Positions 1 through 64,000 of a stretch of 64,000 bases of DNA are shown here, one piece after another. How positions within the stretch are numbered: position 1 is the first letter of the stretch; the number at the start of each line of letters is the position of its first letter. A model generated the notes under the pieces. That model ran no database searches. It saw only the letters and a program-made list of their open reading frames with translations, and was not told the origin of the DNA. The stretch is from contig VXRJ01000035.1 of assembly GCA_009838525.1 (NCBI GenBank), forward strand, positions 279,914 through 343,913, given 5' to 3'. The stretch is from Acidobacteriota bacterium. Lineage in GTDB: Bacteria; Acidobacteriota; Vicinamibacteria; Vicinamibacterales; UBA8438. Both the position numbers and the translations under genes were made by a program.

Positions 1-53
1 CCCCCCCTCTCCTGCGCCCCCCCAACAACCCACAACCATCTCGCCTGTGTTAG

Positions 54-1100
54 CAGCAGACCCGGCTGGGGGGCGCGCCCGCCCCGCGTTGGGGGGCGGC
101 CTCCGTCGTTTTCGCGCTCTTCGTCCTCGCCGGCGCCATCGGCCCCGCCGAGGCGCAGGTCAACCCGCGCGACGTGCCGATCGTCACGCAGCCGCAGCAG
201 CGGTTCGACGGCGGTCAGGACATCCAGCCCATTTTCGAGGGTTGGACCCGCAACGATGACGGCAGCTACCTGTTTCACTTCGGCTACCTGAATCGCAACT
301 ATCGCGAGCAGCCAGCCATTCCGATTGGGCCGGAGAACCACTTCTCGCCCGGCGCCGAGGATCGCGGGCAGCCGACGTACTTCTACCCGCGGACGCAGCG
401 GTACCAGTTCACCGTGCCCATGCCGGCCGACACCGGACCGGACCCCGAGGACGGCATCGTCTGGAACGTCACCGCCAACGGCAGTGAGCAGCAGGCGTAC
501 GGCTGGCTCCAGCCCGAGTGGGAGATCGACGAGAACACGATTACGTCGAACAATCGGACCGGCTTCGGCCGTCCGGTCGAGCAGTTGTTCGAGAACGCGG
601 CCCCCGAGGTGAGCGTGTCGGCGAGTGCAGCCGCCGTGGGCGTGGGTGAGGCTGTGACGCTAACCGCCGTCCTGAGCGACGACGAATTGCCGGAGCAGAT
701 GCCGCCCCGCCGTCCCCGGACGCGCCTGCCCGCGCTGATACCGCCCGACGATCTGCCGAAGGCGCCCGACAACATTCGCTGGTATCGGAAGCCGAGCCCG
801 CCCCGTAACGGTCTGGCGTTGCTCTGGGTTGTCTACCGTGGTCCGGCGGACGCGGACTTCGAGCCTTCGGGCTACCAGCGGGCGTACGCGGAAGAGGAGG
901 GCGACACCGAGGTGGACGGGCTGGTGACCGAGGCTACGTCTTCCGGCACGCCCGCAACGCACATCGATGGCGACGGCTGGACATCAGCGACGTTCGAGGC
1001 GACCGTGACATTCGACGAGCCGGGCGAGTACACGCTCCGCGGCTGGGCGTCGGACGCCATGTTCCTCACGCCCGGCGACGTGACCATCACGGTCCGATAA
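54..1100 (+). CDS. Secreted protein with C-terminal Ig-like domain; start unresolved
   Basis: The open frame runs back to a TAG at 51-53. A typical signal peptide is encoded at about 99-158, with a hydrophobic VVFALFVLAGAIG core and an AEA|Q cleavage site, so the true start must lie upstream of the GTG at 174. However, no ATG, GTG or TTG exists in frame between 54 and the signal core; only a CTG at 66. The start may therefore be CTG, or a sequence error in the C/G-rich first 100 bases may hide it. The mature part is polar and Trp/Tyr-rich. The last roughly 150 residues (APEVSVSAS, VTLTAVLSDD, GEYTLRGWASD) look like a bacterial Ig/PKD-type beta sandwich. Function unknown; probably periplasmic or outer surface. 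Confidence 0.6.
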   Translation, partial: QQTRLGGAPAPRWGAASVVFALFVLAGAIGPAEAQVNPRDVPIVTQPQQRFDGGQDIQPIFEGWTRNDDGSYLFHFGYLNRNYREQPAIPIGPENHFSPGAEDRGQPTYFYPRTQRYQFTVPMPADTGPDPEDGIVWNVTANGSEQQAYGWLQPEWEIDENTITSNNRTGFGRPVEQLFENAAPEVSVSASAAAVGVGEAVTLTAVLSDDELPEQMPPRRPRTRLPALIPPDDLPKAPDNIRWYRKPSPPRNGLALLWVVYRGPADADFEPSGYQRAYAEEEGDTEVDGLVTEATSSGTPATHIDGDGWTSATFEATVTFDEPGEYTLRGWASDAMFLTPGDVTITVR

Positions 1101-1106
1101 GAACTC

Positions 1107-1562
1107 TCACCGTCGCACTTCTGCGCTCCCGCGCGCCAATTGCACCACCGCAATCAGCAGGCAGGCGGCTCCTGGCGGTACGAGAGCGATGCCGATCCCC
1201 GGGTCACCGCTGTAGAACGTGACGCCGCCGGCGAAGAAGCCGGCCGGCAGCAGGATTGTCGCGGCCATCAGCATCGTCGACGCCAGCCCCGTGCGGCGAT
1301 GGTCTTCCGCCAGCTCCGGCACGGCGCGCAGCGTCACTCCCGCCACGACGTTGATCAGGCTGAGCAGCGCCCCATGCGCGTGCGCGAGCGTCCACATCAG
1401 TCGCCGTGTCTCGTTGGATACGTCGAGATAGAAACCCACCTTGAAGCCGTGCAGGGCTTCGAGCGTCGCGCCAAGCGTCAGGAACAGCGCGAGGGCCCAG
1501 AAACCGAATCGCAGATGACGGCGGACGTAGTCCGGTCGGCGAGCGGACGGCGCGGCGGTCAC
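1107..1562 (-). CDS. Small integral membrane protein downstream of octaheme cytochrome
   Basis: 151 residues starting at GTG, with four predicted membrane helices separated by short loops (FGFWALALFLTLGATLEAL, AHGALLSLINVVAGVTL, STMLMAATILLPAGFFAGG, IALVPPGAACLLIAVVQLA). A His pair (LAHAHG) lies in the second helix. It starts 17 bases after the stop of the cytochrome gene on the same strand, so the two are probably co-transcribed. A role as membrane partner or quinone-side anchor of the cytochrome is inference from position only. I do not recognise the family. Confidence 0.6.
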   Translation of the reverse strand: MTAAPSARRPDYVRRHLRFGFWALALFLTLGATLEALHGFKVGFYLDVSNETRRLMWTLAHAHGALLSLINVVAGVTLRAVPELAEDHRRTGLASTMLMAATILLPAGFFAGGVTFYSGDPGIGIALVPPGAACLLIAVVQLARGSAEVRR

Positions 1563-1579
1563 CGGGCGTTTCCCCCCAT

Positions 1580-3562
1580 CTATTCGCGCAGGAACAGCGG
1601 CCGGTTGTCCCGCTGATCGAAAAGGCGGCGCATGGCCGCCGTATCCAGCGCGCCGTCGGGACCGAAGAGCAATTCCGGATCACGGCGCTCGCGCGAGAGG
1701 GTGCTCTCGCGCCAGTCGGTCAGGGCTCGGACGGCGGCGGCGATCCGGTCGTCGCGGTCGCCGGTGAAGTCGTAGTCGAACGAGGCATACCCGGGCAGCG
1801 TCCGCAGTGAACCAGCCGCGATGTAACGGATCGTGTCGTACGAGTCGCCCAGCAGCTCGCCGAGGTACGGGACCATCCAGCTTGTGCCCGAAGCGGTCTG
1901 CGCCGGTTCCCAGCCGTAGCTCCAGGCGGTCAGGGCGCGCTGGCCCGCGTCGCCCCGAAGCAGCCAGAGGACAGATGCCGCGACACGCTCCTCGTCGTCG
2001 TCCAGAGTCGGCGGCTCGTGACCGTACCACTCGTTCATGGCGTCGGCGGTCCAGGCGAGCGGGCGGTCCAGGTGGCAGAGGTTGCAGGCGTTCGGCCGGC
2101 CCACTTCCACCGTTTCGCGTACCGACGGGCTGGTGACCGTGTGGCTCCGGATGGCGCGCATGAGGCCGTACGACGTGTACGGCATGTGGCAGTTGTAGCA
2201 ACGGCTGCCGGCGGACTCGGCAGCATGGTTGGTATGCGCGGCAACGTTGGCGGCGATGGGCTCATGGCACTGCGTGCACGCGGCGTCCCCTTCCATGCCG
2301 GCCGATACCTGGTGGGTGTCCGCCCATTCCGCCACCGGGCGCGGATCCTCCGGCGTCTGATGCATGGTGTGACAGGAGAAACAGGTCAGCGTCCGCTCCG
2401 CCGTGTCGGCGTTCGTATAGCAGGGCGAGTCGAGCAGGCCGTTGTACTCGCGGCCCGATACCCGGACCAGGCCGTCGGCCCAGAACGATCCCCGGACGAA
2501 GTCAGGGTCGGTGGCCAGTAGCGCCTGCATGTCGGGCGACTGGCGGTTGGCGGTGGGCTGCGCGATGAACCGCGTGTCCGTCAGGTTGTCGCCCGGCCGG
2601 TACGGCAGGCCGTCGGCGTTGGCGGCCCGCTCGTCCGCCAGGTTGCGGAACTCCCAGATGCTGTGGCATTGGCCGCACACCTGAGACGAGCGTTGCGGGT
2701 CGAGCCGCGTCGGTTCGACGATCGTGGGATCCGCCGTGTCCCTGGCATGCAGCGCGTAGCGCCGCGTCGGGCTCCGGTTGGCGGCAACGTGGTCGGCGGC
2801 CGGGCCGTGGCACGCTTCGCACGCGATGCCGAACTCCGCCACGGTCGTGTCGACCGCCTGATCCGCTATTGGTTCGGAACGGTACGGCGTGTCGAACTGC
2901 GTCTTGCCGTGCGTCGTGTGGCACACGATGCAGATGGCATTCCAGTGGCCGTCGAGTGTCGCCACGCCCTGATTCTGCGGCGAGAGGACCAGGGCGCTAC
3001 GGGGCGTCCACTGCTCCTCGTCCAGCAGGTACGCTCCCGGCAGGACGTTCAGGGTTCGCTCGTGTCCGGTGGCGTACCAATAGATGTGCTGGTGGTGCGA
3101 CCCGGTGATCATGACCACCTGTCGTCTAATGCGCGGCCGCTCGGAGGGCGGCCCCTCCCAGCCCGGGTCGTCGAACTCAGCCCAGAACTCGTCGTCGCGG
3201 CGCTCGAGCCGCATCGGCCGGCCGGGCACCGCATCGACCACGACCCCGTCGAAATCGGCCCGGACCGTCTCCGGCGTCGCCACCTGCGTCATCGTCCGGT
3301 GGAACGAGGCATACCACGTGGCGTGCTGCGAGGGATGGCATGCCCGACAGGTTTCGGAGGAGACGTAGCCGTCCTCGGAAACGGCGATTGGACGGTTCTT
3401 GATCGCCGACTCCGGGACAATGGGATCGCGTGTCACGGAAATTGCTGCGCCGAGCGCGACGCTGCCGACGAGCAGCGCCGCTATCGGCGCCGCGCCCGGC
3501 GTTGCCGCGGACGCCCGGCGTCGGCTCGGATGACCGCGGCGTTGGTCGGACGGCCGGGCCAC
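1580..3562 (-). CDS. Octaheme c-type cytochrome, membrane-anchored
   Basis: 660 residues from a GTG start with a GGAGGAG ribosome site about 10 bases upstream. An N-terminal hydrophobic segment (residues about 25-41) acts as anchor or uncleaved signal. Eight CXXCH haem motifs are readable in order: CRACH (residue 72), CIVCH, CEACH, CGQCH, CFSCH, CTQCH, CYNCH and CNLCH. Many extra His residues could be distal ligands. The C-terminal 160 residues lack haem motifs and look helical, HEAT-like. This resembles the large multihaem cytochromes of the cytochrome c554/doubled-CXXCH group. The substrate cannot be named from sequence. It precedes a small membrane protein in a likely two-gene unit. Confidence 0.85.
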   Translation of the reverse strand: MARPSDQRRGHPSRRRASAATPGAAPIAALLVGSVALGAAISVTRDPIVPESAIKNRPIAVSEDGYVSSETCRACHPSQHATWYASFHRTMTQVATPETVRADFDGVVVDAVPGRPMRLERRDDEFWAEFDDPGWEGPPSERPRIRRQVVMITGSHHQHIYWYATGHERTLNVLPGAYLLDEEQWTPRSALVLSPQNQGVATLDGHWNAICIVCHTTHGKTQFDTPYRSEPIADQAVDTTVAEFGIACEACHGPAADHVAANRSPTRRYALHARDTADPTIVEPTRLDPQRSSQVCGQCHSIWEFRNLADERAANADGLPYRPGDNLTDTRFIAQPTANRQSPDMQALLATDPDFVRGSFWADGLVRVSGREYNGLLDSPCYTNADTAERTLTCFSCHTMHQTPEDPRPVAEWADTHQVSAGMEGDAACTQCHEPIAANVAAHTNHAAESAGSRCYNCHMPYTSYGLMRAIRSHTVTSPSVRETVEVGRPNACNLCHLDRPLAWTADAMNEWYGHEPPTLDDDEERVAASVLWLLRGDAGQRALTAWSYGWEPAQTASGTSWMVPYLGELLGDSYDTIRYIAAGSLRTLPGYASFDYDFTGDRDDRIAAAVRALTDWRESTLSRERRDPELLFGPDGALDTAAMRRLFDQRDNRPLFLRE

Positions 3563-3595
3563 GGGCTGCTAGCTCCTCCGTGCTGCGACCGCGAC

Positions 3596-4237
3596 CTAGT
3601 CGATCGCGAAGCAGTAGTAGAAGCCGTTGCCGCCGGTGCCTTGAAGGTCGGCCTGGCCGCAGCCCCGCGAGCCGTGGGCCGTGCTCCAGTGGCTCGGGTT
3701 GGCGCCGCCACCGGTCCTGTCGTGGTGTCCGACGAGCGCGCTGCCGTCGCTCGTGTTGCTTGTCCAGTTGTTGCAGGTGGTGTCGCCCTCACCCTCCCAG
3801 GCGGTGCCGTCGAGCTGCGTCCCGGTCAGGATGTCGTGCATGTTCGGGTCGTCGCCGCGGCCGTTGACGATTTGTCCCGTCTCGGTGAGCTGGGTCTCCT
3901 TCGTCAGGTTGTTGGCGCCGAGCAGATTGTCGACACTCGAAGCGATCTCGACGCCGCCGTGGTTGTACCAGGGCCCGTTGCCGATCCGGTCCCGTGCGTT
4001 CTGGCCGGTCGGGCCGGTGGTGCTCAGGTAGGCGCGCCAGGTCTTCCCACCGGCGCCCGCGTCACTGGCCAGCATCTGGCAATGCGCGTCGGCCCCCTCG
4101 AGACCTCCGAGATTGGCGCCGTCGCCGGGGCCGGCGCTCGTGATGAAGAAGCTCATGGTGGCGGACTGCGCCGCCGCCGGCGCCGCCACCAGGGTGATCG
4201 CCAGAGCGGCGAGGCCGATAGCAAGGATGCGCTGCAT
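3596..4237 (-). CDS. Secreted lectin-like protein (DUF1554/endostatin-like fold), copy 1
   Basis: 213 residues from the ATG at 4237, preceded by a GGGGG-rich ribosome site; a longer in-frame start upstream would push the signal peptide inside. The signal peptide ends in APAAAQ. The mature part begins with MSFFITSAGPGDGANLGG and holds GADAHCQ, WRAYLST, CNNWTSN and a C-terminal YYCFAID. This spacing of conserved Cys and Trp is reminiscent of DUF1554/C-type-lectin or endostatin-like domains. The family assignment is from memory of motif style and is moderate. A clear paralogue lies at 38390-39091. Likely extracellular binding protein; ligand unknown. Confidence 0.7.
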   Translation of the reverse strand: MQRILAIGLAALAITLVAAPAAAQSATMSFFITSAGPGDGANLGGLEGADAHCQMLASDAGAGGKTWRAYLSTTGPTGQNARDRIGNGPWYNHGGVEIASSVDNLLGANNLTKETQLTETGQIVNGRGDDPNMHDILTGTQLDGTAWEGEGDTTCNNWTSNTSDGSALVGHHDRTGGGANPSHWSTAHGSRGCGQADLQGTGGNGFYYCFAID

Positions 4238-4302
4238 GATGGACCCCCTACGCAAACACGGATGGAGCCAGTCTATAACACCTTGCGGCACCGGCTTCTC
4301 TA

Positions 4303-4325
4303 GGTGCGCTGGCCTCCAGACCGGC
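4303..4325 (+). repeat. Degenerate copy of GCCGGCCT-CC-AGGCCGGC palindromic repeat
   Basis: The divergent gap between the genes starting at 4237 and 4412 holds GGTGCGCTGGCCTCCAGACC followed by GGC. This is a degenerate form of the palindrome seen intact at 12892-12909 and 45419-45436. The 8-bp arms are broken at two positions here. No gene product is expected from it. Confidence 0.6.
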
Positions 4326-4399
4326 ATTCCCGCCGCCCGTATTCCTGCGCGACGGTCGCCTGTCCGCACCTGGCGCGCTCCCACGCGCACCGCATCGCT

Positions 4400-4405
4400 T
4401 ACCAT
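4400..4405 (+). promoter_or_regulatory. Candidate -10 box (TACCAT) 6 bases before start codon
   Basis: TACCAT ends 6 bases before the ATG at 4412 and no ribosome site separates them. By normal -10 spacing, transcription would begin at or within a base or two of the ATG, giving a leaderless mRNA. No good -35 is visible. Inference from spacing, supported by the same layout at several other genes here. Confidence 0.4.
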
Positions 4406-4411
4406 GGGCGG

Positions 4412-5056
4412 ATGCAACGGATCGCCATCGTCGCCGTCGTTGTCACCCTTGCCTGCGGGGGCGCCGCTGCCGGGCAGGAACCGCGCGCTCTGCTCAATCA
4501 GGCGATGGACGACTTCGCGGCGGGTCGTCTCGAGGCGGCGGCCGAAGGGTTCGACCGGGTGGCCGCGCTCGTTCCCGACGCGGCGCCACGGCTCTGGCAG
4601 CGGGGGATCGCTCTCTACTACGTGGGCCGCTACCAGGACTGCCGGGAGATGTTCGAGTCACATCGGCTGGTGAACCCGAACGACGTCGAGAACGCCGCGT
4701 GGCACTTTCTGTGCGTGGCGCGCGGCGAGTCGCCCGAAACGGCCCGGGCGGCGTTGTTGCCGGTCGGTCCGGACGGCCGGGCCCCCATGCGTGAGATCTA
4801 CGAGATGTTCCGGGGCGAGCGGACCCCGGAGCAGGTGATGGCCGACGGTGAACGACTGGCGGCGCGGCGGGGTCCATCCGCCCGGTTCTACGCCCATCTC
4901 TATGTCGGTCTCTACCAGGAGGCGCTGGGAAACGACCGGGCGGCGCGCGAGCACCTTGAGGCCGCCGCCGGCGACCGGTACGCGGGCGTCGGGGGCTACA
5001 TGCAGATGGTGGCGCGGGTCCACGTCGACTGGCTCGACCGGGGCGGCGCCAGGTAG
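4412..5056 (+). CDS. Exported TPR-like protein
   Basis: 214 residues from the ATG at 4412, chosen because the signal peptide (MQRIAIVAVVVTLACGG, cleavage near AAAGQ) begins there. The rest is helical with TPR-like pairs: LLNQAMDDFAAGRLEAAAEG, a middle repeat ending GRYQDCREMFESH, and LYQEALGNDRAAREHLEAAA near the C-terminus. Conserved Tyr, Gly and Ala positions fit tetratricopeptide packing. It is divergent from the lectin-like gene at 3596-4237. The role is likely scaffolding in the periplasm; no enzymatic motif is seen. A -10-like box sits 6 bases before the ATG. Confidence 0.7.
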   Translation: MQRIAIVAVVVTLACGGAAAGQEPRALLNQAMDDFAAGRLEAAAEGFDRVAALVPDAAPRLWQRGIALYYVGRYQDCREMFESHRLVNPNDVENAAWHFLCVARGESPETARAALLPVGPDGRAPMREIYEMFRGERTPEQVMADGERLAARRGPSARFYAHLYVGLYQEALGNDRAAREHLEAAAGDRYAGVGGYMQMVARVHVDWLDRGGAR

Positions 5057-5174
5057 GGCGCCCCGGCGGGCGGGCAGGTTCGTTGCGCCCCCCTTGAGGC
5101 GTCGCAACTGCCCGTGACTTCGTGCTACTGTGCGGCAGCAGGCGGACTCGACATTCCGGGTGACGGAGGAGGCG

Positions 5175-7343
5175 ATGATGCGTAACAGCAGCTTCTGGCG
5201 ATGGGCGATCGCGGCAGTCGGTTGCGCCGCGCTCGCGGCGGCGGCGGCGTGCGATCAGATGCCGGCGGATCCAGCCGCGCCGGCGGGCGACGACGACATT
5301 CAGGGTGTCGTGACGGGTCCGAACGGACCGGAAGCGGGAGTCTGGGTCATCGCGGAGACGATGGAGCTGCCGACCCGCTTCAGCCGCATCGTGGTGACCG
5401 ACGACGAGGGACGCTATCTCATTCCGGACCTGCCGTCCGCCACCTATGAGGTCTGGGCGCGCGGCTACGGCCTCGTCGATTCCGAGAGGATGCAGGCGGA
5501 GCCGGGCGCTACCCTCGATCTGACCGCGGTCGTGGCGCCGGACGAAGCGGCCGCCGCCCAGTACTATCCGGCCGGCCACTGGCTGTCGCTCATCGAGGTG
5601 CCGGCGGCGGATCAGTTTCCCGGGACCGGCCCGGACGGCAACGGCATTTCGCCCAACATGCGAAGCCAGGCCGAGTGGCTACGCTCCGTGAAGTCGGGCG
5701 GCTGCACCGCCTGCCACTCGATGGGGAATCTGGCGACCCGCGAGATTCCGCCGCAGCTCGGCGACTTCGATTCGCTCGTCGATGCGTGGGATCGGCGGAT
5801 TCAGTCCGGACAGGCGGGCGGCTCGATGTCGAATGGCCTCAACCGGATGGGGCGGCGCGCCGCCCTCGAGATGTACGCCGACTGGACCGACCGGATCATG
5901 TCGGGCGAGTTGCCCGAGGCGCCGCGCCGGCCGGAGGGACTGGAGCGGAACGTCGTCGTCACCCAGTGGGACTGGGCCGACCCGAGGGCATACCTCCACG
6001 ACGAGATTTCCACCGACAAGCGCGACCCGACCGTCAACGCCTATGGGCCGATTTACGGCGCGCTCGAGGCAAGCGCCGACTACGTCCCGGTGCTCGACCC
6101 GGTCGGCCATTCGATTAGCCAGATTCCGGTGCCGGTCCGCGATCCGGATACGCCGCTGGCCGCCGGTCCGCCCCTGATGCCGTCGCCTTACTGGGGTGAT
6201 GAAGCGATCTGGAACAGCCAGTCGAACGTCCACAATCCGATGCTCGATCAGGACGGACGCGTCTGGCTCACCTCGCGGGTCCGCGGCCCGGAGAACCCGG
6301 CGATGTGCCAGGAGGGCTCCGACCATCCATCGGCGCAGGCTTTCCCGGTGGAGCGTTCAGGGCGGCATCTGGCCGTGTGGGATCCCGCGACCGAGGAGAT
6401 GACCCTCATCGGCACCTGCTTCAGCACGCACCATCTGGTCTTCGCCGAGGACGACAACAACACGCTGTGGACCAGCGGCGGGGGGCAGGTGATCGGCTGG
6501 CTCGATACGAACCAGTTCCTTGAGACGGGTGACGAGGAAGCCTCGCAGGGTTGGACCGCGCTGGTTCTCGATACGAACGGCAACGGCCGGCGTGACGACT
6601 ACACGGAGCCGGACGAGCCGATCGATCCGGCGATGGACCACCGGGTGACGAGCGGTTTCTACGGCGTTGCCGTCAACCCGGTCGACGGCACGATCTGGGG
6701 TTCGTCGCTCGGCTTCCCGGGTTCGGTCCTTCGGCTCGACCCGGGTGACAACCCGCCCGAGACGGCGCTCACCGAAGTGTTCGAGGCGCCCTGGGGGAAC
6801 CCTGGAGCGCCGGTGCAGGGCTATTCGCCGCGCGGCATGGACATCGATCGCAACGGCGTCGTCTGGACGCCGTTCGCGAGCGGCCACATGGCGAGCTTCG
6901 ATCGGAGCAAGTGCACCGGCCCGCTCAACGGACCGGAGGCGACCGGCCAGCACTGTCCGGAGGGGTGGACGCTCTACGAGGAGCCGCTGCCGCAACTCAA
7001 GGGACTCGCCGACTCGGGTAGCGCGGAGGGCAGCTATTACACCTGGGTCGATCAGTTCAACACGTTGGGATTGGGCGAGAACGTCCCGATCAACACCGGC
7101 AACGCCTCCGAGGGGCTGCTTGCCCTCGTGGACGAGGAGTGGGTGATCCTGCGTGTGCCGTATCCACTCGGCTTCTACACGAAGTGGATGGATGGGCGGA
7201 TCGACGACCCGGAGGCGGGCTGGAAGGGCCGTGGTGTGTGGGCCACCTACGGCACCCGCGCGCCGTTCCACACCGAGACCGGCGCCGGGACACCGAGCAA
7301 GGTCGTCCACTTCCAGGTCCGTCCGGATCCCCTGGCGAACTAG
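5175..7343 (+). CDS. Exported regulatory-domain / cytochrome c / beta-propeller protein
   Basis: 722 residues from ATG 5175, with GGAGGAGG 3-10 bases upstream. The N-terminus is a signal peptide followed by an AAAC that could be a weak lipobox. Next comes a carboxypeptidase-regulatory-like beta sandwich (IQGVVTGPNGPEAGVWV ... GRYLIPDLPSATYEVWARGY), then one haem site (CTACH, about residue 176). The remainder resembles a periplasmic beta-propeller with repeated SxLG/VWTP blades. It heads a same-strand run with an alpha/beta hydrolase and other exported proteins. The likely role is an extracytoplasmic oxidoreductase or electron-transfer protein; substrate unknown. Confidence 0.75.
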   Translation: MMRNSSFWRWAIAAVGCAALAAAAACDQMPADPAAPAGDDDIQGVVTGPNGPEAGVWVIAETMELPTRFSRIVVTDDEGRYLIPDLPSATYEVWARGYGLVDSERMQAEPGATLDLTAVVAPDEAAAAQYYPAGHWLSLIEVPAADQFPGTGPDGNGISPNMRSQAEWLRSVKSGGCTACHSMGNLATREIPPQLGDFDSLVDAWDRRIQSGQAGGSMSNGLNRMGRRAALEMYADWTDRIMSGELPEAPRRPEGLERNVVVTQWDWADPRAYLHDEISTDKRDPTVNAYGPIYGALEASADYVPVLDPVGHSISQIPVPVRDPDTPLAAGPPLMPSPYWGDEAIWNSQSNVHNPMLDQDGRVWLTSRVRGPENPAMCQEGSDHPSAQAFPVERSGRHLAVWDPATEEMTLIGTCFSTHHLVFAEDDNNTLWTSGGGQVIGWLDTNQFLETGDEEASQGWTALVLDTNGNGRRDDYTEPDEPIDPAMDHRVTSGFYGVAVNPVDGTIWGSSLGFPGSVLRLDPGDNPPETALTEVFEAPWGNPGAPVQGYSPRGMDIDRNGVVWTPFASGHMASFDRSKCTGPLNGPEATGQHCPEGWTLYEEPLPQLKGLADSGSAEGSYYTWVDQFNTLGLGENVPINTGNASEGLLALVDEEWVILRVPYPLGFYTKWMDGRIDDPEAGWKGRGVWATYGTRAPFHTETGAGTPSKVVHFQVRPDPLAN

Positions 7344-7361
7344 CGCGCCCCGAGTCAAGAC

Positions 7362-9362
7362 ATGACGGCCCGCAAGCTAGTCGCAGCAACGGTTGCGCTC
7401 TGCGCGTGTGTCTCGACGTTCGCGGTTTCCGCCTCCGCGGAGGTGATCCGGCTGGACATCCTCTCGCGAGAGCCGGTCGACGCCGTCCCCGGACAGGTTG
7501 GCCCGTACGAGCGGCTGCGAGGCCGGGTCGTCTACGCGCTCGACCCCAACCATCCGGCCAACCGGGCGGTGGTCGACCTCGGTCTTGCGGCCGACAATGG
7601 TGAGGGCCGCGTCGAGTTCTACGGCGACATCGAGATCCTGGCGCCCCGCGACCTCTCGCTCGCGCAGCCGACCATCCTCTACGACATCAACAACCGCGGG
7701 CGCCGCCTGTGGGGCACGCAGCCTTTCTTCCTTCGCCAGGGTTACATCACCGTCTGGAGCGGCTGGATCGCCCAGGTTCGTCCCGATCCGGACCTGCTTC
7801 GACTGGAGGCGCCGGTGGCGCTGGGCGAGGATGGCGTCCCGATTACCGGTAACGTCCGGGCGGAGATGATCGCGGAAGCGCCGGGCGATCGGCTGACGAT
7901 TTCGGATCGCGGCCAGCTCGTCTTCGAGCCGGTGGTCAACTCGCTGGCCGACGCGACGCTGACCCGGCGTGCGCGCGAGCGGGATACCCCGAAGCTGGTT
8001 CCCAGGGAGCAGTGGGAGTTCGTTCTCACCCGCCGGCCCCGCGACGAAGGCAGCGGCCTGATCGGAGCCGACCTCCTCCTCGATGGCGGCTTTGAGCCCG
8101 GCGTTATCTACGAGCTGATCTACGAGGCGCGCGGCTCCGTCGTGCAGGGCGCCGGCTTCGCGGCAATTCGGGATGTCGTTTCGTTCCTGCGCTACGACGA
8201 GTCCGCGATGAACCCGTTGCGTGGCGTCGACGGCCGCCCGATCGCGCGCCGCGTCATCGGCGAGGGGCGATCGCAGAGCGGACGCGCCCTCCGAATGTTC
8301 CTCTACGAGGGATTCAACGCCGACGAGGAGGGGCGCGTCGTGTTCGATGGCGCGATGCCGGTCATCTCGGGCGGCGGGCAGGGCTTCTTCAACCACCGTT
8401 TCGCCTCGCCGACCCGGACCGCCACCGCGCACAGCGGCCATCTCTATCCGGTCGACGTCTTCCCGTTCGCCTACGGCGAGGAGACGGATCCGTTCACCGG
8501 CCGGGCCGACGGCATCCTGCGACATGCACGCGCGAACGGTGTCGCACCGAAGATCATGCACCTCGACACGAGCTCGGAGTACTGGCACCGGAGCGCTTCG
8601 CTCGTGGTGACCGACCCGTCGGGCTCGCGCGACGCCGAGATTCCCGAGGACGTGCGGGTGTACGTCTTCGGCGGCTCGCAGCACAGCCCGGGACGGGGGC
8701 CGCTCGAACGGGGGCAGCTTGCGCCCAATCCGAATGTCTATCAGCCGTTTCTGGAGACGCTGTTCCTCGCGATGGACCGGTGGGTGACCGACGGGACGTC
8801 GCCGCCCCCCAGCGTGCATCCGCGCATCGTCGACGGCACGCTCGTCGGCTGGCAGGAGGACAAGGCGGGCTGGCAGGCGTTGCCCGGGGTGCGCTACCCG
8901 ACGTCGATTCAGCAGCCGGACGTCGTCGACTATGGCGAGCTGTTCGCGACCGAGCGCCGGATCGACAGCCATCCGCCGATTCGGCCGGGCGAGCGCTACG
9001 GCGTCCGCGTCCCGGCCCTTGACGACGACAACAACGAGCTGGGCGTCCTGCGGATGCCGGCGGTCGCGGCGCCGATCGCCACCTACACGAGCTGGAACCT
9101 CCGGGCGCCGGCGATCGGACAGCCCGACGCGCTTCTGGGTCTTGCCGGCGGGATCATCCCGTTCCCGAAGACCCGGGCGGATCGCGAGGCGTCGGGGGAT
9201 CCGCGCCTGTCGATCGAGGAACGGTACGCCACGTTCGACGCGTATCTGGCCCAGACGATGCGTGCCGCGGAGGCGCTCGTGGCAGAGGGTTATCTGCTGG
9301 AAGAACACCTCTCCGACGTCAAGGCGCGAGCCGAGGAGAACCGTCCGCTGTTCTCGCGTTAG
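7362..9362 (+). CDS. Secreted alpha/beta-hydrolase domain protein (Abhydrolase_10-like)
   Basis: 666 residues with a signal peptide (cleavage near SASAE). The nucleophile elbow is readable as GEGRSQSGR at about residue 300, with Ser in the GxSxSG context typical of the Abhydrolase_10 family of large secreted hydrolases. A late conserved His region (YVFGGSQHSPG) may carry the catalytic His. Length and the overall motif order (YDINNRGRRLWG near residue 107, EYWHRSASL) fit that family. The gene starts 18 bases after the upstream propeller protein, suggesting co-transcription. Substrate unknown; esterase or lactonase activity is a family-level guess. Confidence 0.8.
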   Translation: MTARKLVAATVALCACVSTFAVSASAEVIRLDILSREPVDAVPGQVGPYERLRGRVVYALDPNHPANRAVVDLGLAADNGEGRVEFYGDIEILAPRDLSLAQPTILYDINNRGRRLWGTQPFFLRQGYITVWSGWIAQVRPDPDLLRLEAPVALGEDGVPITGNVRAEMIAEAPGDRLTISDRGQLVFEPVVNSLADATLTRRARERDTPKLVPREQWEFVLTRRPRDEGSGLIGADLLLDGGFEPGVIYELIYEARGSVVQGAGFAAIRDVVSFLRYDESAMNPLRGVDGRPIARRVIGEGRSQSGRALRMFLYEGFNADEEGRVVFDGAMPVISGGGQGFFNHRFASPTRTATAHSGHLYPVDVFPFAYGEETDPFTGRADGILRHARANGVAPKIMHLDTSSEYWHRSASLVVTDPSGSRDAEIPEDVRVYVFGGSQHSPGRGPLERGQLAPNPNVYQPFLETLFLAMDRWVTDGTSPPPSVHPRIVDGTLVGWQEDKAGWQALPGVRYPTSIQQPDVVDYGELFATERRIDSHPPIRPGERYGVRVPALDDDNNELGVLRMPAVAAPIATYTSWNLRAPAIGQPDALLGLAGGIIPFPKTRADREASGDPRLSIEERYATFDAYLAQTMRAAEALVAEGYLLEEHLSDVKARAEENRPLFSR

Positions 9363-9376
9363 CAGCGTGCGGGCCG

Positions 9377-9406
9377 TTGCCGTTGCTCGCGCCGCCTCGC
9401 TACAAT
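9377..9406 (+). promoter_or_regulatory. Candidate sigma-70-type promoter (TTGCCG-18-TACAAT)
   Basis: TTGCCG at 9377-9382 and TACAAT at 9401-9406 are 18 bases apart in the 107-base gap before the gene starting at 9470. This would give a leader of about 55 bases that includes the GGAAGGAG ribosome site. Seen by eye only. Confidence 0.45.
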
Positions 9407-9469
9407 AGCGCCGACAGGCGTCCCACGCGCGGCCCTTGGGCCGTCGCGTGCGGGCGGAAGGAGAACACG

Positions 9470-10492
9470 ATGCAGAGACGATCGTTCCTGGCACCTTATA
9501 TGTTCAGCCTCTTCACGCTTGCGATTGCGTTGGCAGCCGGTGGCCCGGCGTTCGCGCAGACCGACGACGCCAATTGGACTCTGCCCCGCACGCCGGACGG
9601 CCAGCCGGATCTTCAGGGTGTGTGGGCCAACAACAACGCGACGCCGCTCGAGCGTCCGCCCGAGTGGGCCGGGAAGGAGCGGTTGACGGACGAGGAACTG
9701 GCGGCCCTCCAGGTAGCTGCCCAGGAGGCGGTGGACGACGGTGATGCGCTCTTCGGCGACCAGCTCGTCCTTGCCGCGATTCAGCGGACGCAGGCCACTT
9801 CCTACGATCCGACCACCGGCAACTACAACCAGTTCTGGATTGCCGACCGCGACTTCAACAACCGGACGTCGCTCGTGGTCGATCCGCCCGACGGCCGGAT
9901 TCCCGAATTCACCACTTCCGCACGCACCCGCATGCAAATGCTGCGTGACCACCGCCGGGACCATCCCGCCGACAGCTACACCGATCGGCCGCTCTCCGAA
10001 CGGTGCGTCACCTACGGCGTGCCGCGCCTCGGCGCCGGCTACAACAGCTATTACCAGATCTTCCAGAGCCCGACGCACGTCGTCATGTACCACGAGATGA
10101 ACCACGACGCGCGCGTCATCCCGATCGACGGCACCCCACCCCTCGACGAAGATGTCAGGTTGTGGCACGGCGATTCGCGCGGCTTCTGGGAGGGCGACAC
10201 GCTGGTCATAGAGACGGCGAACTATTCCGGAGAGGCGACGTTCCGTGGCCTTTCGGCGGAGAACATGCGCGTCACCGAGCGTCTGACGCGCACCGGGCCG
10301 CAGACCCTCGAATACGCGATCACCATCGATGATCCGACGACCTACACGCGGCCCTGGACCGCCTCGATCCCACTGATGGGAACGACCGACGCGGTCTACG
10401 AATACGCCTGCCACGAGGGGAACATCGGGATGGAAGGGATTCTCGCGGGTCACCGCGCGGAGGAGCGCGAGGCGGCGGCCGGCGGTCAGTGA
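9470..10492 (+). CDS. Secreted 'YEYACHE' family protein, copy 1
   Basis: 340 residues from ATG 9470 with GGAAGGAG upstream; the signal peptide ends GGPAFAQ. Landmarks shared with two other proteins in this window (40301-41314, 41384-42508) are PDLQGVW near the N-terminus, GNYNQFW, SLVVDPPDGR, HVVMYHEMNHDARVIP, WEGDTLVIET, LTRTGPQTLEY and a C-terminal YEYACHEGN followed by a G-R pair. I recognise it as a family common in acidobacterial genomes but know no assigned function. Conserved His, Glu and Cys residues could form a metal or catalytic site. The stop overlaps the start of the next gene by 4 bases. Confidence 0.75.
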   Translation: MQRRSFLAPYMFSLFTLAIALAAGGPAFAQTDDANWTLPRTPDGQPDLQGVWANNNATPLERPPEWAGKERLTDEELAALQVAAQEAVDDGDALFGDQLVLAAIQRTQATSYDPTTGNYNQFWIADRDFNNRTSLVVDPPDGRIPEFTTSARTRMQMLRDHRRDHPADSYTDRPLSERCVTYGVPRLGAGYNSYYQIFQSPTHVVMYHEMNHDARVIPIDGTPPLDEDVRLWHGDSRGFWEGDTLVIETANYSGEATFRGLSAENMRVTERLTRTGPQTLEYAITIDDPTTYTRPWTASIPLMGTTDAVYEYACHEGNIGMEGILAGHRAEEREAAAGGQ

Positions 10493-11523
10493 ATCCGTCG
10501 CCCGTCAGGGTCTCGGTCGTCGGCGCCGGCGCCATCGGCGGCTACATGGCGGTTCGCCTGGCCAAGGCCGGGCACGACGTATCGGTCATCGCGCGCGGAC
10601 CGCATCTGGCCGCGATCCGATCCAACGGCCTCAAGCTTGTCGAGCGCGACGAGAATGGCGCCGCCACGGAAACGGTCGCGTCCAACCTGACCGCGACGGA
10701 CCGGATCCGCGATCTCGACACCCACGACGTCGTCCTGTTGGCCCTCAAGGCGCATCAGATTGCCGCCGTCGTGGACGACCTGCCGGCCATAGTCGGCCCC
10801 GAGACCTGCCTCGTCACCCTGCAGAATGGCATCCCGTGGTGGTACTTCCAGAAGCTCGACAGCCCCTGGGCCGGTCGCGTCGTGGAGACGGTCGATCCCG
10901 GCGGCGTGCTGTTCAACGCGATCGACCCGGACCGGATCATCGGCTGCATCGCCTATCCGGCGGCGACTTTGCCCGAACCGGGGGTGATCCGCCACATCGA
11001 GGGCAACCGTTTTCCGGTGGGGGAGCTGGACAACAGCGAGTCGGAACGCCTGGCGCGGGTGTCGGCGCTGTTTGCCGAGGCGGGTTTCAAGTCGCGGGTG
11101 CTGACCGATATCCGCTCGGAGATCTGGCTGAAGCTCTGGGGCAATCTCACCTTCAATCCCATCAGCGCCCTGACGCACGCCACGCTGGTCGACATCTGCC
11201 AGTTCCCGGCGACGCGCTCGCTGGCGGCGGCGATGATGACCGAGGCGCAGGAGATTGGCGAGCGGCTCGGCGCCACGTTCCGCGTGCCGATGGAGCGCAG
11301 GATCGCCGGCGCGGAGGGCGTCGGGAAGCACAAGACGTCGATGCTGCAGGACGTCGAGGTGGGGAAGCCGCTCGAAATCGACGGCATGCTGGGCGCCGTG
11401 ATCGAGCTGGCCGAGATGACCGGCGTCGAAGTGCCGACGCTGCGTGCGCTCTACGCGTGCGTCAGCCTGCTCAGCAAGACCATCGTCGACGAAGGGATCA
11501 GGGTCGCGGGAGCGCCCAGGTAG
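10489..11523 (+). CDS. Ketopantoate reductase family oxidoreductase (ApbA/PanE-like)
   Basis: 344 residues from GTG 10489, overlapping the previous stop as GTGA, so translation is probably coupled. The N-terminal Rossmann motif VSVVGAGAIGGYMAVRLAKAG binds NADP. The middle segment LALKAHQIA and the TLQNGIPWWYF block match 2-dehydropantoate 2-reductase. The C-terminal half (LWGNLTFNPISALTHAT) carries the conserved Asn/Ser substrate region. In this context, between secreted hydrolases and a CoA-transferase, it may reduce another 2-oxo acid rather than serve pantothenate synthesis. No other pan genes are present. Confidence 0.85.
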   Translation: MNPSPVRVSVVGAGAIGGYMAVRLAKAGHDVSVIARGPHLAAIRSNGLKLVERDENGAATETVASNLTATDRIRDLDTHDVVLLALKAHQIAAVVDDLPAIVGPETCLVTLQNGIPWWYFQKLDSPWAGRVVETVDPGGVLFNAIDPDRIIGCIAYPAATLPEPGVIRHIEGNRFPVGELDNSESERLARVSALFAEAGFKSRVLTDIRSEIWLKLWGNLTFNPISALTHATLVDICQFPATRSLAAAMMTEAQEIGERLGATFRVPMERRIAGAEGVGKHKTSMLQDVEVGKPLEIDGMLGAVIELAEMTGVEVPTLRALYACVSLLSKTIVDEGIRVAGAPR

Positions 11524-11591
11524 CCTCCGCGGCGGGGAGGGGCGCGCGCCGGTGTTCGCGCGGCATGGTGTAGTGAGTGCGGGAGAGTGAC

Positions 11592-12836
11592 ATGAAAGCG
11601 CTTGAGGGCATCCGCGTGCTCGACATGACCCACGTGCAGTCGGGACCTACCTGCACGCAACTGCTTGGCTGGTTCGGCGCCGACGTCATCAAGGTGGAGC
11701 GTCCCGGCGTGGGCGACGCCACGCGCGGCCAGTTGCGCGACATCCCGGACGTCGACAGCCTCTACTTCACGATGCTCAACCACAACAAGCGGAGCATCAC
11801 TGTCAACACGAAGTCCGAGACGGGTAAGCAGATCTTCACGCGGCTGATCGAGAGCTGCGACGTCCTGGCGGAGAACTTCGCGCCCGGCGCGCTGGATCGG
11901 ATGGGTTTCACCTGGGAGCGCATCCAGGAGATCAACCCGCGGCTCATCTACGCCTCGGTCAAGGGGTTCGGCCCGGGACCCTACGAGGACTGCAAGGTCT
12001 ACGAGAACGTTGCCCAATGCACTGGCGGTGGTGCCAGCACGACCGGCTTCGACGACGGGCCGCCGACGGTGACGGGCGCGCAGATCGGCGATTCCGGCAC
12101 CGGGCTCCACCTCGCTCTTGGCATCGTCACCGCGTTGTTCCAGCGCGAGAAGACCGGCCGCGGCCAGCGGGTCGTCTGCGCCATGCAGGACGGCGTGCTC
12201 AATCTCTGCCGAGTCAAGATGCGGGATCAGCAGCGCCTCGCGCATGGACCGCTCAAGGAGTACCCGCAGTATCCGAACGGCACGTTCGGCGACGCGACCC
12301 CGCGGTCCGGCAATGCGTCCGGCGGCGGGCAGCCCGGCTGGATCGTCAAGTGCAAGGGGTGGGAGGACGACCCCAACGCCTACATCTACATAATCACGCA
12401 GGCGGCTGCCTTCGAGGGCCTGGCGAGGGCAATCGGCCACGAGGACTGGCTGGCCGACCCGGAGTGGAATACGCCGGAGGCCCGCCTCCCGAAGCTCGAC
12501 ACCGTCTTTGCCGAGATCGAGAAGTGGACGATGACGAAGACGAAGTTCGAGGTCATGGAGATCCTCAATCCGCTCAACGTTCCGTGCGGCCCCGTCCTGT
12601 CCATGAAGGAACTCGCCGAAGAGCCGTCGCTTCGCGCGACCGGCACCGTCGTCGAGGTCGATCACCCCGAACGCGGCCGCTATCTCACCGTCGGCAACCC
12701 GGTGAAGCTGTCCGACTCGCCGGCCGACGTCGTGCGTTCACCCTTGCTGGGCGAGCACACTGACGAGGTCCTCGCGGAAGTCCTCGGGTTGACCTCGGAG
12801 GAGATCGCCGCCGCCCGGTCCTCCGGCGCCGTCTAG
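11592..12836 (+). CDS. frc: Formyl-CoA:oxalate CoA-transferase (class III CoA-transferase)
   Basis: 414 residues from ATG 11592 with GGGAGAG upstream; an earlier in-frame GTG at 11577 is less likely. It follows the Oxalobacter Frc pattern closely: [60 protein letters not shown] and the glycine-rich loop GGGQPGW. The catalytic aspartate corresponds to Asp167 in QIGDSG. The family transfers CoA from formyl-CoA to oxalate as the first step of oxalate catabolism. No oxalyl-CoA decarboxylase gene is nearby, so the exact acid pair is less certain than the class. Confidence 0.85.
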
Positions 12837-12858
12837 CTCCAGCCCGCTGCGGCGCGCC

Positions 12859-12909
12859 GGTTGGTGCGCGGGTTGGTGTGTCGGTTGGTGCGCCGGCCTC
12901 CAGGCCGGC
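12859..12909 (+). repeat. Three 12-base direct repeats plus palindromic repeat
   Basis: GGTTGGTG starts at 12859, 12871 and 12883 with a 12-base period. It is followed directly by the perfect 8-bp inverted repeat GCCGGCCT-CC-AGGCCGGC (12892-12909). It lies between the convergent frc and HEPN genes, where it could act as a hairpin in both transcripts, but there is no T-tract. Related copies are at 4303, 45399 and 46206. Confidence 0.75.
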
Positions 12910-12915
12910 ACAAAG

Positions 12916-13323
12916 TCAGTGCCCGCCGATCAGATCCGTCGCTACGGACATCACCCAGGTGGCGTCGTTCAGAGCCTGCATGGCCTGTTCGCGAGTGTAC
13001 TCGCGCTCCGGAATGAAGTCTTCGCGGCCGTAGAAGGACAACTCACGCTCCGAAGTCAGCAGCTTGGAGATCGCGGCCAGGCGCTCAACGTCGACGTCCG
13101 GGGGGAATCTCTTGCGATGTTCGCGCAAGATGCTGCCCACGTCATGCCAGCGCGGGGGCTCGACACCCGCCTCGCGCAGCATCGCCTTGAGCGCCAGCTC
13201 GATGATCTCCTGCGCCACGCGAACGACATCGGGATAGCCATCGTCATCGAACGCCAGTTGCAGGAATCTGAGCCGCCTCTCCGCCCGCCTCAGATAGCTC
13301 CGGGCCAGTTCGCCGTTGGTCAT
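12916..13323 (-). CDS. HEPN domain protein of MNT/HEPN module 1
   Basis: 135 residues from ATG 13323, which overlaps the MNT stop as ATGA; a longer upstream start would run inside the MNT gene. The helical core reads IIELALKAMLREAG...PRWHDVGSILREHRKRFP, matching the HEPN (PF05168-type) pattern of a Lys/Ala helix, a proline, then His-Asp. The C-terminus has a conserved ERELSFYGREDFIPEREYTREQA block also present in the second copy. HEPN proteins paired with minimal nucleotidyltransferases often act as toxin RNases or as nucleic-acid binders. I see no clear RxxxxH RNase motif, so toxicity is uncertain. Confidence 0.8.
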   Translation of the reverse strand: MTNGELARSYLRRAERRLRFLQLAFDDDGYPDVVRVAQEIIELALKAMLREAGVEPPRWHDVGSILREHRKRFPPDVDVERLAAISKLLTSERELSFYGREDFIPEREYTREQAMQALNDATWVMSVATDLIGGH

Positions 13324-13856
13324 CGGCTCCTGACGCTCCGGGCGCCCAGCCAGCCCGTCGGGAACAGCTCGATCACGTCCCCCCACCGGTAGTCCGGCTT
13401 CAGATCCCAGTACCAGAGCTCGTCCCGCCAGACACGGCGCGCGCCAAGTTGACTCAACGTGCGCCGCAAGCACTCGAGAACGTGCGTCAGGTAGCCGTCG
13501 CGTTCGTAGAGGATGCGGGCATCTTCCGTCATGTCGAGCAGAAGCGGCGTGCCGTATTCGAGAACGGCACGGGTCTTCAAGATCGGCGAGAGCCGGACGT
13601 GCCGTCCGGCCTTCCACAGTGCATCGATCTGCGGGGCGACGGCGTCCTCGACGGCGTCGAAATCCCGCCGCTTCGGAAGAAACCCCTCCGGCAGCCCGTC
13701 GGCTACGACCAGCAGGTCGACGTCGGAATCCGCCGTCGGCGTTCCGCGGGCGACGGAGCCGTACAGGGCGATGCCGTGCAGCCGTTCCCCGTAGTGCTCA
13801 CGGCAAGCGGCGACTACGCCGTCAAGTAGCCCTCTGTAGTCCGGATGCATGGTCAT
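13320..13856 (-). CDS. Minimal nucleotidyltransferase (MNT) of module 1
   Basis: 178 residues from ATG 13856. The nucleotidyltransferase signature [15 protein letters not shown] (residues 33-47) fits GSx10DxD, as in MntA-type antitoxins that modify their HEPN partner. A C-terminal conserved extension ([19 protein letters not shown]) goes beyond the minimal domain and is shared with the copy at 26422. The start overlaps the stop of the upstream GMC oxidoreductase gene (ATGA at 13853-13856) and its own stop overlaps the HEPN start, so three unrelated functions are read in one coupled string. Antitoxin role is inferred from family. Confidence 0.85.
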
Positions 13857-15454
13857 CGCGCCGCCGCGTCCTCGAGCACGAACTCCGCTCCCTTCTCCGC
13901 GATCATCACCGTGGGCGCGTTGGTGTTGCCCGACGTGATCCTGGGCATGACCGAGGCGTCGATAACCCGAAGACCGGACACGCCGTGCACGGCCAGCCGG
14001 TCGTCGACGACGGCCAGCGGGTCGTGGCCCATCCTGCAGGTGCCGACGGGATGGAAGATCGTCGTACCGAGATCGCCGGCCGCCTGCGAGAGCGCCTCGT
14101 CGCTCTGCACCTCGGGACCGGGCTTCCATTCCTCCGGCTCGAACCGCGCCAGGGCCCGTGCCGCCATGATGCGCCGGGTGAACCGCAGGCCGGCCACCGC
14201 GACCTGGCGGTCTTCGTCGGTGGAAAGATAGTTGAGGGTGATGGCGGGCGCCTGCAGCGGGTCCGGGTCCTTGATACGGACATGGCCGCGGCTCGTCGGC
14301 TGCAGGTTGGCGACCGACGGCGTGATCGCGTTGAACTTGTGCAGCGGGTCGCCGAACTTGTCGAGGGACAGCGGCTGCACGTGCCATTCGATGTTCGCGG
14401 ACGGCCGCGACGGATCGCTGCGCGCGAAGGCGCCGAGCTGCGACGGGGGCATCGTCAGCGGGCCGGTCTTGAACAGCAGGTACTCCAGCCCCATGGCCGC
14501 CTTGCCGAACAGCGAGTTCACCCGCTTGTTCAGCGTTACCGTGTTCTTCACCTTGAAGATGGTGCGGATCTGCAGGTGGTCGTGCAGGTTTTCTCCGACG
14601 CCGACCAGGTCATGGATCACGTCGATGCCATGGCGTTGCAGCAGGGCGCCGGGGCCGATGCCGGACAACTGCAGGATCTGCGGCGAGCCGATGGCGCCCG
14701 CGGCCAGGATCACCTCGCACCGCGCCTCCAGCCGCTCGCCCGTCACCAGCTCCACGCCGGTCGCCCGCGGGCTGGCGTCGGTCGGTTCGACCGTTAGGCG
14801 CCGCACCTGCGCGTCGGTCCGCACGGTCAGGTTCGGCCGGTGCATGACGGGGCGCAGGTACGCCTTGGCGCCGCTCCAGCGGCGCCCGCTGCGCTGGTTC
14901 ATCTGGAAATAGGCGTTGCCGAAGTTGTCGCCCCGGTTGAACTCGGCGATCTTCGGTATCCCGCACTCCTCGGCCGCGTCGCGCCACGCGTCGAGGATCT
15001 CCCAGCTCACCCGCCGTTCTTCGACCCGCAGCTCGCCCCCGACGCCGTGGCATTCGTCGGCGCCGTGTTGATAGTCCTCGGAGCGCTTGAAGACCGGCAG
15101 GACGTCGTCCCATCCCCAGCCGCGGTTGCCGAGCGATGCCCAATGGTCGTAATCGCTCCGCTGGCCGCGCATGTAGATCATCGCGTTAATCGAGGAGCAG
15201 CCGCCGAGGACTCGGCCGCGGGCGTAGCCGATGGTCCGGCCGTTGAGGCCGGGGTCGGGTTCGATCTTGTAGCACCAGTCGGTGCGGGGATTGCCGATGG
15301 TGTAGAGGTAGCCCACCGGGATGTCGATCCAGAAGTAGTCGTCCTTTCCGCCCGCCTCGAGCAGCAGCACGCTCTTGTCGGGATCTGCCGACAAGCGGTT
15401 GGCAAGGACGCAGCCAGCAGTCCCGGCCCCGATGACGATGTAGTCGCGGATCAC
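13853..15454 (-). CDS. GMC-family FAD oxidoreductase (choline dehydrogenase-like)
   Basis: 533 residues if the GTG at 15454 is used; this start directly precedes [19 protein letters not shown], the FAD Rossmann motif, as in BetA-like proteins. An alternative start at 15490 adds 12 residues. Family landmarks follow: the GMC signature region [34 protein letters not shown], and the C-terminal active-site segment HPVGTCRMG ... [12 protein letters not shown]. No signal peptide, so cytoplasmic. A TACTAT box ends 6 bases before the GTG. Oxidises an alcohol substrate; identity unknown. Divergent from the cytochrome-PQQ dehydrogenase at 15519. Confidence 0.88.
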
Positions 15455-15460
15455 GCGGCG

Positions 15461-15466
15461 ATAGTA
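15461..15466 (-). promoter_or_regulatory. Candidate -10 box (TACTAT) 6 bases before GTG start
   Basis: On the minus strand TACTAT is followed by six bases and then the GTG at 15454. The distance matches the other leaderless candidates and supports that start choice over 15490. Confidence 0.4.
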
Positions 15467-15506
15467 CACGAGCCGATCGCGGCGCCTCACGCCGGCTGAT
15501 GACGCT

Positions 15507-15512
15507 TAGAAT
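15507..15512 (+). promoter_or_regulatory. Candidate -10 box (TAGAAT) 6 bases before ATG
   Basis: TAGAAT is separated from the ATG at 15519 by six bases with no ribosome site. Transcription would start at about the ATG, giving a leaderless mRNA. No clear -35. Confidence 0.45.
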
Positions 15513-15518
15513 GCACGC

Positions 15519-17657
15519 ATGACGAAGACAACGCTCTCCATTGCGGCGCTGCTGGTAGCGGCGGCGCTTCTTGCGCCGGTTGCCCATGCCCAGCGCAGCG
15601 GCGGCCAGGCGGCGCCTCTCAGCTACACCGTGGAACAGGCCGCGGCGGGCGAAGCGGCGTACCGCCAGTACTGCGCGGCCTGCCATGGAGAACACCTTGA
15701 TGACGGCGAGTTCGCGCTCCCCATCAAGGGTGAGGACTTTCGTCTGCGCTGGCGGCGGCGGCCGCCGTCGGAGCTCTTCATCGTGCTCCGCGACACGATG
15801 CCCCAGGATCGGCCGGGCTCGCTGCCGGACGAGACGTACGCGGCGCTGCTGGCCTATATGTTCCAGGAAAACGAGACGGACGCCGGAGACACCGAGCTGC
15901 CGGCCGACGTTACGGCGCTCGCGGCGATGGGGCCGCCGCGCTGGCCCTCCGCGGGGGGAGGTGGACTGGCGCCGGGGGCGGTGATTCCACCGTGGCCCGA
16001 AGCGCCCAACCCGCTCGACCGGATGCGGCCGGTGACGGACGCGATGCTGGTGGATCCGCCCGCCGAGAGTTGGCTGCTCTGGCGGCGTACGTACGACGGC
16101 GCCGGTTATTCGCCGCTCGATGGGATCACGCCGGAGAACGTCGACGAGCTGCGTGTCGCCTGGACCTGGTCGCTGCCGGCGGGGCCGAACCAGGCAACGC
16201 CGATAGCCCACGACGGCGTGCTCTTCGTTCATGGCTACGGCGATCACGTGCAGGCCTTCAACGCCGCGACCGGCGATCTGCTCTGGGAGTACGCGCGCCG
16301 CCTGCCGCGCGGCGTGCCGAGCAGCATCAAGCGGAGCATCTCGATCCATGGCGGCCGCCTCTACGTGCCCACCTCTGACGCGCACATCGTCGCCCTCGAC
16401 GCAACGACCGGCGACGTCGTGTGGGATACACCGGTGGGCGACCTGGAGGCGGGCCTCCGGATGACCGGCGGTCCGCTCGTCGCGCGCGGGAAGGTGATGG
16501 TGGGCACGACCGGGCGGGCCGGGGGAGGCAACTACATCGTCGCGCTGGATGCGGACACCGGCGAAGAGGCCTGGCGCTTCGGGACCATTCCGGGTCCGGA
16601 CGATCCCGGCGGCCACACTTGGAACGGCCTGTCGCGCGAGGCGCGGAACGGCGCGTCCGTCTGGATCCCCGGCAGCTATGACCCGGTGAACAACCTCGCC
16701 CTCTTCGGGCCGGGCAACACTTACGACACCGGCCCGCTTCGCGACCTCGCGCCCTTGCCGGGCGTCAACAACGACGCGCTGTACCTCGACACGACGCTCG
16801 CCCTGAATCCGGACACGGGAGAGCTGGTCTGGCACTTCCAGCACCAGGCGAACGGGCAGTGGGATCTCGACTGGGCCTTCGAGCGCCAGGTGATCGAGCT
16901 GCCGTCGGGTGGGCCCGGGAGCGATGCCGGCGACCGGGCGCGCATGGTGGTGACGGTCGGCAAGCAGGCGATCTACGACTTCCTCGATGCGGAGACCGGC
17001 AAGTACATCACGTCGCTCGACATGGGCCTGCAGACCGGTATCACGCACATCGATCCGGTGACGGGAGCGAAGCTGCAGGATCCGACCCTCATCCCGGGTG
17101 ACGGCCAGACCAAGACGCTCTGCCCGCACGTCAGCGGCGGCCGGGGCTGGCTGCCGACGGCCCTCGATCCGACTTCGGCCGTCGTGTACGTCCCGATCGT
17201 CGAGGCGTGCATGGATCTTGTGCCGGTGCCCGAAGGCGAGCGGGGCAGCCTGTCGACCGGCGTGCGGTGGACGGTTCGTCCGCGGCCGGAGGGTGACGGC
17301 AACTACGGCCGGATCGAGGCGCTCAATCTGGAGACCGGCGACACCGCGTGGATTGCGCGGCAGCGCGCGCCGCTCACCTCGGGGACGCTGGCGACGGGAG
17401 GCGGGCTGCTGTTTGCGGGATCGCTCGACCGCCGGGTGGCGGCGTTCGATGCGTCGACCGGGGAGCAGCTCTGGGACGTGCGGCTGAACGAAGTGCCGAG
17501 CGCGCCGCCGATCACCTTCGCCGTCGACGGACGGCAGTACCTCGCGGTAGTCGTCGGGAGCGGCGGCTACCAGTCGACCAGTTACGGCCGGCTGGTGCCG
17601 GAGATCCGGAATCCAACGGACCGGGCGTCGGCCCTGTGGGTGTTTACGCTCCCGTGA
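15519..17657 (+). CDS. PQQ-dependent dehydrogenase with N-terminal cytochrome c
   Basis: 712 residues with a signal peptide (APVAHAQ cleavage). An N-terminal class I cytochrome c domain has CAACH at residues 52-56. Then come eight-bladed PQQ-propeller repeats (W-rich tryptophan-docking motifs such as ATTGDVVWDTPVG, ALNPDTGELVWHFQH) and a GQWDLDWAFE segment at the position of the usual Asp-x-Asp active-site region. The adjacent Cys-Cys ring of classical methanol dehydrogenases is not seen. In quinohaemoprotein alcohol dehydrogenases the cytochrome is C-terminal; here it is N-terminal. Periplasmic alcohol or aldehyde oxidation is likely. Confidence 0.87.
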   Translation: MTKTTLSIAALLVAAALLAPVAHAQRSGGQAAPLSYTVEQAAAGEAAYRQYCAACHGEHLDDGEFALPIKGEDFRLRWRRRPPSELFIVLRDTMPQDRPGSLPDETYAALLAYMFQENETDAGDTELPADVTALAAMGPPRWPSAGGGGLAPGAVIPPWPEAPNPLDRMRPVTDAMLVDPPAESWLLWRRTYDGAGYSPLDGITPENVDELRVAWTWSLPAGPNQATPIAHDGVLFVHGYGDHVQAFNAATGDLLWEYARRLPRGVPSSIKRSISIHGGRLYVPTSDAHIVALDATTGDVVWDTPVGDLEAGLRMTGGPLVARGKVMVGTTGRAGGGNYIVALDADTGEEAWRFGTIPGPDDPGGHTWNGLSREARNGASVWIPGSYDPVNNLALFGPGNTYDTGPLRDLAPLPGVNNDALYLDTTLALNPDTGELVWHFQHQANGQWDLDWAFERQVIELPSGGPGSDAGDRARMVVTVGKQAIYDFLDAETGKYITSLDMGLQTGITHIDPVTGAKLQDPTLIPGDGQTKTLCPHVSGGRGWLPTALDPTSAVVYVPIVEACMDLVPVPEGERGSLSTGVRWTVRPRPEGDGNYGRIEALNLETGDTAWIARQRAPLTSGTLATGGGLLFAGSLDRRVAAFDASTGEQLWDVRLNEVPSAPPITFAVDGRQYLAVVVGSGGYQSTSYGRLVPEIRNPTDRASALWVFTLP

Positions 17658-17681
17658 CGCCTACGGTCCGCAAGCACGAGA

Positions 17682-17697
17682 ATCCAACCCGCCGGAT
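17682..17697 (+). promoter_or_regulatory. Candidate enhancer (UAS) for sigma-54 promoter, copy 1
   Basis: ATCC-N8-GGAT inverted repeat within GAGAATCCAACCCGCCGGAT, about 127-142 bases upstream of the -24 element at 17824. Almost the same 21-base block recurs at 21363-21384 before the second receptor, although the sequence between block and promoter has diverged. A related palindrome sits at 56953. The distance fits bacterial enhancer-binding protein sites. Confidence 0.5.
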
Positions 17698-17822
17698 CCG
17701 GAGCCCCAGAAGTAAACACGTCGCATTGCCTGGGGTGTGCCTCCGTCATTAGGCCTCAGCAAACGTGCCATAGGACGCGCCAGGGTGGCGGGCTACATCT
17801 GCCCCAGCGCGATCTGGCAACT

Positions 17823-17838
17823 TGGCACGAATGTTGCA
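17823..17838 (+). promoter_or_regulatory. Sigma-54 (-24/-12) promoter of TonB receptor 1
   Basis: TTGGCACG-AATG-TTGCA matches the sigma-54 consensus YTGGCACG-N4-TTGCW. The invariant GG (17824-17825) and GC (17836-17837) are separated by exactly 10 bases. Predicted transcription start is about 17849, giving a 60-base leader to the ATG at 17909. Confidence 0.75.
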
Positions 17839-17908
17839 GTCCCACTAGTCATCGCGTGCGCTCGTGCAGGCATTCTGCAAGCACTTGGCGTGCGGACGAG
17901 GAGGAAGA

Positions 17909-20900
17909 ATGCGATTTGGTAAATCGTTCCTAGTCGGAATGGCCGTGCTGTTGCTGCCGGCCACCGGCTTCGCCCAGGGCGCGGCTCTGATTGGCGAAGT
18001 CACCGACAACACGGGCGGCGTCCTGCCGGGCGTCACCGTAGAAGCCGCCAGCCCGGTGCTGATCGAGGGGTCGCGTGTCGCGATCACTGACGGCACCGGC
18101 CGGTACAACATCATCGCCCTGTTGCCGGGCACCTACACCGTCACCATGACGCTGCCCGGCTTCTCGACGTTCGTTCAGGAGGGCATCCAGGTTCCGGCCG
18201 CGACGAACGTCACGATCAACGGCTCGCTCTCGGTCGGCGCGCTCGAAGAGACGGTGACGGTATCCGGCGAGGCGCCGATCGTCGACGTGCAGAGCGCGGC
18301 TCGGGTCGAGGTCGTTGAGCGCGAGGTTCTCGACTCGCTCCCGACGACGCGGAACACGCAGTCGATCGGCTACCTCGCGCAGGGCGTGCGCCTGACCCGG
18401 CCCGACGTCGGCGGGGCGCAGATGATGGAGCAGGTCCGCATGTCGGTCCACGGCGCCACCCCGCGCCACACGACCATGCAGGTGGACGGCATGATCGTCA
18501 ACTCGCAGATGGGCGACGGCCTGATCATGAACTACAACAACCAGGCGCTGAGCCAGGAGATGGCGATGACCACCTCCGGCAACAACGCCGAGGTTCAGGC
18601 CGGCGGCCTTCGGCTGAACATGATCCCGAAGGACGGCGGCAACCAGTTCAGCGGGACCAACTACGTCGGCTTCACGCTGAACGAGAGCTGGCAGGCGGAC
18701 AACTTCACGCAGGGGATGCAGGATCTCGGCCTGACGTCGAACCAGGGTGTCACCAACATCCACGACGTCAACCCCGCCATCGGCGGACCCATCCTGCGGG
18801 ACCGGCTGTGGTACTTCACGTCGGCCCGCGCCATCTCGGTCGACGAGCTGTTCGCCGGCGCCTTCCAGCCGACCCTGCGCACCGACGTGTCCCCCGAGGT
18901 CATCCAGGACTACTTCAAGCGCGGCGCGCGGATCACCTGCGAGGACCCGAACACCAGCACCGGGTGCGTTGGCAACCACCCGGCGATCGCGGGAGCGACC
19001 CGCGCGGTGTCGGAGCAGCACGTCCGCAGCGTTCTGGCGCGCCTGACCGCCCAGGTCTCCCAGCGCAACAAGGTGAGCGCGTACCTCGACCGGATCTTCA
19101 AGTGGAAGAAGCGCGAGTTCGACGCGAACCGTGAACCGATCCAGGCGGCGGGCTTCCGCGATCCGGGCCAGGCGAACTACCACACGTTCCAGGCGAAGTG
19201 GACGTCGACCATCAGCAGCCGCGCGCTGCTCGAGGTGGGCTACTCGCAGGTCTACGAGCGGCTGCTCATCGCCAGCCAGACGGAGGAGGCGCTCCGCGAG
19301 GTCTTCCCGGACAACATCCCGCTGCCGAACCTGCGGGCGGAGACGCCGGGCAACCTGCGGACCTGCATCCAGACTCCCTGCTACTGGGACGCCGGCTACA
19401 ACCAGACCGGGCCGTGGTACGCGAACGCGGTCATCGGCGACCGCGGCACCGGACTCCAGACCAACAACTACTGGGGCGACATCTGGATCACGCCGTCCGA
19501 CCGCTTCTATCCGAACGCGGCGTTCTCGTACGTCACCGGCTCCCACAACTTCAAGGTGGGCATGCAGTGGTCGTTCGGTAACGACGGCGACACCCGGAAC
19601 CGTCTCGGCCATATCAACATCCGGCCGTACAACGGGCTGCCGGTGCCGTGTGATCCCGACCCGTCGGTGGATTGCGAGGCACGGCACTTTGTCACGGCGC
19701 TCAACTACCCGACGAGCTGGAACACCACGGTGCGGGCGGATCGCGGCATCTACGTGCAGGACACGTGGACTGTCGACCGGCTGACCATCAACGCCGGCCT
19801 GCGCTGGGACCACTTCGAGTCGCTGATCAACACCTTCCGCACCGGCGACCTGCCGGGCGGCCGGTTCATTAATGCGCGGTCGGCCCCGGAGATCCCGGCA
19901 ACGCCGTACTGGGACGACATCACGCCCCGGCTGAGCGTCACCTACGACCTCTTCGGCGATGCGCGGACGGCGCTGAAGTTCTCGGCGAACAAGTTCATGC
20001 GGCCGTACGCGAGCGGTCACGCCGAGCGCTACTCGCCGTACCGCGAGGTGGGTGACAACCGCGCTTGGTACGACTGCGCACTGAATCCCGCGGTCCATAT
20101 GACGGGCGAGGACGGCGACCCGCGTGCGGCCTGCGCCACCGCGGCCGATCTGGGTGGCCTGCCGGCGTCTCCGGAGCACTACCTGAGCACGAACTACGAC
20201 GGCATCGCGCAGGACCACGAGATCGGCCTGCTGGGCAACAGCACCGTGTTCCGCGAGGGCGGTGTTGCCGTTCCGTCGTCCCGGCCCGCCGACGACCTGC
20301 AGCGCGAGTACAACTGGGAGTACAACGTCGGCATCCAGCACGAGCTGCTGCCGCGTGTCTCGCTGAACGTCGGCTGGTACCGTCGCGTATTCGCCGACAT
20401 CGAGGCGCGGAGCAACACCCTGCTGCAGTCGTGTAACGTCGCGACTGCACAGGCGGGCGTGCCGTGCGGAAGCTGGATCCCGTTCGCGGTGAACTTCGAC
20501 GATCCGGATGGCCACGTTGCGCGTCTCCGCGCGCTCGGGCAGGACATCACGATCCCGTCGGGCCAGTTCCTGGCGTTCGACCTCGATCCGGCCTATCGCG
20601 GGCTGGTCAACAACCTGGACGTTACCTCGGATATCAACCGCAACTACTACAACGGTTTCGAGGTGAGCATGAACGCCCGTCTGCCGAACGGCGGCAACAT
20701 CTTCGGCGGGTGGACGGCGAGCCAGCACATCCAGGACACCTGCGGCCTGATTGTGAACCCGAACGGCGTCAGCATCGAGGACCCGATCCGCGGCGCCGAC
20801 GAAGGCATCACTCGCGGCGGCCGCTGGTGCGACCAGAGCACGCTGGGGATGCCGTTCCGGCACGACTTCAAGCTGTTCGCCACCTATCCGCTGCCGTACG

Positions 20901-21247
20901 ACTTCGAAGTCAGCGGATCCATCCAGGCCTACTCGGGCGGAGAGCGGGAACTGACGTGGAGCCTGCCCGCCAGCTACTCGCCGACGGGCTCGTTCACATC
21001 GACGCCGACGGTCCAGTTGTTCCAGCCGGGCACGAACTTCCTGCCCTACTGGACGCAGGTGGACGTCTCCCTGCGGAGGCTCTTCCGGTTCAACAACATC
21101 CAGGCGTCGGTTCAGGCGGACCTCTACAACGCCCTGAACGCTGCCGTGCAGACCGACGAGAACGAGACCTACGGCGGAGCCTGGGGACGGCCGACTCGCC
21201 TGCTGCAGGGACGGATCCTGCGAACGGCGTTCCAGTTGAACTGGTAG
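17909..21247 (+). CDS. Oar-like TonB-dependent outer membrane receptor 1
   Basis: 1112 residues from ATG 17909 with GAGGAGGAAG upstream. Signal peptide ends TGFAQ. Next is a carboxypeptidase-regulatory-like domain (GEVTDNTGGVLPGVTVEAAS ... GRYNIIALLPGTYTVTMTLPG), then a plug-like region (LEETVTVSGEAPIVDVQS) and a long Tyr/Trp-rich beta barrel ending in the aromatic FQLNW typical of Bam-recognised C-termini. This is the Oar/SusC-like architecture common in Acidobacteriota. Substrate unknown. It is a tandem duplicate of the next gene, with long stretches of perfect DNA identity, and has a sigma-54 promoter plus a downstream hairpin terminator. Confidence 0.9.
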   Translation: MRFGKSFLVGMAVLLLPATGFAQGAALIGEVTDNTGGVLPGVTVEAASPVLIEGSRVAITDGTGRYNIIALLPGTYTVTMTLPGFSTFVQEGIQVPAATNVTINGSLSVGALEETVTVSGEAPIVDVQSAARVEVVEREVLDSLPTTRNTQSIGYLAQGVRLTRPDVGGAQMMEQVRMSVHGATPRHTTMQVDGMIVNSQMGDGLIMNYNNQALSQEMAMTTSGNNAEVQAGGLRLNMIPKDGGNQFSGTNYVGFTLNESWQADNFTQGMQDLGLTSNQGVTNIHDVNPAIGGPILRDRLWYFTSARAISVDELFAGAFQPTLRTDVSPEVIQDYFKRGARITCEDPNTSTGCVGNHPAIAGATRAVSEQHVRSVLARLTAQVSQRNKVSAYLDRIFKWKKREFDANREPIQAAGFRDPGQANYHTFQAKWTSTISSRALLEVGYSQVYERLLIASQTEEALREVFPDNIPLPNLRAETPGNLRTCIQTPCYWDAGYNQTGPWYANAVIGDRGTGLQTNNYWGDIWITPSDRFYPNAAFSYVTGSHNFKVGMQWSFGNDGDTRNRLGHINIRPYNGLPVPCDPDPSVDCEARHFVTALNYPTSWNTTVRADRGIYVQDTWTVDRLTINAGLRWDHFESLINTFRTGDLPGGRFINARSAPEIPATPYWDDITPRLSVTYDLFGDARTALKFSANKFMRPYASGHAERYSPYREVGDNRAWYDCALNPAVHMTGEDGDPRAACATAADLGGLPASPEHYLSTNYDGIAQDHEIGLLGNSTVFREGGVAVPSSRPADDLQREYNWEYNVGIQHELLPRVSLNVGWYRRVFADIEARSNTLLQSCNVATAQAGVPCGSWIPFAVNFDDPDGHVARLRALGQDITIPSGQFLAFDLDPAYRGLVNNLDVTSDINRNYYNGFEVSMNARLPNGGNIFGGWTASQHIQDTCGLIVNPNGVSIEDPIRGADEGITRGGRWCDQSTLGMPFRHDFKLFATYPLPYDFEVSGSIQAYSGGERELTWSLPASYSPTGSFTSTPTVQLFQPGTNFLPYWTQVDVSLRRLFRFNNIQASVQADLYNALNAAVQTDENETYGGAWGRPTRLLQGRILRTAFQLNW

Positions 21248-21303
21248 TCCGTCCTTCCGTCCGCGGCTGACGCGCCTGCCGGGGCGCACGGTCGCTTCTC
21301 TCG

Positions 21304-21340
21304 GGCCGGTGGGGGAGCCTTCCCCCACCGGCCTTTTTTT
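21304..21340 (+). terminator. Rho-independent terminator after TonB receptor 1
   Basis: A 12-bp perfect stem, GGCCGGTGGGGG pairing with CCCCCACCGGCC, with a 6-base loop, followed by seven T residues (21334-21340). It lies about 60 bases after the stop codon. Confidence 0.9.
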
Positions 21341-21367
21341 GTCCCTGAGAGGTCCGGCGGCCGGAGA

Positions 21368-21383
21368 ATCCAACCTGACGGAT
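21368..21383 (+). promoter_or_regulatory. Candidate enhancer (UAS) for sigma-54 promoter, copy 2
   Basis: ATCC-N8-GGAT inverted repeat in GAGAATCCAACCTGACGGAT, 131-146 bases upstream of the -24 element at 21514. It matches the block at 17677-17698 with two differences. Confidence 0.5.
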
Positions 21384-21512
21384 CAAGGCGCCCAAGGAAT
21401 TGAACGTCGCCTGCCCCTGAGAACGCACGCTCATGCAGGGTCTCCGTGAGCATGCGACCAAACGCCCAATAAAACCGGCCTCTCTACCTCTTCGCCGCAA
21501 AGACTTGGCAAC

Positions 21513-21528
21513 TGGCACGAATGTTGCT
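21513..21528 (+). promoter_or_regulatory. Sigma-54 (-24/-12) promoter of TonB receptor 2
   Basis: CTGGCACG-AATG-TTGCT matches the sigma-54 consensus, with GG at 21514-21515 and GC at 21526-21527. Predicted start about 21539, giving a 59-base leader to the ATG at 21598. Confidence 0.75.
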
Positions 21529-21597
21529 AGGGTATTGCGCCGCGCATGCATTTAGATGGCATAACGCTCTCTTTTGGCGTGCGGACGAGGAGGAAGA

Positions 21598-24500
21598 ATG
21601 CGATTTGGTAAATCGTTCCTTGTCGGAATGGCCGTGCTGTTGCTAGTGCCGGCCACCGGCTTCGCTCAGGGCGCGGCTCTGATTGGCGAAGTCACCGACA
21701 ACACGGGCGGCGTCCTGCCGGGCGTCACCGTAGAAGCCGCCAGCCCGGTGCTGATCGAGGGGTCGCGTGTCGCGATCACTGACGGCACCGGCCGGTACAA
21801 CATCATCGCCCTGTTGCCGGGCACCTACACCGTCACCATGACGCTGCCCGGCTTCTCGACGTTCGTTCAGGAGGGCATCCAGGTTCCGGCCGCGACGAAC
21901 GTCACGATCAACGGCTCGCTCTCGGTCGGCGCGCTCGAAGAGACGGTGACGGTATCCGGCGAGGCGCCGATCGTCGACGTGCAGAGCGCGGCTCGGGTCG
22001 AGGTCGTTGAGCGCGAGGTTCTCGACTCGCTCCCGACGACGCGGAACACGCAGTCGATCGGCTACCTCGCGCAGGGCGTGCGCCTGACCCGGCCCGACGT
22101 CGGCGGGGCGCAGATGATGGAGCAGGTCCGCATGTCGGTCCACGGCGCCACCCCGCGCCACACGACCATGCAGGTGGACGGCATGATCGTCAACTCGCAG
22201 ATGGGCGACGGCCTGATCATGAACTACAACAACCAGGCGCTGAGCCAGGAGATGGCGATGACCACCTCCGGCAACAACGCCGAGGTTCAGGCCGGCGGCC
22301 TTCGGCTGAACATGATCCCGAAGGACGGCGGCAACCAGTTCAGCGGGACCAACTACGTCGGCTTCACGCTGAACGAGAGTTGGCAGGCCGACAACTTCAC
22401 GCAGGGCATGCGGGATCTCGGCCTGACGTCGAACCAGGGCATCACCAACATCCACGACGTCAACCCCGCCATCGGCGGACCGATCCTGCAGGACCGGCTG
22501 TGGTACTTCACGTCGGCCCGCGCCATCTCGGTCGATGAGCTCTTTGCCGGGGCCTTCCAGCCGACCCTGCGCACCGACGTGTCGCCCGAGGTCATCCAGG
22601 ACTACTTCAAGCGCGGCGCCAGGATCACCTGCGAGGACCCGAACACGAGCACCGGGTGCGTCGGCAACCACGAGGCGATCGCGGGAGCGGAACGCGCCGT
22701 AGCGGAACAGCACGTCCGCAGTGTTCTGGCGCGCCTGACGGCCCAGGTTTCCCAGCGCAACAAGGTGAGCGCGTACCTCGACCGGATCTTCAAGTGGAAG
22801 AAGCGCGAGTTCTCGGCCACCCGCGAGCCGATCCAGGCGGCGGGCTTCCGCGATCCGGGCCAGGCCAACTACCACACGTTCCAGGCGAAGTGGACTTCCA
22901 CCATCAGCAGCCGCGCGCTGCTCGAGGTGGGCTATTCGCAGGTCTACGAGCGGCTGCTCATTGCTTCCCAGACGGAGGAGGCGCTGCGCGAGGTCTTCCC
23001 GGCCAACATCCCGCTGCCGAATCTGCGGGCGGAGACGCCGGGCAACCTGCGGACCTGCATCGCGACCCCGTGCTACTGGGACGCCGGCTACATGCAGACC
23101 GGAGACTGGTACCGGAACGCGGTCATCGGCGACCTCGGCACCGGGCTCCAGACCAACAACTACTGGGGCGACATCTGGATCACGCCGTCCGACCGTTTCT
23201 ATCCGAACGCGGCGTTCTCGTACGTCACCGGTTCCCACAACTTCAAGGTGGGTATGCAGTGGTCGTTCGGTAACGACGGCGATACCCGTAACCGCTTGGG
23301 CCATATCAACATGCGGCCGTACAACGGGCTGCCGCAGCCGTGCGACCCGGACCCGATGATGCCGTGCGAGGATCGCCACGGAGTCGACGCGCTCAACTAC
23401 CCGACGAGCTGGAACACGACGGTGCGGGCGGATCGCGGGATCTACGTGCAGGACACCTGGACGCTCGATCGACTGACGATCAACGCCGGCCTGCGCTGGG
23501 ACCACTTCGAGTCGCTGATCAACACCTTCCGCACCGGCGACCTGCCGGGCGGCCGGTTCATTAATGCGCGGTCGGCCCCGGAGATCCCGGCAACGCCGTA
23601 CTGGGACGACATCACGCCCCGGCTGAGCGTCACCTACGACCTCTTCGGCGATGCGCGGACGGCGCTGAAGTTCTCGGCGAACAAGTTCATGCGGCCGTAC
23701 GCGAGCGGTCACGCCGAGCGCTACTCGCCGTACCGCGAGGTGGGTGACAACCGCGCTTGGTACGACTGCGCACTGAATCCCGCGGTCCATATGACGGGCG
23801 AGGACGGCGACCCGCGTGCGGCCTGCGCCACCGCGGCCGATCTGGGTGGCCTGCCGGCGTCTCCGGAGCACTACCTGAGCACGAACTACGACGGCATCGC
23901 GCAGGACCACGAGATCGGCCTGCTGGGCAACAGCACCGTGTTCAGGCCGGGTGGCGTCGCGGTTCCGGCTTCCCGGCCCGCCGACGACCTGCAGCGTGAG
24001 TACAACTGGGAGTACAACGTCGGCGTCCAGCACGAGCTGCTGCCGCGGGTTTCGCTGAACATCGGCTGGTACCGCCGTGTCTTCGGCGACATCGAGGCGC
24101 GGAGCAACACCCTGCTGCAGTCGTGTATCTATGCGGACGCGCGGGCCGGCGTGCCGTGCGGAAGCTGGATCCCGTTCGCGGTGAACTTCGACGATCCGGG
24201 TGGCCACGTGGCGCGTCTCCGCGCGCTAGGGCAGGACATCACGATCCCGTCGGGCGAGTTCCTGGCGTTCGACCTCGATCCGGCCTACCGGGGACTGGTC
24301 AACAACCTGGACGTCACCTCGGACATCAACCGCAACTACTACAACGGGTTCGAGGTGAGCATGAACGCCCGCCTGCCGAACGGCGGCAACATCTTCGGCG
24401 GGTGGACGGCGAGCCAGCACATCCAGGACACCTGCGGCCTGATCGTCGATCCGAACGGCGTCAGCATCGAGGACCCGATCCGCGGCTCGGATGAGGGCAT

Positions 24501-24939
24501 CCGCCGCGGCGGACGCTGGTGCGACCAGAGCTCGCTGGGGATGCCGTTCCGGCATGACTTCAAGCTGTTCGCGACGTATCCGTTGCCGTACGACTTCGAA
24601 GTCAGCGGATCCATCCAGGCCTACTCGGGCGGCGAGCGGGAGCTGACCTGGTCGGTGCCGAGCAGCTACTTCCCGGGCGGCACGCGGACGCGGGGCGCCA
24701 CGGTGCAGTTGTTCCAGCCGGGCACGAACTTCCTGCCCTACTGGACGCAGGTGGACGTCTCCCTGCGGAGGCTCTTCCGGTTCAACAACATCCAGGCGTC
24801 GGTTCAGGCGGACCTCTACAACGCGCTGAACGCTGCCGTGCAGACCGACGAGACCGAGTCGTACGGCGGAGCCTGGGGACGGCCGACTCGCCTGCTGCAG
24901 GGCCGGATCCTGCGGACGGCGTTCCAGTTGAACTGGTAG
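21598..24939 (+). CDS. Oar-like TonB-dependent outer membrane receptor 2
   Basis: 1113 residues from ATG 21598 with AGGAGGAAG upstream. Domain order is as in receptor 1: signal peptide, regulatory-like beta sandwich, plug and barrel ending FQLNW. The N-terminal 240 residues are nearly identical to receptor 1. Differences cluster in presumed extracellular loops, for example the segments around residues 490-520, 575-600 and just before the last 80 residues. Loop-focused divergence in an otherwise conserved barrel suggests the two copies may take up related but different ligands. Own sigma-54 promoter and terminator. Confidence 0.9.
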   Translation: MRFGKSFLVGMAVLLLVPATGFAQGAALIGEVTDNTGGVLPGVTVEAASPVLIEGSRVAITDGTGRYNIIALLPGTYTVTMTLPGFSTFVQEGIQVPAATNVTINGSLSVGALEETVTVSGEAPIVDVQSAARVEVVEREVLDSLPTTRNTQSIGYLAQGVRLTRPDVGGAQMMEQVRMSVHGATPRHTTMQVDGMIVNSQMGDGLIMNYNNQALSQEMAMTTSGNNAEVQAGGLRLNMIPKDGGNQFSGTNYVGFTLNESWQADNFTQGMRDLGLTSNQGITNIHDVNPAIGGPILQDRLWYFTSARAISVDELFAGAFQPTLRTDVSPEVIQDYFKRGARITCEDPNTSTGCVGNHEAIAGAERAVAEQHVRSVLARLTAQVSQRNKVSAYLDRIFKWKKREFSATREPIQAAGFRDPGQANYHTFQAKWTSTISSRALLEVGYSQVYERLLIASQTEEALREVFPANIPLPNLRAETPGNLRTCIATPCYWDAGYMQTGDWYRNAVIGDLGTGLQTNNYWGDIWITPSDRFYPNAAFSYVTGSHNFKVGMQWSFGNDGDTRNRLGHINMRPYNGLPQPCDPDPMMPCEDRHGVDALNYPTSWNTTVRADRGIYVQDTWTLDRLTINAGLRWDHFESLINTFRTGDLPGGRFINARSAPEIPATPYWDDITPRLSVTYDLFGDARTALKFSANKFMRPYASGHAERYSPYREVGDNRAWYDCALNPAVHMTGEDGDPRAACATAADLGGLPASPEHYLSTNYDGIAQDHEIGLLGNSTVFRPGGVAVPASRPADDLQREYNWEYNVGVQHELLPRVSLNIGWYRRVFGDIEARSNTLLQSCIYADARAGVPCGSWIPFAVNFDDPGGHVARLRALGQDITIPSGEFLAFDLDPAYRGLVNNLDVTSDINRNYYNGFEVSMNARLPNGGNIFGGWTASQHIQDTCGLIVDPNGVSIEDPIRGSDEGIRRGGRWCDQSSLGMPFRHDFKLFATYPLPYDFEVSGSIQAYSGGERELTWSVPSSYFPGGTRTRGATVQLFQPGTNFLPYWTQVDVSLRRLFRFNNIQASVQADLYNALNAAVQTDETESYGGAWGRPTRLLQGRILRTAFQLNW

Positions 24940-24995
24940 TCCGTCCTTCCGTCCGCGGCTGACGCGTCCGCCGGGGCGCACAGCCGCTTCTCTCG

Positions 24996-25033
24996 GGCCG
25001 GTGGGGGAGCTTCCCCCACCGGCCCTCTTTTTT
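24996..25033 (+). terminator. Rho-independent terminator after TonB receptor 2
   Basis: Stem GGCCGGTGGGGG / CCCCCACCGGCC with a 5-base loop, then CTCTTTTTTT. Same stem as the terminator of receptor 1. Confidence 0.88.
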
Positions 25034-25116
25034 GTGCGGTCAGCAGGTTCGCCTCCTGCGCGGCGGGACGCGCTATGATGATTGTTGCGGTCATCGGCGC
25101 TAGATGGGACAGACCC

Positions 25117-25674
25117 ATGGACACTGCGCACCCAGCCCTGAAGTTCACCTACGAGGACTACCGCACGGCGCCTCCGGACAAGCGCTACGAGTTACTCGAC
25201 GGAGATCTACTGTTGACGCCGGCCCCGAGTCTGAAGCACCAGGAAATCCAGGTTCGCCTGGGAAGGAGACTGGCTCAGTTCATCGAGGAACGGGCGCTCG
25301 GGAAGTTCTACTTCGCCCCCTGCGACGTAGTGCTTTCCGACACCGACGTCGTACAACCGGACCTGCTGTTCGTGTCACGGGAACGCGACCATCTGTTGAG
25401 GAATGGCGACAACGTCCGCGGCGCACCCGATCTGGTCGTGGAGATCCTGTCTCCCGCGACCGCCGACCGGGACCGTGGCTACAAGCGGACGCTCTACGCG
25501 ACGCACGGCGTCACGGAGTGCTGGCTGATCGATCCGGCCACTGAGACCGTGTGGATTCATCGGCTGAAGGAGGGCGCACTGGAGATCGCTCACACGTTCG
25601 GCCGGGGACAGCTACTACGCTCTCCACTGCTTGCCGGCTTCGAGGTCGACCTGCACGACATCTTCTCGTCCTGA
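25117..25674 (+). CDS. Uma2-family (DUF820) putative restriction-fold endonuclease
   Basis: 185 residues from ATG 25117. Uma2 landmarks are in order: TYEDYRTAPPDKRYELLDGD, LKHQEIQVRLGRRL, the PD residues in VVQPDLLFVSRER, then GAPDLVVEILSPATADRDRG and YKRTLYATHGVTECWLIDP. The Asp, Glu and Lys positions are consistent with a PD-(D/E)xK nuclease core. Members are numerous in Cyanobacteria and some Acidobacteria, with unknown biological role. Stands alone downstream of the receptor terminator. An earlier in-frame ATG at 25075 is less likely. Confidence 0.82.
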   Translation: MDTAHPALKFTYEDYRTAPPDKRYELLDGDLLLTPAPSLKHQEIQVRLGRRLAQFIEERALGKFYFAPCDVVLSDTDVVQPDLLFVSRERDHLLRNGDNVRGAPDLVVEILSPATADRDRGYKRTLYATHGVTECWLIDPATETVWIHRLKEGALEIAHTFGRGQLLRSPLLAGFEVDLHDIFSS

Positions 25675-25756
25675 ACGGAGCGCGGGAAACGGACGCGTCG
25701 GCAGCCTGCCATCCGCGCTCTCGTCAGGCCAGACGAACAGTGATGTTTGTCGCCCG

Positions 25757-26335
25757 CTATTCAATCTCGAACGGCATGCGCAGGCCGACGCCTCCACCGA
25801 CGTCCAGTTCGTAGGACCCGCGTTCCCAGTCGCCGGTGCGGGCGGCGAAGAAGAGGTTGCCCTGCATGCATCGGTACTGGGACACGTCCGCGAGCGAGCG
25901 GCGGAGGCCCCGGTCTACGAAAAAATCCAGCTTGAGAGCGCAATTGCCTGGAGATCGGCGGTCGCCGCCCTGCATCTGAAGCTGCAACGGCAGCAGGCTG
26001 CTCCGTTGCTGAAGATAGGTCTCTTGCGAGATCAGCGGAGTCCGTGACCCGTCGGGATGCACGACGTGAACCTCGTCCCGACCGAACGTCATCGCTTCCC
26101 CCACCTTGCCCTGGACTGCGAAGTCAAGGGCCAACCACTTCGGATCGTGATCGCGAGGATAGTAGTAGTGGACCACCCAGGCCGTCAGATGGCAGTCCTC
26201 GTATCCCGCCACGCCGCGGTTGATTCGAAACGACTTGCCGGGTTCGGAACAGTCGTGGGCGGCGGCCGGGGCAACGGACACGCCGGCGGCGAGCGAGACA
26301 ACCGCAATCACCGCCGGCCGGCGGGCACGCTGCAT
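25757..26335 (-). CDS. Secreted protein of unknown function
   Basis: 192 residues from ATG 26335, chosen because the signal peptide (MQRARRPAVIAVVSLAAG, cleavage near APAAAHD) starts there. The mature part is Cys-containing (HDCSE, GYEDCHL, GNCALKL, YRCMQG), so four Cys could form two disulfides. It ends in a Gly-rich strand (ELDVGGGVGLRMPFEIE). No family recognised. A TACCAT box lies 6 bases before the ATG. Divergent from the MNT gene at 26422. Confidence 0.6.
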   Translation of the reverse strand: MQRARRPAVIAVVSLAAGVSVAPAAAHDCSEPGKSFRINRGVAGYEDCHLTAWVVHYYYPRDHDPKWLALDFAVQGKVGEAMTFGRDEVHVVHPDGSRTPLISQETYLQQRSSLLPLQLQMQGGDRRSPGNCALKLDFFVDRGLRRSLADVSQYRCMQGNLFFAARTGDWERGSYELDVGGGVGLRMPFEIE

Positions 26336-26341
26336 ATCCTT

Positions 26342-26347
26342 ATGGTA
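26342..26347 (-). promoter_or_regulatory. Candidate -10 box (TACCAT) 6 bases before ATG
   Basis: On the minus strand TACCAT is followed by AAGGAT and then the ATG at 26335. Spacing suits a leaderless transcript, although AAGGAT could also be a very close ribosome site. Confidence 0.35.
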
Positions 26348-26407
26348 GTTACGCCAGCGTCGGAACACCAGACCGCGACCCCGAACCGGGGGTAAGGGGC
26401 ACGCATC

Positions 26408-26413
26408 TATAAT
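26408..26413 (+). promoter_or_regulatory. Consensus -10 box (TATAAT) 8 bases before ATG of MNT 2
   Basis: A perfect TATAAT ends 8 bases before the ATG at 26422 with no ribosome site between. This predicts a leaderless or nearly leaderless mRNA for the second MNT/HEPN module. No -35 match is obvious. Confidence 0.5.
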
Positions 26414-26421
26414 GGCTCGTC

Positions 26422-26919
26422 ATGCATGCCGCGTACGACCCCCTGCTCGTGGATATCGCCGATGCATGCCGTCGCCACTACGGAAACCGCCTTCTCTCCC
26501 TCGCCGTCTACGGCTCCGTCGGCCGCGGCACTCCCCGGCCCGACTCCGACATCGACCTGCTGCTGGTCGCGACCCGTCTCCCGGACGGTCCGGTCGCCCG
26601 CAACGACGAGTTCCGCGCGGTTCGGACCGCCCTTGCGCCGCGGCTGGCGGCCGTCGGCGCCGCTGGCCTGCAGCCGGAACTGGCGCCGATCTTCAAAACC
26701 GGCGCAGAGCTCAAGCGAGGGTCGCCGCTGCTGCTCGACATGACCGAGGATGCCCGGATACTGCATGATCCGGACGGATTCCTGCGAGACGTGCTCGACC
26801 ACCTCCGCCGCCGGCTCGGAGAACTGGGGTCAAAGCGCATCTGGCGGGGCGACTTCTGGTACTGGGATCTCAAGCCGGACTATCGGCCGGGCGAGATCTT
26901 CGAGCTGTTCCCGTCATGA
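26422..26919 (+). CDS. Minimal nucleotidyltransferase (MNT) of module 2
   Basis: 165 residues. The motif GSVGRGTPRPDSDID (residues 31-45) is the GSx10DxD signature. Closely related to the MNT at 13320: shared [14 protein letters not shown]-type and [10 protein letters not shown] segments, with an ELFP C-terminus. Its stop overlaps the HEPN start (ATGA at 26916-26919). Probable antitoxin/modifying enzyme acting on the HEPN partner, by analogy with MntA-HepT. Confidence 0.85.
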   Translation: MHAAYDPLLVDIADACRRHYGNRLLSLAVYGSVGRGTPRPDSDIDLLLVATRLPDGPVARNDEFRAVRTALAPRLAAVGAAGLQPELAPIFKTGAELKRGSPLLLDMTEDARILHDPDGFLRDVLDHLRRRLGELGSKRIWRGDFWYWDLKPDYRPGEIFELFPS

Positions 26920-27335
26920 CCAACGGCGACCTCGCCGCCAGCTACCTCGTCAAGGCCACGATACGGCTCGATGTCCTTGCCGTGCTGTTGGAACGTGAGG
27001 GGCACTCGGATGTGGTCGGGGAAGGGCAGGAAGTTGTGGAGTTGGCCCTCAAGGGCATGCTGCGTCATGCGGCCGTGGAAGTTCCGCGCCGGCACGATGT
27101 TGGGAGCGTGCTGCGCGAGCACGCCGCCCGGTTCTCGGGTGTCGACGTAGCACGCATCGGGCAGCTTGCCGACGTTTCCGCGTGGCTACGCGAGAATCGT
27201 GAGTTGTCGTTCTACGGGGACGAGGGCTTCGTTCCGACCGAGCGCTACTCCAGAGAAGACGCGCAACGCGCCATCGACGGCGCCCGCCTCGCGGTGTCAA
27301 CGGCCGCCGCGGTCATCGGTGAGCGTCGACCATGA
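26916..27335 (+). CDS. HEPN domain protein of MNT/HEPN module 2
   Basis: 139 residues. Reads MTNGDLAASYLVKATIRLDV at the N-terminus like the first copy, then VVELALKGMLRHAAVEVPRR and HDVGSVLREHAARF, the HEPN core. The C-terminal REN-RELSFYGDEGFVP block is conserved between both modules. The stop overlaps the next start as ATGA (27332-27335), so the cytochrome/TPR gene is read from the same message. Function by family: toxin RNase or nucleic-acid-binding partner. Confidence 0.8.
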   Translation: MTNGDLAASYLVKATIRLDVLAVLLEREGHSDVVGEGQEVVELALKGMLRHAAVEVPRRHDVGSVLREHAARFSGVDVARIGQLADVSAWLRENRELSFYGDEGFVPTERYSREDAQRAIDGARLAVSTAAAVIGERRP

Positions 27336-29326
27336 GGACTCGCCGCGGTCCACGCCGAAGTGGGATCCGTCGGCAACGTGCTGCGCCGCTCGTCGCGGCG
27401 GCCGCCGCAGTGGGCCTGTTCGCCGCCGGCTGCGAGTCGCAGCAGGCTTCCGAAGCGCTCACCGCCGCCGCGCCCCAGGCAGGTGAGCCGACCGGCCCGA
27501 TTACGTTTTCGCGCGACGTCGCTCCGATCGTCTTCGAGCACTGTGCGCCATGCCACCGCCCTGGGGGTTCGGGACCGTTCTCCCTGCTGGGCTACGACGA
27601 CGCCGCCCGCCGCGCCCGGCAGATCGCCGAGGTCACGGCCAGCCGCTTCATGCCGCCGTGGCTGCCGGAGGCGGGCTACGGCGAGTTCGTCGGAGAACGC
27701 CGCCTGACGGAGTCGCAGATTGCGACGCTGGCCGGGTGGAGCGATTCGGGGGCCGCCGAGGGTGACCTGGCGGACCTGCCGGAGCCCCCGGCCGCTACCG
27801 ACGGCTGGATGCTCGGCGAACCGGATCTGACGGTGGGATTGCCGGCCCCGTACACGCTGCCGGCGGATGGCTCCGACGTTTTCCGCAATCTCGTCCTGCC
27901 TCTGCCAGTCTCCGAGACGCGCTGGGTCCGGACGGTGGAGCTGCTTCCTGGCAACCCGCAGTTTGTCCATCACGCGATCATGGCGGTAGACGACACGTCG
28001 TCGTCGCGTCGGCGCGAGGCCGAGGAGACCGAGCAGCCGGCGGAACCCGGTTTCAGCGGGATGGAGATGGGACTGGCGTTCATGCCGGACGGCCACCTGA
28101 TGGGCTGGACTCCCGGCATGGCGCCGAATCCGGGGATCGACGGTCTTGCGTGGCGTCTCGACCCGGGCACCGACTTCGTCGTCCAACTCCACATGCTGCC
28201 GTCCGGTCGCCCGGAGCCCGTCGCGCCGATGGCGGGCTTCCACTTCGCGGACGCGCCACCGTCGGGGCCGCCGCTCTATCTCATACGCCTCGACGCCGAC
28301 CACTTGCTCGACATACCTCCGGGCGACGCCGCGTTCGTGGTCACGGACGAGGTGACCCTGCCGATCGACGTGGAGCTGCATGCCGTGTATCCGCACGCGC
28401 ATTACCTGGCGAAGTCGATGGAAGGCAAAGCGACGTTGCCGGACGGCGCCGAGCGGTGGCTCATTCGCATCGACGACTGGGATTTCAACTGGCAGGACGT
28501 CTACCGCGTGCGCGAGCCGTACGTGCTGCCGGCCGGCACCACGCTGTCCATGCGTTTCACGTACGACAACTCCGCCGATAACCCGCGGAATCCGAGCGAT
28601 CCGCCGCGACATGTGCGGGCCGGCAATCAATCGTCGGACGAGATGGCGCACCTGCAGCTCCAGGTGCGCCCGCGGCGCGCCGCCGACCTGGTGTTGCTGC
28701 GCGAGTCGCTCTACCGGCACGCCATCACCAGGAACCCGGCGAATCCGTGGTCGTACTACGAGCTCGGGAACGCGCTCCTGGAGCAGGATCGGGTGGACGA
28801 GGCGGCGCAACAGTACCTGGCGGGACTGGCCGCCGATCCGACGCACGTGGCATCGCGCGCCAGCCTGGGTGCGGTGCGCGAGCGGCAGGGCCGCCTTGAA
28901 GAGGCGGCGGCGGAGTTCCGGACCGCGGTGGAGTTGGATCCCGGTTACGCCCCCGGACATTACAACCTGGGCAGCGTGCGGCTCGCCCAGGGTCGCCTGG
29001 AGGAGGCAGTCAGCCACCTGCGTGAGACGCTGGCCCTGGAGCCGTATCACGCCGCCGCCCACGCCAACTTGGGTCACGCGTTGCGCGAGCTCGGTCGGCT
29101 CGACGAGGCGGTGACCCACCACCGGGAGGCGTTACGTCTCCGCCCCGGCTCCGCTGAAGCCCACAACAATCTCGGTAGCGCGCTGGCCGTCAGCGGCCTT
29201 CTCGACGAGGCCATCGAACACTTCCAGAGCGCCCTCCGGCTCCAGCCCGATCACATCGAAGCCCGCCAGAACCTGGAGTTGGCCTACGAGATCGCGGCCG
29301 AGCTCGAGCGGGCGGGGCTCCGCTGA
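27332..29326 (+). CDS. Cytochrome c / copper-monooxygenase-like / TPR lipoprotein
   Basis: 664 residues. An N-terminal membrane segment ends in a lipobox-like GLFAAGC (Cys34). One haem site CAPCH lies at about residue 70 (FSRDVAPIVFEHCAPCH). The middle part has His motifs like copper type II ascorbate-dependent monooxygenases: FVHHAIM (about 212), VVQLHMLPSG (about 284), HAVYPHAHYLAKSM (about 349). From about 470 to the end are five or six TPR units with the classic GNALLEQDRVDEAAQQYLAG and LGHALRELGRLDEAVTHHRE patterns. Likely periplasmic, lipid-anchored. The combination suggests an electron-fed copper enzyme on a TPR scaffold, but the substrate is unknown. Confidence 0.82.
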   Translation: MRTRRGPRRSGIRRQRAAPLVAAAAAVGLFAAGCESQQASEALTAAAPQAGEPTGPITFSRDVAPIVFEHCAPCHRPGGSGPFSLLGYDDAARRARQIAEVTASRFMPPWLPEAGYGEFVGERRLTESQIATLAGWSDSGAAEGDLADLPEPPAATDGWMLGEPDLTVGLPAPYTLPADGSDVFRNLVLPLPVSETRWVRTVELLPGNPQFVHHAIMAVDDTSSSRRREAEETEQPAEPGFSGMEMGLAFMPDGHLMGWTPGMAPNPGIDGLAWRLDPGTDFVVQLHMLPSGRPEPVAPMAGFHFADAPPSGPPLYLIRLDADHLLDIPPGDAAFVVTDEVTLPIDVELHAVYPHAHYLAKSMEGKATLPDGAERWLIRIDDWDFNWQDVYRVREPYVLPAGTTLSMRFTYDNSADNPRNPSDPPRHVRAGNQSSDEMAHLQLQVRPRRAADLVLLRESLYRHAITRNPANPWSYYELGNALLEQDRVDEAAQQYLAGLAADPTHVASRASLGAVRERQGRLEEAAAEFRTAVELDPGYAPGHYNLGSVRLAQGRLEEAVSHLRETLALEPYHAAAHANLGHALRELGRLDEAVTHHREALRLRPGSAEAHNNLGSALAVSGLLDEAIEHFQSALRLQPDHIEARQNLELAYEIAAELERAGLR

Positions 29327-29383
29327 AGGCGCTGCCCGACGGGCGCGTTGGGAGTCTCGCCAGGCGTGAAAGCGCGCTCTGAC

Positions 29384-29425
29384 GGGCGCGTTGGAAGTCT
29401 CGCTGCCGCGAAACTTCTGCGGCGC
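29384..29425 (+). repeat. Dispersed 42-base intergenic repeat, copy A
   Basis: This block begins GGGCGCGTTGGAAGT and ends AAACTTCTGCGGCGC. It matches 46815-46856 at 39 of 42 positions. A partial extra copy (GACGGGCGCGTTGGGAGTCT) precedes it at 29338-29357. Between the convergent genes ending at 29326 and 29440. Confidence 0.75.
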
Positions 29426-29439
29426 GGTGGCTGGCGCGG

Positions 29440-30288
29440 TCAGGGTGCGGTACGGCTGGCCTCGCGCAGTTCCTGGATCTGGCTGACGGCGGCGATGATC
29501 TGCATTTCGAGGATGCGTTCACCGTACTCGGCCGTGGCCCGCGCGGGGTTGCCGTTGACGCCGTTGCCGCCCGGCCCGGTTCCCGTGCCGACCGCGAACT
29601 GGTCGGGCCGCAACTGCGACGGATCGAGGAAGAGGAACTGCGAGGTGTCGTGCATCCCGGCATGGGAGCCGACATCCTCCGGTCGTTCACCCTGCTCGAC
29701 CAGCCAGTCGTCGCCCGGGCCGGGGTAGTAGGCGGTCAGGTGATGGACGCGCGCCGGGCCTTCTGCCCACTCGCGGTTGAGGCGCTCGGCGACCGCCATC
29801 TGAGACGCCTGGTTGCCGCCGCTGTCGCCCATGAGTGCGATGTCCGTAAACCCGTGGCGCGCCAGGCTTCGCGCGGCGTACTCCAGCACCTGTTCGAAGA
29901 CGTCGGGCGGCGTGGTGATGGTGCCGGGGAAGCGCATGTGACCGGAGGGCGGATCGACGTCGCCCTCGGGGACGTAGGCCATGACCGGCGCCACCAGCGC
30001 GTTTCCCAGGCGGCGCGCCGCTTCGCCCGCCTTGTGCTTCACGAGGACGTTGTGCTTGCCGAGAACCATGTGCGGCCCGTTCTGTTCGGTGCCGCCGGTC
30101 GGGACAATCACGGTCGTCGTGCCGGCGGCGACGGCGTCGCGCAGCTCGACCCACGTGAGCTCCTCCAGGAAGACGGACGGCGCCGCCGGCGCCTGGGCCC
30201 GCGCGGCACCTGGGGACAAAGCCAGCGTTGTGCTGGCCATAAGAAAAACGAGAGAGCAGGCGGCGGCTGGGTTGCCGTGTCTTGGCAT
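29440..30288 (-). CDS. Creatininase-family protein, exported
   Basis: 282 residues from ATG 30288 with AAGGAG upstream. Signal peptide ends ARAQA. Family landmarks are FLEELTWVELRDAV, IVPTGGTEQNGPHMVLGKHN, MRFPGTITTPPDVF, and GDSGGNQAS followed by AYYPG. In creatinine amidohydrolase the first metal motif is usually E-x-H-G-P-H with a following Asp; here it reads EQNGPHM...GKHN, so one His and the Asp are replaced. Probably a divergent subfamily with altered metal ligation, acting in the periplasm. Followed upstream on the same strand by the epimerase gene. Confidence 0.8.
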   Translation of the reverse strand: MPRHGNPAAACSLVFLMASTTLALSPGAARAQAPAAPSVFLEELTWVELRDAVAAGTTTVIVPTGGTEQNGPHMVLGKHNVLVKHKAGEAARRLGNALVAPVMAYVPEGDVDPPSGHMRFPGTITTPPDVFEQVLEYAARSLARHGFTDIALMGDSGGNQASQMAVAERLNREWAEGPARVHHLTAYYPGPGDDWLVEQGERPEDVGSHAGMHDTSQFLFLDPSQLRPDQFAVGTGTGPGGNGVNGNPARATAEYGERILEMQIIAAVSQIQELREASRTAP

Positions 30289-30311
30289 CGGGAGACTCCT
30301 TACCGTGCCCG

Positions 30312-31223
30312 TCAGAGTTCCGGTGTGAACGTGACGTCGCCGGCGGCGGTGTCGTTCGGACCGAGGACGATGATTCCAGTGTCGGTCCTGCCCGCCGCGG
30401 CCAGGTTGAAGCCGTCGATGCAGTTCGTGGCCGGCTCGACGCAGAAGAAATCCAGGCCGGCCGGCGTGTAGACGACGAGACAGGCGTAGGTGGGGTCCGC
30501 ATCGATAAGCAGGCGCGCGTTCCACTCGGGCCAGGCGATCTCGGCACGCCCGCCGAAACGGACGAAGTTGTTGTCGAGGGGGGAGGCGTCCGGGTTCAGG
30601 CCGGCGCCGTCGAGCAGCAGTTGCGGCGGCGGAGGCGCCAGGTTGACCGGGACCATCGTGTCGTCGGTCACCCACATGCGCCCGACGTCGGCCCGCACCG
30701 TGGCCTGCGGCGTCCGGACGAAGTACGGATGCAGGCCGAAGCCGACCGGCATCGGTTCGTTCGCCTCGTTCGTCACGCTGAAGCGAACCCGGAGCTGTTC
30801 CGACGTCAGGTCGAACTGCTGCTGGGCGACGTACGGCCAGGGCCAGTCTCCCGCCGGGTGGCGGTACTCGATCAGCAGGCTCGCCGCGCCGCGATCCAGC
30901 ACCGTCCACGGGGCGCGCCAGGCATGGCCATGGATGGCGTGCGGTTCCGGGCGGAAGTTCTGCGGCAACTGCACCGTCCGTCCGCGGAAGCGGAACCGTG
31001 CGTCGCGGATACGGTTCGAGAACGGCACCATGGGGAAGCTGGACGTGCCGCCGGCCGCCAGTTCGGCGAGCGCCTCGGCCGGGGCGGGGCGCATCCATTC
31101 GATGCTCCCGGCATTGCCGCCGCGCTCGGTGGCATACCGGGTGATGGAGCCGCCCACCTCAGGCGCCACGTCCAGCCGGACGGGGTCGGCGCGAAGTTCG
31201 ATTACCTCGGAAGCCTCAGGCAT
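30312..31223 (-). CDS. Aldose 1-epimerase family protein (GalM-like)
   Basis: 303 residues from ATG 31223, with TAGGAGG located inside the end of the HigA gene. Conserved features are MVPFSNRIRDARFRFRGR, HAIHGHAWRAPW, the catalytic-His motif GFGLHPYFVR, and FFCVEPATNCIDGFN, which holds the general-base Glu. No signal peptide, so cytoplasmic mutarotase-type activity on a sugar. The gene overlaps higA by 8 bases, suggesting coupled translation. Confidence 0.83.
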   Translation of the reverse strand: MPEASEVIELRADPVRLDVAPEVGGSITRYATERGGNAGSIEWMRPAPAEALAELAAGGTSSFPMVPFSNRIRDARFRFRGRTVQLPQNFRPEPHAIHGHAWRAPWTVLDRGAASLLIEYRHPAGDWPWPYVAQQQFDLTSEQLRVRFSVTNEANEPMPVGFGLHPYFVRTPQATVRADVGRMWVTDDTMVPVNLAPPPPQLLLDGAGLNPDASPLDNNFVRFGGRAEIAWPEWNARLLIDADPTYACLVVYTPAGLDFFCVEPATNCIDGFNLAAAGRTDTGIIVLGPNDTAAGDVTFTPEL

Positions 31224-31524
31224 GAATTGCGCCTCCTACGCCAGAAGCGGTGGGCAACTCGCGTACCGCTGCGCCGGTGTGCTCGTCGGCAACCGCGAGG
31301 TCGTACTGATTCTGCAGGTTCATCCAGAATTGCGGCTCGACGCCGAACCAGTGACCCAGGCGGAGGGCCGTATCTCCGCTGACGGAGCGCTTGCCTGCAA
31401 TGATCTGACTGATGCGGTTGGGTGGCACCGCGATCTGCCGTGCGAATTCGGTGGGCGTTACACCGAGTTGCGCCAGTTCATCGCGTAGCACGATGCCGGG
31501 GTGAACAGTTCGCTTGAGCATCAT
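31216..31524 (-). CDS. higA: HigA-family antitoxin (XRE HTH)
   Basis: 102 residues. MMLKRTVHPGIVLRDELAQL at the N-terminus, then an HTH (TPTEFARQIAVPPNRISQII, AGKRSVSGDTALRLGHWFG) and EPQFWMNLQNQYDL, all characteristic of HigA addiction-module antitoxins. Two ATGs occur at 31524 and 31521; GGAGGGAGG abuts the first, so the second may be used. Its toxin gene upstream is damaged, so it may now act as an orphan regulator. Overlaps the epimerase start. Confidence 0.88.
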   Translation of the reverse strand: MMLKRTVHPGIVLRDELAQLGVTPTEFARQIAVPPNRISQIIAGKRSVSGDTALRLGHWFGVEPQFWMNLQNQYDLAVADEHTGAAVRELPTASGVGGAIHA

Positions 31525-31753
31525 CCTCCCTCCGCGTCAACAAGTGATAGTCCACGATCTCCACATTCGTTGGTCCAGGGCTACCGGCAGGCCACGTGAA
31601 ACAGATCCGCCATTGCGCGTTGCTCCGAATCGAGTACTGGCCGGCCCGCGAGCCCTTGAGTGACTCCAGACAGTTGCTCGGCAACCCGCTCAGCGTAGAA
31701 AGCGACGGCGCAGCGTTCAGGATCGCCAGCCGCTTGGTGGCCGCTTGTGAGAA
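31478..31753 (-). pseudogene. higB: Decayed HigB toxin remnant
   Basis: The frame after a TGA at 31754-31756 encodes AATKRLAILNAAPSL, then CLESLKGSRAGQYSIRSNAQ and WRICFTWP, ending VEIVDYH. This is the recognisable C-terminal two-thirds of HigB (RelE superfamily). The first roughly 25 residues are missing behind the in-frame stop and I find no good start codon; a TTG at 31684 would drop half the domain. The usual stop after VDYH is also lost, so the frame continues 21 codons into higA. Most likely an inactivated toxin. Confidence 0.7.
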
Positions 31754-31872
31754 TCACGAGCCAAATCCGGCGCCGTTGACGCTTGACGTCAAGCATAAAC
31801 CCGGAAGGCTGGCGGTGCAAAACTGTTATCGTTTTCCTTTTGCGGCGACCACGATTCACCGGGAGGTTCGAG

Positions 31873-34026
31873 ATGCAGGGTAGATGCACGCGCGCGTGGC
31901 TGGCGTTCGGTGTCGTCGGACTGCTGGCAGTGCTGGGAGTCGGCTGCGGATCGAACGAAGCCGGCCCTCCGGACGCCGCGGAGGACTCGATGGGCGATAA
32001 CCCGTTCCTGACCGAGAGCACGCTGCCGTATCAGATGCCGCCGTTCGACCGCATCGAGGACGCGCACTACCAGCCGGCCTTCGAACAGGGAATGGCCGAG
32101 CAGCTTGCCGAGATCGAGGCGATCGCGGCGCAGTCCGACCCGCCGACGTTCGAGAACACGATCGTCGCGATGGAGCGTTCCGGTCGCCTGCTTGACCGGG
32201 TCGCGACGGTTTTCTTCGGTCTCTCGTCGGCCCACACCAACGATGCGATGGACGCGGTCCGGAGCGAGGTGGCGCCGAAGCTTGCCGCGCACACCGACGC
32301 CATCCTGCTGAACGGCGATCTCTTCGCGCGGGTCCGGACGCTGTACGAAGAGCGTGACGCCCTCGACCTCGACGCCGAGGCACGCCGCCTGGTCGCGGAG
32401 TACTACACCGACTTCGTGCGCGCCGGCGCGCGGCTGGACGACGCGCAGAAGGAGCGGATCGAGGAAATCAACGCCGAGCTGGCGTCGCTGTCCACGACTT
32501 TCTCGCAGAACGTGCTCGACGAGGTGAACGCGTCTGCCGTCGTCGTCGACACGCGCGACGAGCTGGCGGGCCTGCCGGACGACCAGGTAGCGGCGGCGGA
32601 AGCGGCGGCGGCGGCGCGCGATCTGGAGGGCAAGTTCGTCATTCCGCTCCTCAACACGAGCGGCCAGCCGGCCCTTACCACGCTGGAGGACCGCGCCCTG
32701 CGCGAGCGGATCACGAAGGCGTCCCTCGCCCGCAACTTGTCCGGCGGCGAATATGACAACCGCGAAGTGATCACGACCATGGCGCGCCTCCGGGCCGAAC
32801 GCGCCGCCATGCTCGGCTACCCGAATCACGCCGCCTACATCCTGGAGCGGCAGACCGCGCAGACGGTGGAAGCGGTGAACGAGCGGCTCGCGAGCCTTGC
32901 GCCCCCCGCCGTCGCGAACGCGCAACGCGAGGCGGAGGATCTGCAGGCGATGCGGGGCGACGCGGGGGAGCTGGCGGCGTGGGACTGGTCGTTCTACACG
33001 GAGAAGGTGCGCGCGGACCGCTACGCCTTCGATGCCGAGCAGTTGCGTCCCTACTTCGAGTTGAACAGTGTTCTTGACAACGGCATCTTTTTCGCCGCGA
33101 CTCAGCTCTACGGCCTGACTTTCGAGGAGCGGCCGGAGCTGCCCACCTACCATCCCGACGTCCGCATCTGGGAGGTCTTCGACGCCGACGGCTCGCCCCT
33201 CGGCCTCTTCCTGGGCGACTTCTATGCCCGCCCGTCGAAGCGGGGCGGCGCCTGGATGAACGCCTATGTCTCGCAGACCCACCTGCTCGGAACGTTGCCG
33301 GTGGTGGGGAACCACCTGAATATTCCGAAGCCGCCGGACGGCGAGGCGACGCTGCTCACGTTCGACGAGGTGGTGACCGCGTTCCACGAATTCGGCCACG
33401 CCCTGCACGGCTTCTTCTCGGACGTGGAGTATCCGTACTTCTCGGGAACGTCCGTGCCGCGCGACTTCGTCGAGTACCCGTCACAGGTGAACGAGATGTG
33501 GGCCACCTGGCCGGAGGTGCTCCAGAACTACGCGATTCACTACGAAACCGGCGAGCCGATGCCGTCCGACCTACTGGAGAAGGTCCTCGCGACGCAGACG
33601 TTCAACCAGGGCTTCGCCACCACCGAGTACCTCGCCGCGTCGCTCCTCGATCAGGCGTGGCACCAGATCACGGCGGACGAGGTCCCGGGCGCGGACGGCG
33701 TGGAAGCATTCGAAGCAGCGGCGCTGGAGGCCGCGGGCGTGGCGCTGGAAGCCGTGCCGCCCCGGTACCGCAGCACGTACTTTTCGCACATCTGGAGCAG
33801 CGGATACTCGGCCGGCTACTACTCCTACATCTGGAGCGAGGTGCTGGATGCGGATTCGGTCGAGTGGTTCAAGGAGAACGGCGGGCTCACACGCGAGAAC
33901 GGCGATCACTTCCGGGAGACGCTGCTGTCGAAGGGCGGGAGCATCGAGGCGCTCGACCTCTTTCGCGCGTTCCGGGGCGCCGAGCCGGACGTCCGACCGT
34001 TGCTGATTCGCCGCGGCCTGAACTGA
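31873..34026 (+). CDS. M3-family metallopeptidase (peptidyl-dipeptidase Dcp-like), exported
   Basis: 717 residues from ATG 31873 with GGGAGG upstream. A signal peptide with a Cys after VLGVG suggests a lipoprotein. The zinc motif HEFGH lies at about residue 505 in VVTAFHEFGHALHGFFSDV, with the downstream Glu in FVEYPSQVNEMWA as third ligand. N-terminal helices and length match Dcp/oligopeptidase A (M3). Cleaves small peptides, likely in the periplasm. Followed at 6 bases by the Gfo/Idh gene. Confidence 0.9.
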   Translation: MQGRCTRAWLAFGVVGLLAVLGVGCGSNEAGPPDAAEDSMGDNPFLTESTLPYQMPPFDRIEDAHYQPAFEQGMAEQLAEIEAIAAQSDPPTFENTIVAMERSGRLLDRVATVFFGLSSAHTNDAMDAVRSEVAPKLAAHTDAILLNGDLFARVRTLYEERDALDLDAEARRLVAEYYTDFVRAGARLDDAQKERIEEINAELASLSTTFSQNVLDEVNASAVVVDTRDELAGLPDDQVAAAEAAAAARDLEGKFVIPLLNTSGQPALTTLEDRALRERITKASLARNLSGGEYDNREVITTMARLRAERAAMLGYPNHAAYILERQTAQTVEAVNERLASLAPPAVANAQREAEDLQAMRGDAGELAAWDWSFYTEKVRADRYAFDAEQLRPYFELNSVLDNGIFFAATQLYGLTFEERPELPTYHPDVRIWEVFDADGSPLGLFLGDFYARPSKRGGAWMNAYVSQTHLLGTLPVVGNHLNIPKPPDGEATLLTFDEVVTAFHEFGHALHGFFSDVEYPYFSGTSVPRDFVEYPSQVNEMWATWPEVLQNYAIHYETGEPMPSDLLEKVLATQTFNQGFATTEYLAASLLDQAWHQITADEVPGADGVEAFEAAALEAAGVALEAVPPRYRSTYFSHIWSSGYSAGYYSYIWSEVLDADSVEWFKENGGLTRENGDHFRETLLSKGGSIEALDLFRAFRGAEPDVRPLLIRRGLN

Positions 34027-34032
34027 CGCGAG

Positions 34033-35070
34033 GTGTCATCGCCGCTTACCGTCGCGTTCCTCGGCTGCGGGTTCATCACCGGCGTCCACGGCGGGCACCT
34101 GCGGCGGCTGCGCGACCGGTTCGTCCCGGCCTACGCCAGCCGCGACAGGGTGAAAGCGGAAGCGTATCGCGCCCGCTATGGCGGGACGGCTGCCTACGGT
34201 GACTATCGCGCGGCGATCGACGATCCGGCGGTCGACGCGGTGGTGGTCGCCATGCCGCCCCGCTTCCATCTGGAGTGGACGCTCGCCGCGCTCGACGCGG
34301 GCAAACACGTTCTGGTGGAGAAACCCGCCTTTCTGCGGATGGAAGACTACGAACAGGTCTGCGCATCGCGCGACCGCGCGGGCCGCACGGTGATCGTCGG
34401 TGAGAACGATCACTACAAGCCGCTGGCCGTCTGCCTCCGGCGTCTGCTGGCCGACGGCGCAATCGGCGACCTGCTGATGGCGCACTTCACCACCCTGGTC
34501 CGCCGTCTGAAGTCGGCGGGCGACTGGCGTAACGATGAGCATGCCGCGGGCGGGGACGCCTTCTTCGAGGAGGGAATCCACTGGCTGCACCTGGCGAACT
34601 GCCTGGGGCCGCGCATCACCACGGCGTGGGGCGTCCGGCCGACGGGAGGCCGCGAGGGATCGGACCGCCGTGCGAAATCCCTGCTCGCGGCGTTCCGCTA
34701 CGACAACGGCGCCGGGGGAACGCTCTATTACTCGCGCGAGGTGCCGTCGCTGCTCCGCGGGTTGCGTCTGTCGAAGCTGTTCGGGCGCGACGGCATCATC
34801 TCGTTCGAGTCGAACGGCGCCGCGGTCCTCGTGCGAGGCCGCCGGACGCGCCGGCCGGAACTGATTCTTCCCGGTTTCCGCGACATCCGGGGCTACCGCG
34901 CGATGTACCGGGATTTTGCCGATGCGATCGCCAGTGGCCGGCCGCCCGAAATGAGCCTGGAAGCCGCGATGGACGATCAGCGGATCATGGAGCAGATCGC
35001 CGCCTCGGCGGACGGTGCGGAGGCGGGCGAGATAGGCGATGGTTCACGGGTGGGGGTTGACGGGCGATGA
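34033..35070 (+). CDS. Gfo/Idh/MocA-family oxidoreductase
   Basis: 345 residues from GTG 34033, only 6 bases after the peptidase stop. The NAD(P) Rossmann motif is VAFLGCGFITGVHGGHLRR. The conserved catalytic-loop Lys is in HVLVEKPAF, followed by VIVGENDHYKP and a C-terminal domain with EEGIHWLHLANCLG where the family has its substrate His. Probably acts on a sugar or polyol derivative, in one operon with the GMC oxidoreductase and VOC protein downstream. Confidence 0.85.
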   Translation: MSSPLTVAFLGCGFITGVHGGHLRRLRDRFVPAYASRDRVKAEAYRARYGGTAAYGDYRAAIDDPAVDAVVVAMPPRFHLEWTLAALDAGKHVLVEKPAFLRMEDYEQVCASRDRAGRTVIVGENDHYKPLAVCLRRLLADGAIGDLLMAHFTTLVRRLKSAGDWRNDEHAAGGDAFFEEGIHWLHLANCLGPRITTAWGVRPTGGREGSDRRAKSLLAAFRYDNGAGGTLYYSREVPSLLRGLRLSKLFGRDGIISFESNGAAVLVRGRRTRRPELILPGFRDIRGYRAMYRDFADAIASGRPPEMSLEAAMDDQRIMEQIAASADGAEAGEIGDGSRVGVDGR

Positions 35071-35080
35071 CGGGTTGGCG

Positions 35081-36724
35081 ATGACGGCGACCGAGACGCG
35101 GGCACATCCGACGCCGGCAGGGGAGTGGGACGTCATCGTCGTCGGCAGCGGAGTCGGCGGCGGCACGCTGGCGCGCGCCCTGGCGACCACCGGGGCGCGC
35201 ATCCTGATCCTGGAGCGCGGCGACTTCGTCCCGCGGGAGGAAGCGAACTGGAGCCCGAAGGCGGTCTGGAGGGACCTCCGCTATCGCACGGACGAGTGCT
35301 GGCTCGATGGCGACGGCCGCACGTTCCGGCCGTACATGCACTACTGCGTCGGCGGCAACTCCAAGTTCTGGGGCGCGGTCCTGTTCCGTATGCGCGAAGC
35401 GGACTTCGGCGAAATCGAACACGCGGACGGTGTCTCGCCAGCCTGGCCGATCGACTACGGCACCCTCGCTCCCTACTACGCGCTGGCCGAGCGTTGCTAC
35501 CTGGTGCGCGGCGCGTCCGGCGCGGATCCCACCGAACCGCCGCGCGACGCCTATCCCTTTCCCCCGGTGCCTCACGATCCGCACATCGAGCCGCTGGTCG
35601 AGCGGCTACGCAGGATGGGACTCCACCCGTCGCCCCTGCCGCTCGGCCTGTCGTCCCCGGGAACCCACTGTGTGCTCTGCAATACCTGCAACTCGTTCCC
35701 CTGCTACATCGATGCCAAGTCGGAGGCGGAGCAGTGCGGGGTCCGGCCGGCGGTGGCGCTCGGCACGGTCCGCGTCCTGACCGGAACCCGTGCCCGACGG
35801 CTGCTGACCGACCCATCGGGGCGGCGGGTGGCCGCGGTAGAAGTGGAACGGAACGGTACGACGGAGCGGTACGCGGCTCCGGTCGTCGTCGTCTCGTGCG
35901 GCGCCGTCAACTCGGCCGCGCTGCTGCTGCGCTCGGCCAGCGACAGGCACCCGAACGGACTCGGCAACACCTCCGGACTGGTGGGCCGCCGCTACATGGC
36001 GCACGTCGCCACGATGATGCAGGGCTGGTCGCCGTTCCGGGACAATCGCGCATCGTTTCAGAAGACGGTGGCGATTAACGACTACTACCTGCGGGGTCCC
36101 GACGGCGGGTTTCCCCTCGGCCAGCTCCAGACGCAGGGGCGGACACATCCGGAGCAGGTGCACTACGTGGAGCCGCGAATCCCGTACTGGATGCTCCGGC
36201 TCTGGTTGCGGCGCGGCTTCGACTGGCTGGCGATGACCGAGGATCTGCCGCGCGAGGACAATCGCGTCACGCTGGAGCCGGACGGCCGGATCCGCCTGGC
36301 CTACCGGCCGACCAACATGACCGCGCACCGGCGTCTCGTGCAGGTGATGCGCCGGATCCTCCGCCGGCTCGGCTACCCGATCGTCGTCGCCCGATCCCTC
36401 GGCACGCAGAACACGACCCATCAGTGCGGGACGATCTGCTTCGGTATGGATCCGGCTACGTCGGTTCTCGATCCGTTCTGCCGGGCGCACGAGGTGGACA
36501 ACCTCTTCGTGGTCGACGCGTCGTGCTTCCCGTCCTCCGCCGCCGTCAACCCGGGGCTGACGATCGCGGCGAACGCTCTCCGCGTGGCCGATCACATCGC
36601 GGAGACCGAGCTGGGATGCGCGACCCGCCCGGACGTCTACACGAGGGGCGCCGACGACTGGCGAGACGAGAATGTCGGCCCGATGCACCTCGATCAGGAG
36701 AACCTGCCGGAGACCATTCGATGA
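35081..36724 (+). CDS. GMC-family oxidoreductase with Cys-rich motif
   Basis: 547 residues from ATG 35081, 10 bases after the Gfo/Idh stop. FAD motif VIVVGSGVGGGTLARALATT; GMC C-terminal part has NTTHQCGTICFGMD and FPSSAAVNPGLTIAANALR with active-site His and Asn. About residues 190-206 hold CVLCNTCNSFPC, a CxxCxxCxxxxC cluster of the kind seen in some GMC subfamilies, which might bind an Fe-S cluster or stabilise the fold. No signal peptide. Stop overlaps the VOC start as ATGA. Confidence 0.87.
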   Translation: MTATETRAHPTPAGEWDVIVVGSGVGGGTLARALATTGARILILERGDFVPREEANWSPKAVWRDLRYRTDECWLDGDGRTFRPYMHYCVGGNSKFWGAVLFRMREADFGEIEHADGVSPAWPIDYGTLAPYYALAERCYLVRGASGADPTEPPRDAYPFPPVPHDPHIEPLVERLRRMGLHPSPLPLGLSSPGTHCVLCNTCNSFPCYIDAKSEAEQCGVRPAVALGTVRVLTGTRARRLLTDPSGRRVAAVEVERNGTTERYAAPVVVVSCGAVNSAALLLRSASDRHPNGLGNTSGLVGRRYMAHVATMMQGWSPFRDNRASFQKTVAINDYYLRGPDGGFPLGQLQTQGRTHPEQVHYVEPRIPYWMLRLWLRRGFDWLAMTEDLPREDNRVTLEPDGRIRLAYRPTNMTAHRRLVQVMRRILRRLGYPIVVARSLGTQNTTHQCGTICFGMDPATSVLDPFCRAHEVDNLFVVDASCFPSSAAVNPGLTIAANALRVADHIAETELGCATRPDVYTRGADDWRDENVGPMHLDQENLPETIR

Positions 36725-37239
36725 GAGCCCGATCCTTCAGTCACGTCGGCATCACCGTCCGCAACTTCAACGCCGCCGTCCACTTCTACTGGGACGTCTT
36801 CGGTTGCCCGCTGGTCGGCGTCGCCGATCAACCGCCCGAGCGCGTGAAGAGCTTTTTCGGTGTCGGCGCGGACGTCGACGCGCCAAGCTGCAAGGTCGGC
36901 TGGATTCGCGTTCCGGGCGGTGGCGTCATCGAGATCTTCGAGTTCCAGCCGCAGCAACCGCCGGTCGAGATCCCGTGGAACCGGATCGGCATCACGCACA
37001 TCGCGCTCAACATCCGCGGCATCCACCGCTGGCACGACTACCTGACGTCCAAGGGCGTGGAGTGCGTCAGTCCGCCCGAGCAGTCGCCGCGCGGTCACTG
37101 GTTCTTCTTCGCGAAGGACATGGACGGCAATCTGATCGAGATGATGGACCTCGGCTGGATGTACCACGTCCTTGGCTGGCTCGGTCTGCTGGGCGGCTGG
37201 ATCTTCCGCCGCGGCATGTACCGGAAGTACTACGAGTAG
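36721..37239 (+). CDS. VOC-fold (glyoxalase/dioxygenase superfamily) protein
   Basis: 172 residues starting in the ATGA overlap with the GMC gene. One VOC module: FSHVGITVRNFNAAVHFYWD, then GITHIALNIRGIHRWHDYL and FFFAKDMDGNLIEMMDLG, giving His, His and Glu as likely metal ligands. The C-terminus has an unusual hydrophobic tail (VLGWLGLLGGWIFRRGMYR) that could contact the membrane. Coupling with Gfo/Idh and GMC genes suggests a shared sugar or polyol pathway in which it would isomerise, cleave or dioxygenate an intermediate. Confidence 0.82.
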   Translation: MRARSFSHVGITVRNFNAAVHFYWDVFGCPLVGVADQPPERVKSFFGVGADVDAPSCKVGWIRVPGGGVIEIFEFQPQQPPVEIPWNRIGITHIALNIRGIHRWHDYLTSKGVECVSPPEQSPRGHWFFFAKDMDGNLIEMMDLGWMYHVLGWLGLLGGWIFRRGMYRKYYE

Positions 37240-37294
37240 CCGGCGTCGCTCCCTTGCGCGGCCGCACCCCCCTTGCGGGCGCGCCGCAAGCGCC

Positions 37295-37300
37295 TATAAT
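37295..37300 (+). promoter_or_regulatory. TATAAT -10 box 6 bases before ATG, with TTGCGG -35
   Basis: TATAAT ends 6 bases before the ATG at 37307. TTGCGG at 37273-37278 lies 16 bases upstream and is part of a CCCTTGCGGGCGCG repeat-like block. Predicts a leaderless mRNA. Confidence 0.5.
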
Positions 37301-37306
37301 CCAGCC

Positions 37307-38377
37307 ATGCTGAGCCGCCGGGAATTCCTTGCCGGCACTGTCGGCGCCGCTGCCGCTCCCGCGCTGATCGGCTGCGGCGGCGGCCAGCCCGAGGCGGAAC
37401 TGCCTGCCGAGAGCACAGCCGCCGCGCCTGACGCACCGCTCGCTGGCCCCCCGATTCCCGTCAACGACTGGAATCACATGACGTTGACGGTGACCGACAT
37501 CGGGCGATCGCTCGAGTTCTACCAGGGCCTGTTCGGCCTCACCCTCGCCGCCCGCCAGGCGCAGACGCTGATTCTGCGGGTCGGCGCCGGCCCCCAGTTC
37601 ATCGCACTCGGCGGCGGGAGACCCGACGTTCAGCCACACATCAACCACACGTGCCTGACCGTCGACAACTTCGACGCCGAACGGCTGGTCGGCATCCTCG
37701 GCGAGCACGGCGTCAACCGCGTTGCCCAGCCGTCCGAGGCCGGCCCCTCCACCGTCCGCATACGCATGCGCGGCGCGGAGTTCGGCGGGCATCCCGACGG
37801 CACGCCGGAGCTCTACATCGCGGATCCGGACGGCGTGGTCGTACAGTTGCAGGACAACACCTATTGCGGCGGCGAAGGCCTGCTGGGCGAGCTGTGCAAC
37901 GCGCCGGAGCCGGCGCCGGGAGACGGCCTGATCGCGCTCCGCGAGATCAATCACTTCACGGTCTTCGTGTCGGATCAGGAGCGTGCGATCGCCTTCTACC
38001 AGGAGCTGTTCGGCATGCCGATCACGCGCCATCAGGGAGCCCTGCCGCTGCTGTCGGTCGGGACCGGCGCCCAGTTCCTCGCACTGGCGCAGGGGCCCGG
38101 AGAGCCGCGCATTCACCATGCCAGTCTCGCGATGGAGAACTTCCAGCACGAAGAAGTGACGGCGACGCTGGAGTCGTTCGGCATTCGTCCGCGGCCCGAA
38201 GGCGCCCAGGGGCCGCCCGGGCCCCTCGAGTCGTACGTCACGATGCGGATGCCGGACCGCGGCGGCGCGCCCGACGGCACGCCGGAGCTCTATTTCACCG
38301 ACCCGGATGGCATCCTGCTGCAGCTGCAGGATGCGCGGTATTGTGGCGGCGCAGGCTATTTCGGCGAGACTTGCTAG
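37307..38377 (+). CDS. Tat-exported lipoprotein with two VOC domains
   Basis: 356 residues. The start MLSRREFLAGTVGAAAAPAL has the twin-arginine SRREFL motif, followed by a lipobox (LIGC). Two VOC modules follow: NHMTLTVTDIGRSLEFYQGL ... GTPELYIADPDGVVVQLQD and NHFTVFVSDQERAIAFYQEL ... GTPELYFTDPDGILLQLQD. Each ends in a Cys-containing tail (TYCGGEGLLGELC, RYCGGAGYFGETC). His and Glu positions suggest metal sites. Tat export implies folding with cofactor before transport. Confidence 0.85.
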   Translation: MLSRREFLAGTVGAAAAPALIGCGGGQPEAELPAESTAAAPDAPLAGPPIPVNDWNHMTLTVTDIGRSLEFYQGLFGLTLAARQAQTLILRVGAGPQFIALGGGRPDVQPHINHTCLTVDNFDAERLVGILGEHGVNRVAQPSEAGPSTVRIRMRGAEFGGHPDGTPELYIADPDGVVVQLQDNTYCGGEGLLGELCNAPEPAPGDGLIALREINHFTVFVSDQERAIAFYQELFGMPITRHQGALPLLSVGTGAQFLALAQGPGEPRIHHASLAMENFQHEEVTATLESFGIRPRPEGAQGPPGPLESYVTMRMPDRGGAPDGTPELYFTDPDGILLQLQDARYCGGAGYFGETC

Positions 38378-38389
38378 GGAGACGAGACG

Positions 38390-39091
38390 ATGAAGAGGAA
38401 GCACGGACGGCGAAACGTGGTGGCGGCTGGTGTGGCCGTAATGGTGGCAATCGCGGGCGCGGCGGCTCTGTCGTTCGTCGCCGCGGATACGGCGGCGGCG
38501 CAGGAGCCGGAGATGACCTTCTTCGTCACCAGCCGGGGTCTGGGCGATGGCGCCAACCTGGGCGGCCTCGAGGGGGCGGACGCCCACTGCCAGAGTCTGG
38601 CCGCGACGGCCGGCGCCGGCGACAAGACCTGGCGCGCCTACCTCAGCACCCAGGGTCCGAATGCGGTCAACGCGCGTGACCGGATCGGCGACGGCCCGTG
38701 GCATGCGTACGACACGCGCCGGCAGGTCGCGGCCGATCTCGGGTGGCTGCACGGTGACGACATCAATCAGGCAAGAATCGGCAACGCCATCGGCAAGGTG
38801 ATTGCCCTGACGGAAGAGGGCAACCCGGTGAACGGTGTCGGTGACTCGCCGAACCAGCATGACATCCTGACCGGCACCCAGCCGGACGGGACCGCGTTCC
38901 CGGCCGGTGAGGACCGCACCTGCAACAACTGGACCAGCAACGGCGAGGGCTCCGCGCAGGTGGGCCACTCGGACCGGCAGGGGGGCGGCAACAGCAGTTG
39001 GAACTCGACGCATCCCAGTCGCGGCTGTAGCCAGGAGAACCTGGTCGCCACCGGCGGCGCGGGTCTCTTCTACTGCTTCGCCGTCGACTAG
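38390..39091 (+). CDS. Secreted lectin-like protein (DUF1554/endostatin-like fold), copy 2
   Basis: 233 residues, RBS GGGAGACGAG upstream. Signal peptide ends DTAAAQE. Paralogue of 3596-4237: MTFFVTSRGLGDGANLGG, GADAHCQ, TWRAYLST, NQHDILTGTQPDGTAF, CNNWTSN and YCFAVD are shared. It has about 20 extra residues in the middle (VAADLGWLHGDDINQARIG). It starts 12 bases after the tandem VOC gene, so the two are probably co-transcribed. Binding ligand unknown. Confidence 0.72.
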   Translation: MKRKHGRRNVVAAGVAVMVAIAGAAALSFVAADTAAAQEPEMTFFVTSRGLGDGANLGGLEGADAHCQSLAATAGAGDKTWRAYLSTQGPNAVNARDRIGDGPWHAYDTRRQVAADLGWLHGDDINQARIGNAIGKVIALTEEGNPVNGVGDSPNQHDILTGTQPDGTAFPAGEDRTCNNWTSNGEGSAQVGHSDRQGGGNSSWNSTHPSRGCSQENLVATGGAGLFYCFAVD

Positions 39092-39167
39092 ACGCATCTT
39101 GACGGGGTCGTGACAGGCTCCGCCGGCCCGGAGCTTCCGTGGCTCGGAAACCCGGCACTAGCTGACC

Positions 39168-39842
39168 ATGAGACAAGAACGTCCACGCATCGGAGCCCTG
39201 CACGCCCTCGCCAACGCTATCCCGACCACGGATGATGCGTTCGCCCGGGTCTGGCCGGAAGCGGAGGTGGCGCACCTGCTCGACGGTTCGCTCTACCTCG
39301 ACCGGAATGCCGGCACGATCGACGACGCCGAAACCGGCGCCCGCATCGACCGGCTGATCCGCTACGCCGCGTCGACCGGGGCGCAGGCGATCATCGTGAC
39401 CGGTTCGTTCTTCGGCGAGTTCGCCAGGGCGTCACGCAGCAGCGTCGACATTCCGGTCGCCACCAGCTTCGACGGGATCATCGAGCGCGCGCTGGGACTC
39501 GCCGTCGACCATCCGCTCCACATTCTTTCCACCGCGCCCGCCTCGGCCCCGTTCCTGGCCGAAGCGCTGCAGGCGGAGGCGGCGAATCAGTCGGTCGCGG
39601 TCGACATCACCACGGCTCACGTGCCGGGCGCCATGGACGGCCTGCTCGGCGGCAATCCGGAGCAGCATGACGATCTGCTCCTCGAAGCGGTTCGCGCCAC
39701 GCCACCGGGCGCCGCGGTCCTCTTCGCCCAGTTCTCGATGGAGCGCACCCTGCCCGCCGCCGATGCCGCTCGCGAGGCGCCGGTCATTGGCCCGGCCAGC
39801 GAGGGGGTCCGAAGGCTACGGCACCTCGTCACCGGGCGGTGA
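39168..39842 (+). CDS. Asp/Glu racemase-superfamily protein lacking all cysteines
   Basis: 224 residues. The pattern [52 protein letters not shown] and [14 protein letters not shown] matches the Asp/Glu/hydantoin racemase fold. In active members a Cys lies in the first loop (usually TCS-like), but here it is TGSF, and the whole protein has no Cys. It should therefore lack the usual two-cysteine racemase chemistry. It may be a decarboxylase/lyase-like variant or a binding protein. Its end overlaps the convergent gene by 14 bases. Confidence 0.72.
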
Positions 39843-40149
39843 CCGCGGTGCCGCTGACGGAGACCATCAACATCGATCCGCCCTGGCCGACCACCTCGTA
39901 GTCGAGGTCGATCCCGACGACGGCGTTGCCTCCCTGGCGCTCCGCCGCCTCGCGCAGCTCCTTCAACGCGATCTCGCGGGCCTTCTGCAGTTCCTGCTCG
40001 TACGCGGCCGACCGGCCACCGACGATGTCCCGGATGCCGGCGAAGAAATCCTTCACGATGTTGGCCCCGACGATGGCCTCGCCGGTGACTATCCCGTGGT
40101 ATTGATGAATGGTCCGCCCCTCAATCGCGGGGGTCGTGGTCATGATCAT
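39829..40149 (-). CDS. YbjQ/UPF0145 family protein
   Basis: 106 residues from ATG 40149 with GGGAGGAGA upstream. Reads [60 protein letters not shown] and DLDYEVVG, typical of the YbjQ family (small oligomeric cytoplasmic proteins, function unclear, related to heavy-metal-binding-like folds). Convergent with the racemase-like gene. Confidence 0.9.
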
Positions 40150-40300
40150 GGATTGCGTCTCCTCCCTACCTCGATCGACGTGAATTGGCCCCGGGGAGTT
40201 CCTGAATGCGGGCTGCCGGGACTCTATCACCCCGGACGATCAGAAGTGCAGTAGGATGGGCGTCGGCGGGGACTCGGACCGGAAAACGGGGGGTTACATC

Positions 40301-41314
40301 ATGACCGTTCGATTCCGTGCGGCGGAGAGAGTGGTGTTCGTGTTGATTGTCGGGCTCGTACTGGCGGCCGCTCCGGGCGCCGCGTGGGCGCAGGACGAAG
40401 CGCCTCGCACCCCGTGGGGTGCGCCCGACCTGAACGGCGTATGGGATTTCCGGACGCTCACGCCGTTCGAGCGACCGGAAGAGCTGGCCGATCAGGCGAC
40501 CTGGAGCGAGGAGGAAGCGGCCGCGTTCGAAGCCGACCGTCTCGCCTTCTTCGAGATCCGCGACGATCAGGAGCCGGCCGACGTCGTCGGCAACTACAAC
40601 CAGTTCTGGTTCGATCCGGGCGACAGCGTGAGCGATACGAACCAGACGTCGCTCGTGGTCGATCCGCCGAACGGCCGCGTCCCCCCGCTCAATGCGGTGG
40701 CGGCGGCGAAGCAGGCGGAGCTGGAACGGGCCCGCGAGGGCGTAAACCGCCATGTCCCGACCTACGGCGGCTTTGTCGAGGATCTGGGCCCGGGCATGTT
40801 CGCGGTCCGTTGCATCCTGGGATTCAACACCGGCCCGCCGATGACGCCGGGCGGTTACAACCAGAACGTGCAGATTGTGCAGACACCCGACCACGTCGTC
40901 CTGTTGAACGAGATGGTCCATAGCTCGCGTGTCGTGCCGCTCGATGGCCGGCCACCCCTGCCCGACGGCCTGCGGCAGTGGATGGGTGACTCGCGCGGGC
41001 GCTGGGAGGGCGACACGCTCGTCGTCGAAACCACGAACTTCCTGCGCGAGACCAGTTTCCGCGGCGGCGTCACCACCGCCGAACTCCACCTTGTCGAGCG
41101 CTTCACGCGTGTCTCGGACGGAACGCTGATGTACGAGGTGACGGTCGAGGATCCGAACGCGTGGGATCAGCCCTGGACCTACCGGCTGCCGATGAAGAAG
41201 AACGACATGCCGATCTTCGAGTACGCCTGCCACGAAGGGAACTACGGCCTCTACAACATCCTTGCCGGCGCGCGCGAGGAGGAGTTGGAGGCGGATGCGG
41301 CGGCAGGCCGCTAG
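40301..41314 (+). CDS. Secreted 'YEYACHE' family protein, copy 2
   Basis: 337 residues from ATG 40301. Signal peptide ends GAAWAQD. Shares with the copy at 9470 PDLNGVWDFRTLTPFERP, GNYNQFWFDPG, SLVVDPPNGR, HVVLLNEMVHSSRVVPLDG, WEGDTLVVETTNF and a C-terminal FEYACHEGNYGLYNILAGAR. Tandem with copy 3, 70 bases downstream. Function unknown; periplasmic. Confidence 0.75.
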   Translation: MTVRFRAAERVVFVLIVGLVLAAAPGAAWAQDEAPRTPWGAPDLNGVWDFRTLTPFERPEELADQATWSEEEAAAFEADRLAFFEIRDDQEPADVVGNYNQFWFDPGDSVSDTNQTSLVVDPPNGRVPPLNAVAAAKQAELERAREGVNRHVPTYGGFVEDLGPGMFAVRCILGFNTGPPMTPGGYNQNVQIVQTPDHVVLLNEMVHSSRVVPLDGRPPLPDGLRQWMGDSRGRWEGDTLVVETTNFLRETSFRGGVTTAELHLVERFTRVSDGTLMYEVTVEDPNAWDQPWTYRLPMKKNDMPIFEYACHEGNYGLYNILAGAREEELEADAAAGR

Positions 41315-41383
41315 GCCCGCCCTGGCGGGCGCGCAAGCTCCTGGGTGCACGGACGTGCGGGTCAGGGCCACGGGAGGAGATAG

Positions 41384-42508
41384 ATGACACGTCGATGGGT
41401 TGCCGGGATCGTAGTGGCGGGATTGACGTTGCCCGCGGTAGCGACGGGGCAGGACACACCACGCACTGCCAGTGGCAGGCCCGACCTCTCGGGGACTTAC
41501 GACACGGCGACGCTCACACCGTTGCAGCGGCCGCAGCAGTTCGGCACGCGGGGGGCGCTGACGGCGGAGGAGGCGGCCCTCGTCGAGTCCGATCCGGCCG
41601 CCCTCCGGACGCTGTTCAACATCGCGCCGGGTGGATCCGACGAGCGGCGCGAGGCCCGCAACGCCGCCAGTGGCGCGCAGGAAGCGGAGCAGGTGGCCCC
41701 GCCGGTCGGCGGCGACGGCTCGGGCGGGGCGGCCGGCAACGTGGGCGGCTACAACACCTTCTGGATCGATCGGGGCACCGGCGTTTTCCAGATCGACGGC
41801 GAATGGCGAACCTCGATACTCACGGATCCCGAGGACGGGCGGCGCCCGCCGATGACCGACGCGGCGCGGGCGCAGGCAGCGGAACGGGCGCGTTTCTTCC
41901 GTGCGAACACGGGGACGGCATGGTGGCTCGAGGACGATCTCGATGCGCCCGGCCCCTATGACGATCCGGAGATCCGCCCCCTCGCCGAGCGCTGTCTCCT
42001 TGGTTTCGGATCGGTTGCCGGACCACCCATGCTGCCCGTTCTCTACAACAACCTCAAGAAGATCGTCCAGACCGACGACTACGTGGTCATTTACGTCGAG
42101 ATGGTCCATGATGCGCGCATCGTGCGGATGAATCAGGAGCACGCGCCGCCGGAGATCCGGAGCTGGCTCGGCGATTCGGTGGGCCACTGGGAGGGCGACA
42201 CGCTGGTCGTGGACACCACGAACTTCAACGACACCCCGGCCCTCGGCGGGGCGTCGCGCAACCTGCATGTAGTGGAGCGATTCACGCGGATCGGGCCGGA
42301 CGCGCTCCTTTATCAGTTCACCGTCGACGACCCGACGGTCTGGACGGCGCCCTGGACCGGCGAGTACGTCTGGCCGGCCACTAACGACCGGGTCTACGAG
42401 TACGCCTGCCACGAAGCGAACTACTCGTTCCGCGGCATCCTCGCCGGGGCCCGAATCCTCGAGGAGGACGCCCGCGCGGCGGCGGCAGCCGACGGCGCGC
42501 GCGACTGA
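41384..42508 (+). CDS. Secreted 'YEYACHE' family protein, copy 3
   Basis: 374 residues, GGGAGGAG before the ATG. Signal peptide ends VATGQD. Has PDLSGTYDTATLTPLQRP, GGYNTFWIDRGTG, VVIYVEMVHDARIV, WEGDTLVVDTTNF, FTRIGPDALLYQF and YEYACHEANYSFRGILAGAR. About 40 residues longer than copy 2 because of an Ala/Gly-rich insert (about residues 80-125). It is followed within 20 bases by a PQQ-propeller gene and then by a serine hydrolase, so it is likely part of a four-gene exported unit. Confidence 0.75.
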   Translation: MTRRWVAGIVVAGLTLPAVATGQDTPRTASGRPDLSGTYDTATLTPLQRPQQFGTRGALTAEEAALVESDPAALRTLFNIAPGGSDERREARNAASGAQEAEQVAPPVGGDGSGGAAGNVGGYNTFWIDRGTGVFQIDGEWRTSILTDPEDGRRPPMTDAARAQAAERARFFRANTGTAWWLEDDLDAPGPYDDPEIRPLAERCLLGFGSVAGPPMLPVLYNNLKKIVQTDDYVVIYVEMVHDARIVRMNQEHAPPEIRSWLGDSVGHWEGDTLVVDTTNFNDTPALGGASRNLHVVERFTRIGPDALLYQFTVDDPTVWTAPWTGEYVWPATNDRVYEYACHEANYSFRGILAGARILEEDARAAAAADGARD

Positions 42509-42524
42509 TTCCCGGGGACTGAGG

Positions 42525-43892
42525 ATGGAGCAACCAGTGCGCAAACGCTCGATTCTCGTGTGGGCAGTTCTGTTCGCAATCGCTGCCGCGGTCGGCCTGT
42601 CGGCCGAGGACTGGCCGCAGTGGCGCGGCGCGGAACGGCTCGGCGTCTGGACCGAGACCGGGATCGTCGAGGATCTTCCCGACGAGCTCCTCGTGCGCTG
42701 GCGGACGCCGATCCGCTCCGGCTACTCCGGTCCGGCGGTTGCCGATGGCCGGGTCTTCATCACCGACTGGCGGGAGGACCCGAACTCCCGAACCCTCGAC
42801 GGCACCGAGCGGGCGGTTGCTCTGGACGAGGAGACCGGGGAGGTCCTCTGGACCCACGAGTGGCAGACCAGCTACCGGATGCTCTCGGTCGCGTACGCCA
42901 TCGGACCACGCGCCACCCCGACCGTCGACGGCGACCGTGTCTACGTGGTCGGCGGTACCGGGCGCCTTTTCTGCTTCGACGTGGAGACCGGCGACATTCT
43001 CTGGCAGAAGGACTACATCGCGGAGTACGACACGAGCGTTCCGGTTTGGGGCATCGTCAGCGCCCCGCTGGTCGATGGCGAGCGTCTGATCACGGTGGTC
43101 GGCGGCGAGCCGGACGCGCTCGTGATCGCGTTCGACAAGCACACCGGGGACGAGATCTGGCGCGCCATCGAGACCGGCACCGAGATGGGCTACGCCCAGC
43201 CGGTCATCTACGAGGCGGGCGGCGTGCGGCAGTTGATCATCTGGCACCCGCAGGCGCTGGCGTCGCTCAATCCGGAAACGGGTGAGCTGTACTGGGAGCA
43301 GCCGTGGGAGGTCGCGATGGGCGTCACCGTGCCCACGCCAGTCCGAAGTGGCGACTACCTGCTCGTCTCGCAGTTCTTCTCCGGCTCGATGATGATGCGC
43401 CTCAGCCAGGATCGGCCCGCCGCGACGCACCTCTGGCAGGGGCAGAGCCGGAGCGAGTTGAAGGGCGAGACCGACACGATCCACTCGATGGTGACGACGC
43501 CGATCATCATCGGCGACTACGTCTACGGCGTTGACAGCTACGGCGAACTCCGTGCCCTCGATGCCCGCACCGGACAACGCCTGTGGGAGAGCGCCGAGAT
43601 GACGCCGCAGGAACGCTGGAGCACGGCGTTCCTCGTGCAGCACAAGGATCGCTGGTTCGTGAACAACGAAGAGGGCTATCTGATCCTGGCCCAGTTCACG
43701 CCGGAGGGCTACGTGGAGCTGGACCGGACACGGCTCATCGAGCCCACGTCGGCTTCCGGGACGCGGACACCCCATGGCCGCATCGCCTCGCGCATCGTCA
43801 ACTGGTCGCATCCGGCCTACGCGAATGGCCATATCATTCACCGGAACGATCGCGAGATCATCCGTGTGTCGCTTCGCGCCGCGGACTATTGA
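42525..43892 (+). CDS. Exported PQQ-like beta-propeller protein
   Basis: 455 residues with a signal peptide (VGLSAED). Propeller repeats with the PQQ-repeat consensus A-x-D-x-x-T-G-x-x-x-W occur throughout: ALDEETGEVLWTHEW, CFDVETGDILWQKDY, AFDKHTGDEIWRAIE, SLNPETGELYWEQPW and ALDARTGQRLWESAE. No haem motif and no catalytic Asp pair is obvious, so a BamB-like binding propeller or a cofactor-free relative of PQQ dehydrogenases is possible. Starts 16 bases after the YEYACHE gene. Confidence 0.83.
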   Translation: MEQPVRKRSILVWAVLFAIAAAVGLSAEDWPQWRGAERLGVWTETGIVEDLPDELLVRWRTPIRSGYSGPAVADGRVFITDWREDPNSRTLDGTERAVALDEETGEVLWTHEWQTSYRMLSVAYAIGPRATPTVDGDRVYVVGGTGRLFCFDVETGDILWQKDYIAEYDTSVPVWGIVSAPLVDGERLITVVGGEPDALVIAFDKHTGDEIWRAIETGTEMGYAQPVIYEAGGVRQLIIWHPQALASLNPETGELYWEQPWEVAMGVTVPTPVRSGDYLLVSQFFSGSMMMRLSQDRPAATHLWQGQSRSELKGETDTIHSMVTTPIIIGDYVYGVDSYGELRALDARTGQRLWESAEMTPQERWSTAFLVQHKDRWFVNNEEGYLILAQFTPEGYVELDRTRLIEPTSASGTRTPHGRIASRIVNWSHPAYANGHIIHRNDREIIRVSLRAADY

Positions 43893-43904
43893 GGGAGAGA
43901 AGTG

Positions 43905-45392
43905 ATGACGCTGACGCCGTCGAGATTGCTGACCGTCGCCGCCTGCGCCGCCGCGCTGGCGTTTGCCGCCGCCATCCCCCTTGCGGCGCAGCAGGCCAAG
44001 CAGGAGGAGACCTACGACTACTGGCAAGTGCAGCGCCAGATGGTCCGCCATGGTCAGCAGGCCATCTTCATGTGCAATGGGCTGTTTACGTCCAACCGGA
44101 CGCTGGAGCAGGTCTTCGCGCAGGAGCTCGCGTTCTTCCGGGGCAACCAGGTCGGGACGCCGCAGGGGGGCGACTACCAGGTCCACCGTGACCAGCGCGC
44201 CGTGACCATCGGCGATCCGAACGGCCCCGCCCCGGCGATGACCGCTGCGTTCCGCGAGGGCGTTGGCTGCGTGATCATGCCGCCCGATCAGACGCTGGCC
44301 GACATCGACGATCTTCCGATCATCGAGCTGCCGCTGCCGCCCGGCGACCCGGCGGCCATCGCCTGGCCCGATGGCGACCTGCTGAGTGACGCGGCGATGC
44401 CCGAATACATCGATCAGGCCGCCCTCGACGCGGCGTCGAACTGGGCGTTCGAGCGCGATACCCCGGAGCAGGACACCCTCAGCCTGCTCGTCGTGCACCG
44501 CGGCCAGATCGTTCATGAGCGTTACGCGGACGGCGTCGACATCCAGACGCGGACGCGCACGTGGTCGACCGCGAAGAGCATCGCTTCGACGCTCATCGGG
44601 ATGGGTGTCGACGATGGGCTGCTCGACCTGGACGCGCCGCTCGGATACGACTTCTTCCCGAGCGTCGCCTCGGCCGAGCACGACCCGCGCCGCGAGATCA
44701 CGCTTCGCCACGTGCTGAACATGTCGAGCGGCCTGCTGCCGGTCGACAACAGCGGCCTGGAGTACGCCATCGGGTCAGGGCTGTCGTACTGGGCAGGCTC
44801 CAGCTCTGTGAAGGGGGCGCGCAGCCGCGCCGTGATCCGCGAGCCGGGCGCCTACTGGGACTACGAGAACTACGACACGCTGCTCGGCGTCTATGCGCTG
44901 AAGCAGGCACTGGGTAACGAAAAGACGTACCGGGAGTTCCCCCGCCGGCGCCTGCTCGACAAGATCGGCATGCGCAACACGCTGGTCAGCACCGACCGCT
45001 TCGGCGACTTCGTCCTGAGCAGCCAGGTGTATACCAACGCGCGTGATCTGGCCCGTTTCGGCCTGCTCTATCTGAACGGCGGCGTCTGGAACGGCGAGCG
45101 GCTCATCTCGGAGGAGTGGATCGACTTCGTCCGCACCCCGGCGCCCGCGACGGGGCGGAGCGGCAACTTCTACGGCGGCCAGTTCTGGCTGGTCCCCGAT
45201 GATCGCAAGGACGAAGTGCCGGCCGACGCCTATTCCACGTCAGGCAACCGCGGACAGTACGTCGTCATCGTGCCGACGCATGACCTAGTCATCGTCCGCC
45301 GCGGTCTCGACTGGGGCCGGCAGGGCTTCGACCGCTGGGAATTGACCGGCGAAGTTCTCAAGGCCTTCAGCCGCATGCCGTCGAACGAGTAG
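43905..45392 (+). CDS. Exported serine hydrolase, beta-lactamase/class C fold
   Basis: 495 residues from ATG 43905 (a GTG three bases earlier is also possible), GGGAGAG upstream. Signal peptide ends PLAAQQ. The nucleophile motif is STAK (about residue 221, TRTWSTAKSIASTL) and the second motif is YEN (DYENYDTLLGVYAL). The N-terminal 150 residues before the hydrolase domain are an additional unknown region with two Cys. The family includes esterases and penicillin-binding-protein-like peptidases. Last gene of the 40.3-45.4 kb run. Confidence 0.87.
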   Translation: MTLTPSRLLTVAACAAALAFAAAIPLAAQQAKQEETYDYWQVQRQMVRHGQQAIFMCNGLFTSNRTLEQVFAQELAFFRGNQVGTPQGGDYQVHRDQRAVTIGDPNGPAPAMTAAFREGVGCVIMPPDQTLADIDDLPIIELPLPPGDPAAIAWPDGDLLSDAAMPEYIDQAALDAASNWAFERDTPEQDTLSLLVVHRGQIVHERYADGVDIQTRTRTWSTAKSIASTLIGMGVDDGLLDLDAPLGYDFFPSVASAEHDPRREITLRHVLNMSSGLLPVDNSGLEYAIGSGLSYWAGSSSVKGARSRAVIREPGAYWDYENYDTLLGVYALKQALGNEKTYREFPRRRLLDKIGMRNTLVSTDRFGDFVLSSQVYTNARDLARFGLLYLNGGVWNGERLISEEWIDFVRTPAPATGRSGNFYGGQFWLVPDDRKDEVPADAYSTSGNRGQYVVIVPTHDLVIVRRGLDWGRQGFDRWELTGEVLKAFSRMPSNE

Positions 45393-45398
45393 CCCTGG

Positions 45399-45436
45399 CG
45401 CGCCGGCCTCGTTGGTGCGCCGGCCTCCAGGCCGGC
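45399..45436 (+). repeat. Palindromic GCCGGCCT-CC-AGGCCGGC repeat with partial second copy
   Basis: A partial unit GCGCGCCGGCCTC (45398-45410) is followed by GTTGGTGCGCCGGCCTCCAG and GCCGGC. The perfect 8-bp inverted repeat is at 45419-45436. Same element as at 12892-12909. Confidence 0.75.
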
Positions 45437-45797
45437 TGCAACACGCTGCGGAGCCGCGCTCAGGCTCCCGAAACCGGCCAAGTAGTCGACGCCGTCAATA
45501 CCGACACGCTGTCGACGGACTGACTGTCGCGATTCCGCAGCTTCCGTCAAGCGCAGTGTCCGCACGGAGTACTTCCGCGGCTATTCGCGTGGGACTCGAA
45601 CGGGCGCCGGCCGACCGCGACGCCCCGGAATCTCAGGTGGAGGATCGGCGGTTCGGTGCCGTTGGTGACACTGAGTCCGACGAGGTCGAGCTCTTGCGGT
45701 GGCGGGCGAAGTGGAGCGTATTGAAGAGGCCAAACGGCACGCTTCTTGCTACCGGTAGATCCGCGACGCGGCGTTGGCGACTGGACGCGCGCCGACC
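45437..45797. other. Gap without a convincing gene
   Basis: About 360 bases between the serine hydrolase and the coiled-coil gene. Open frames exist on both strands but none has a family match or a ribosome site I trust. A CGACACGCTGTCG palindrome-like run occurs near 45503. A TATACT at 45798-45803 likely serves the next gene. Confidence 0.5.
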
Positions 45798-45815
45798 TAT
45801 ACTGCGGAGGTAGCG

Positions 45816-46181
45816 GTGGATGTAGAGGCCGTTGACGAGAGGCTGAACGTAGTCGAGCACAACGTGGCGGAGAACGTCAACCGGATCGAAGGGCTGCGCG
45901 AGGCGTTCGCCGAGCTGGGCAACCGTATGGACCACCGGTTCGACGCAGTGGACCGGCGATTCGAGTCCATGGAGCAGCGTTTCGACGCCATGGACCGGCG
46001 ATTCGAGTCCATGGAACAGCGTTTCGACCAGCGATTCGAGTCCATGGAGCAGCGTTTCGACCGGCGATTCGAGTCCATGGAACAACGTTTCGATCGCCGA
46101 TTCCTTTGGCTGACCGGCACGCTTGCCGCCACCATGCTGGCGGTCATCAGTGTCCTCTCCGCCACCCTGCTCGGAGGCTGA
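45816..46181 (+). CDS. Repeat-built coiled-coil protein with C-terminal membrane anchor
   Basis: 121 residues if started at GTG 45816, which has GGAGG 6-10 bases upstream; an in-frame TTG at 45774 lies upstream of the TATACT and is unlikely. After an N-terminal coiled coil (VDERLNVVEHNVAENVNRIE) come 7- and 4-residue steps, RRFESME and QRFD, repeating as 11-residue units four times. The C-terminus is a single membrane helix (FLWLTGTLAATMLAVISVL), so it is probably tail-anchored with the coil in the cytoplasm. No enzyme domain. Role unknown, perhaps a membrane spacer or scaffold. Confidence 0.7.
   Translation: MDVEAVDERLNVVEHNVAENVNRIEGLREAFAELGNRMDHRFDAVDRRFESMEQRFDAMDRRFESMEQRFDQRFESMEQRFDRRFESMEQRFDRRFLWLTGTLAATMLAVISVLSATLLGG
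45952..46094 (+). repeat. In-gene minisatellite encoding 11-residue coil repeats
   Basis: The DNA repeats CGATTCGAGTCCATGGARCA plus GCGTTTCGAC four times with a period of 33 or 42 bases. Copies differ only at a few positions, so the array has expanded recently or is being homogenised. Confidence 0.85.
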
Positions 46182-46205
46182 GCGCTACACGGCGGCTTGC
46201 TCTTT

Positions 46206-46240
46206 GCCGGCGTGGACGCCGGCGGACCAAGCCGGCGCAC
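46206..46240 (-). repeat. GC-rich inverted repeat related to the GCCGGC family
   Basis: GCCGGCG-TGGA-CGCCGGC hairpin (46206-46223), followed by GGACCAAGCCGGCGCAC. On the minus strand it reads GTGCGCCGGCTTGG, the same GTGCGCCGGC core as the other elements. Lies between convergent genes ending at 46181 and 46280. Confidence 0.55.
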
Positions 46241-46279
46241 TTGTTCAGGAAGTGTGCAGCCGCCCTCCCTGCGGATTCC

Positions 46280-46753
46280 CTACGAACCCGTAGCGCGCCC
46301 GAGGCGGGCGACGATGTCGAACTCCCGCTCGGTGACCGGCTGCACCGACAGGCGGCTTCCTTTCTTCGTGACCATCATCTCCTCCAGCCCGGGAGTCGCC
46401 TTCAGGGTGGCGAGCGGGATGGTGGCGGGAAACCGCTCGACGAACTCGATGTCCACCATGTACCAGACCGGGTTGGCCTCGGTGCTGCGGGCGTCGAAGT
46501 ACTTGTGGCCGGCCTGCCACGCGTAGTGGTCGGGATAGCCGGTGCGGCAGATGACGGCCAGGCCGGTGACGCCTGACGGCTCGGCGTTCGACGCGTAGAA
46601 CAGCACGCCGTCGCCTACCCGCATCAGGTCGCGCATGAAGTTGCGGGCCTGGAAGTTGCGGACCCCTTCCCAGCACGTGCGTCCGTCGCGTTCCAGGTCG
46701 TCGATGGCGTAGGCGGACGGCTCGCACTTCATGAGCCAGAAGCGTTTGGACAT
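46280..46753 (-). CDS. EVE domain (PUA-like) protein
   Basis: 157 residues from ATG 46753. Starts MSKRFWLMKCEPSAYAIDDL, then WEGVRNFQARNFMRD, GVLFYASNAEPSGVTGLAVI, YPDHYAWQ and VDIEFVERFPATIPLATLK. All are signatures of the EVE domain (thymocyte nuclear protein 1 family), which reads modified bases. In bacteria some EVE proteins occur with modification-dependent restriction systems; none is next to this one. Ends with LGRATGS. Confidence 0.92.
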   Translation of the reverse strand: MSKRFWLMKCEPSAYAIDDLERDGRTCWEGVRNFQARNFMRDLMRVGDGVLFYASNAEPSGVTGLAVICRTGYPDHYAWQAGHKYFDARSTEANPVWYMVDIEFVERFPATIPLATLKATPGLEEMMVTKKGSRLSVQPVTEREFDIVARLGRATGS

Positions 46754-46814
46754 AGGGACCAGCTCCAGGGGAATCGGGACGTGCGTAGCATAGCAGCCGA
46801 GCGCGCGCCCTTGC

Positions 46815-46856
46815 GGGCGCGTTGGAAGTTTCGCTGGCGCAAAACTTCTGCGGCGC
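46815..46856 (+). repeat. Dispersed 42-base intergenic repeat, copy B
   Basis: Matches 29384-29425 at 39 of 42 positions. Contains GAAGTTT (46825-46831) and its inverse AAACTTC (46842-46848) as a 7-bp stem. Directly preceded by GCGCGCCCTTGCGGGCGCG, itself a palindrome. Confidence 0.75.
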
Positions 46857-46897
46857 AAGCTCCCAGATCCACGTGCGCCGGTACGGCCAACGCGTGT

Positions 46898-46903
46898 TAC
46901 AGT
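46898..46903 (+). promoter_or_regulatory. Candidate -10 box (TACAGT) 7 bases before ATG
   Basis: TACAGT ends 7 bases before the ATG of the lactate permease gene (46911) with no ribosome site between. Consistent with a leaderless transcript. Confidence 0.4.
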
Positions 46904-46910
46904 CCGCCGC

Positions 46911-48542
46911 ATGTGGGAACACAACTACACGCCGATTGCCGACAGCCTGGTCTGGTCCACCCTCATCTCGGCCATTCCACTGGCCGTGCTCTTCTACCTG
47001 CTGGGCGTCAAGCGCAAGCCGAGCTGGGTGGCCGGCCTCAGCGGGCTGGGCGCGGCGCTGGTCCTGGCCGTCGGTCTGTACGGCATGCCGGTTCCCCAGG
47101 CGGCGGCGTCGATGGTCAACGGCGCCGCCTTCGGACTGTTCCCCATCGGCTGGATTGTCATCGCGTCGCTGATCCTCTATCGGGTGACGCTGGACACCGG
47201 CAAGTTCGAGATCATCAAGGACTCCATCGGCGCGCTCTCGGATGACCGCCGCCTGCAGGCGGTGCTCATCGGCTTCGCGTTCGGCGCGTTCATCGAAGGC
47301 GCGGCCGGGTTCGGCACGCCGGTCGCGGTAGCCGCGGCCATGCTGACCGGGCTCGGCTTTCCCCCCTTCTACGCGGCGTTCATCTGCCTGGTCGCCAACA
47401 CCGCGCCGGTCGCCTTCGGATCGCTCGGCATTCCGGTCGTCACGCTCGCCAACGTTACGGGCCTTCCGGAGGCCGCGCTGAGCTCCATGACCGGGCGCCT
47501 CTGCGGCCTGATCGCCATCGTCATCCCGGCCTACATGGTCGTCATCATGTCGGGGGCGAGGCGCGCGGCCGAGGTGCTGCCGCCCATCGCGGCTTGCTCC
47601 ATTGCCTTCGCGGGCGTGCTGATCCTGGTGACCAACACCATCGGACCGGAGGTGGCGGTCATCCTGGCCTCCATCGCCGCTCTCGTGGCGATGGTGCTGG
47701 TGATGAAGGTCTGGAAGCCGGCGGAGGTCTTCCGGCTCGAGGGTGACGTCGAGGCGCCCAAAGAGCATCGCAAGCACACCACGGGCGAACTCGTCGGGGC
47801 ATGGATTCCGTACATCCTGCTCGTCGTCTTCGTCCTCGCCTGGCGCTATCCGCCGATCCAGGCGCTCCTCAACCGAGTCAGCCTGCCGATCGAGGTGCCC
47901 GGGCTGCACAACACGATCATGCGCCTTCCGCCGCTGGTGGCGGAGCCCTCGCCCTACGCGGCGGTCTACAACTTCCAGTGGCTTTCGGGAGCCGGAACCT
48001 CCTGCTTCCTCGCCGCGTTCGCGGCGTCGCTCGTGCTCGGTATGTCGCCGGCCCGTTTCGCCGGAGTCGTAGGGTCGGTGCTACAGCAGCTCGCAAAGCC
48101 GCTGCTGACCATCGCGTCGGTGCTGGCGGTGGCCTACGTGATGAACTACGCCGGCATGACCACGACCCTGGGGCTAGCCTTCGCCGCCACCGGGGCGGTG
48201 TTCCCGTTCTTCAGCGCCATGCTCGGCTGGACCGGCGTCTTCCTGACCGGCAGCGACACCGCGTCGAACGCGCTCTTCGGCACGTTGCAGACGGTGACCG
48301 CCAACGCCCTGGATCTCAACCCGATCCTGACCACGTCGACGAACGCGGCCACCGGGGTCATGGGCAAGATGATCTCGCTACAGAGCATCGCGGTCGCGGT
48401 CGCCGCCACCGGCATGGCGTCGTCCCAGGAGGGCCGCCTGTTCCGGATCACGCTGAAGCACAGCATCATCCTGGCGTTGTTCATGGGCGTCGTGACCATG
48501 ATCTTCGCCTACGTGCTGCCGCAGCTCGTGCCGCAGCCGTAG
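46911..48542 (+). CDS. lldP: L-lactate permease family transporter (LctP/LldP)
   Basis: 543 residues with about a dozen or more membrane helices. Characteristic LctP sequences are FGAFIEGAAGFGTPVAVAAA, GLGFPPFYAAFICLVANTAP, VAFGSLGIPVVTLA, YNFQWLSGAGTSCFLAA, AYVMNYAGMTTTLGLA and LTGSDTASNALFG. Length and order match LldP/GlcA proton symporters for lactate or glycolate. No lactate dehydrogenase is adjacent. Glycolate would fit with a genome that also handles oxalate, but that is a guess. Confidence 0.92.
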   Translation: MWEHNYTPIADSLVWSTLISAIPLAVLFYLLGVKRKPSWVAGLSGLGAALVLAVGLYGMPVPQAAASMVNGAAFGLFPIGWIVIASLILYRVTLDTGKFEIIKDSIGALSDDRRLQAVLIGFAFGAFIEGAAGFGTPVAVAAAMLTGLGFPPFYAAFICLVANTAPVAFGSLGIPVVTLANVTGLPEAALSSMTGRLCGLIAIVIPAYMVVIMSGARRAAEVLPPIAACSIAFAGVLILVTNTIGPEVAVILASIAALVAMVLVMKVWKPAEVFRLEGDVEAPKEHRKHTTGELVGAWIPYILLVVFVLAWRYPPIQALLNRVSLPIEVPGLHNTIMRLPPLVAEPSPYAAVYNFQWLSGAGTSCFLAAFAASLVLGMSPARFAGVVGSVLQQLAKPLLTIASVLAVAYVMNYAGMTTTLGLAFAATGAVFPFFSAMLGWTGVFLTGSDTASNALFGTLQTVTANALDLNPILTTSTNAATGVMGKMISLQSIAVAVAATGMASSQEGRLFRITLKHSIILALFMGVVTMIFAYVLPQLVPQP

Positions 48543-48614
48543 GCTCCGAATCCAGGTCGTTACGGGTGCCTTCCGCTAGAGGTGCTCGTCACGGCCGATG
48601 AGCGCAGTTACGCG

Positions 48615-49547
48615 TCAGTCGACGGTCAGGACGATGCGGAAGCCGATGAAGGGACGCCGGGCGCCGGGGTCGGCGCCTCCCCGGACGGCCGCGCGCGTGT
48701 TGGCGGGAGGATCTGTGAACGAACCGCCGCGCATGATGAAGAGGGCGTCGCCCGACAGGTCGTCGGCATCGTCCGCGTCGGTGTAGGGATACGGCTGGTA
48801 GGGGCTGCGCGTCAGTTCCCAGACGTTGCCCGCCGTGTCACTAAGGCCGTGCGCACAGTCCGGGCAGTCGATGGAACCCACTGCGACCGTGGCGCCGGGT
48901 CCAGTGTTGTCGTTTGCCGCGCCCGGCCGTGGCGTGTCGCCCCAGGGAAACACGCGGCCGTCCGTACCGCGTGCCGCCTTTTCCCATTGCGCCTCCGTGG
49001 GTAGCGTTATCCGCCAGCCCTGGTCCAGGCGCTGGCGAAGCGCCGGAGGCGTGCCGGACCAGCCGCGGAGCGTCGTCTCCAGCCACCGCGCGTAGGCGAG
49101 CGCATCGGGCCAGGAGATGTTCGCGACCGGATGATCGGGCGGGCCGCGCAGCGCTTCGCCGGCGACGCTGGCGCCGGCAGCGGCGGCGTAGGCGCCGAAC
49201 TGTGCGACCGTCACCTCCGTGCGGCCTATATAGAAGGCAGGCAGATCGACGGTTCCCTGCGCGTCGGACGGCGACCATCGTTCGTTGTCATACGCCTGCG
49301 GATCGACCGCCGGGTCGCTTCCCATGACGAAGGGCCCGGCCGGGATCTCGACAAAGCCGAGCAGGGGATCGTCCGGCAGGAACCACGCGTCGGCGCGGTA
49401 GCCCTCCAGCGTCGCCGGCAGCGCCGGTCCGGCCGGCGGCGCGGACGCCTGGCAGGCGGGGCCGCTGGCTACGAGCAGGGCGAGCACGACGAGCCTCCCG
49501 GCGGACCGGTTCGCCGGAAGGGCGGCGGGCCGGGTTGCCCGGCGCAC
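48615..49547 (-). CDS. SUMF1/formylglycine-enzyme fold protein without catalytic Cys
   Basis: 310 residues from GTG 49547, immediately after the stop of the upstream gene. An N-terminal hydrophobic segment suggests export. Fold landmarks are VEIPAGPFVMGSDP, FYIGRTEVTVAQFGAYA, PVANISWPDALAYARWLE, WRITLPTEAQWEKAARG, RVFPWGD and IMRGGSFTDPP...GFRI. True formylglycine-generating enzymes have two Cys after the RGGS motif; here that stretch (TRAAVRGGADPG) has none. So it is likely a non-catalytic or different-activity member such as a binding module. Confidence 0.87.
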   Translation of the reverse strand: MRRATRPAALPANRSAGRLVVLALLVASGPACQASAPPAGPALPATLEGYRADAWFLPDDPLLGFVEIPAGPFVMGSDPAVDPQAYDNERWSPSDAQGTVDLPAFYIGRTEVTVAQFGAYAAAAGASVAGEALRGPPDHPVANISWPDALAYARWLETTLRGWSGTPPALRQRLDQGWRITLPTEAQWEKAARGTDGRVFPWGDTPRPGAANDNTGPGATVAVGSIDCPDCAHGLSDTAGNVWELTRSPYQPYPYTDADDADDLSGDALFIMRGGSFTDPPANTRAAVRGGADPGARRPFIGFRIVLTVD

Positions 49548-51239
49548 TTAGCGTGCCCCCTCGCAGGCGAAGGTCCAGCCGTGTTCGCAAGCGCGCGCAT
49601 GGAGTTCGGGCTCGGGCATCTCCATCAGGTTGGCGCCGCCCTCGCGCAGGAGCAAGCGGAGATCGAGCGTCTTGGGTGGCCCGCGGTAGCGGCCGTCGCC
49701 CGCCAGCAGGTTGAGGCAAGCTGGCTGGAAGCGCAACTCGCACGCTCGGCCGAAGTAGCCGAGCGCCAGTTCCGCATTCGCCTCGACGAGGGCGCCCTCG
49801 CGATAGTGCCGTCCCAACTCGTTGCATGCCCAGGCGGAAGCGTCCGCGCAATAGGACGCCTGGATCTGCACCAGGCGTTCGCACCCCTGTGGGCGCTCCT
49901 CGGCGCACGCCTGCTCCCAGAACGGAAGGGTATCGCCCCGGTGCCGGCTGTCCGTCGCGCCGAGCGCGGCCATCGTGAAGAAGAAGGCGATCCAGACCGC
50001 CATCTGGGTCAGGTTCGCACGGGGCCGGGCGAGCCATACGGCTGCCGACTCCAGCGGCGCGCTCGACCCGATCCGTGTGACGAGGGCGTCGATCCGCCGA
50101 ACGCCCAGGTTCAGCAGCGGGACGCCGAGCAGCTTGTCGTAGAACGTGGGGACGCCGAACGCACCGAGCAGGGCATACAGCCCGAAGACGCAGCCGCCGT
50201 AGAGGACGCCGAAGATCGTCTTGCCGATCGGCGTGCGGGGCGAGGTCGACGGATCCGTGACGAGCAGGTGGAGGCCCAGAAACACCGCGGTCGGGATCTC
50301 CGAGTCGATGAAGTAGGGCACCCCGGTCGTCGCCGACCAGAGCGCGCTCAGTCCGAACAGCACGATCGCCGCCGACGCCGCCACCAGTGTGATCGAGAAC
50401 GCGTACATCACCACCAGTCCGGCGAGGAAGAGGAACAGGTAGATGTTCGGCGCGAGCGTGAGTGTCGTTGCGATTTCCTCGCCCCAGGTGATCGAGGTCG
50501 CGTCGGTTGCGATCAACGCGATCGAAAACAGGCCGAGGGAAAACGCCGAAGGATTGAAGATGTGGACGCGGCGGCCCTCACGTTCCCACCGGACGAACGC
50601 CTTGCCGAGGAATCCCACCGCGATCATCAGGAACTGCAGGGCAAACCAGTCGTCGCGGAACCAGAGAAACAGGTTCGTCGAAAAGATGATGGGGAAGGGC
50701 CCGAAACCAAGGGCGTATCGCTCGCCGCGGGACCAGGCGAGCAGCATGTCGAACACGTAAGCGAACAGCAGTTGTCCGAACAGCAGCCATGCGTGGTCGT
50801 AGACCGGCCCCCAGTAGTAGCCCCAGTACAGGAGGACCGAGAGTTGCACCGCGGCCTGCACGTAGTGCTGCGGCCGGAGCGACGTCACGACTCCGGGGGC
50901 ACCCCCTCCGGCGGCGGCGCCGCGCTTGCCGCCGCCCGGCTCGCTCGAGGCGGCGCGCTCACTCGAGTCGGCCTGCGGGATTGCAGTGGCAGCCCGGCGG
51001 CGCAGGCGCAGGGCAAGGGCTCCCTGCCAGACGAGCAGCAACCCTGCCGCCCCGGCGAATGACGCCGTAAGCAGTTCATCTTCCCGGATCCGGGGCACGA
51101 AGCACAGCGCGGCGAGCGCCAGTGTCAGGAGGAGCGGGAGGCCGAAGCCACCCTGGCCTGGAGTGGCGGGCCGGTCCGAAGCGGCGATCTGGTGAGGGGA
51201 CGGTTGGGCCTGGCGTTTGCGGCGGCTCACCCGGGACAT
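49548..51239 (-). CDS. NqrB/RnfD-like membrane protein fused to Cys-rich Sel1-like tail
   Basis: 563 residues. An N-terminal helix pair is followed by about eight membrane helices. HIFNPSAFSLG and LLVTDPSTSPRTPIGKTIFG match the flavin-site region of NqrB/RnfD subunits. From about residue 450 the chain becomes soluble, with regularly spaced Cys (ACAEERPQGCERL, YCADASAWACNELGRHY, RACELRFQPACLNLL, RACEHGWTFACEGAR) that resemble Sel1-like repeats. No other rnf or nqr gene is near. Likely coupled with the SUMF1-fold gene directly after it. Possible orphan electron-transfer membrane module. Confidence 0.8.
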   Translation of the reverse strand: MSRVSRRKRQAQPSPHQIAASDRPATPGQGGFGLPLLLTLALAALCFVPRIREDELLTASFAGAAGLLLVWQGALALRLRRRAATAIPQADSSERAASSEPGGGKRGAAAGGGAPGVVTSLRPQHYVQAAVQLSVLLYWGYYWGPVYDHAWLLFGQLLFAYVFDMLLAWSRGERYALGFGPFPIIFSTNLFLWFRDDWFALQFLMIAVGFLGKAFVRWEREGRRVHIFNPSAFSLGLFSIALIATDATSITWGEEIATTLTLAPNIYLFLFLAGLVVMYAFSITLVAASAAIVLFGLSALWSATTGVPYFIDSEIPTAVFLGLHLLVTDPSTSPRTPIGKTIFGVLYGGCVFGLYALLGAFGVPTFYDKLLGVPLLNLGVRRIDALVTRIGSSAPLESAAVWLARPRANLTQMAVWIAFFFTMAALGATDSRHRGDTLPFWEQACAEERPQGCERLVQIQASYCADASAWACNELGRHYREGALVEANAELALGYFGRACELRFQPACLNLLAGDGRYRGPPKTLDLRLLLREGGANLMEMPEPELHARACEHGWTFACEGAR

Positions 51240-51263
51240 CGGTCAGGTAGGATAAACGACCGA

Positions 51264-51431
51264 ATGGACCCGAACACGACTATCACCATCCTGACCATCG
51301 CATCGATCGTGATGGTTGCCGTCGGCGCCCTTGCGTCGGTGCTCTGGTTCGTCTTCCGCCTGGACCGCGAGCAGGAGAAGGACGAGCAGCAACAGCGCGC
51401 GCAGGAACAGCGCGCACGGGAAGGTCACTGA
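51264..51431 (+). CDS. Small single-pass membrane protein
   Basis: 55 residues from ATG 51264: one membrane helix (ILTIASIVMVAVGALASVLW) and a highly charged Glu/Gln/Arg tail (REQEKDEQQQRAQEQRARE). A TAGGAT box ends 10 bases before the ATG. Divergent from the NqrB/RnfD-like gene, so it may share its control region. No family recognised. Real coding is supported by the clean helix plus charge pattern but remains tentative. Confidence 0.5.
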   Translation: MDPNTTITILTIASIVMVAVGALASVLWFVFRLDREQEKDEQQQRAQEQRAREGH

Positions 51432-51468
51432 CGTTGCGGGCCAACCGCTCTGGCTGGCGTGGGGTTGA

Positions 51469-52647
51469 CTATTGCGGGCCGGACATCCGTTCGAATTTCT
51501 GAATTCGCTGGCCGACGTTCACTTCGGTCGTATAGAGGTTGCCCCGCGAGTCGATGGCGAGGTTGTGCAGGCGGTAGAACTGGCCGGCGTACTTGCCGAG
51601 TCGTCCGAACTGCCCCTGAACCTCGAGTGTCTCGCGCTCCAGTATCCAGACGACGTTGTTCGTGCCGTCCGGCACGAAGAGCCAGCGCTGTGCCGGATCG
51701 ATGGACAGCGTTACGCCACTCGCCGAGCCGCTCCCGAGCGTTTCCGGCCGGATGAACGCCTCGCGAACGAAGGTCCCATCCTTCTGGAATACCTGGATCC
51801 GGTTGTTGGTCCTGTCCCCGACGTAGACCAGGCCATCGCTCGCCAGCGCGATGCCGTGCACGGGGCTCCGGAAGTGACGGATCGGCTCGGCGCCCGGATC
51901 GTACGCTGGAAGCTCGACGTCGTCCGGCCGCTCGCCGTACGCGCCCCAGTGCCGCCGGTAGGCGCCGGTGGCAGCGTCGAAAACGACGACGCGCCGGTTC
52001 CCGTAGCCGTCGGCGACGTACACCTCGTTGGCGTCCGGATCGACGCGGATATCCGCGGGCCGTCCCAGGTTCTCCGTGTCGTTGCTTCCACCGCTCTGGC
52101 CGTACCGCCCGATCTGGAGGACGAACTCCCCGTCCCTCGTGAACTTCAGGATGTGGGCGTCGTCGGCCGCGTTCCCGCCGATCCAGACATACCCCTCGTG
52201 GTCTATGTGGATCCCGTGCTCGCTCTCGGGCCACTCGTAGCCGTCGCCCTCGCCCCCCCAGGAGCGGAGCACCGTGCCGTCCGGCGCAAACTCGATCACC
52301 GGCGGCGCCGGCACGCAGCACATCCCTTCCTCGCCGCGCTGCCGCGCGTCCAGCGTCCGCGGCCGGTGAAGCAGCCAGACGTGGTCCTCGCCGTCGACCG
52401 CCACGCCCGCCGCTTGCCCCAGGATCCAGTTGTTGGGCAGCTCCGCCGGCCAGAACGGGTCTATCCGGAAGCGGGGCAGGCCAGTCTCCGCCACGGACGC
52501 ATCGTCCGCAGACGCACGGTCCGCGGGCGCAACGCGCGAAGACCCGTCGCCGGACACGCTGGCATCCTCGTCCGTCACCGGTCCGGCGCCTCCGCCGCAG
52601 CCGACGGCCACGATCAAGACGACCGCGCCGAAGATCCTTCTGGTCAT
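51469..52647 (-). CDS. Exported NHL beta-propeller (peptidyl-amidating-lyase-like)
   Basis: 392 residues from ATG 52647. A signal peptide ends at Cys in VAVGCGGG, so probable lipoprotein. Six-bladed NHL-type repeats: GQAAGVAVDGEDHVWLLHRP, GIHIDHEGYVWIGGN, GRPADIRVDPDANEVYVADG, PVHGIALASDGLVYVGDRTN and LHNLAIDSRGNLYTTEV. This is the layout of peptidyl-alpha-hydroxyglycine amidating lyase-like propellers. Two adjacent Cys (EGMCCVP) are in the first blades. Enzymatic activity cannot be confirmed; a binding or lactonase role is also possible. Confidence 0.83.
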   Translation of the reverse strand: MTRRIFGAVVLIVAVGCGGGAGPVTDEDASVSGDGSSRVAPADRASADDASVAETGLPRFRIDPFWPAELPNNWILGQAAGVAVDGEDHVWLLHRPRTLDARQRGEEGMCCVPAPPVIEFAPDGTVLRSWGGEGDGYEWPESEHGIHIDHEGYVWIGGNAADDAHILKFTRDGEFVLQIGRYGQSGGSNDTENLGRPADIRVDPDANEVYVADGYGNRRVVVFDAATGAYRRHWGAYGERPDDVELPAYDPGAEPIRHFRSPVHGIALASDGLVYVGDRTNNRIQVFQKDGTFVREAFIRPETLGSGSASGVTLSIDPAQRWLFVPDGTNNVVWILERETLEVQGQFGRLGKYAGQFYRLHNLAIDSRGNLYTTEVNVGQRIQKFERMSGPQ

Positions 52648-52684
52648 GAAAGGCACGATACACTAGGGGCCTGCAGGAGGCATC

Positions 52685-53497
52685 ATGACCAAGCTGCTGA
52701 CCGCCACGCTGGCCGTCGTCCTCGCCGTCGTCTTTACGCCCGTCGCCGAAGCGCAGCTCGCCATACCGAATGAGGACGGGATCACGTTCGGCCACGTCCA
52801 CCTGAACGTCTCCGACCTGGAGGCCCACAAGAAGATCTGGGTCGACTGGTTCGGCGGCACGGTCGTCCAGAAGGGGCCGCTCACCGCCATCCGGCTGCCG
52901 AACTTCCTGATCGCGCTGACGGAGCGCGAGCCGACGGGGCCGACGCAGGGCTCGGTCATGGACCACTTCGGCTTCAAGGTGCGCAACACCGCCGAGTTCC
53001 TCGATCGCTGGACCGCCGCCGGCATGGAGGCGGGAGAGATCTTCACCGGCGCCGAGGGCATGCCGAACGCCTACGTCATGGCGCCTGACGGTGTCTGGGT
53101 GGAACTGCAGGAAGACCCGTCGCTGCATGTCCCGATCGCCGGCTACCACATCCACTTCTGGACGCCGGAGCACGAAGCGCTGCTCGACTGGTACTCCGAG
53201 GTGTTCAACCTGCGCATCCGCCCGCGCGGCCGGATCGGGACGACGACCGATGTGCCCGGCATGAACATGAGCTTCGCAGGAACCGACGAGCCGACCGAAC
53301 CGACGCGCGGCCGCGCCCTCGATCGCATCGGTTTCGAAGTGGACAACCTGGAGGCGTTCTCCGAGATGCTGAAGGCGAAGGGAGTCGAGTTCGACGTCGA
53401 GTACCGTGAGGACGAGAGCGTCGGGTTGAAGAGCGCGTTCCTTACCGATCCGGCTGGCACCTACATCGAACTGACCGAAGGCTACGACGAGTACTGA
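52685..53497 (+). CDS. Secreted double VOC-domain protein
   Basis: 270 residues, GCAGGAGG upstream. Signal peptide ends PVAEAQL. Module 1: ITFGHVHLNVSDLEAHKKIW ... AYVMAPDGVWVELQED. Module 2: AGYHIHFWTPEHEALLDWYS ... SAFLTDPAGTYIELTEG. His and Glu in each half are likely metal ligands. Unlike the Tat-exported double VOC protein at 37307, it has a Sec-type signal. Convergent with the esterase gene (16-base overlap of ends). Confidence 0.85.
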   Translation: MTKLLTATLAVVLAVVFTPVAEAQLAIPNEDGITFGHVHLNVSDLEAHKKIWVDWFGGTVVQKGPLTAIRLPNFLIALTEREPTGPTQGSVMDHFGFKVRNTAEFLDRWTAAGMEAGEIFTGAEGMPNAYVMAPDGVWVELQEDPSLHVPIAGYHIHFWTPEHEALLDWYSEVFNLRIRPRGRIGTTTDVPGMNMSFAGTDEPTEPTRGRALDRIGFEVDNLEAFSEMLKAKGVEFDVEYREDESVGLKSAFLTDPAGTYIELTEGYDEY

Positions 53498-54552
53498 TGG
53501 CTGCTGCGTAACGTAGCCACCTCGGCCGTCCAGCGGTCGTCGAATCCCGTCCAGTGGCGTTCGTCGGGGTCGTCCGAGTGGCTCACCGGCAGTTCGACAA
53601 TCTCAGGGGGCGGCGACATGTGGTTCGTGATCGCGTACACGGTCGCGGCCGGCACGACGTTGTCCCGTCGGCCGACACCCACGATCGATCGGCACCCGAT
53701 CCGGTCCGCCACGTTTACCGTGTCGAAGTAGGACATCGTCTCCATCACCGCCTCCTCGTGTGATGGATGCCGCTCCAGGTAGTCGTTGATTTCCTTGCCC
53801 GAGCCTTCCTTCACGAGGTGCCGCCGTCCGAACGCCCAGCCGAAGGTCGGCACCGCCACCGCCAGAAAGTCGGCCATCTGCGACACTGCCTGCGCCGCCA
53901 GGGCAAGCGCGCCGCCGAAGCTCCGCCCATGAAAGACGACTCCCCCGCTCCCACTCCCCAGCAGTCGGGCGACCTCGGCGGCGCGGACGTAGTCGCCTAC
54001 GGCGCCGCGGAGAATGGAGCGGCGCGGGTCGGTCGCACCGGTCAGGATGTAACCCTCCGGGTGGAGGTCGCACGCCCTGCGTGACAGGCCGAAACCCCGG
54101 ACATCGAAGCAGAAGAGGTCGGCGTTGCAGGCGACCGTATGCCTTGCCTCCAGTACGGGGTTGCACTGCGAGTTGTAGCCGTGCGTGGTGATCACGACCG
54201 GCCGGGCGGTAGATGCCGGTCGGGAGACCGGCGCACCGACCGGCGCACCGGGGTGAGTTGCCCCGGCAACCGGCGCACCGGTGACTGGCGCACGGTTTGC
54301 CTCGCACGTCAGCAGAAAGCCCTGAATGTCGCAGTTGTCCAGGGAAGCGAACTTCACGGGTGTGATCCGCGCGCCCTCGGCCGAGGTTACCGCGACACCG
54401 AGCCTGGGATCGGGCGCGACGCTGGCCAGTTCCTCCCGTGTTTCCCGCCAGAACCGCCGGAAATCCCCGCGCCGCGTGATCGGCGGCCGCGTTTCGCGGG
54501 CGGCCGTCGCTGCCACCGCGAACGCCGGGATTGTAGAGTCGTAGTCAGCCAT
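53482..54552 (-). CDS. Alpha/beta-hydrolase (acetyl-xylan-esterase-like)
   Basis: 356 residues from ATG 54552. Family marks: STARPVVITTHGYNSQCNPV (oxyanion-hole His-Gly), CNADLFCFDVRGFGLSRRAC, nucleophile elbow HGRSFGGALALAAQAV with GRSFGG, GVGRRDNVVPAATVYAI for the acid residue, and a C-terminal SHSDDPDERHW with the catalytic His. No signal peptide. A Pro/Ala/Gly-rich insert (GAPVAGATHPGAPVGAPV) lies before the core. Its start codon overlaps that of the divergent acyltransferase gene. Confidence 0.83.
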   Translation of the reverse strand: MADYDSTIPAFAVAATAARETRPPITRRGDFRRFWRETREELASVAPDPRLGVAVTSAEGARITPVKFASLDNCDIQGFLLTCEANRAPVTGAPVAGATHPGAPVGAPVSRPASTARPVVITTHGYNSQCNPVLEARHTVACNADLFCFDVRGFGLSRRACDLHPEGYILTGATDPRRSILRGAVGDYVRAAEVARLLGSGSGGVVFHGRSFGGALALAAQAVSQMADFLAVAVPTFGWAFGRRHLVKEGSGKEINDYLERHPSHEEAVMETMSYFDTVNVADRIGCRSIVGVGRRDNVVPAATVYAITNHMSPPPEIVELPVSHSDDPDERHWTGFDDRWTAEVATLRSSHQYSS

Positions 54553-56569
54553 GCCGGAAGTGGCGCCGCCCGATCTGCGTGACGAGTGTACCGCGTTCCT
54601 CCGTGCCGAGTCCGGCTGGCTCGACGCGGCCAACGACGCGGAATGGAATCGTCTGGCCACCCTCGGCGAGGAGCGAACTTTCGAGCCCGGCGACGTTCTG
54701 ACGCAGCAGTTCGCGCCCGCGGCTTGGTTCTACTTTCTCGTCGATGGCGCCGTCCGCTACCAGATCCGTCTGGAGGAAGGGAACGAGGATCTCGATGTCG
54801 GCCATCGCGATACCCCTTGGACCGCCATCGGGTGGTCCGGTTTCCTCGCGCCGCGCCGCTACGTGACGACCGTGGTCGCCACCCGCGCCACGCGCACGCT
54901 CCGCTTCGAGTGCGCCGCTCTCGAACGCCTCTTCGAAGACAGCCCGCAGACGGGAATGGCCATGCTCGAAGCGATCCTCCGGCAGTGCTATGCCCGCCTG
55001 GCGGAAGCGCGTGCCCGCGTCACGGAGTACTCGCAGACCCCCACGAACTTCGCCCGGGCGCTCCAGGATGAGGGAGAAGAGGAAACCTACAACCGCGCGC
55101 CGCCTCCGGTGATGGACCTGCTTCGGCGGTCGGCGTTCTTCGAAGTGTTCGACGAAGCGTCCCTCCGCACGCTCGCGAGCACGGTCGAGAGCCGCTATTT
55201 CTGCCGTGGGGAGCGATTGGTCTCCCAGGGCGACGCAACGTCAGGTCTCTGGATCCTCGCCACCGGCCGGGTCGCACTGAACTTCCGGCCGCCCGGCAAG
55301 ACCGAACCGTTCGCGCTCCGGACGCTGACCGATCCGGGTGCGGTCGTCGCCCTCGCCGGACTCGGTGGCGTCGACCGGCAGGCGGCCACGGTCGTCGCGC
55401 TTCGCGACTGCACCGTCTACCGTGTCGACCCGGCGCAGCTCGATCCCGTGTTGCGCGGCGATCCGCAGTTCGCGTGCGTTCTCACGCGGCGCCTCCTCTG
55501 GCTCGCCTCGACGCGGCTCCGCGCCGCCCGCGCCCTCTTCATCTCGCGCCGCTTCGAAAAGGAAAAGCTGGCAGTGGGCAACCTGATCGAGCAGAGCTGC
55601 ACCCAGCTCAGCGTCCACTCGCCGCTGCACGAGCTGCCCCACCTGCTCGACAGTCAACTGACGGTGGGCGATGCATTCGCGATCCTCGAGAGAATGGTGC
55701 GGAGCGACGTCGCGCTTGAACGGAACCTGGCCCGTCTCTGCCAGGAGATGCTGCGCGACGTGAGGCACGAGCATGACTTCTTCGAGGCGCTTCGCCACGT
55801 GTATCACGCAGTCGTCAGCGCGCCCGCCACGATGCCGCCCGCCGACGTCCGCAAGCTGTGCGCCCGCGGTTTCCAGCAGGCGTTCCGCCAGATCCACTAC
55901 GTGCTGGCCGGCGAGGAGAACCTGCCCTCCGAGCCAGGGCAGGTCTTTATCTTCAACCACCTGAAGAACCACGAGCACAACACGCTGCCGAACAACTTTC
56001 AGTTGACCCTCGACTCGCACTTCGTCAGCGCGATGATCCTCGACCGGAAGTACGGCGACAGCGGCATCCGCGTCGTCCGGCACAGCCGCGGCACCGAGTA
56101 CGGCCACCAGGACTACTACAACCGTCTGGGGCACATCTCCGTGTATACGCACGAGTCGGACCGCCTCGACGAGACACCGGAGCAGCGCCAACACCGCCAG
56201 TCGGAGTTCTACGAGACGGCGGCCCGGTATCTGCGCGCCGGCGCCAACCTGATCCTGAGCCCGGAGGGGACCAGCTACTGGACCGAGGACTCGCCGGGTC
56301 CCTTCAAGCCCGGAGCCTTCCGCCTCGCGGCGAGTGTCGAGCCCGAACCGTGGATCGTTCCGATCGCCGTGGCTCACTTCGATCGGCGCATCCACTCGAC
56401 GGTGTGCTCGGCCGTGATCAAGGCGCCCTTCCGGGTGTCCGACGTCCTGTCCGACCCCCATGACCGGGAGCAGTTGCGCGCGTTCCTCATCGGCCTGCGC
56501 GAGACGTATCGACGTTACGTGGTTGAGGCGCGGCGACTGGCCGAGGCGGCGGCGAGAGCAAGGTCCTGA
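54551..56569 (+). CDS. Two cNMP-binding domains fused to a PlsC-type acyltransferase
   Basis: 672 residues. Domain 1 (about 30-140) and domain 2 (about 195-320) are Crp-like cyclic-nucleotide folds (ERTFEPGDVLTQQFAPAAWF; RGERLVSQGDATSGLWILAT). A helical linker follows, then a lysophosphatidic-acid-acyltransferase-like domain with FNHLKNHEHNTLP (about 468) and ILSPEGTSYW (about 570), matching the NHx and PEG(T) motifs. No HTH. It looks like an acyltransferase with built-in second-messenger or redox sensing. The ATG overlaps the divergent ATG as CATG. Confidence 0.83.
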   Translation: MPEVAPPDLRDECTAFLRAESGWLDAANDAEWNRLATLGEERTFEPGDVLTQQFAPAAWFYFLVDGAVRYQIRLEEGNEDLDVGHRDTPWTAIGWSGFLAPRRYVTTVVATRATRTLRFECAALERLFEDSPQTGMAMLEAILRQCYARLAEARARVTEYSQTPTNFARALQDEGEEETYNRAPPPVMDLLRRSAFFEVFDEASLRTLASTVESRYFCRGERLVSQGDATSGLWILATGRVALNFRPPGKTEPFALRTLTDPGAVVALAGLGGVDRQAATVVALRDCTVYRVDPAQLDPVLRGDPQFACVLTRRLLWLASTRLRAARALFISRRFEKEKLAVGNLIEQSCTQLSVHSPLHELPHLLDSQLTVGDAFAILERMVRSDVALERNLARLCQEMLRDVRHEHDFFEALRHVYHAVVSAPATMPPADVRKLCARGFQQAFRQIHYVLAGEENLPSEPGQVFIFNHLKNHEHNTLPNNFQLTLDSHFVSAMILDRKYGDSGIRVVRHSRGTEYGHQDYYNRLGHISVYTHESDRLDETPEQRQHRQSEFYETAARYLRAGANLILSPEGTSYWTEDSPGPFKPGAFRLAASVEPEPWIVPIAVAHFDRRIHSTVCSAVIKAPFRVSDVLSDPHDREQLRAFLIGLRETYRRYVVEARRLAEAAARARS

Positions 56570-56701
56570 CGCCCTGAATCTAAGATCTTGGATACGCCCC
56601 GCATTCCCTTGGACCATGTCGATGCAGCCCCTGTGGAGGGGGTCTTCACTGCAACCCATCCCAGGGTACGCCGGTGACGCACGTAACACATTGCAAACGC
56701 G

Positions 56702-56929
56702 TTGGTGGAGCAGCTCGAGCCGAGTCTCGACCTTGGCGAGACCCTTGCCATGGCGCTGGCCGCGTCCGGTCGCTACCAGGAAGCAGCAACTCTTCAGCGC
56801 GATCTCGTCCAGGCTGCAGAGTCGGGTGGGTTCCCTGCGCCGTACGTCGCGCACCTCCGCGTGGTGCTCCAGCGCTACCAGGCCGGCCAACCATCCGATA
56901 CGCCCTGGCCTCGCGGCGCCATTCCGTAG
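56702..56929 (+). pseudogene. Remnant of a TPR protein C-terminus
   Basis: 75 codons reading LVEQLEPSLDLGETLAMALA, then GRYQEAATLQRDLVQAAE and YVAHLRVVLQRYQAGQPSDT. This resembles the last TPR unit plus tail of large TPR/glycosyltransferase-associated proteins (LETLA-x-A-x-AGR-F-x-EA...RL-x-LYRAG-x-P). No upstream coding exists in frame and the gap of about 600 bases around it is otherwise non-coding, so it is probably a fragment left from a deletion. Confidence 0.5.
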
Positions 56930-56952
56930 TAGTGGCCAGGAAATCTGATCAG

Positions 56953-56969
56953 TTGGATCGCTGATCCAA
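56953..56969 (+). promoter_or_regulatory. Candidate enhancer (UAS) for sigma-54 promoter, copy 3
   Basis: Perfect palindrome TTGGATC-GCT-GATCCAA, ending 131 bases before the -24 element at 57100. Shares the ATCCAA/TTGGAT core with the blocks at 17682 and 21368, which lie at 127-146 bases from their promoters. Confidence 0.5.
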
Positions 56970-57098
56970 AACTATGGACATATGGCGCGCAAGCGTGGCG
57001 CAAAAGCCCACCGGCACGAACCACACGCAGGGGGGTAACCCACAGTAAAGACAGCTATTTGCGACCGCTCCGCCCGTGCTGGGGTCTATGGTGATCAT

Positions 57099-57114
57099 TG
57101 GCTTGGATCTTGCA
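57099..57114 (+). promoter_or_regulatory. Sigma-54-like (-24/-12) promoter of TonB receptor 3
   Basis: TTGGCTTG-GATC-TTGCA: GG at 57100-57101 and GC at 57112-57113 with exact spacing, -12 box TTGCA as in the other two. The only departure from consensus is ACG to TTG after TTGGC. Predicted leader of about 55 bases to the ATG at 57179. Confidence 0.6.
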
Positions 57115-57178
57115 GGGGAAATAAACACGTTCGGGGTAGTTCGTGCGTTCGCGAGTCGTTTTGATGGAGGAGGGATCC

Positions 57179-60100
57179 ATGAAGCGTTCGTTTGCGTTCG
57201 TCGTCCTCGCAGCCCTGGCATTTGCGCCCACCGCAACCTTCGCCCAGGGTGATTCCAGCATTGCCGGCGTTGTCAGCGACAACACCGGAGGCATACTGCC
57301 GGGTGTCACGATCGAGGCATCGAGCCCCGCCCTTATCGAGGGCAGCCGCGTCGCCATCAGTGACGGCACCGGGCAGTACAACATCGTCGACCTGCGGCCG
57401 GGGACGTACACGATTACGTTCACGCTGCCCGGCTTCTCGACCGTTGTGGTCGAGCAGCAGGAGTTGCCGGCCGGCTTCGTGCTGACCCTCGACGCCGAGC
57501 TGTCGGTCGGCGCCCTCGAGGAGACGGTTACCGTCTCCGGCGAGGCGCCGGTCGTCGACGTGCAGTCGGTCACGCAGGCCGAGGTCCTCACCCGCGAGGT
57601 GCTCGACGCCATCCCGACCGGCCGCAACATGCAGTCGACGGCCCAGTTGATTCCGGGCGTCAAGCTGAACCGGCCGGAGGTCGGGCTGACCACCGCGGCG
57701 CAGCAGACCTACATGTCGGTCCACGGCATGGGCGTCCAGCAGACGACCACGCTGATCGACGGCCAGCACGTGGCGTCGTCCGGCTATGACGGTGCGAACC
57801 AGAACTACATCAACCTCCTCGCGAACGAGGAGATGGTGTACGACACGAGCGGCATCGGGGCCGAGACGTCGACCGGCGGCGTGCGGATCAGCATGATTCC
57901 GCGCGAGGGCGGCAACACCCACAGCGGGCAGAACTACTTCGCCTTCGCGGACGGCGCGCTGCAGTCCGACAACCTGACGGATCGGTACGCGCAACGCGGC
58001 GGCCGGTCGGTCGAGTCGATCCAGGAGACCTACGACCTGAACGTGGCGCACGGCGGGCCGTTCATCCAGGATCGGTTCTGGTTCTTCGGCAGCGCGCGGC
58101 GCTACCACCTCGACGTGCCGGTCACCAACAGCTTCTACCAGAACATGTCGGGGCTGACGAACCGGTACTTCACCCTGGGGAGGAACGCCGAGGGCAATCC
58201 GATCCCACCGCCCGCACTCGACGGGAATGATGGCCGAGAGTATTTCCCGGGCATCAACGACGACCGGATGACGAGCGGCCTGCTCCGTCTGACCACGCAG
58301 GTGACGCAGAGCAACAAGTTCTCGGCCTACCTCGACCGGATCATCAAGCAGCGGTTCCACGACTACGACGCCCGCGTCGACGTCGGCACCGCCAGCCGTC
58401 ACCACGGCTCGCCGATCTACTACGTGAGCGGCGCGAAGTGGACGTCGACGCTGAGCAACCGGCTCCTCCTCGAGGTGGGTTACTCCGCCACGATCGAGAA
58501 CTGGAGCAACGTCGACCAGGAGGCCACGCCTCCGAACGGCCCGGGCGGGAACCTCGCCGGCCAGTGGTCGCACTCGCAGTTGTTCGGCAACTACGCCGGC
58601 TGGGGCAACCCGGACGTGATGGACGGCTACCGCGGCTGGCCGACGTGCCAGGTGCCGCCGTGCTTCCCGTCGCCGATGGCGACGATGCAGGGCATGGGGG
58701 CTTACGCGCCCGGCACCTGGGACGGCACGAACCACCTGCACCAGGTGGGCGGCCTCTACATGGGCATGACGGACAACACGACGGTGGTGAACCCGAGCGG
58801 CAGCATCAGCCCGGACATCATCCACCCGTACTACGCGAGCACGTTGCGGCGCTCGGCCGCGACGAACTTCGCGGACCGGTACCACTGGGGCGACCGGACG
58901 GCGTACGTCGAGCGGTTCAACACGAACAGCTCGGTGTCGTACGTCACCGGCTCGCACAACATCAAGGTCGGTCTGATGACCAGTTTTGGGCCGTTCCAGC
59001 ACAACGAGAACGTGAACGGCGCCATCCGCCAGCGGTACACGGGCGACGGTCTGCCGCGGCAGATCGGCCGGACGAACCACTTCTCGACCTACAACCTCGG
59101 GTATGTGGACACGGCGCTGTACGTTCAGGACACTTGGACGATAGACCGTCTGACGCTGAACCTCGGCGTGCGGTGGGAACGGATCCAGGGTTACGTCGAC
59201 GAGACGCTCCGGCCGTACAACACGCGCTGGGCGACGCGGATCCCGGGCGGCATCCCCGACAAGGAGAACCTGCCCAACTGGGCCGGCATGGCGCCGCGTC
59301 TCGGTTTCGCCTACGACCTGTTCGGTGACGCGCGGACGGCGCTGAAGTTCTCGTGGGGCAAGTACCACGCCTCGACGACGCACAGCGTCGCCGACCGGTT
59401 CCACACCGGAAAGGTCCAGTGGACCTCATCGAACTGGTGGGACTGCGCGTACAACTTCATGGACAACAGTTGTGCGACGTGGGACTGGCTGGCCATGAAC
59501 TACGGTCAGGACGTGGCCATGCTGGCGTACGGTCCGAACTCCGGTCCCGGCGACACGTACACCCGCGGTATCCCGGGTACGACGAACTCCGGGGGCACCA
59601 ACGGCGACGACTACGCGCAGGACTGGGAATCGGGCCCGACCGGCAACGCGCAGGACTTCGGCCTGCCGGGCGGCACGCCGGACATCGTCGAGGGCAACTT
59701 CGACCGTCCGTGGGCCGGCCTGCTCAACGTCGGCATCGACCACGAGTTGCGGCCGGGTCTGTCGGTGAGCTTCAACTGGTACCGGCGCGACTCGTTCGGC
59801 GGTCTGCGGCAGTACAACGCCTCGCGGGGCCCGGACGACTACGTCTACTTCGAGGTGCCGAATCCGTGCGGTCCGTCGGCCGGAACGCGGGCGGCCCCGA
59901 ACGGCTTCCCGTGCTTCACCGCGGGTAGCGGGGACACCTACGACATGCTGCCGGTCTACGCCCTGAAGGACTCCCGGAGGGGTGAGGCTTCGGACAACCG
60001 GCTGGAGAACATCCTGTCCGGGACGGCCGCGAACCTCGGTCCCTACGGTGGGGAGTACTCGGAGCGGTACAACGGCTTCGAGGGCGGCTTCAACGTTCGT

Positions 60101-60820
60101 GGGGCGGGTGGAGCGACCATCTTCGGCGCCTACACCATCGAGCGCAACGTCATCCGGCGGTGCGACAGCGTCTCCAGTCCGAACGACTGGGCCTTCTGCG
60201 ACGCCAGCTACTGGGGCGTCCCCTGGCTCCACGAGTTCAAGATGTCGGGCACGGTGCCGCTGCCGGGCGGCTTCCAGCTCAGCGGGACGCTGCAGAGCTA
60301 CACGCCGCGTGAGATGCTGGCCATCGGCACCTATGGCGGCGCGACCTCGGGCGGCCTAAACGGTGGCGGCACCCTCTGGGGCAGCCTTGCCCGGCTCGGC
60401 AACGTCGGCTACCGCGTCGAGACGAGCACGTTCCCGGCGACGGGCGTGGATGTCGAGCAGGCGATGGCCGCCAACGGCGGGCAGATCCCTTTCACGGCGG
60501 ATGGCAAGCTGGACATGGCGGCGGCGGCGTCCATGGGCGTCATGGCCGACACCCCGGTCGACCGGCTGGGTGCGGTCTTCCTCCCGCTGATGCCGGGTGG
60601 GTCCACCTACCAGGACCGCCTGAACCAGATCGATGCCTCGATCCGGAAGATCTTCGATCTCCCGGGCGGGCAGCGTCTGAACATCCAGCTGGATGTCTAC
60701 AACATCTTCAACCTGACGCCGATCATCAGTACGACCAACGAGTACGGCGGCTCGCTCGGCAACGTGCTCCGGTCGATCCAGGGTCGGTTCCTCCAGGTCG
60801 CGACGCACCTCTACTGGTAG
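57179..60820 (+). CDS. Oar-like TonB-dependent outer membrane receptor 3
   Basis: 1213 residues from ATG 57179 with GGAGGAGGG upstream. Signal peptide ends ATFAQ. Regulatory-like domain (GVVSDNTGGILPGVTIEASS ... GTYTITFTLPGFSTV), LEETVTVSGEAPVVDVQS plug entry, and a Tyr/Trp/Asn-rich barrel ending THLYW. It is homologous to receptors 1 and 2 but clearly older in divergence: about 100 residues longer and different loop segments. Own sigma-54-like promoter and terminator. Substrate unknown. Confidence 0.9.
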   Translation: MKRSFAFVVLAALAFAPTATFAQGDSSIAGVVSDNTGGILPGVTIEASSPALIEGSRVAISDGTGQYNIVDLRPGTYTITFTLPGFSTVVVEQQELPAGFVLTLDAELSVGALEETVTVSGEAPVVDVQSVTQAEVLTREVLDAIPTGRNMQSTAQLIPGVKLNRPEVGLTTAAQQTYMSVHGMGVQQTTTLIDGQHVASSGYDGANQNYINLLANEEMVYDTSGIGAETSTGGVRISMIPREGGNTHSGQNYFAFADGALQSDNLTDRYAQRGGRSVESIQETYDLNVAHGGPFIQDRFWFFGSARRYHLDVPVTNSFYQNMSGLTNRYFTLGRNAEGNPIPPPALDGNDGREYFPGINDDRMTSGLLRLTTQVTQSNKFSAYLDRIIKQRFHDYDARVDVGTASRHHGSPIYYVSGAKWTSTLSNRLLLEVGYSATIENWSNVDQEATPPNGPGGNLAGQWSHSQLFGNYAGWGNPDVMDGYRGWPTCQVPPCFPSPMATMQGMGAYAPGTWDGTNHLHQVGGLYMGMTDNTTVVNPSGSISPDIIHPYYASTLRRSAATNFADRYHWGDRTAYVERFNTNSSVSYVTGSHNIKVGLMTSFGPFQHNENVNGAIRQRYTGDGLPRQIGRTNHFSTYNLGYVDTALYVQDTWTIDRLTLNLGVRWERIQGYVDETLRPYNTRWATRIPGGIPDKENLPNWAGMAPRLGFAYDLFGDARTALKFSWGKYHASTTHSVADRFHTGKVQWTSSNWWDCAYNFMDNSCATWDWLAMNYGQDVAMLAYGPNSGPGDTYTRGIPGTTNSGGTNGDDYAQDWESGPTGNAQDFGLPGGTPDIVEGNFDRPWAGLLNVGIDHELRPGLSVSFNWYRRDSFGGLRQYNASRGPDDYVYFEVPNPCGPSAGTRAAPNGFPCFTAGSGDTYDMLPVYALKDSRRGEASDNRLENILSGTAANLGPYGGEYSERYNGFEGGFNVRGAGGATIFGAYTIERNVIRRCDSVSSPNDWAFCDASYWGVPWLHEFKMSGTVPLPGGFQLSGTLQSYTPREMLAIGTYGGATSGGLNGGGTLWGSLARLGNVGYRVETSTFPATGVDVEQAMAANGGQIPFTADGKLDMAAAASMGVMADTPVDRLGAVFLPLMPGGSTYQDRLNQIDASIRKIFDLPGGQRLNIQLDVYNIFNLTPIISTTNEYGGSLGNVLRSIQGRFLQVATHLYW

Positions 60821-60871
60821 GTCGCGCGGACCTGGGCTCCTCCTGAGGAAGGAGCCGCACGTCAACCCGAA

Positions 60872-60910
60872 GGGCCGGGGAGCCGCAGAGGTTCCCCGGC
60901 CCTTCTTTCT
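60872..60910 (+). terminator. Rho-independent terminator after TonB receptor 3
   Basis: GGGCCGGGG (60872-60880) pairs with CCCCGGCCC (60894-60902), extended by one A-T pair, followed by TTCTTTCT. About 50 bases after the stop. Confidence 0.8.
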
Positions 60911-60987
60911 GGCGTTGCAGTACGGCCGGCAACCGGCTCCCAACTGGCGTATAGTGTGACGTGGCAAGCGTGGCGGGGAGACGAATC

Positions 60988-61989
60988 ATGACGAGACTGG
61001 CGCTGTTCCGCAGGTGCGTTGTCGTTGCCGCCGTCGTCGCCGTAACGGTTGCCGGATTCTGGAACGGGACTGCGCACCTGGGTGCGCAGTCATCGCAGCA
61101 GATGTATCTAACCGTGCTCGACAGCGACGGGCTGCCGATCACGGATCTGCGGCCCTACGAAGTGAGCATCACCGAGAACGGTGTGCGGCGCGAGGTGCTG
61201 TACCTGGCGCGCCCCAGCGGACCCGCGGACGTTTCCTTGCTGGTGGATACCAGCGGCGCGGTAGTGCCGGCTACGACGCATGTGCGGAATGCGCTGAGTG
61301 CGTTCGTGAATGCCTTGAACGGTCAAGCGCGGATGTCGCTCGTGACCTTCGGCGACCTGCCGGTGCGTCTCGTCGCGCCCACCACGGACATGACGCGTAT
61401 GCAGGACGCGATAGACGGGCTGTTTCCGACGGAGGATGCGATCTCCCGCTTTCAGGACGCGCTGGTGAACGCGGCCATTGACATCAGTGAGCGTCAGCCG
61501 TCGAGGCCCACGATCGTCATCCTTGCGTCGGATCAACTTGCCGGCGCTTTTGCCGAAGTGTCCCCCAACAATACGACGCGGCCGGTGGAGCAGGTGATCG
61601 GCGTGTTGCAGGCGATTGGCGCACCGGTTCACATCATTGCCCTCCGAAGTCGCGAGTCGTTCGAGGTGGTCGGGCGCGGCGTTTTCGACCGCCAGTCGGC
61701 CTTCAGCGGCCGGGTCGACAATAACATCCGGAACTCGATCATGGCCCGCGAGACGCGCGACTGGCTCGAAGTATTCGAAACGGTGTCCCAGCGGACCGGC
61801 GGCCGGCTGTCGAACCTCTACGCGAGCGCCGGGCTCGACAAGCCCCTGGTCGGTCTCGCGAACGAGATCCTCGGCCAATACATCATCACCTACTCGCGTC
61901 CGGCGGAGGGCATCACCGCCGATGCCCTGGAGATTGGCGTCGGCATCGCGCGCGAGGATGTGACGGTCCGTGTCACCCCCGTGATGTGA
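60988..61989 (+). CDS. Exported VWFA-related acidobacterial protein
   Basis: 333 residues from ATG 60988 (GGGGAGACG upstream; TATAGT at 60951-60956). Signal anchor then QMYLTVLDSDGLPITDLRPY and EVSITENGVRREV, the entry typical of the VWFA-related Acidobacteria family, then VSLLVDTSGAVVP with a partial MIDAS (DTSGA instead of DxSxS). Later VHIIALRSRESFE and TGGRLSNLYASAGLDKPL fit the same family. Stop overlaps the next start as GTGA. Confidence 0.85.
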   Translation: MTRLALFRRCVVVAAVVAVTVAGFWNGTAHLGAQSSQQMYLTVLDSDGLPITDLRPYEVSITENGVRREVLYLARPSGPADVSLLVDTSGAVVPATTHVRNALSAFVNALNGQARMSLVTFGDLPVRLVAPTTDMTRMQDAIDGLFPTEDAISRFQDALVNAAIDISERQPSRPTIVILASDQLAGAFAEVSPNNTTRPVEQVIGVLQAIGAPVHIIALRSRESFEVVGRGVFDRQSAFSGRVDNNIRNSIMARETRDWLEVFETVSQRTGGRLSNLYASAGLDKPLVGLANEILGQYIITYSRPAEGITADALEIGVGIAREDVTVRVTPVM

Positions 61990-63788
61990 CGCCGTCGGTC
62001 CTCATCGCCCTCGCGTTCATTGTCGCCGTCGCGCTGCCTGCCGCGTGCGGCGGCGGCGCCTCGCCCGAGTCTCGCCCAATACCGGACGATTCTCCCATTC
62101 CGGCTGCCGCGACGGAGAACACCGGTCCGGCCGGGGACTGGTTTGTCGACCGCGCGCTCGAAGCGGGTCTGCGCTTCACGCACGTCAACGGCATGACCGG
62201 CCAGTTCTACCAGTCCGAGATGATGGCGCCCGGGGTTGCTCTCTTCGATTACGACAACGACGGCGATCTCGACGTCTACCTCGCGCAGGGGGAAACGCTC
62301 GGGGGGGGCAGTGCGATCCTGCCACCTCCCGCTGATCAGCCACCCGGCGACCGCCTGTTCAGAAACGATCTGGCCGTGGGGCCGGATGGCGTGCGCATTC
62401 TCCGGTTCACGGACGTGACCGACGCGGCCGGGATTCCCTCCGATGGCTACGGCATGGGCGTTGCCACCGGCGACTACGACAACGACGGCTGGATCGACCT
62501 CTATCTCACCCGATTCGGGCCGAACCGCATGCTGCGCAACCAGGGTGACGGCACGTTCGCCGACGTGTCGGCGGCCACGGGTACCGACGACCCGTCGTGG
62601 GGCGTGCCCGCAACCTTCTTCGACTACGACCGCGATGGTCTTCTGGATCTCTTCGTCGGCAACTACCTCACCTACACGCTGGAATCCCATTCGCCCTGCT
62701 TCGCGCCCTCGGGCCCGATGGACTACTGCCCGCCGGAGGTGAGCCTGCCGCGTCCCGATGTTCTCTACCGCAACCGGGGCGATGGCACGTTCGAGGACGT
62801 GACCGCCGCCGCCGGTCTCGGCCGGGAGTTCGGCCCCGCGCTCGGAGCGACCGCCGCCGACTTCGACGGCGACGGCTGGCTGGACCTCTTCGTCGCCAAC
62901 GACCAGCGGGAGAATCAACTCTGGATCAATCAGCAGGACGGCACGTTCCGGAACGATGCGTTGATTCAGGGAGCCGCGCTCGGTTCCAGCGGGGAGGCGA
63001 AGGCCGACATGGGGGTGGACGCGGGCGACTTCGACAACGACGGCGACGAGGACCTGTTCATCACGGAACTGGCGGGGCAGGGGAGCACGCTGTACGTGAA
63101 CGGCGGCGGGTCGTTCAGCGATCGGAGCGCAGCGTTCGGTATCCGGGCCGCCAGCCTGCCGCACACGGGTTTCGGGATGGGCTGGATCGATATCGACAAC
63201 GACGGCTGGCTCGACATTGTCGCCGTCAACGGATCGGTCGTGCTCAATCTCGAGGAGTACTCGTCCGACAACCCGTTCGCGCTGCAACAGCGCAACCAGG
63301 TATTCCGCAACCTCGGCGGGACGCGTTTCGAGGTGGCGACGGATCGCGCCGGAGCGGTGTTCACACTCTCGGAAGTGAGTCGCGGCCTGGCGTTCGGCGA
63401 CGTGGACAACGACGGCGATACCGACCTTGTGCTCGCGAACGCGGCCGGCCCGGCCCGGTTGCTGATGAACGAGGTGGGGCAGGACCGGCACTGGATCGGC
63501 CTGCGGCTCGTCGCCGGGGCCCCCGCGGGAGGTGGGGCGGCGGTGCGCGACCAGACCGGCACGCGTGTGGCGGTAACGGCGACGGACGGCGTAACGCGCC
63601 ACCGGCGCGCACGTGCGGACGGCAGCTACGCGTCGGCGCACGACCCGCGTGTCCTCGTCGGCCTGGGCGACGCCGCCAACCCCGTGGACGTGCAGGTCAT
63701 CTGGCCGAACGGATCGGTCGAGGCCTGGTCGGACGTTCCTGTCGACACCTACACCACGCTGACCCGGGGCGACGGCGGGCCGCCATGA
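61986..63788 (+). CDS. CRTAC1-type FG-GAP/VCBS and ASPIC/UnbV protein, exported
   Basis: 600 residues from GTG 61986, coupled to the VWA gene. An N-terminal hydrophobic stretch ends PAACGGG, a possible lipoprotein site. Repeated Asp-rich calcium-type loops of FG-GAP/VCBS blades: DYDNDGDLDVYLA, DYDNDGWIDLYLT, DYDRDGLLDLFVG, DFDGDGWLDLFVA, DFDNDGDEDLFIT, DIDNDGWLDIVAV and DVDNDGDTDLVLA. The C-terminus (HWIGLRLVAG, VQVIWPNGSVE) is the ASPIC/UnbV module. Likely periplasmic or surface propeller. Stop overlaps the next start as ATGA. Confidence 0.9.
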   Translation: MTPSVLIALAFIVAVALPAACGGGASPESRPIPDDSPIPAAATENTGPAGDWFVDRALEAGLRFTHVNGMTGQFYQSEMMAPGVALFDYDNDGDLDVYLAQGETLGGGSAILPPPADQPPGDRLFRNDLAVGPDGVRILRFTDVTDAAGIPSDGYGMGVATGDYDNDGWIDLYLTRFGPNRMLRNQGDGTFADVSAATGTDDPSWGVPATFFDYDRDGLLDLFVGNYLTYTLESHSPCFAPSGPMDYCPPEVSLPRPDVLYRNRGDGTFEDVTAAAGLGREFGPALGATAADFDGDGWLDLFVANDQRENQLWINQQDGTFRNDALIQGAALGSSGEAKADMGVDAGDFDNDGDEDLFITELAGQGSTLYVNGGGSFSDRSAAFGIRAASLPHTGFGMGWIDIDNDGWLDIVAVNGSVVLNLEEYSSDNPFALQQRNQVFRNLGGTRFEVATDRAGAVFTLSEVSRGLAFGDVDNDGDTDLVLANAAGPARLLMNEVGQDRHWIGLRLVAGAPAGGGAAVRDQTGTRVAVTATDGVTRHRRARADGSYASAHDPRVLVGLGDAANPVDVQVIWPNGSVEAWSDVPVDTYTTLTRGDGGPP

Positions 63789-64000
63789 TCCCGAGCGCGC
63801 GTGTCGCCCTGATCGCGCTGCTCCTTGCCGGGTGCACAGTCTCTCCGGTTGCCGACCCGTCGCCTTTGGACGCGCCACTCCAGCCCGTGGTGCTTCCCGA
63901 CCTGGACGGTCTGGCGCCTTCCGTGGCGCGGCAACTCCGCGCGCGCTACGACGCCGCCCAAGGCGCTGACACCGCGAACGCGTCCGGCTCGGAGCGCGCC
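63785..64000 (+). CDS. Lipoprotein, probably TPR family (cut by window end)
   Basis: An open frame of 72 codons runs off the window. It starts MIPSARVALIALLLAGCTVS, a signal peptide with lipobox LAGC. Then PVVLPDLDGLAPSVARQLRA and RYDAAQGADT, which resembles the start of the TPR proteins that usually follow CRTAC1 genes. Read from the same message as the VWA and CRTAC1 genes by ATGA overlap. Confidence 0.7.
   Translation, partial: MIPSARVALIALLLAGCTVSPVADPSPLDAPLQPVVLPDLDGLAPSVARQLRARYDAAQGADTANASGSERA

Follow-up and report, generated by a model that had tools for sequence, protein, structure and literature searches.

The window analysed here is a stretch of 64,000 nucleotides (C35:279914-343913) of a 4.29-Mb draft genome that is 97% complete. 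At 54551..56569 on the plus strand it carries a gene for a 672-residue protein in which two domains of the cyclic-nucleotide-binding type (CNBD1 and CNBD2), a helical region and a PlsC-fold acyltransferase domain form a single chain. The open reading frame, Pfam matches and relatives delimit this gene, although its start codon is uncertain because its ATG overlaps by two bases (window 54550-54553) the putative ATG of a divergent gene at 53482..54552 on the minus strand, which encodes a 356-residue AXE1-type alpha/beta-hydrolase (PF05448, E 1.5e-31); at least one true start of the pair probably lies further downstream. Pfam reports cNMP_binding in two stretches (whole-protein E 5e-21, best stretch residues 215-301), a profile search of the genome places the second PF00027 match over CNBD1 (C35:334587-334853), and Acyltransferase (PF01553) matches residues 454-607 with 32.7 bits against a gathering cut-off of 23. 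The AlphaFold model of the full protein (pLDDT 85) contains two mostly-beta domains, a helical region and an alpha/beta domain, so that matches and models together place CNBD1 at residues about 30-160 (54638..55030), CNBD2 at about 187-310 (55109..55480), the helical region at 311-445 (55481..55885) and the acyltransferase domain at 446-660 (55886..56530), all on the plus strand.

The tandem sensor and PlsC-fold fusion at 54551-56569 (+) is thereby confirmed, and with it the architecture proposed in the preliminary description, namely two sensor domains, a helical linker and an acyltransferase with no helix-turn-helix (HTH). The Pfam scan of the protein reports no HTH family, which rules out an HTH regulator; in place of the C-terminal helix-turn-helix of Crp/Fnr-type proteins the chain ends in the PlsC fold. 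Pfam likewise gives no match to patatin, the catalytic domain of NTE/PNPLA6, and PF01553 instead, while all NCBIfam matches fall below threshold and none names the protein. We found no description of a CNBD-PlsC fusion in the open PMC literature. The fusion stays within known folds; what is uncommon about it is a catalytic acid that has probably moved and an esterase partner that is always present but varies in fold.

Full-length homologues at 31-74% identity occur in two phyla. Eight of 40 sampled relatives carry one at 64-73% identity, a split copy is present in a further relative (G030), and the named relatives are Acidobacteriota MAGs of Vicinamibacteria. Within the order Vicinamibacterales the gene is present in 12 of 162 genomes, and a spread sample of 396 Acidobacteriota genomes yielded it in two, both of this order; outside the phylum, homologues at 31-42% identity appear in Cytophagales (Bacteroidota), where 16 of 390 sampled genomes carry a single copy. 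This patchy distribution suggests gene transfer or frequent loss. Seven additional weak matches in the order search (E 1e-8 to 1e-5) cover the motif III region only, and those inspected are ordinary PlsCs. In close pairs the catalytic domain has a dN/dS of about 0.06-0.11 and the CNBDs one of 0.14-0.24; every domain thus stays far under 1, and the whole chain is under purifying selection. The catalytic domain is its slowest-evolving and most conserved part, with a mean identity across phyla of 51% as against 26-28% for the CNBDs. The gene represents a conserved single-copy family in some Vicinamibacterales and Cytophagales; full-length relatives and dN/dS rule out a chance open reading frame, and conservation and selection on the plus-strand frame rule out the reverse-strand frames that overlap it.

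Since a Foldseek search with the whole protein was dominated by CNBD matches, the helical and acyltransferase part was folded separately (pLDDT 87). The resulting model superimposes on Thermotoga maritima PlsC (5KYM) with a Z score of 19.2 and an rmsd of 3.8 over 222 of 241 residues, on plastid and human GPATs with Z about 14, and on PatA and LpxM with Z 8-10, LpxM standing at 8 against 19 for PlsC. A Foldseek search with this part agrees with the assignment, and the C-terminal PlsC fold, on which the preliminary description had staked its interpretation, is accordingly upheld. The alignment to 5KYM spans residues 398-668 (94..364 of the separately folded part), and because it begins at residue 398, the N-terminal helices of PlsC have their counterparts in the final two helices of the helical region. 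Against PlsCs encoded in the window genome and its order, profile comparison gave a probability of 97.6 (hhalign), with the inserted motif I loop left unplaced, and TIGR00530 (AGP_acyltrn) scored 18.6 bits, below its cut-off of 102.95. Seven other PF01553 proteins are encoded in the window genome, so the housekeeping acylation step need not depend on the protein described here.

Motif I departs from the canonical pattern. The NH motif (residues 469-470), noted as NHx in the preliminary description, is invariant in the 40 sequences compared, with H470 as its histidine, whereas the HX4D aspartate is found in none of the 40 at the +5 position, which is E in nine and otherwise P, F, V, R, Q or S; neither HX4D nor the HX4(D/E) of LpxL and LpxM describes the family. 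Glu475 as an HX4E acid, as in LpxM, would fit the window sequence and was rejected since relatives read P, F, V, R, Q or S at this position. Ordinary PlsC-like proteins of the window genome and order (L043, L066, L067 and L068) read NHxSNxE (HX4E) in motif I, not HX4D. Invariant instead is D488, always 18 residues past the histidine (HX17D; 55955..56014, + strand) and preceded by a conserved 13-residue insertion; in the AlphaFold model it opens the helix (487-501) after motif I. D488 is most likely the displaced dyad partner of H470, standing in for the HX4D aspartate. N473, N481 and H490 are also present in 40 of 40 sequences, as are E516 and H519 of a family signature, EYGHQDYY (residues 516-523; 56096..56119, +), that forms an invariant block.

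Missing as it is at the usual spacing throughout the family, the HX4D aspartate invites the view that the domain is a catalytically dead PlsC fold retained as a lipid-binding or regulatory partner of the esterase. We regard this as improbable, given that NH, D488 and PEG(T)S are kept by every sequence, or almost every one, of the 40 and that no part of the chain evolves more slowly. A PlsC relative of roseobacters, SalA, moreover has HX5D spacing, is needed for a sulfur-containing aminolipid and, in a homology model, has its Asp next to the His (PMC8319176). We therefore infer that the domain is an active acyltransferase.

Motif III, which the preliminary description had read as PEGT, is present as PEGTS (residues 571-575; 56261..56275, +). 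Its Ser575 aligns with PlsC Arg159, giving EGTS instead of EGTR, and none of the 40 sequences departs from Ser here; the SalA report describes Arg159 as the presumed ligand of the LPA phosphate in PlsC (PMC8319176). As the EGTR arginine is replaced, G3P or LPA is an unlikely acceptor, and the enzyme probably acylates something else; the acylation of phospholipid precursors suggested in the preliminary description is not favoured. The protein thus belongs to the LPLAT-fold superfamily by PF01553 and by PlsC fold only, its HX4D spacing setting it apart from canonical members, and both the missing EGTR arginine and the sub-threshold TIGR00530 score speak against placing it in the PlsC LPA acyltransferase functional family.

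The sensor domains have likewise kept their fold and lost diagnostic residues. Both PF00027 copies have the profile matches and the fold of the cyclic-nucleotide-binding family, and the tandem resembles PKA and PKG regulatory domains, its structural neighbours found by Foldseek including the cAMP-independent regulatory subunit of trypanosome PKA. In the CNBD1 cassette (GWSGFLAPRRY, residues 94-104; 54830..54862, +), the cassette Glu of PKA RI-alpha falls on Trp95 in a gapless alignment, and its cassette Arg on Tyr104; G94, W95 and R103 do not vary among the 37 sequences compared from the two phyla, 35 of which have Y or F at position 104. In the CNBD2 cassette (residues 263-280; 55337..55390, +), alignments to PKG and Bcy1 place Leu268 at the ribose-binding Glu and Gln277 at the phosphate-binding Arg, and most Cytophagales have a GWS-like cassette there. 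The cassette Glu is absent at the aligned columns in all relatives. Domain 2 had been called canonical and domain 1 the more divergent, which holds for the overall score of domain 2 but not for its cassette; that of domain 1, though not of the cAMP type, is the better conserved of the two.

These residues bear on the proposal that a glycerolipid or phospholipid acyltransferase is switched directly by cAMP or cGMP through both CNBDs, which we consider very improbable. The resemblance of the tandem to PKA and PKG regulatory domains and the PlsC fold speak for such a switch, as do the cyclases present in family f7 of the Vicinamibacterales and in seven of the eight Cytophagales genomes tested. 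Set against this are the replacement of cassette Glu and Arg in both domains, the EGTS motif, a genome in which no second PF00027 protein was found, and class III cyclases detected in none of the ten gene-carrying genomes of f1, the window genome's own family; owing to the cyclases of f7 and Cytophagales, this last argument is limited to f1. With the cassette residues replaced, an invariant GW...R pocket in CNBD1 and class III cyclase absent from the ten f1 carriers, control by cAMP or cGMP appears unlikely, and we rejected a cyclic nucleotide as the candidate ligand. Of the preliminary interpretation, then, the fusion without an HTH stands, whereas direct cyclic-nucleotide control is not supported and phospholipid acylation is not favoured; control by a related ligand, which that description also allowed for, is still conceivable. 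The invariance of G94, W95 and R103 suggests a retained pocket or interface, not a bare scaffold, and allosteric control of the acyltransferase by its sensor domains is the natural reading of the architecture.

Gene fission and fusion have rearranged these modules. Two genera of family f7 encode CNBD1, about 150 residues long, in a gene of its own, ahead of a gene for CNBD2, the helical region and the acyltransferase; CNBD1 is thus a module that can stand alone as a polypeptide. The Reichenbachiella chain continues into a C-terminal SGNH hydrolase domain and reaches 840 residues.

The second constant feature of the locus, which the preliminary description had overlooked, is an esterase. The divergent hydrolase of the window has a GRSFGG nucleophile motif with candidate Asp and His residues later in the sequence, and it is the sole AXE1 protein above cut-off in its genome. 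The Vicinamibacterales genomes with a close AXE1 homologue (E<=1e-40), 12 of 162, are exactly those that carry the acyltransferase, a co-occurrence weakened as a statistic by the kinship of these genomes, and by coordinates the homologue adjoins it divergently on the opposite strand in all 12. The pairing extends over two families, and where a sister genome is without one of the genes, the other is missing too. In one draft locus (L022:5000-6275) the AXE1 partner occupies two frames, a split due to a sequencing error or to decay of the gene.

No AXE1 homologue was found in the acyltransferase flanks of Cytophagales, where the acyltransferase stop is instead overlapped or closely followed by an SGNH/GDSL_2 gene. 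This holds for every locus of the homologue search (fused in L038), for all 16 gene-carrying genomes of the Cytophagales sample and for Persicobacter, these locus sets overlapping partly in that some share species. The SGNH proteins conserve the catalytic blocks GSSS, GGS, GDND and DxLH. The Persicobacter pair is located on a 1.58-Mb plasmid (L077, CP012852.1:199967-209694). Since the AXE1 and SGNH partners have unrelated, non-homologous folds and occupy the same place, we argue that ester cleavage itself is part of the system. Adjacency points to a shared role and not to opposite reactions as such, as one enzyme might act after the other, or each on a molecule of its own.

We propose, at about even chances, that the locus encodes a sensor-gated acyltransferase and an esterase that form an acyl on/off module acting on a non-phosphoglycerol acceptor. 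A membrane-associated PlsC-fold enzyme, with H470 as the base and D488 as its probable acidic partner, would take a fatty acyl group from acyl-ACP or acyl-CoA and attach it to an acceptor other than a phosphoglycerol, at a hydroxyl (or amine). The two N-terminal CNBD-fold domains would gate this enzyme through the helical bundle in response to a trigger other than cAMP or cGMP, which might be a different small molecule, a lipid or a partner protein. The co-encoded esterase, of AXE1 type in Vicinamibacterales and SGNH type in Cytophagales, would cut the same acyl ester or prepare the acceptor, rendering the acylation reversible or remodelled. More tentatively, and short of an even chance, we suggest that this amounts to a regulated lipid or glycan acylation cycle undescribed before, combining a CNBD tandem with a GW...RY pocket, an HX17D transferase, a new acceptor and an opposing esterase recruited from two unrelated folds in two phyla.

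Esterase and acyltransferase might instead be consecutive steps, or a Lands-type deacylation and reacylation, toward one unusual lipid or acylated glycan, with the CNBDs serving as ligand-free scaffold or docking modules; we find this possible but doubtful. Non-homologous esterase families fit the replacement of an activity, the catalytic domain changes more slowly than the CNBDs, f7 encodes CNBD1 separately, and Lands-type remodelling is discussed for bacteria (PMC9132575). CNBDs can also be structural: for NTE, one study reportedly found the cNMP-binding domains not to be essential (PMC9319352). Ligand-free scaffolds sit poorly, however, with G94, W95 and R103 being invariant in every one of the 37 sequences across two phyla.

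With PlsC-type enzymes (5KYM, PF01553) the window protein shares the fold, the NH motif, a PEGT-like motif III, the IVP strand and the alignment over the N-terminal helices; it differs in reading HX17D for HX4D and EGTS for EGTR, and adds the EYGHQDYY block, the N-terminal CNBD tandem and the constant esterase neighbour. Mycobacterial Pat is a GNAT protein acetyltransferase and does not have the PlsC fold. It shares the fusion of a CNBD to an acyl-transfer enzyme (Rv0998, NF058543), by a weak match confined to the CNBD (score 26 against a cut-off of 460, NCBIfam). SalA shares the altered HXnD spacing and the loss of the phosphate-binding Arg159, but has one extra residue where the window protein has thirteen, and the sections of the report that describe SalA mention no CNBDs (PMC8319176). 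PNPLA6/NTE and related cNMP-patatin proteins also set several CNBD-type domains ahead of a membrane-lipid enzyme (PMC9025805), but theirs is a patatin lysophospholipase that removes acyl chains and is not homologous to the catalytic domain considered here. The regulatory subunit of trypanosomatid PKA likewise has tandem CNBDs without the phosphate-binding Arg, and the trypanosome kinase, having lost the cassette Arg, is nucleoside-activated and cAMP-independent; it differs in being a eukaryotic kinase regulator whose purine nucleoside is held by Glu residues absent in the window protein (PMC10959531).

If the proposed module is correct, bacteria would be able to switch a step of lipid or glycan acylation post-translationally, by means of a cyclic-nucleotide-sensing fold that answers to a different ligand, and the catalytic definition of the PlsC superfamily would widen beyond HX4D. 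The invariant CNBD1 pocket makes a ligand search feasible, while the fact that two non-homologous esterases are constant partners suggests a reversible acyl mark and offers two entry points, one per phylum, for a substrate search by lipidomics.

Directly upstream of the acyltransferase, Flammeovirga encodes a protein that combines WD40 repeats with a caspase domain (Peptidase_C14, Pfam; L031:2274-5861), and a second Flammeovirga locus has an open reading frame homologous to it (L033:2076-5642). In the window, the flanks to about 5 kb (49551-52662 on the minus strand and 52667-53494 on the plus strand), which include an NHL-repeat protein and a glyoxalase-family protein, keep their gene order in two other loci (L021 and L022).
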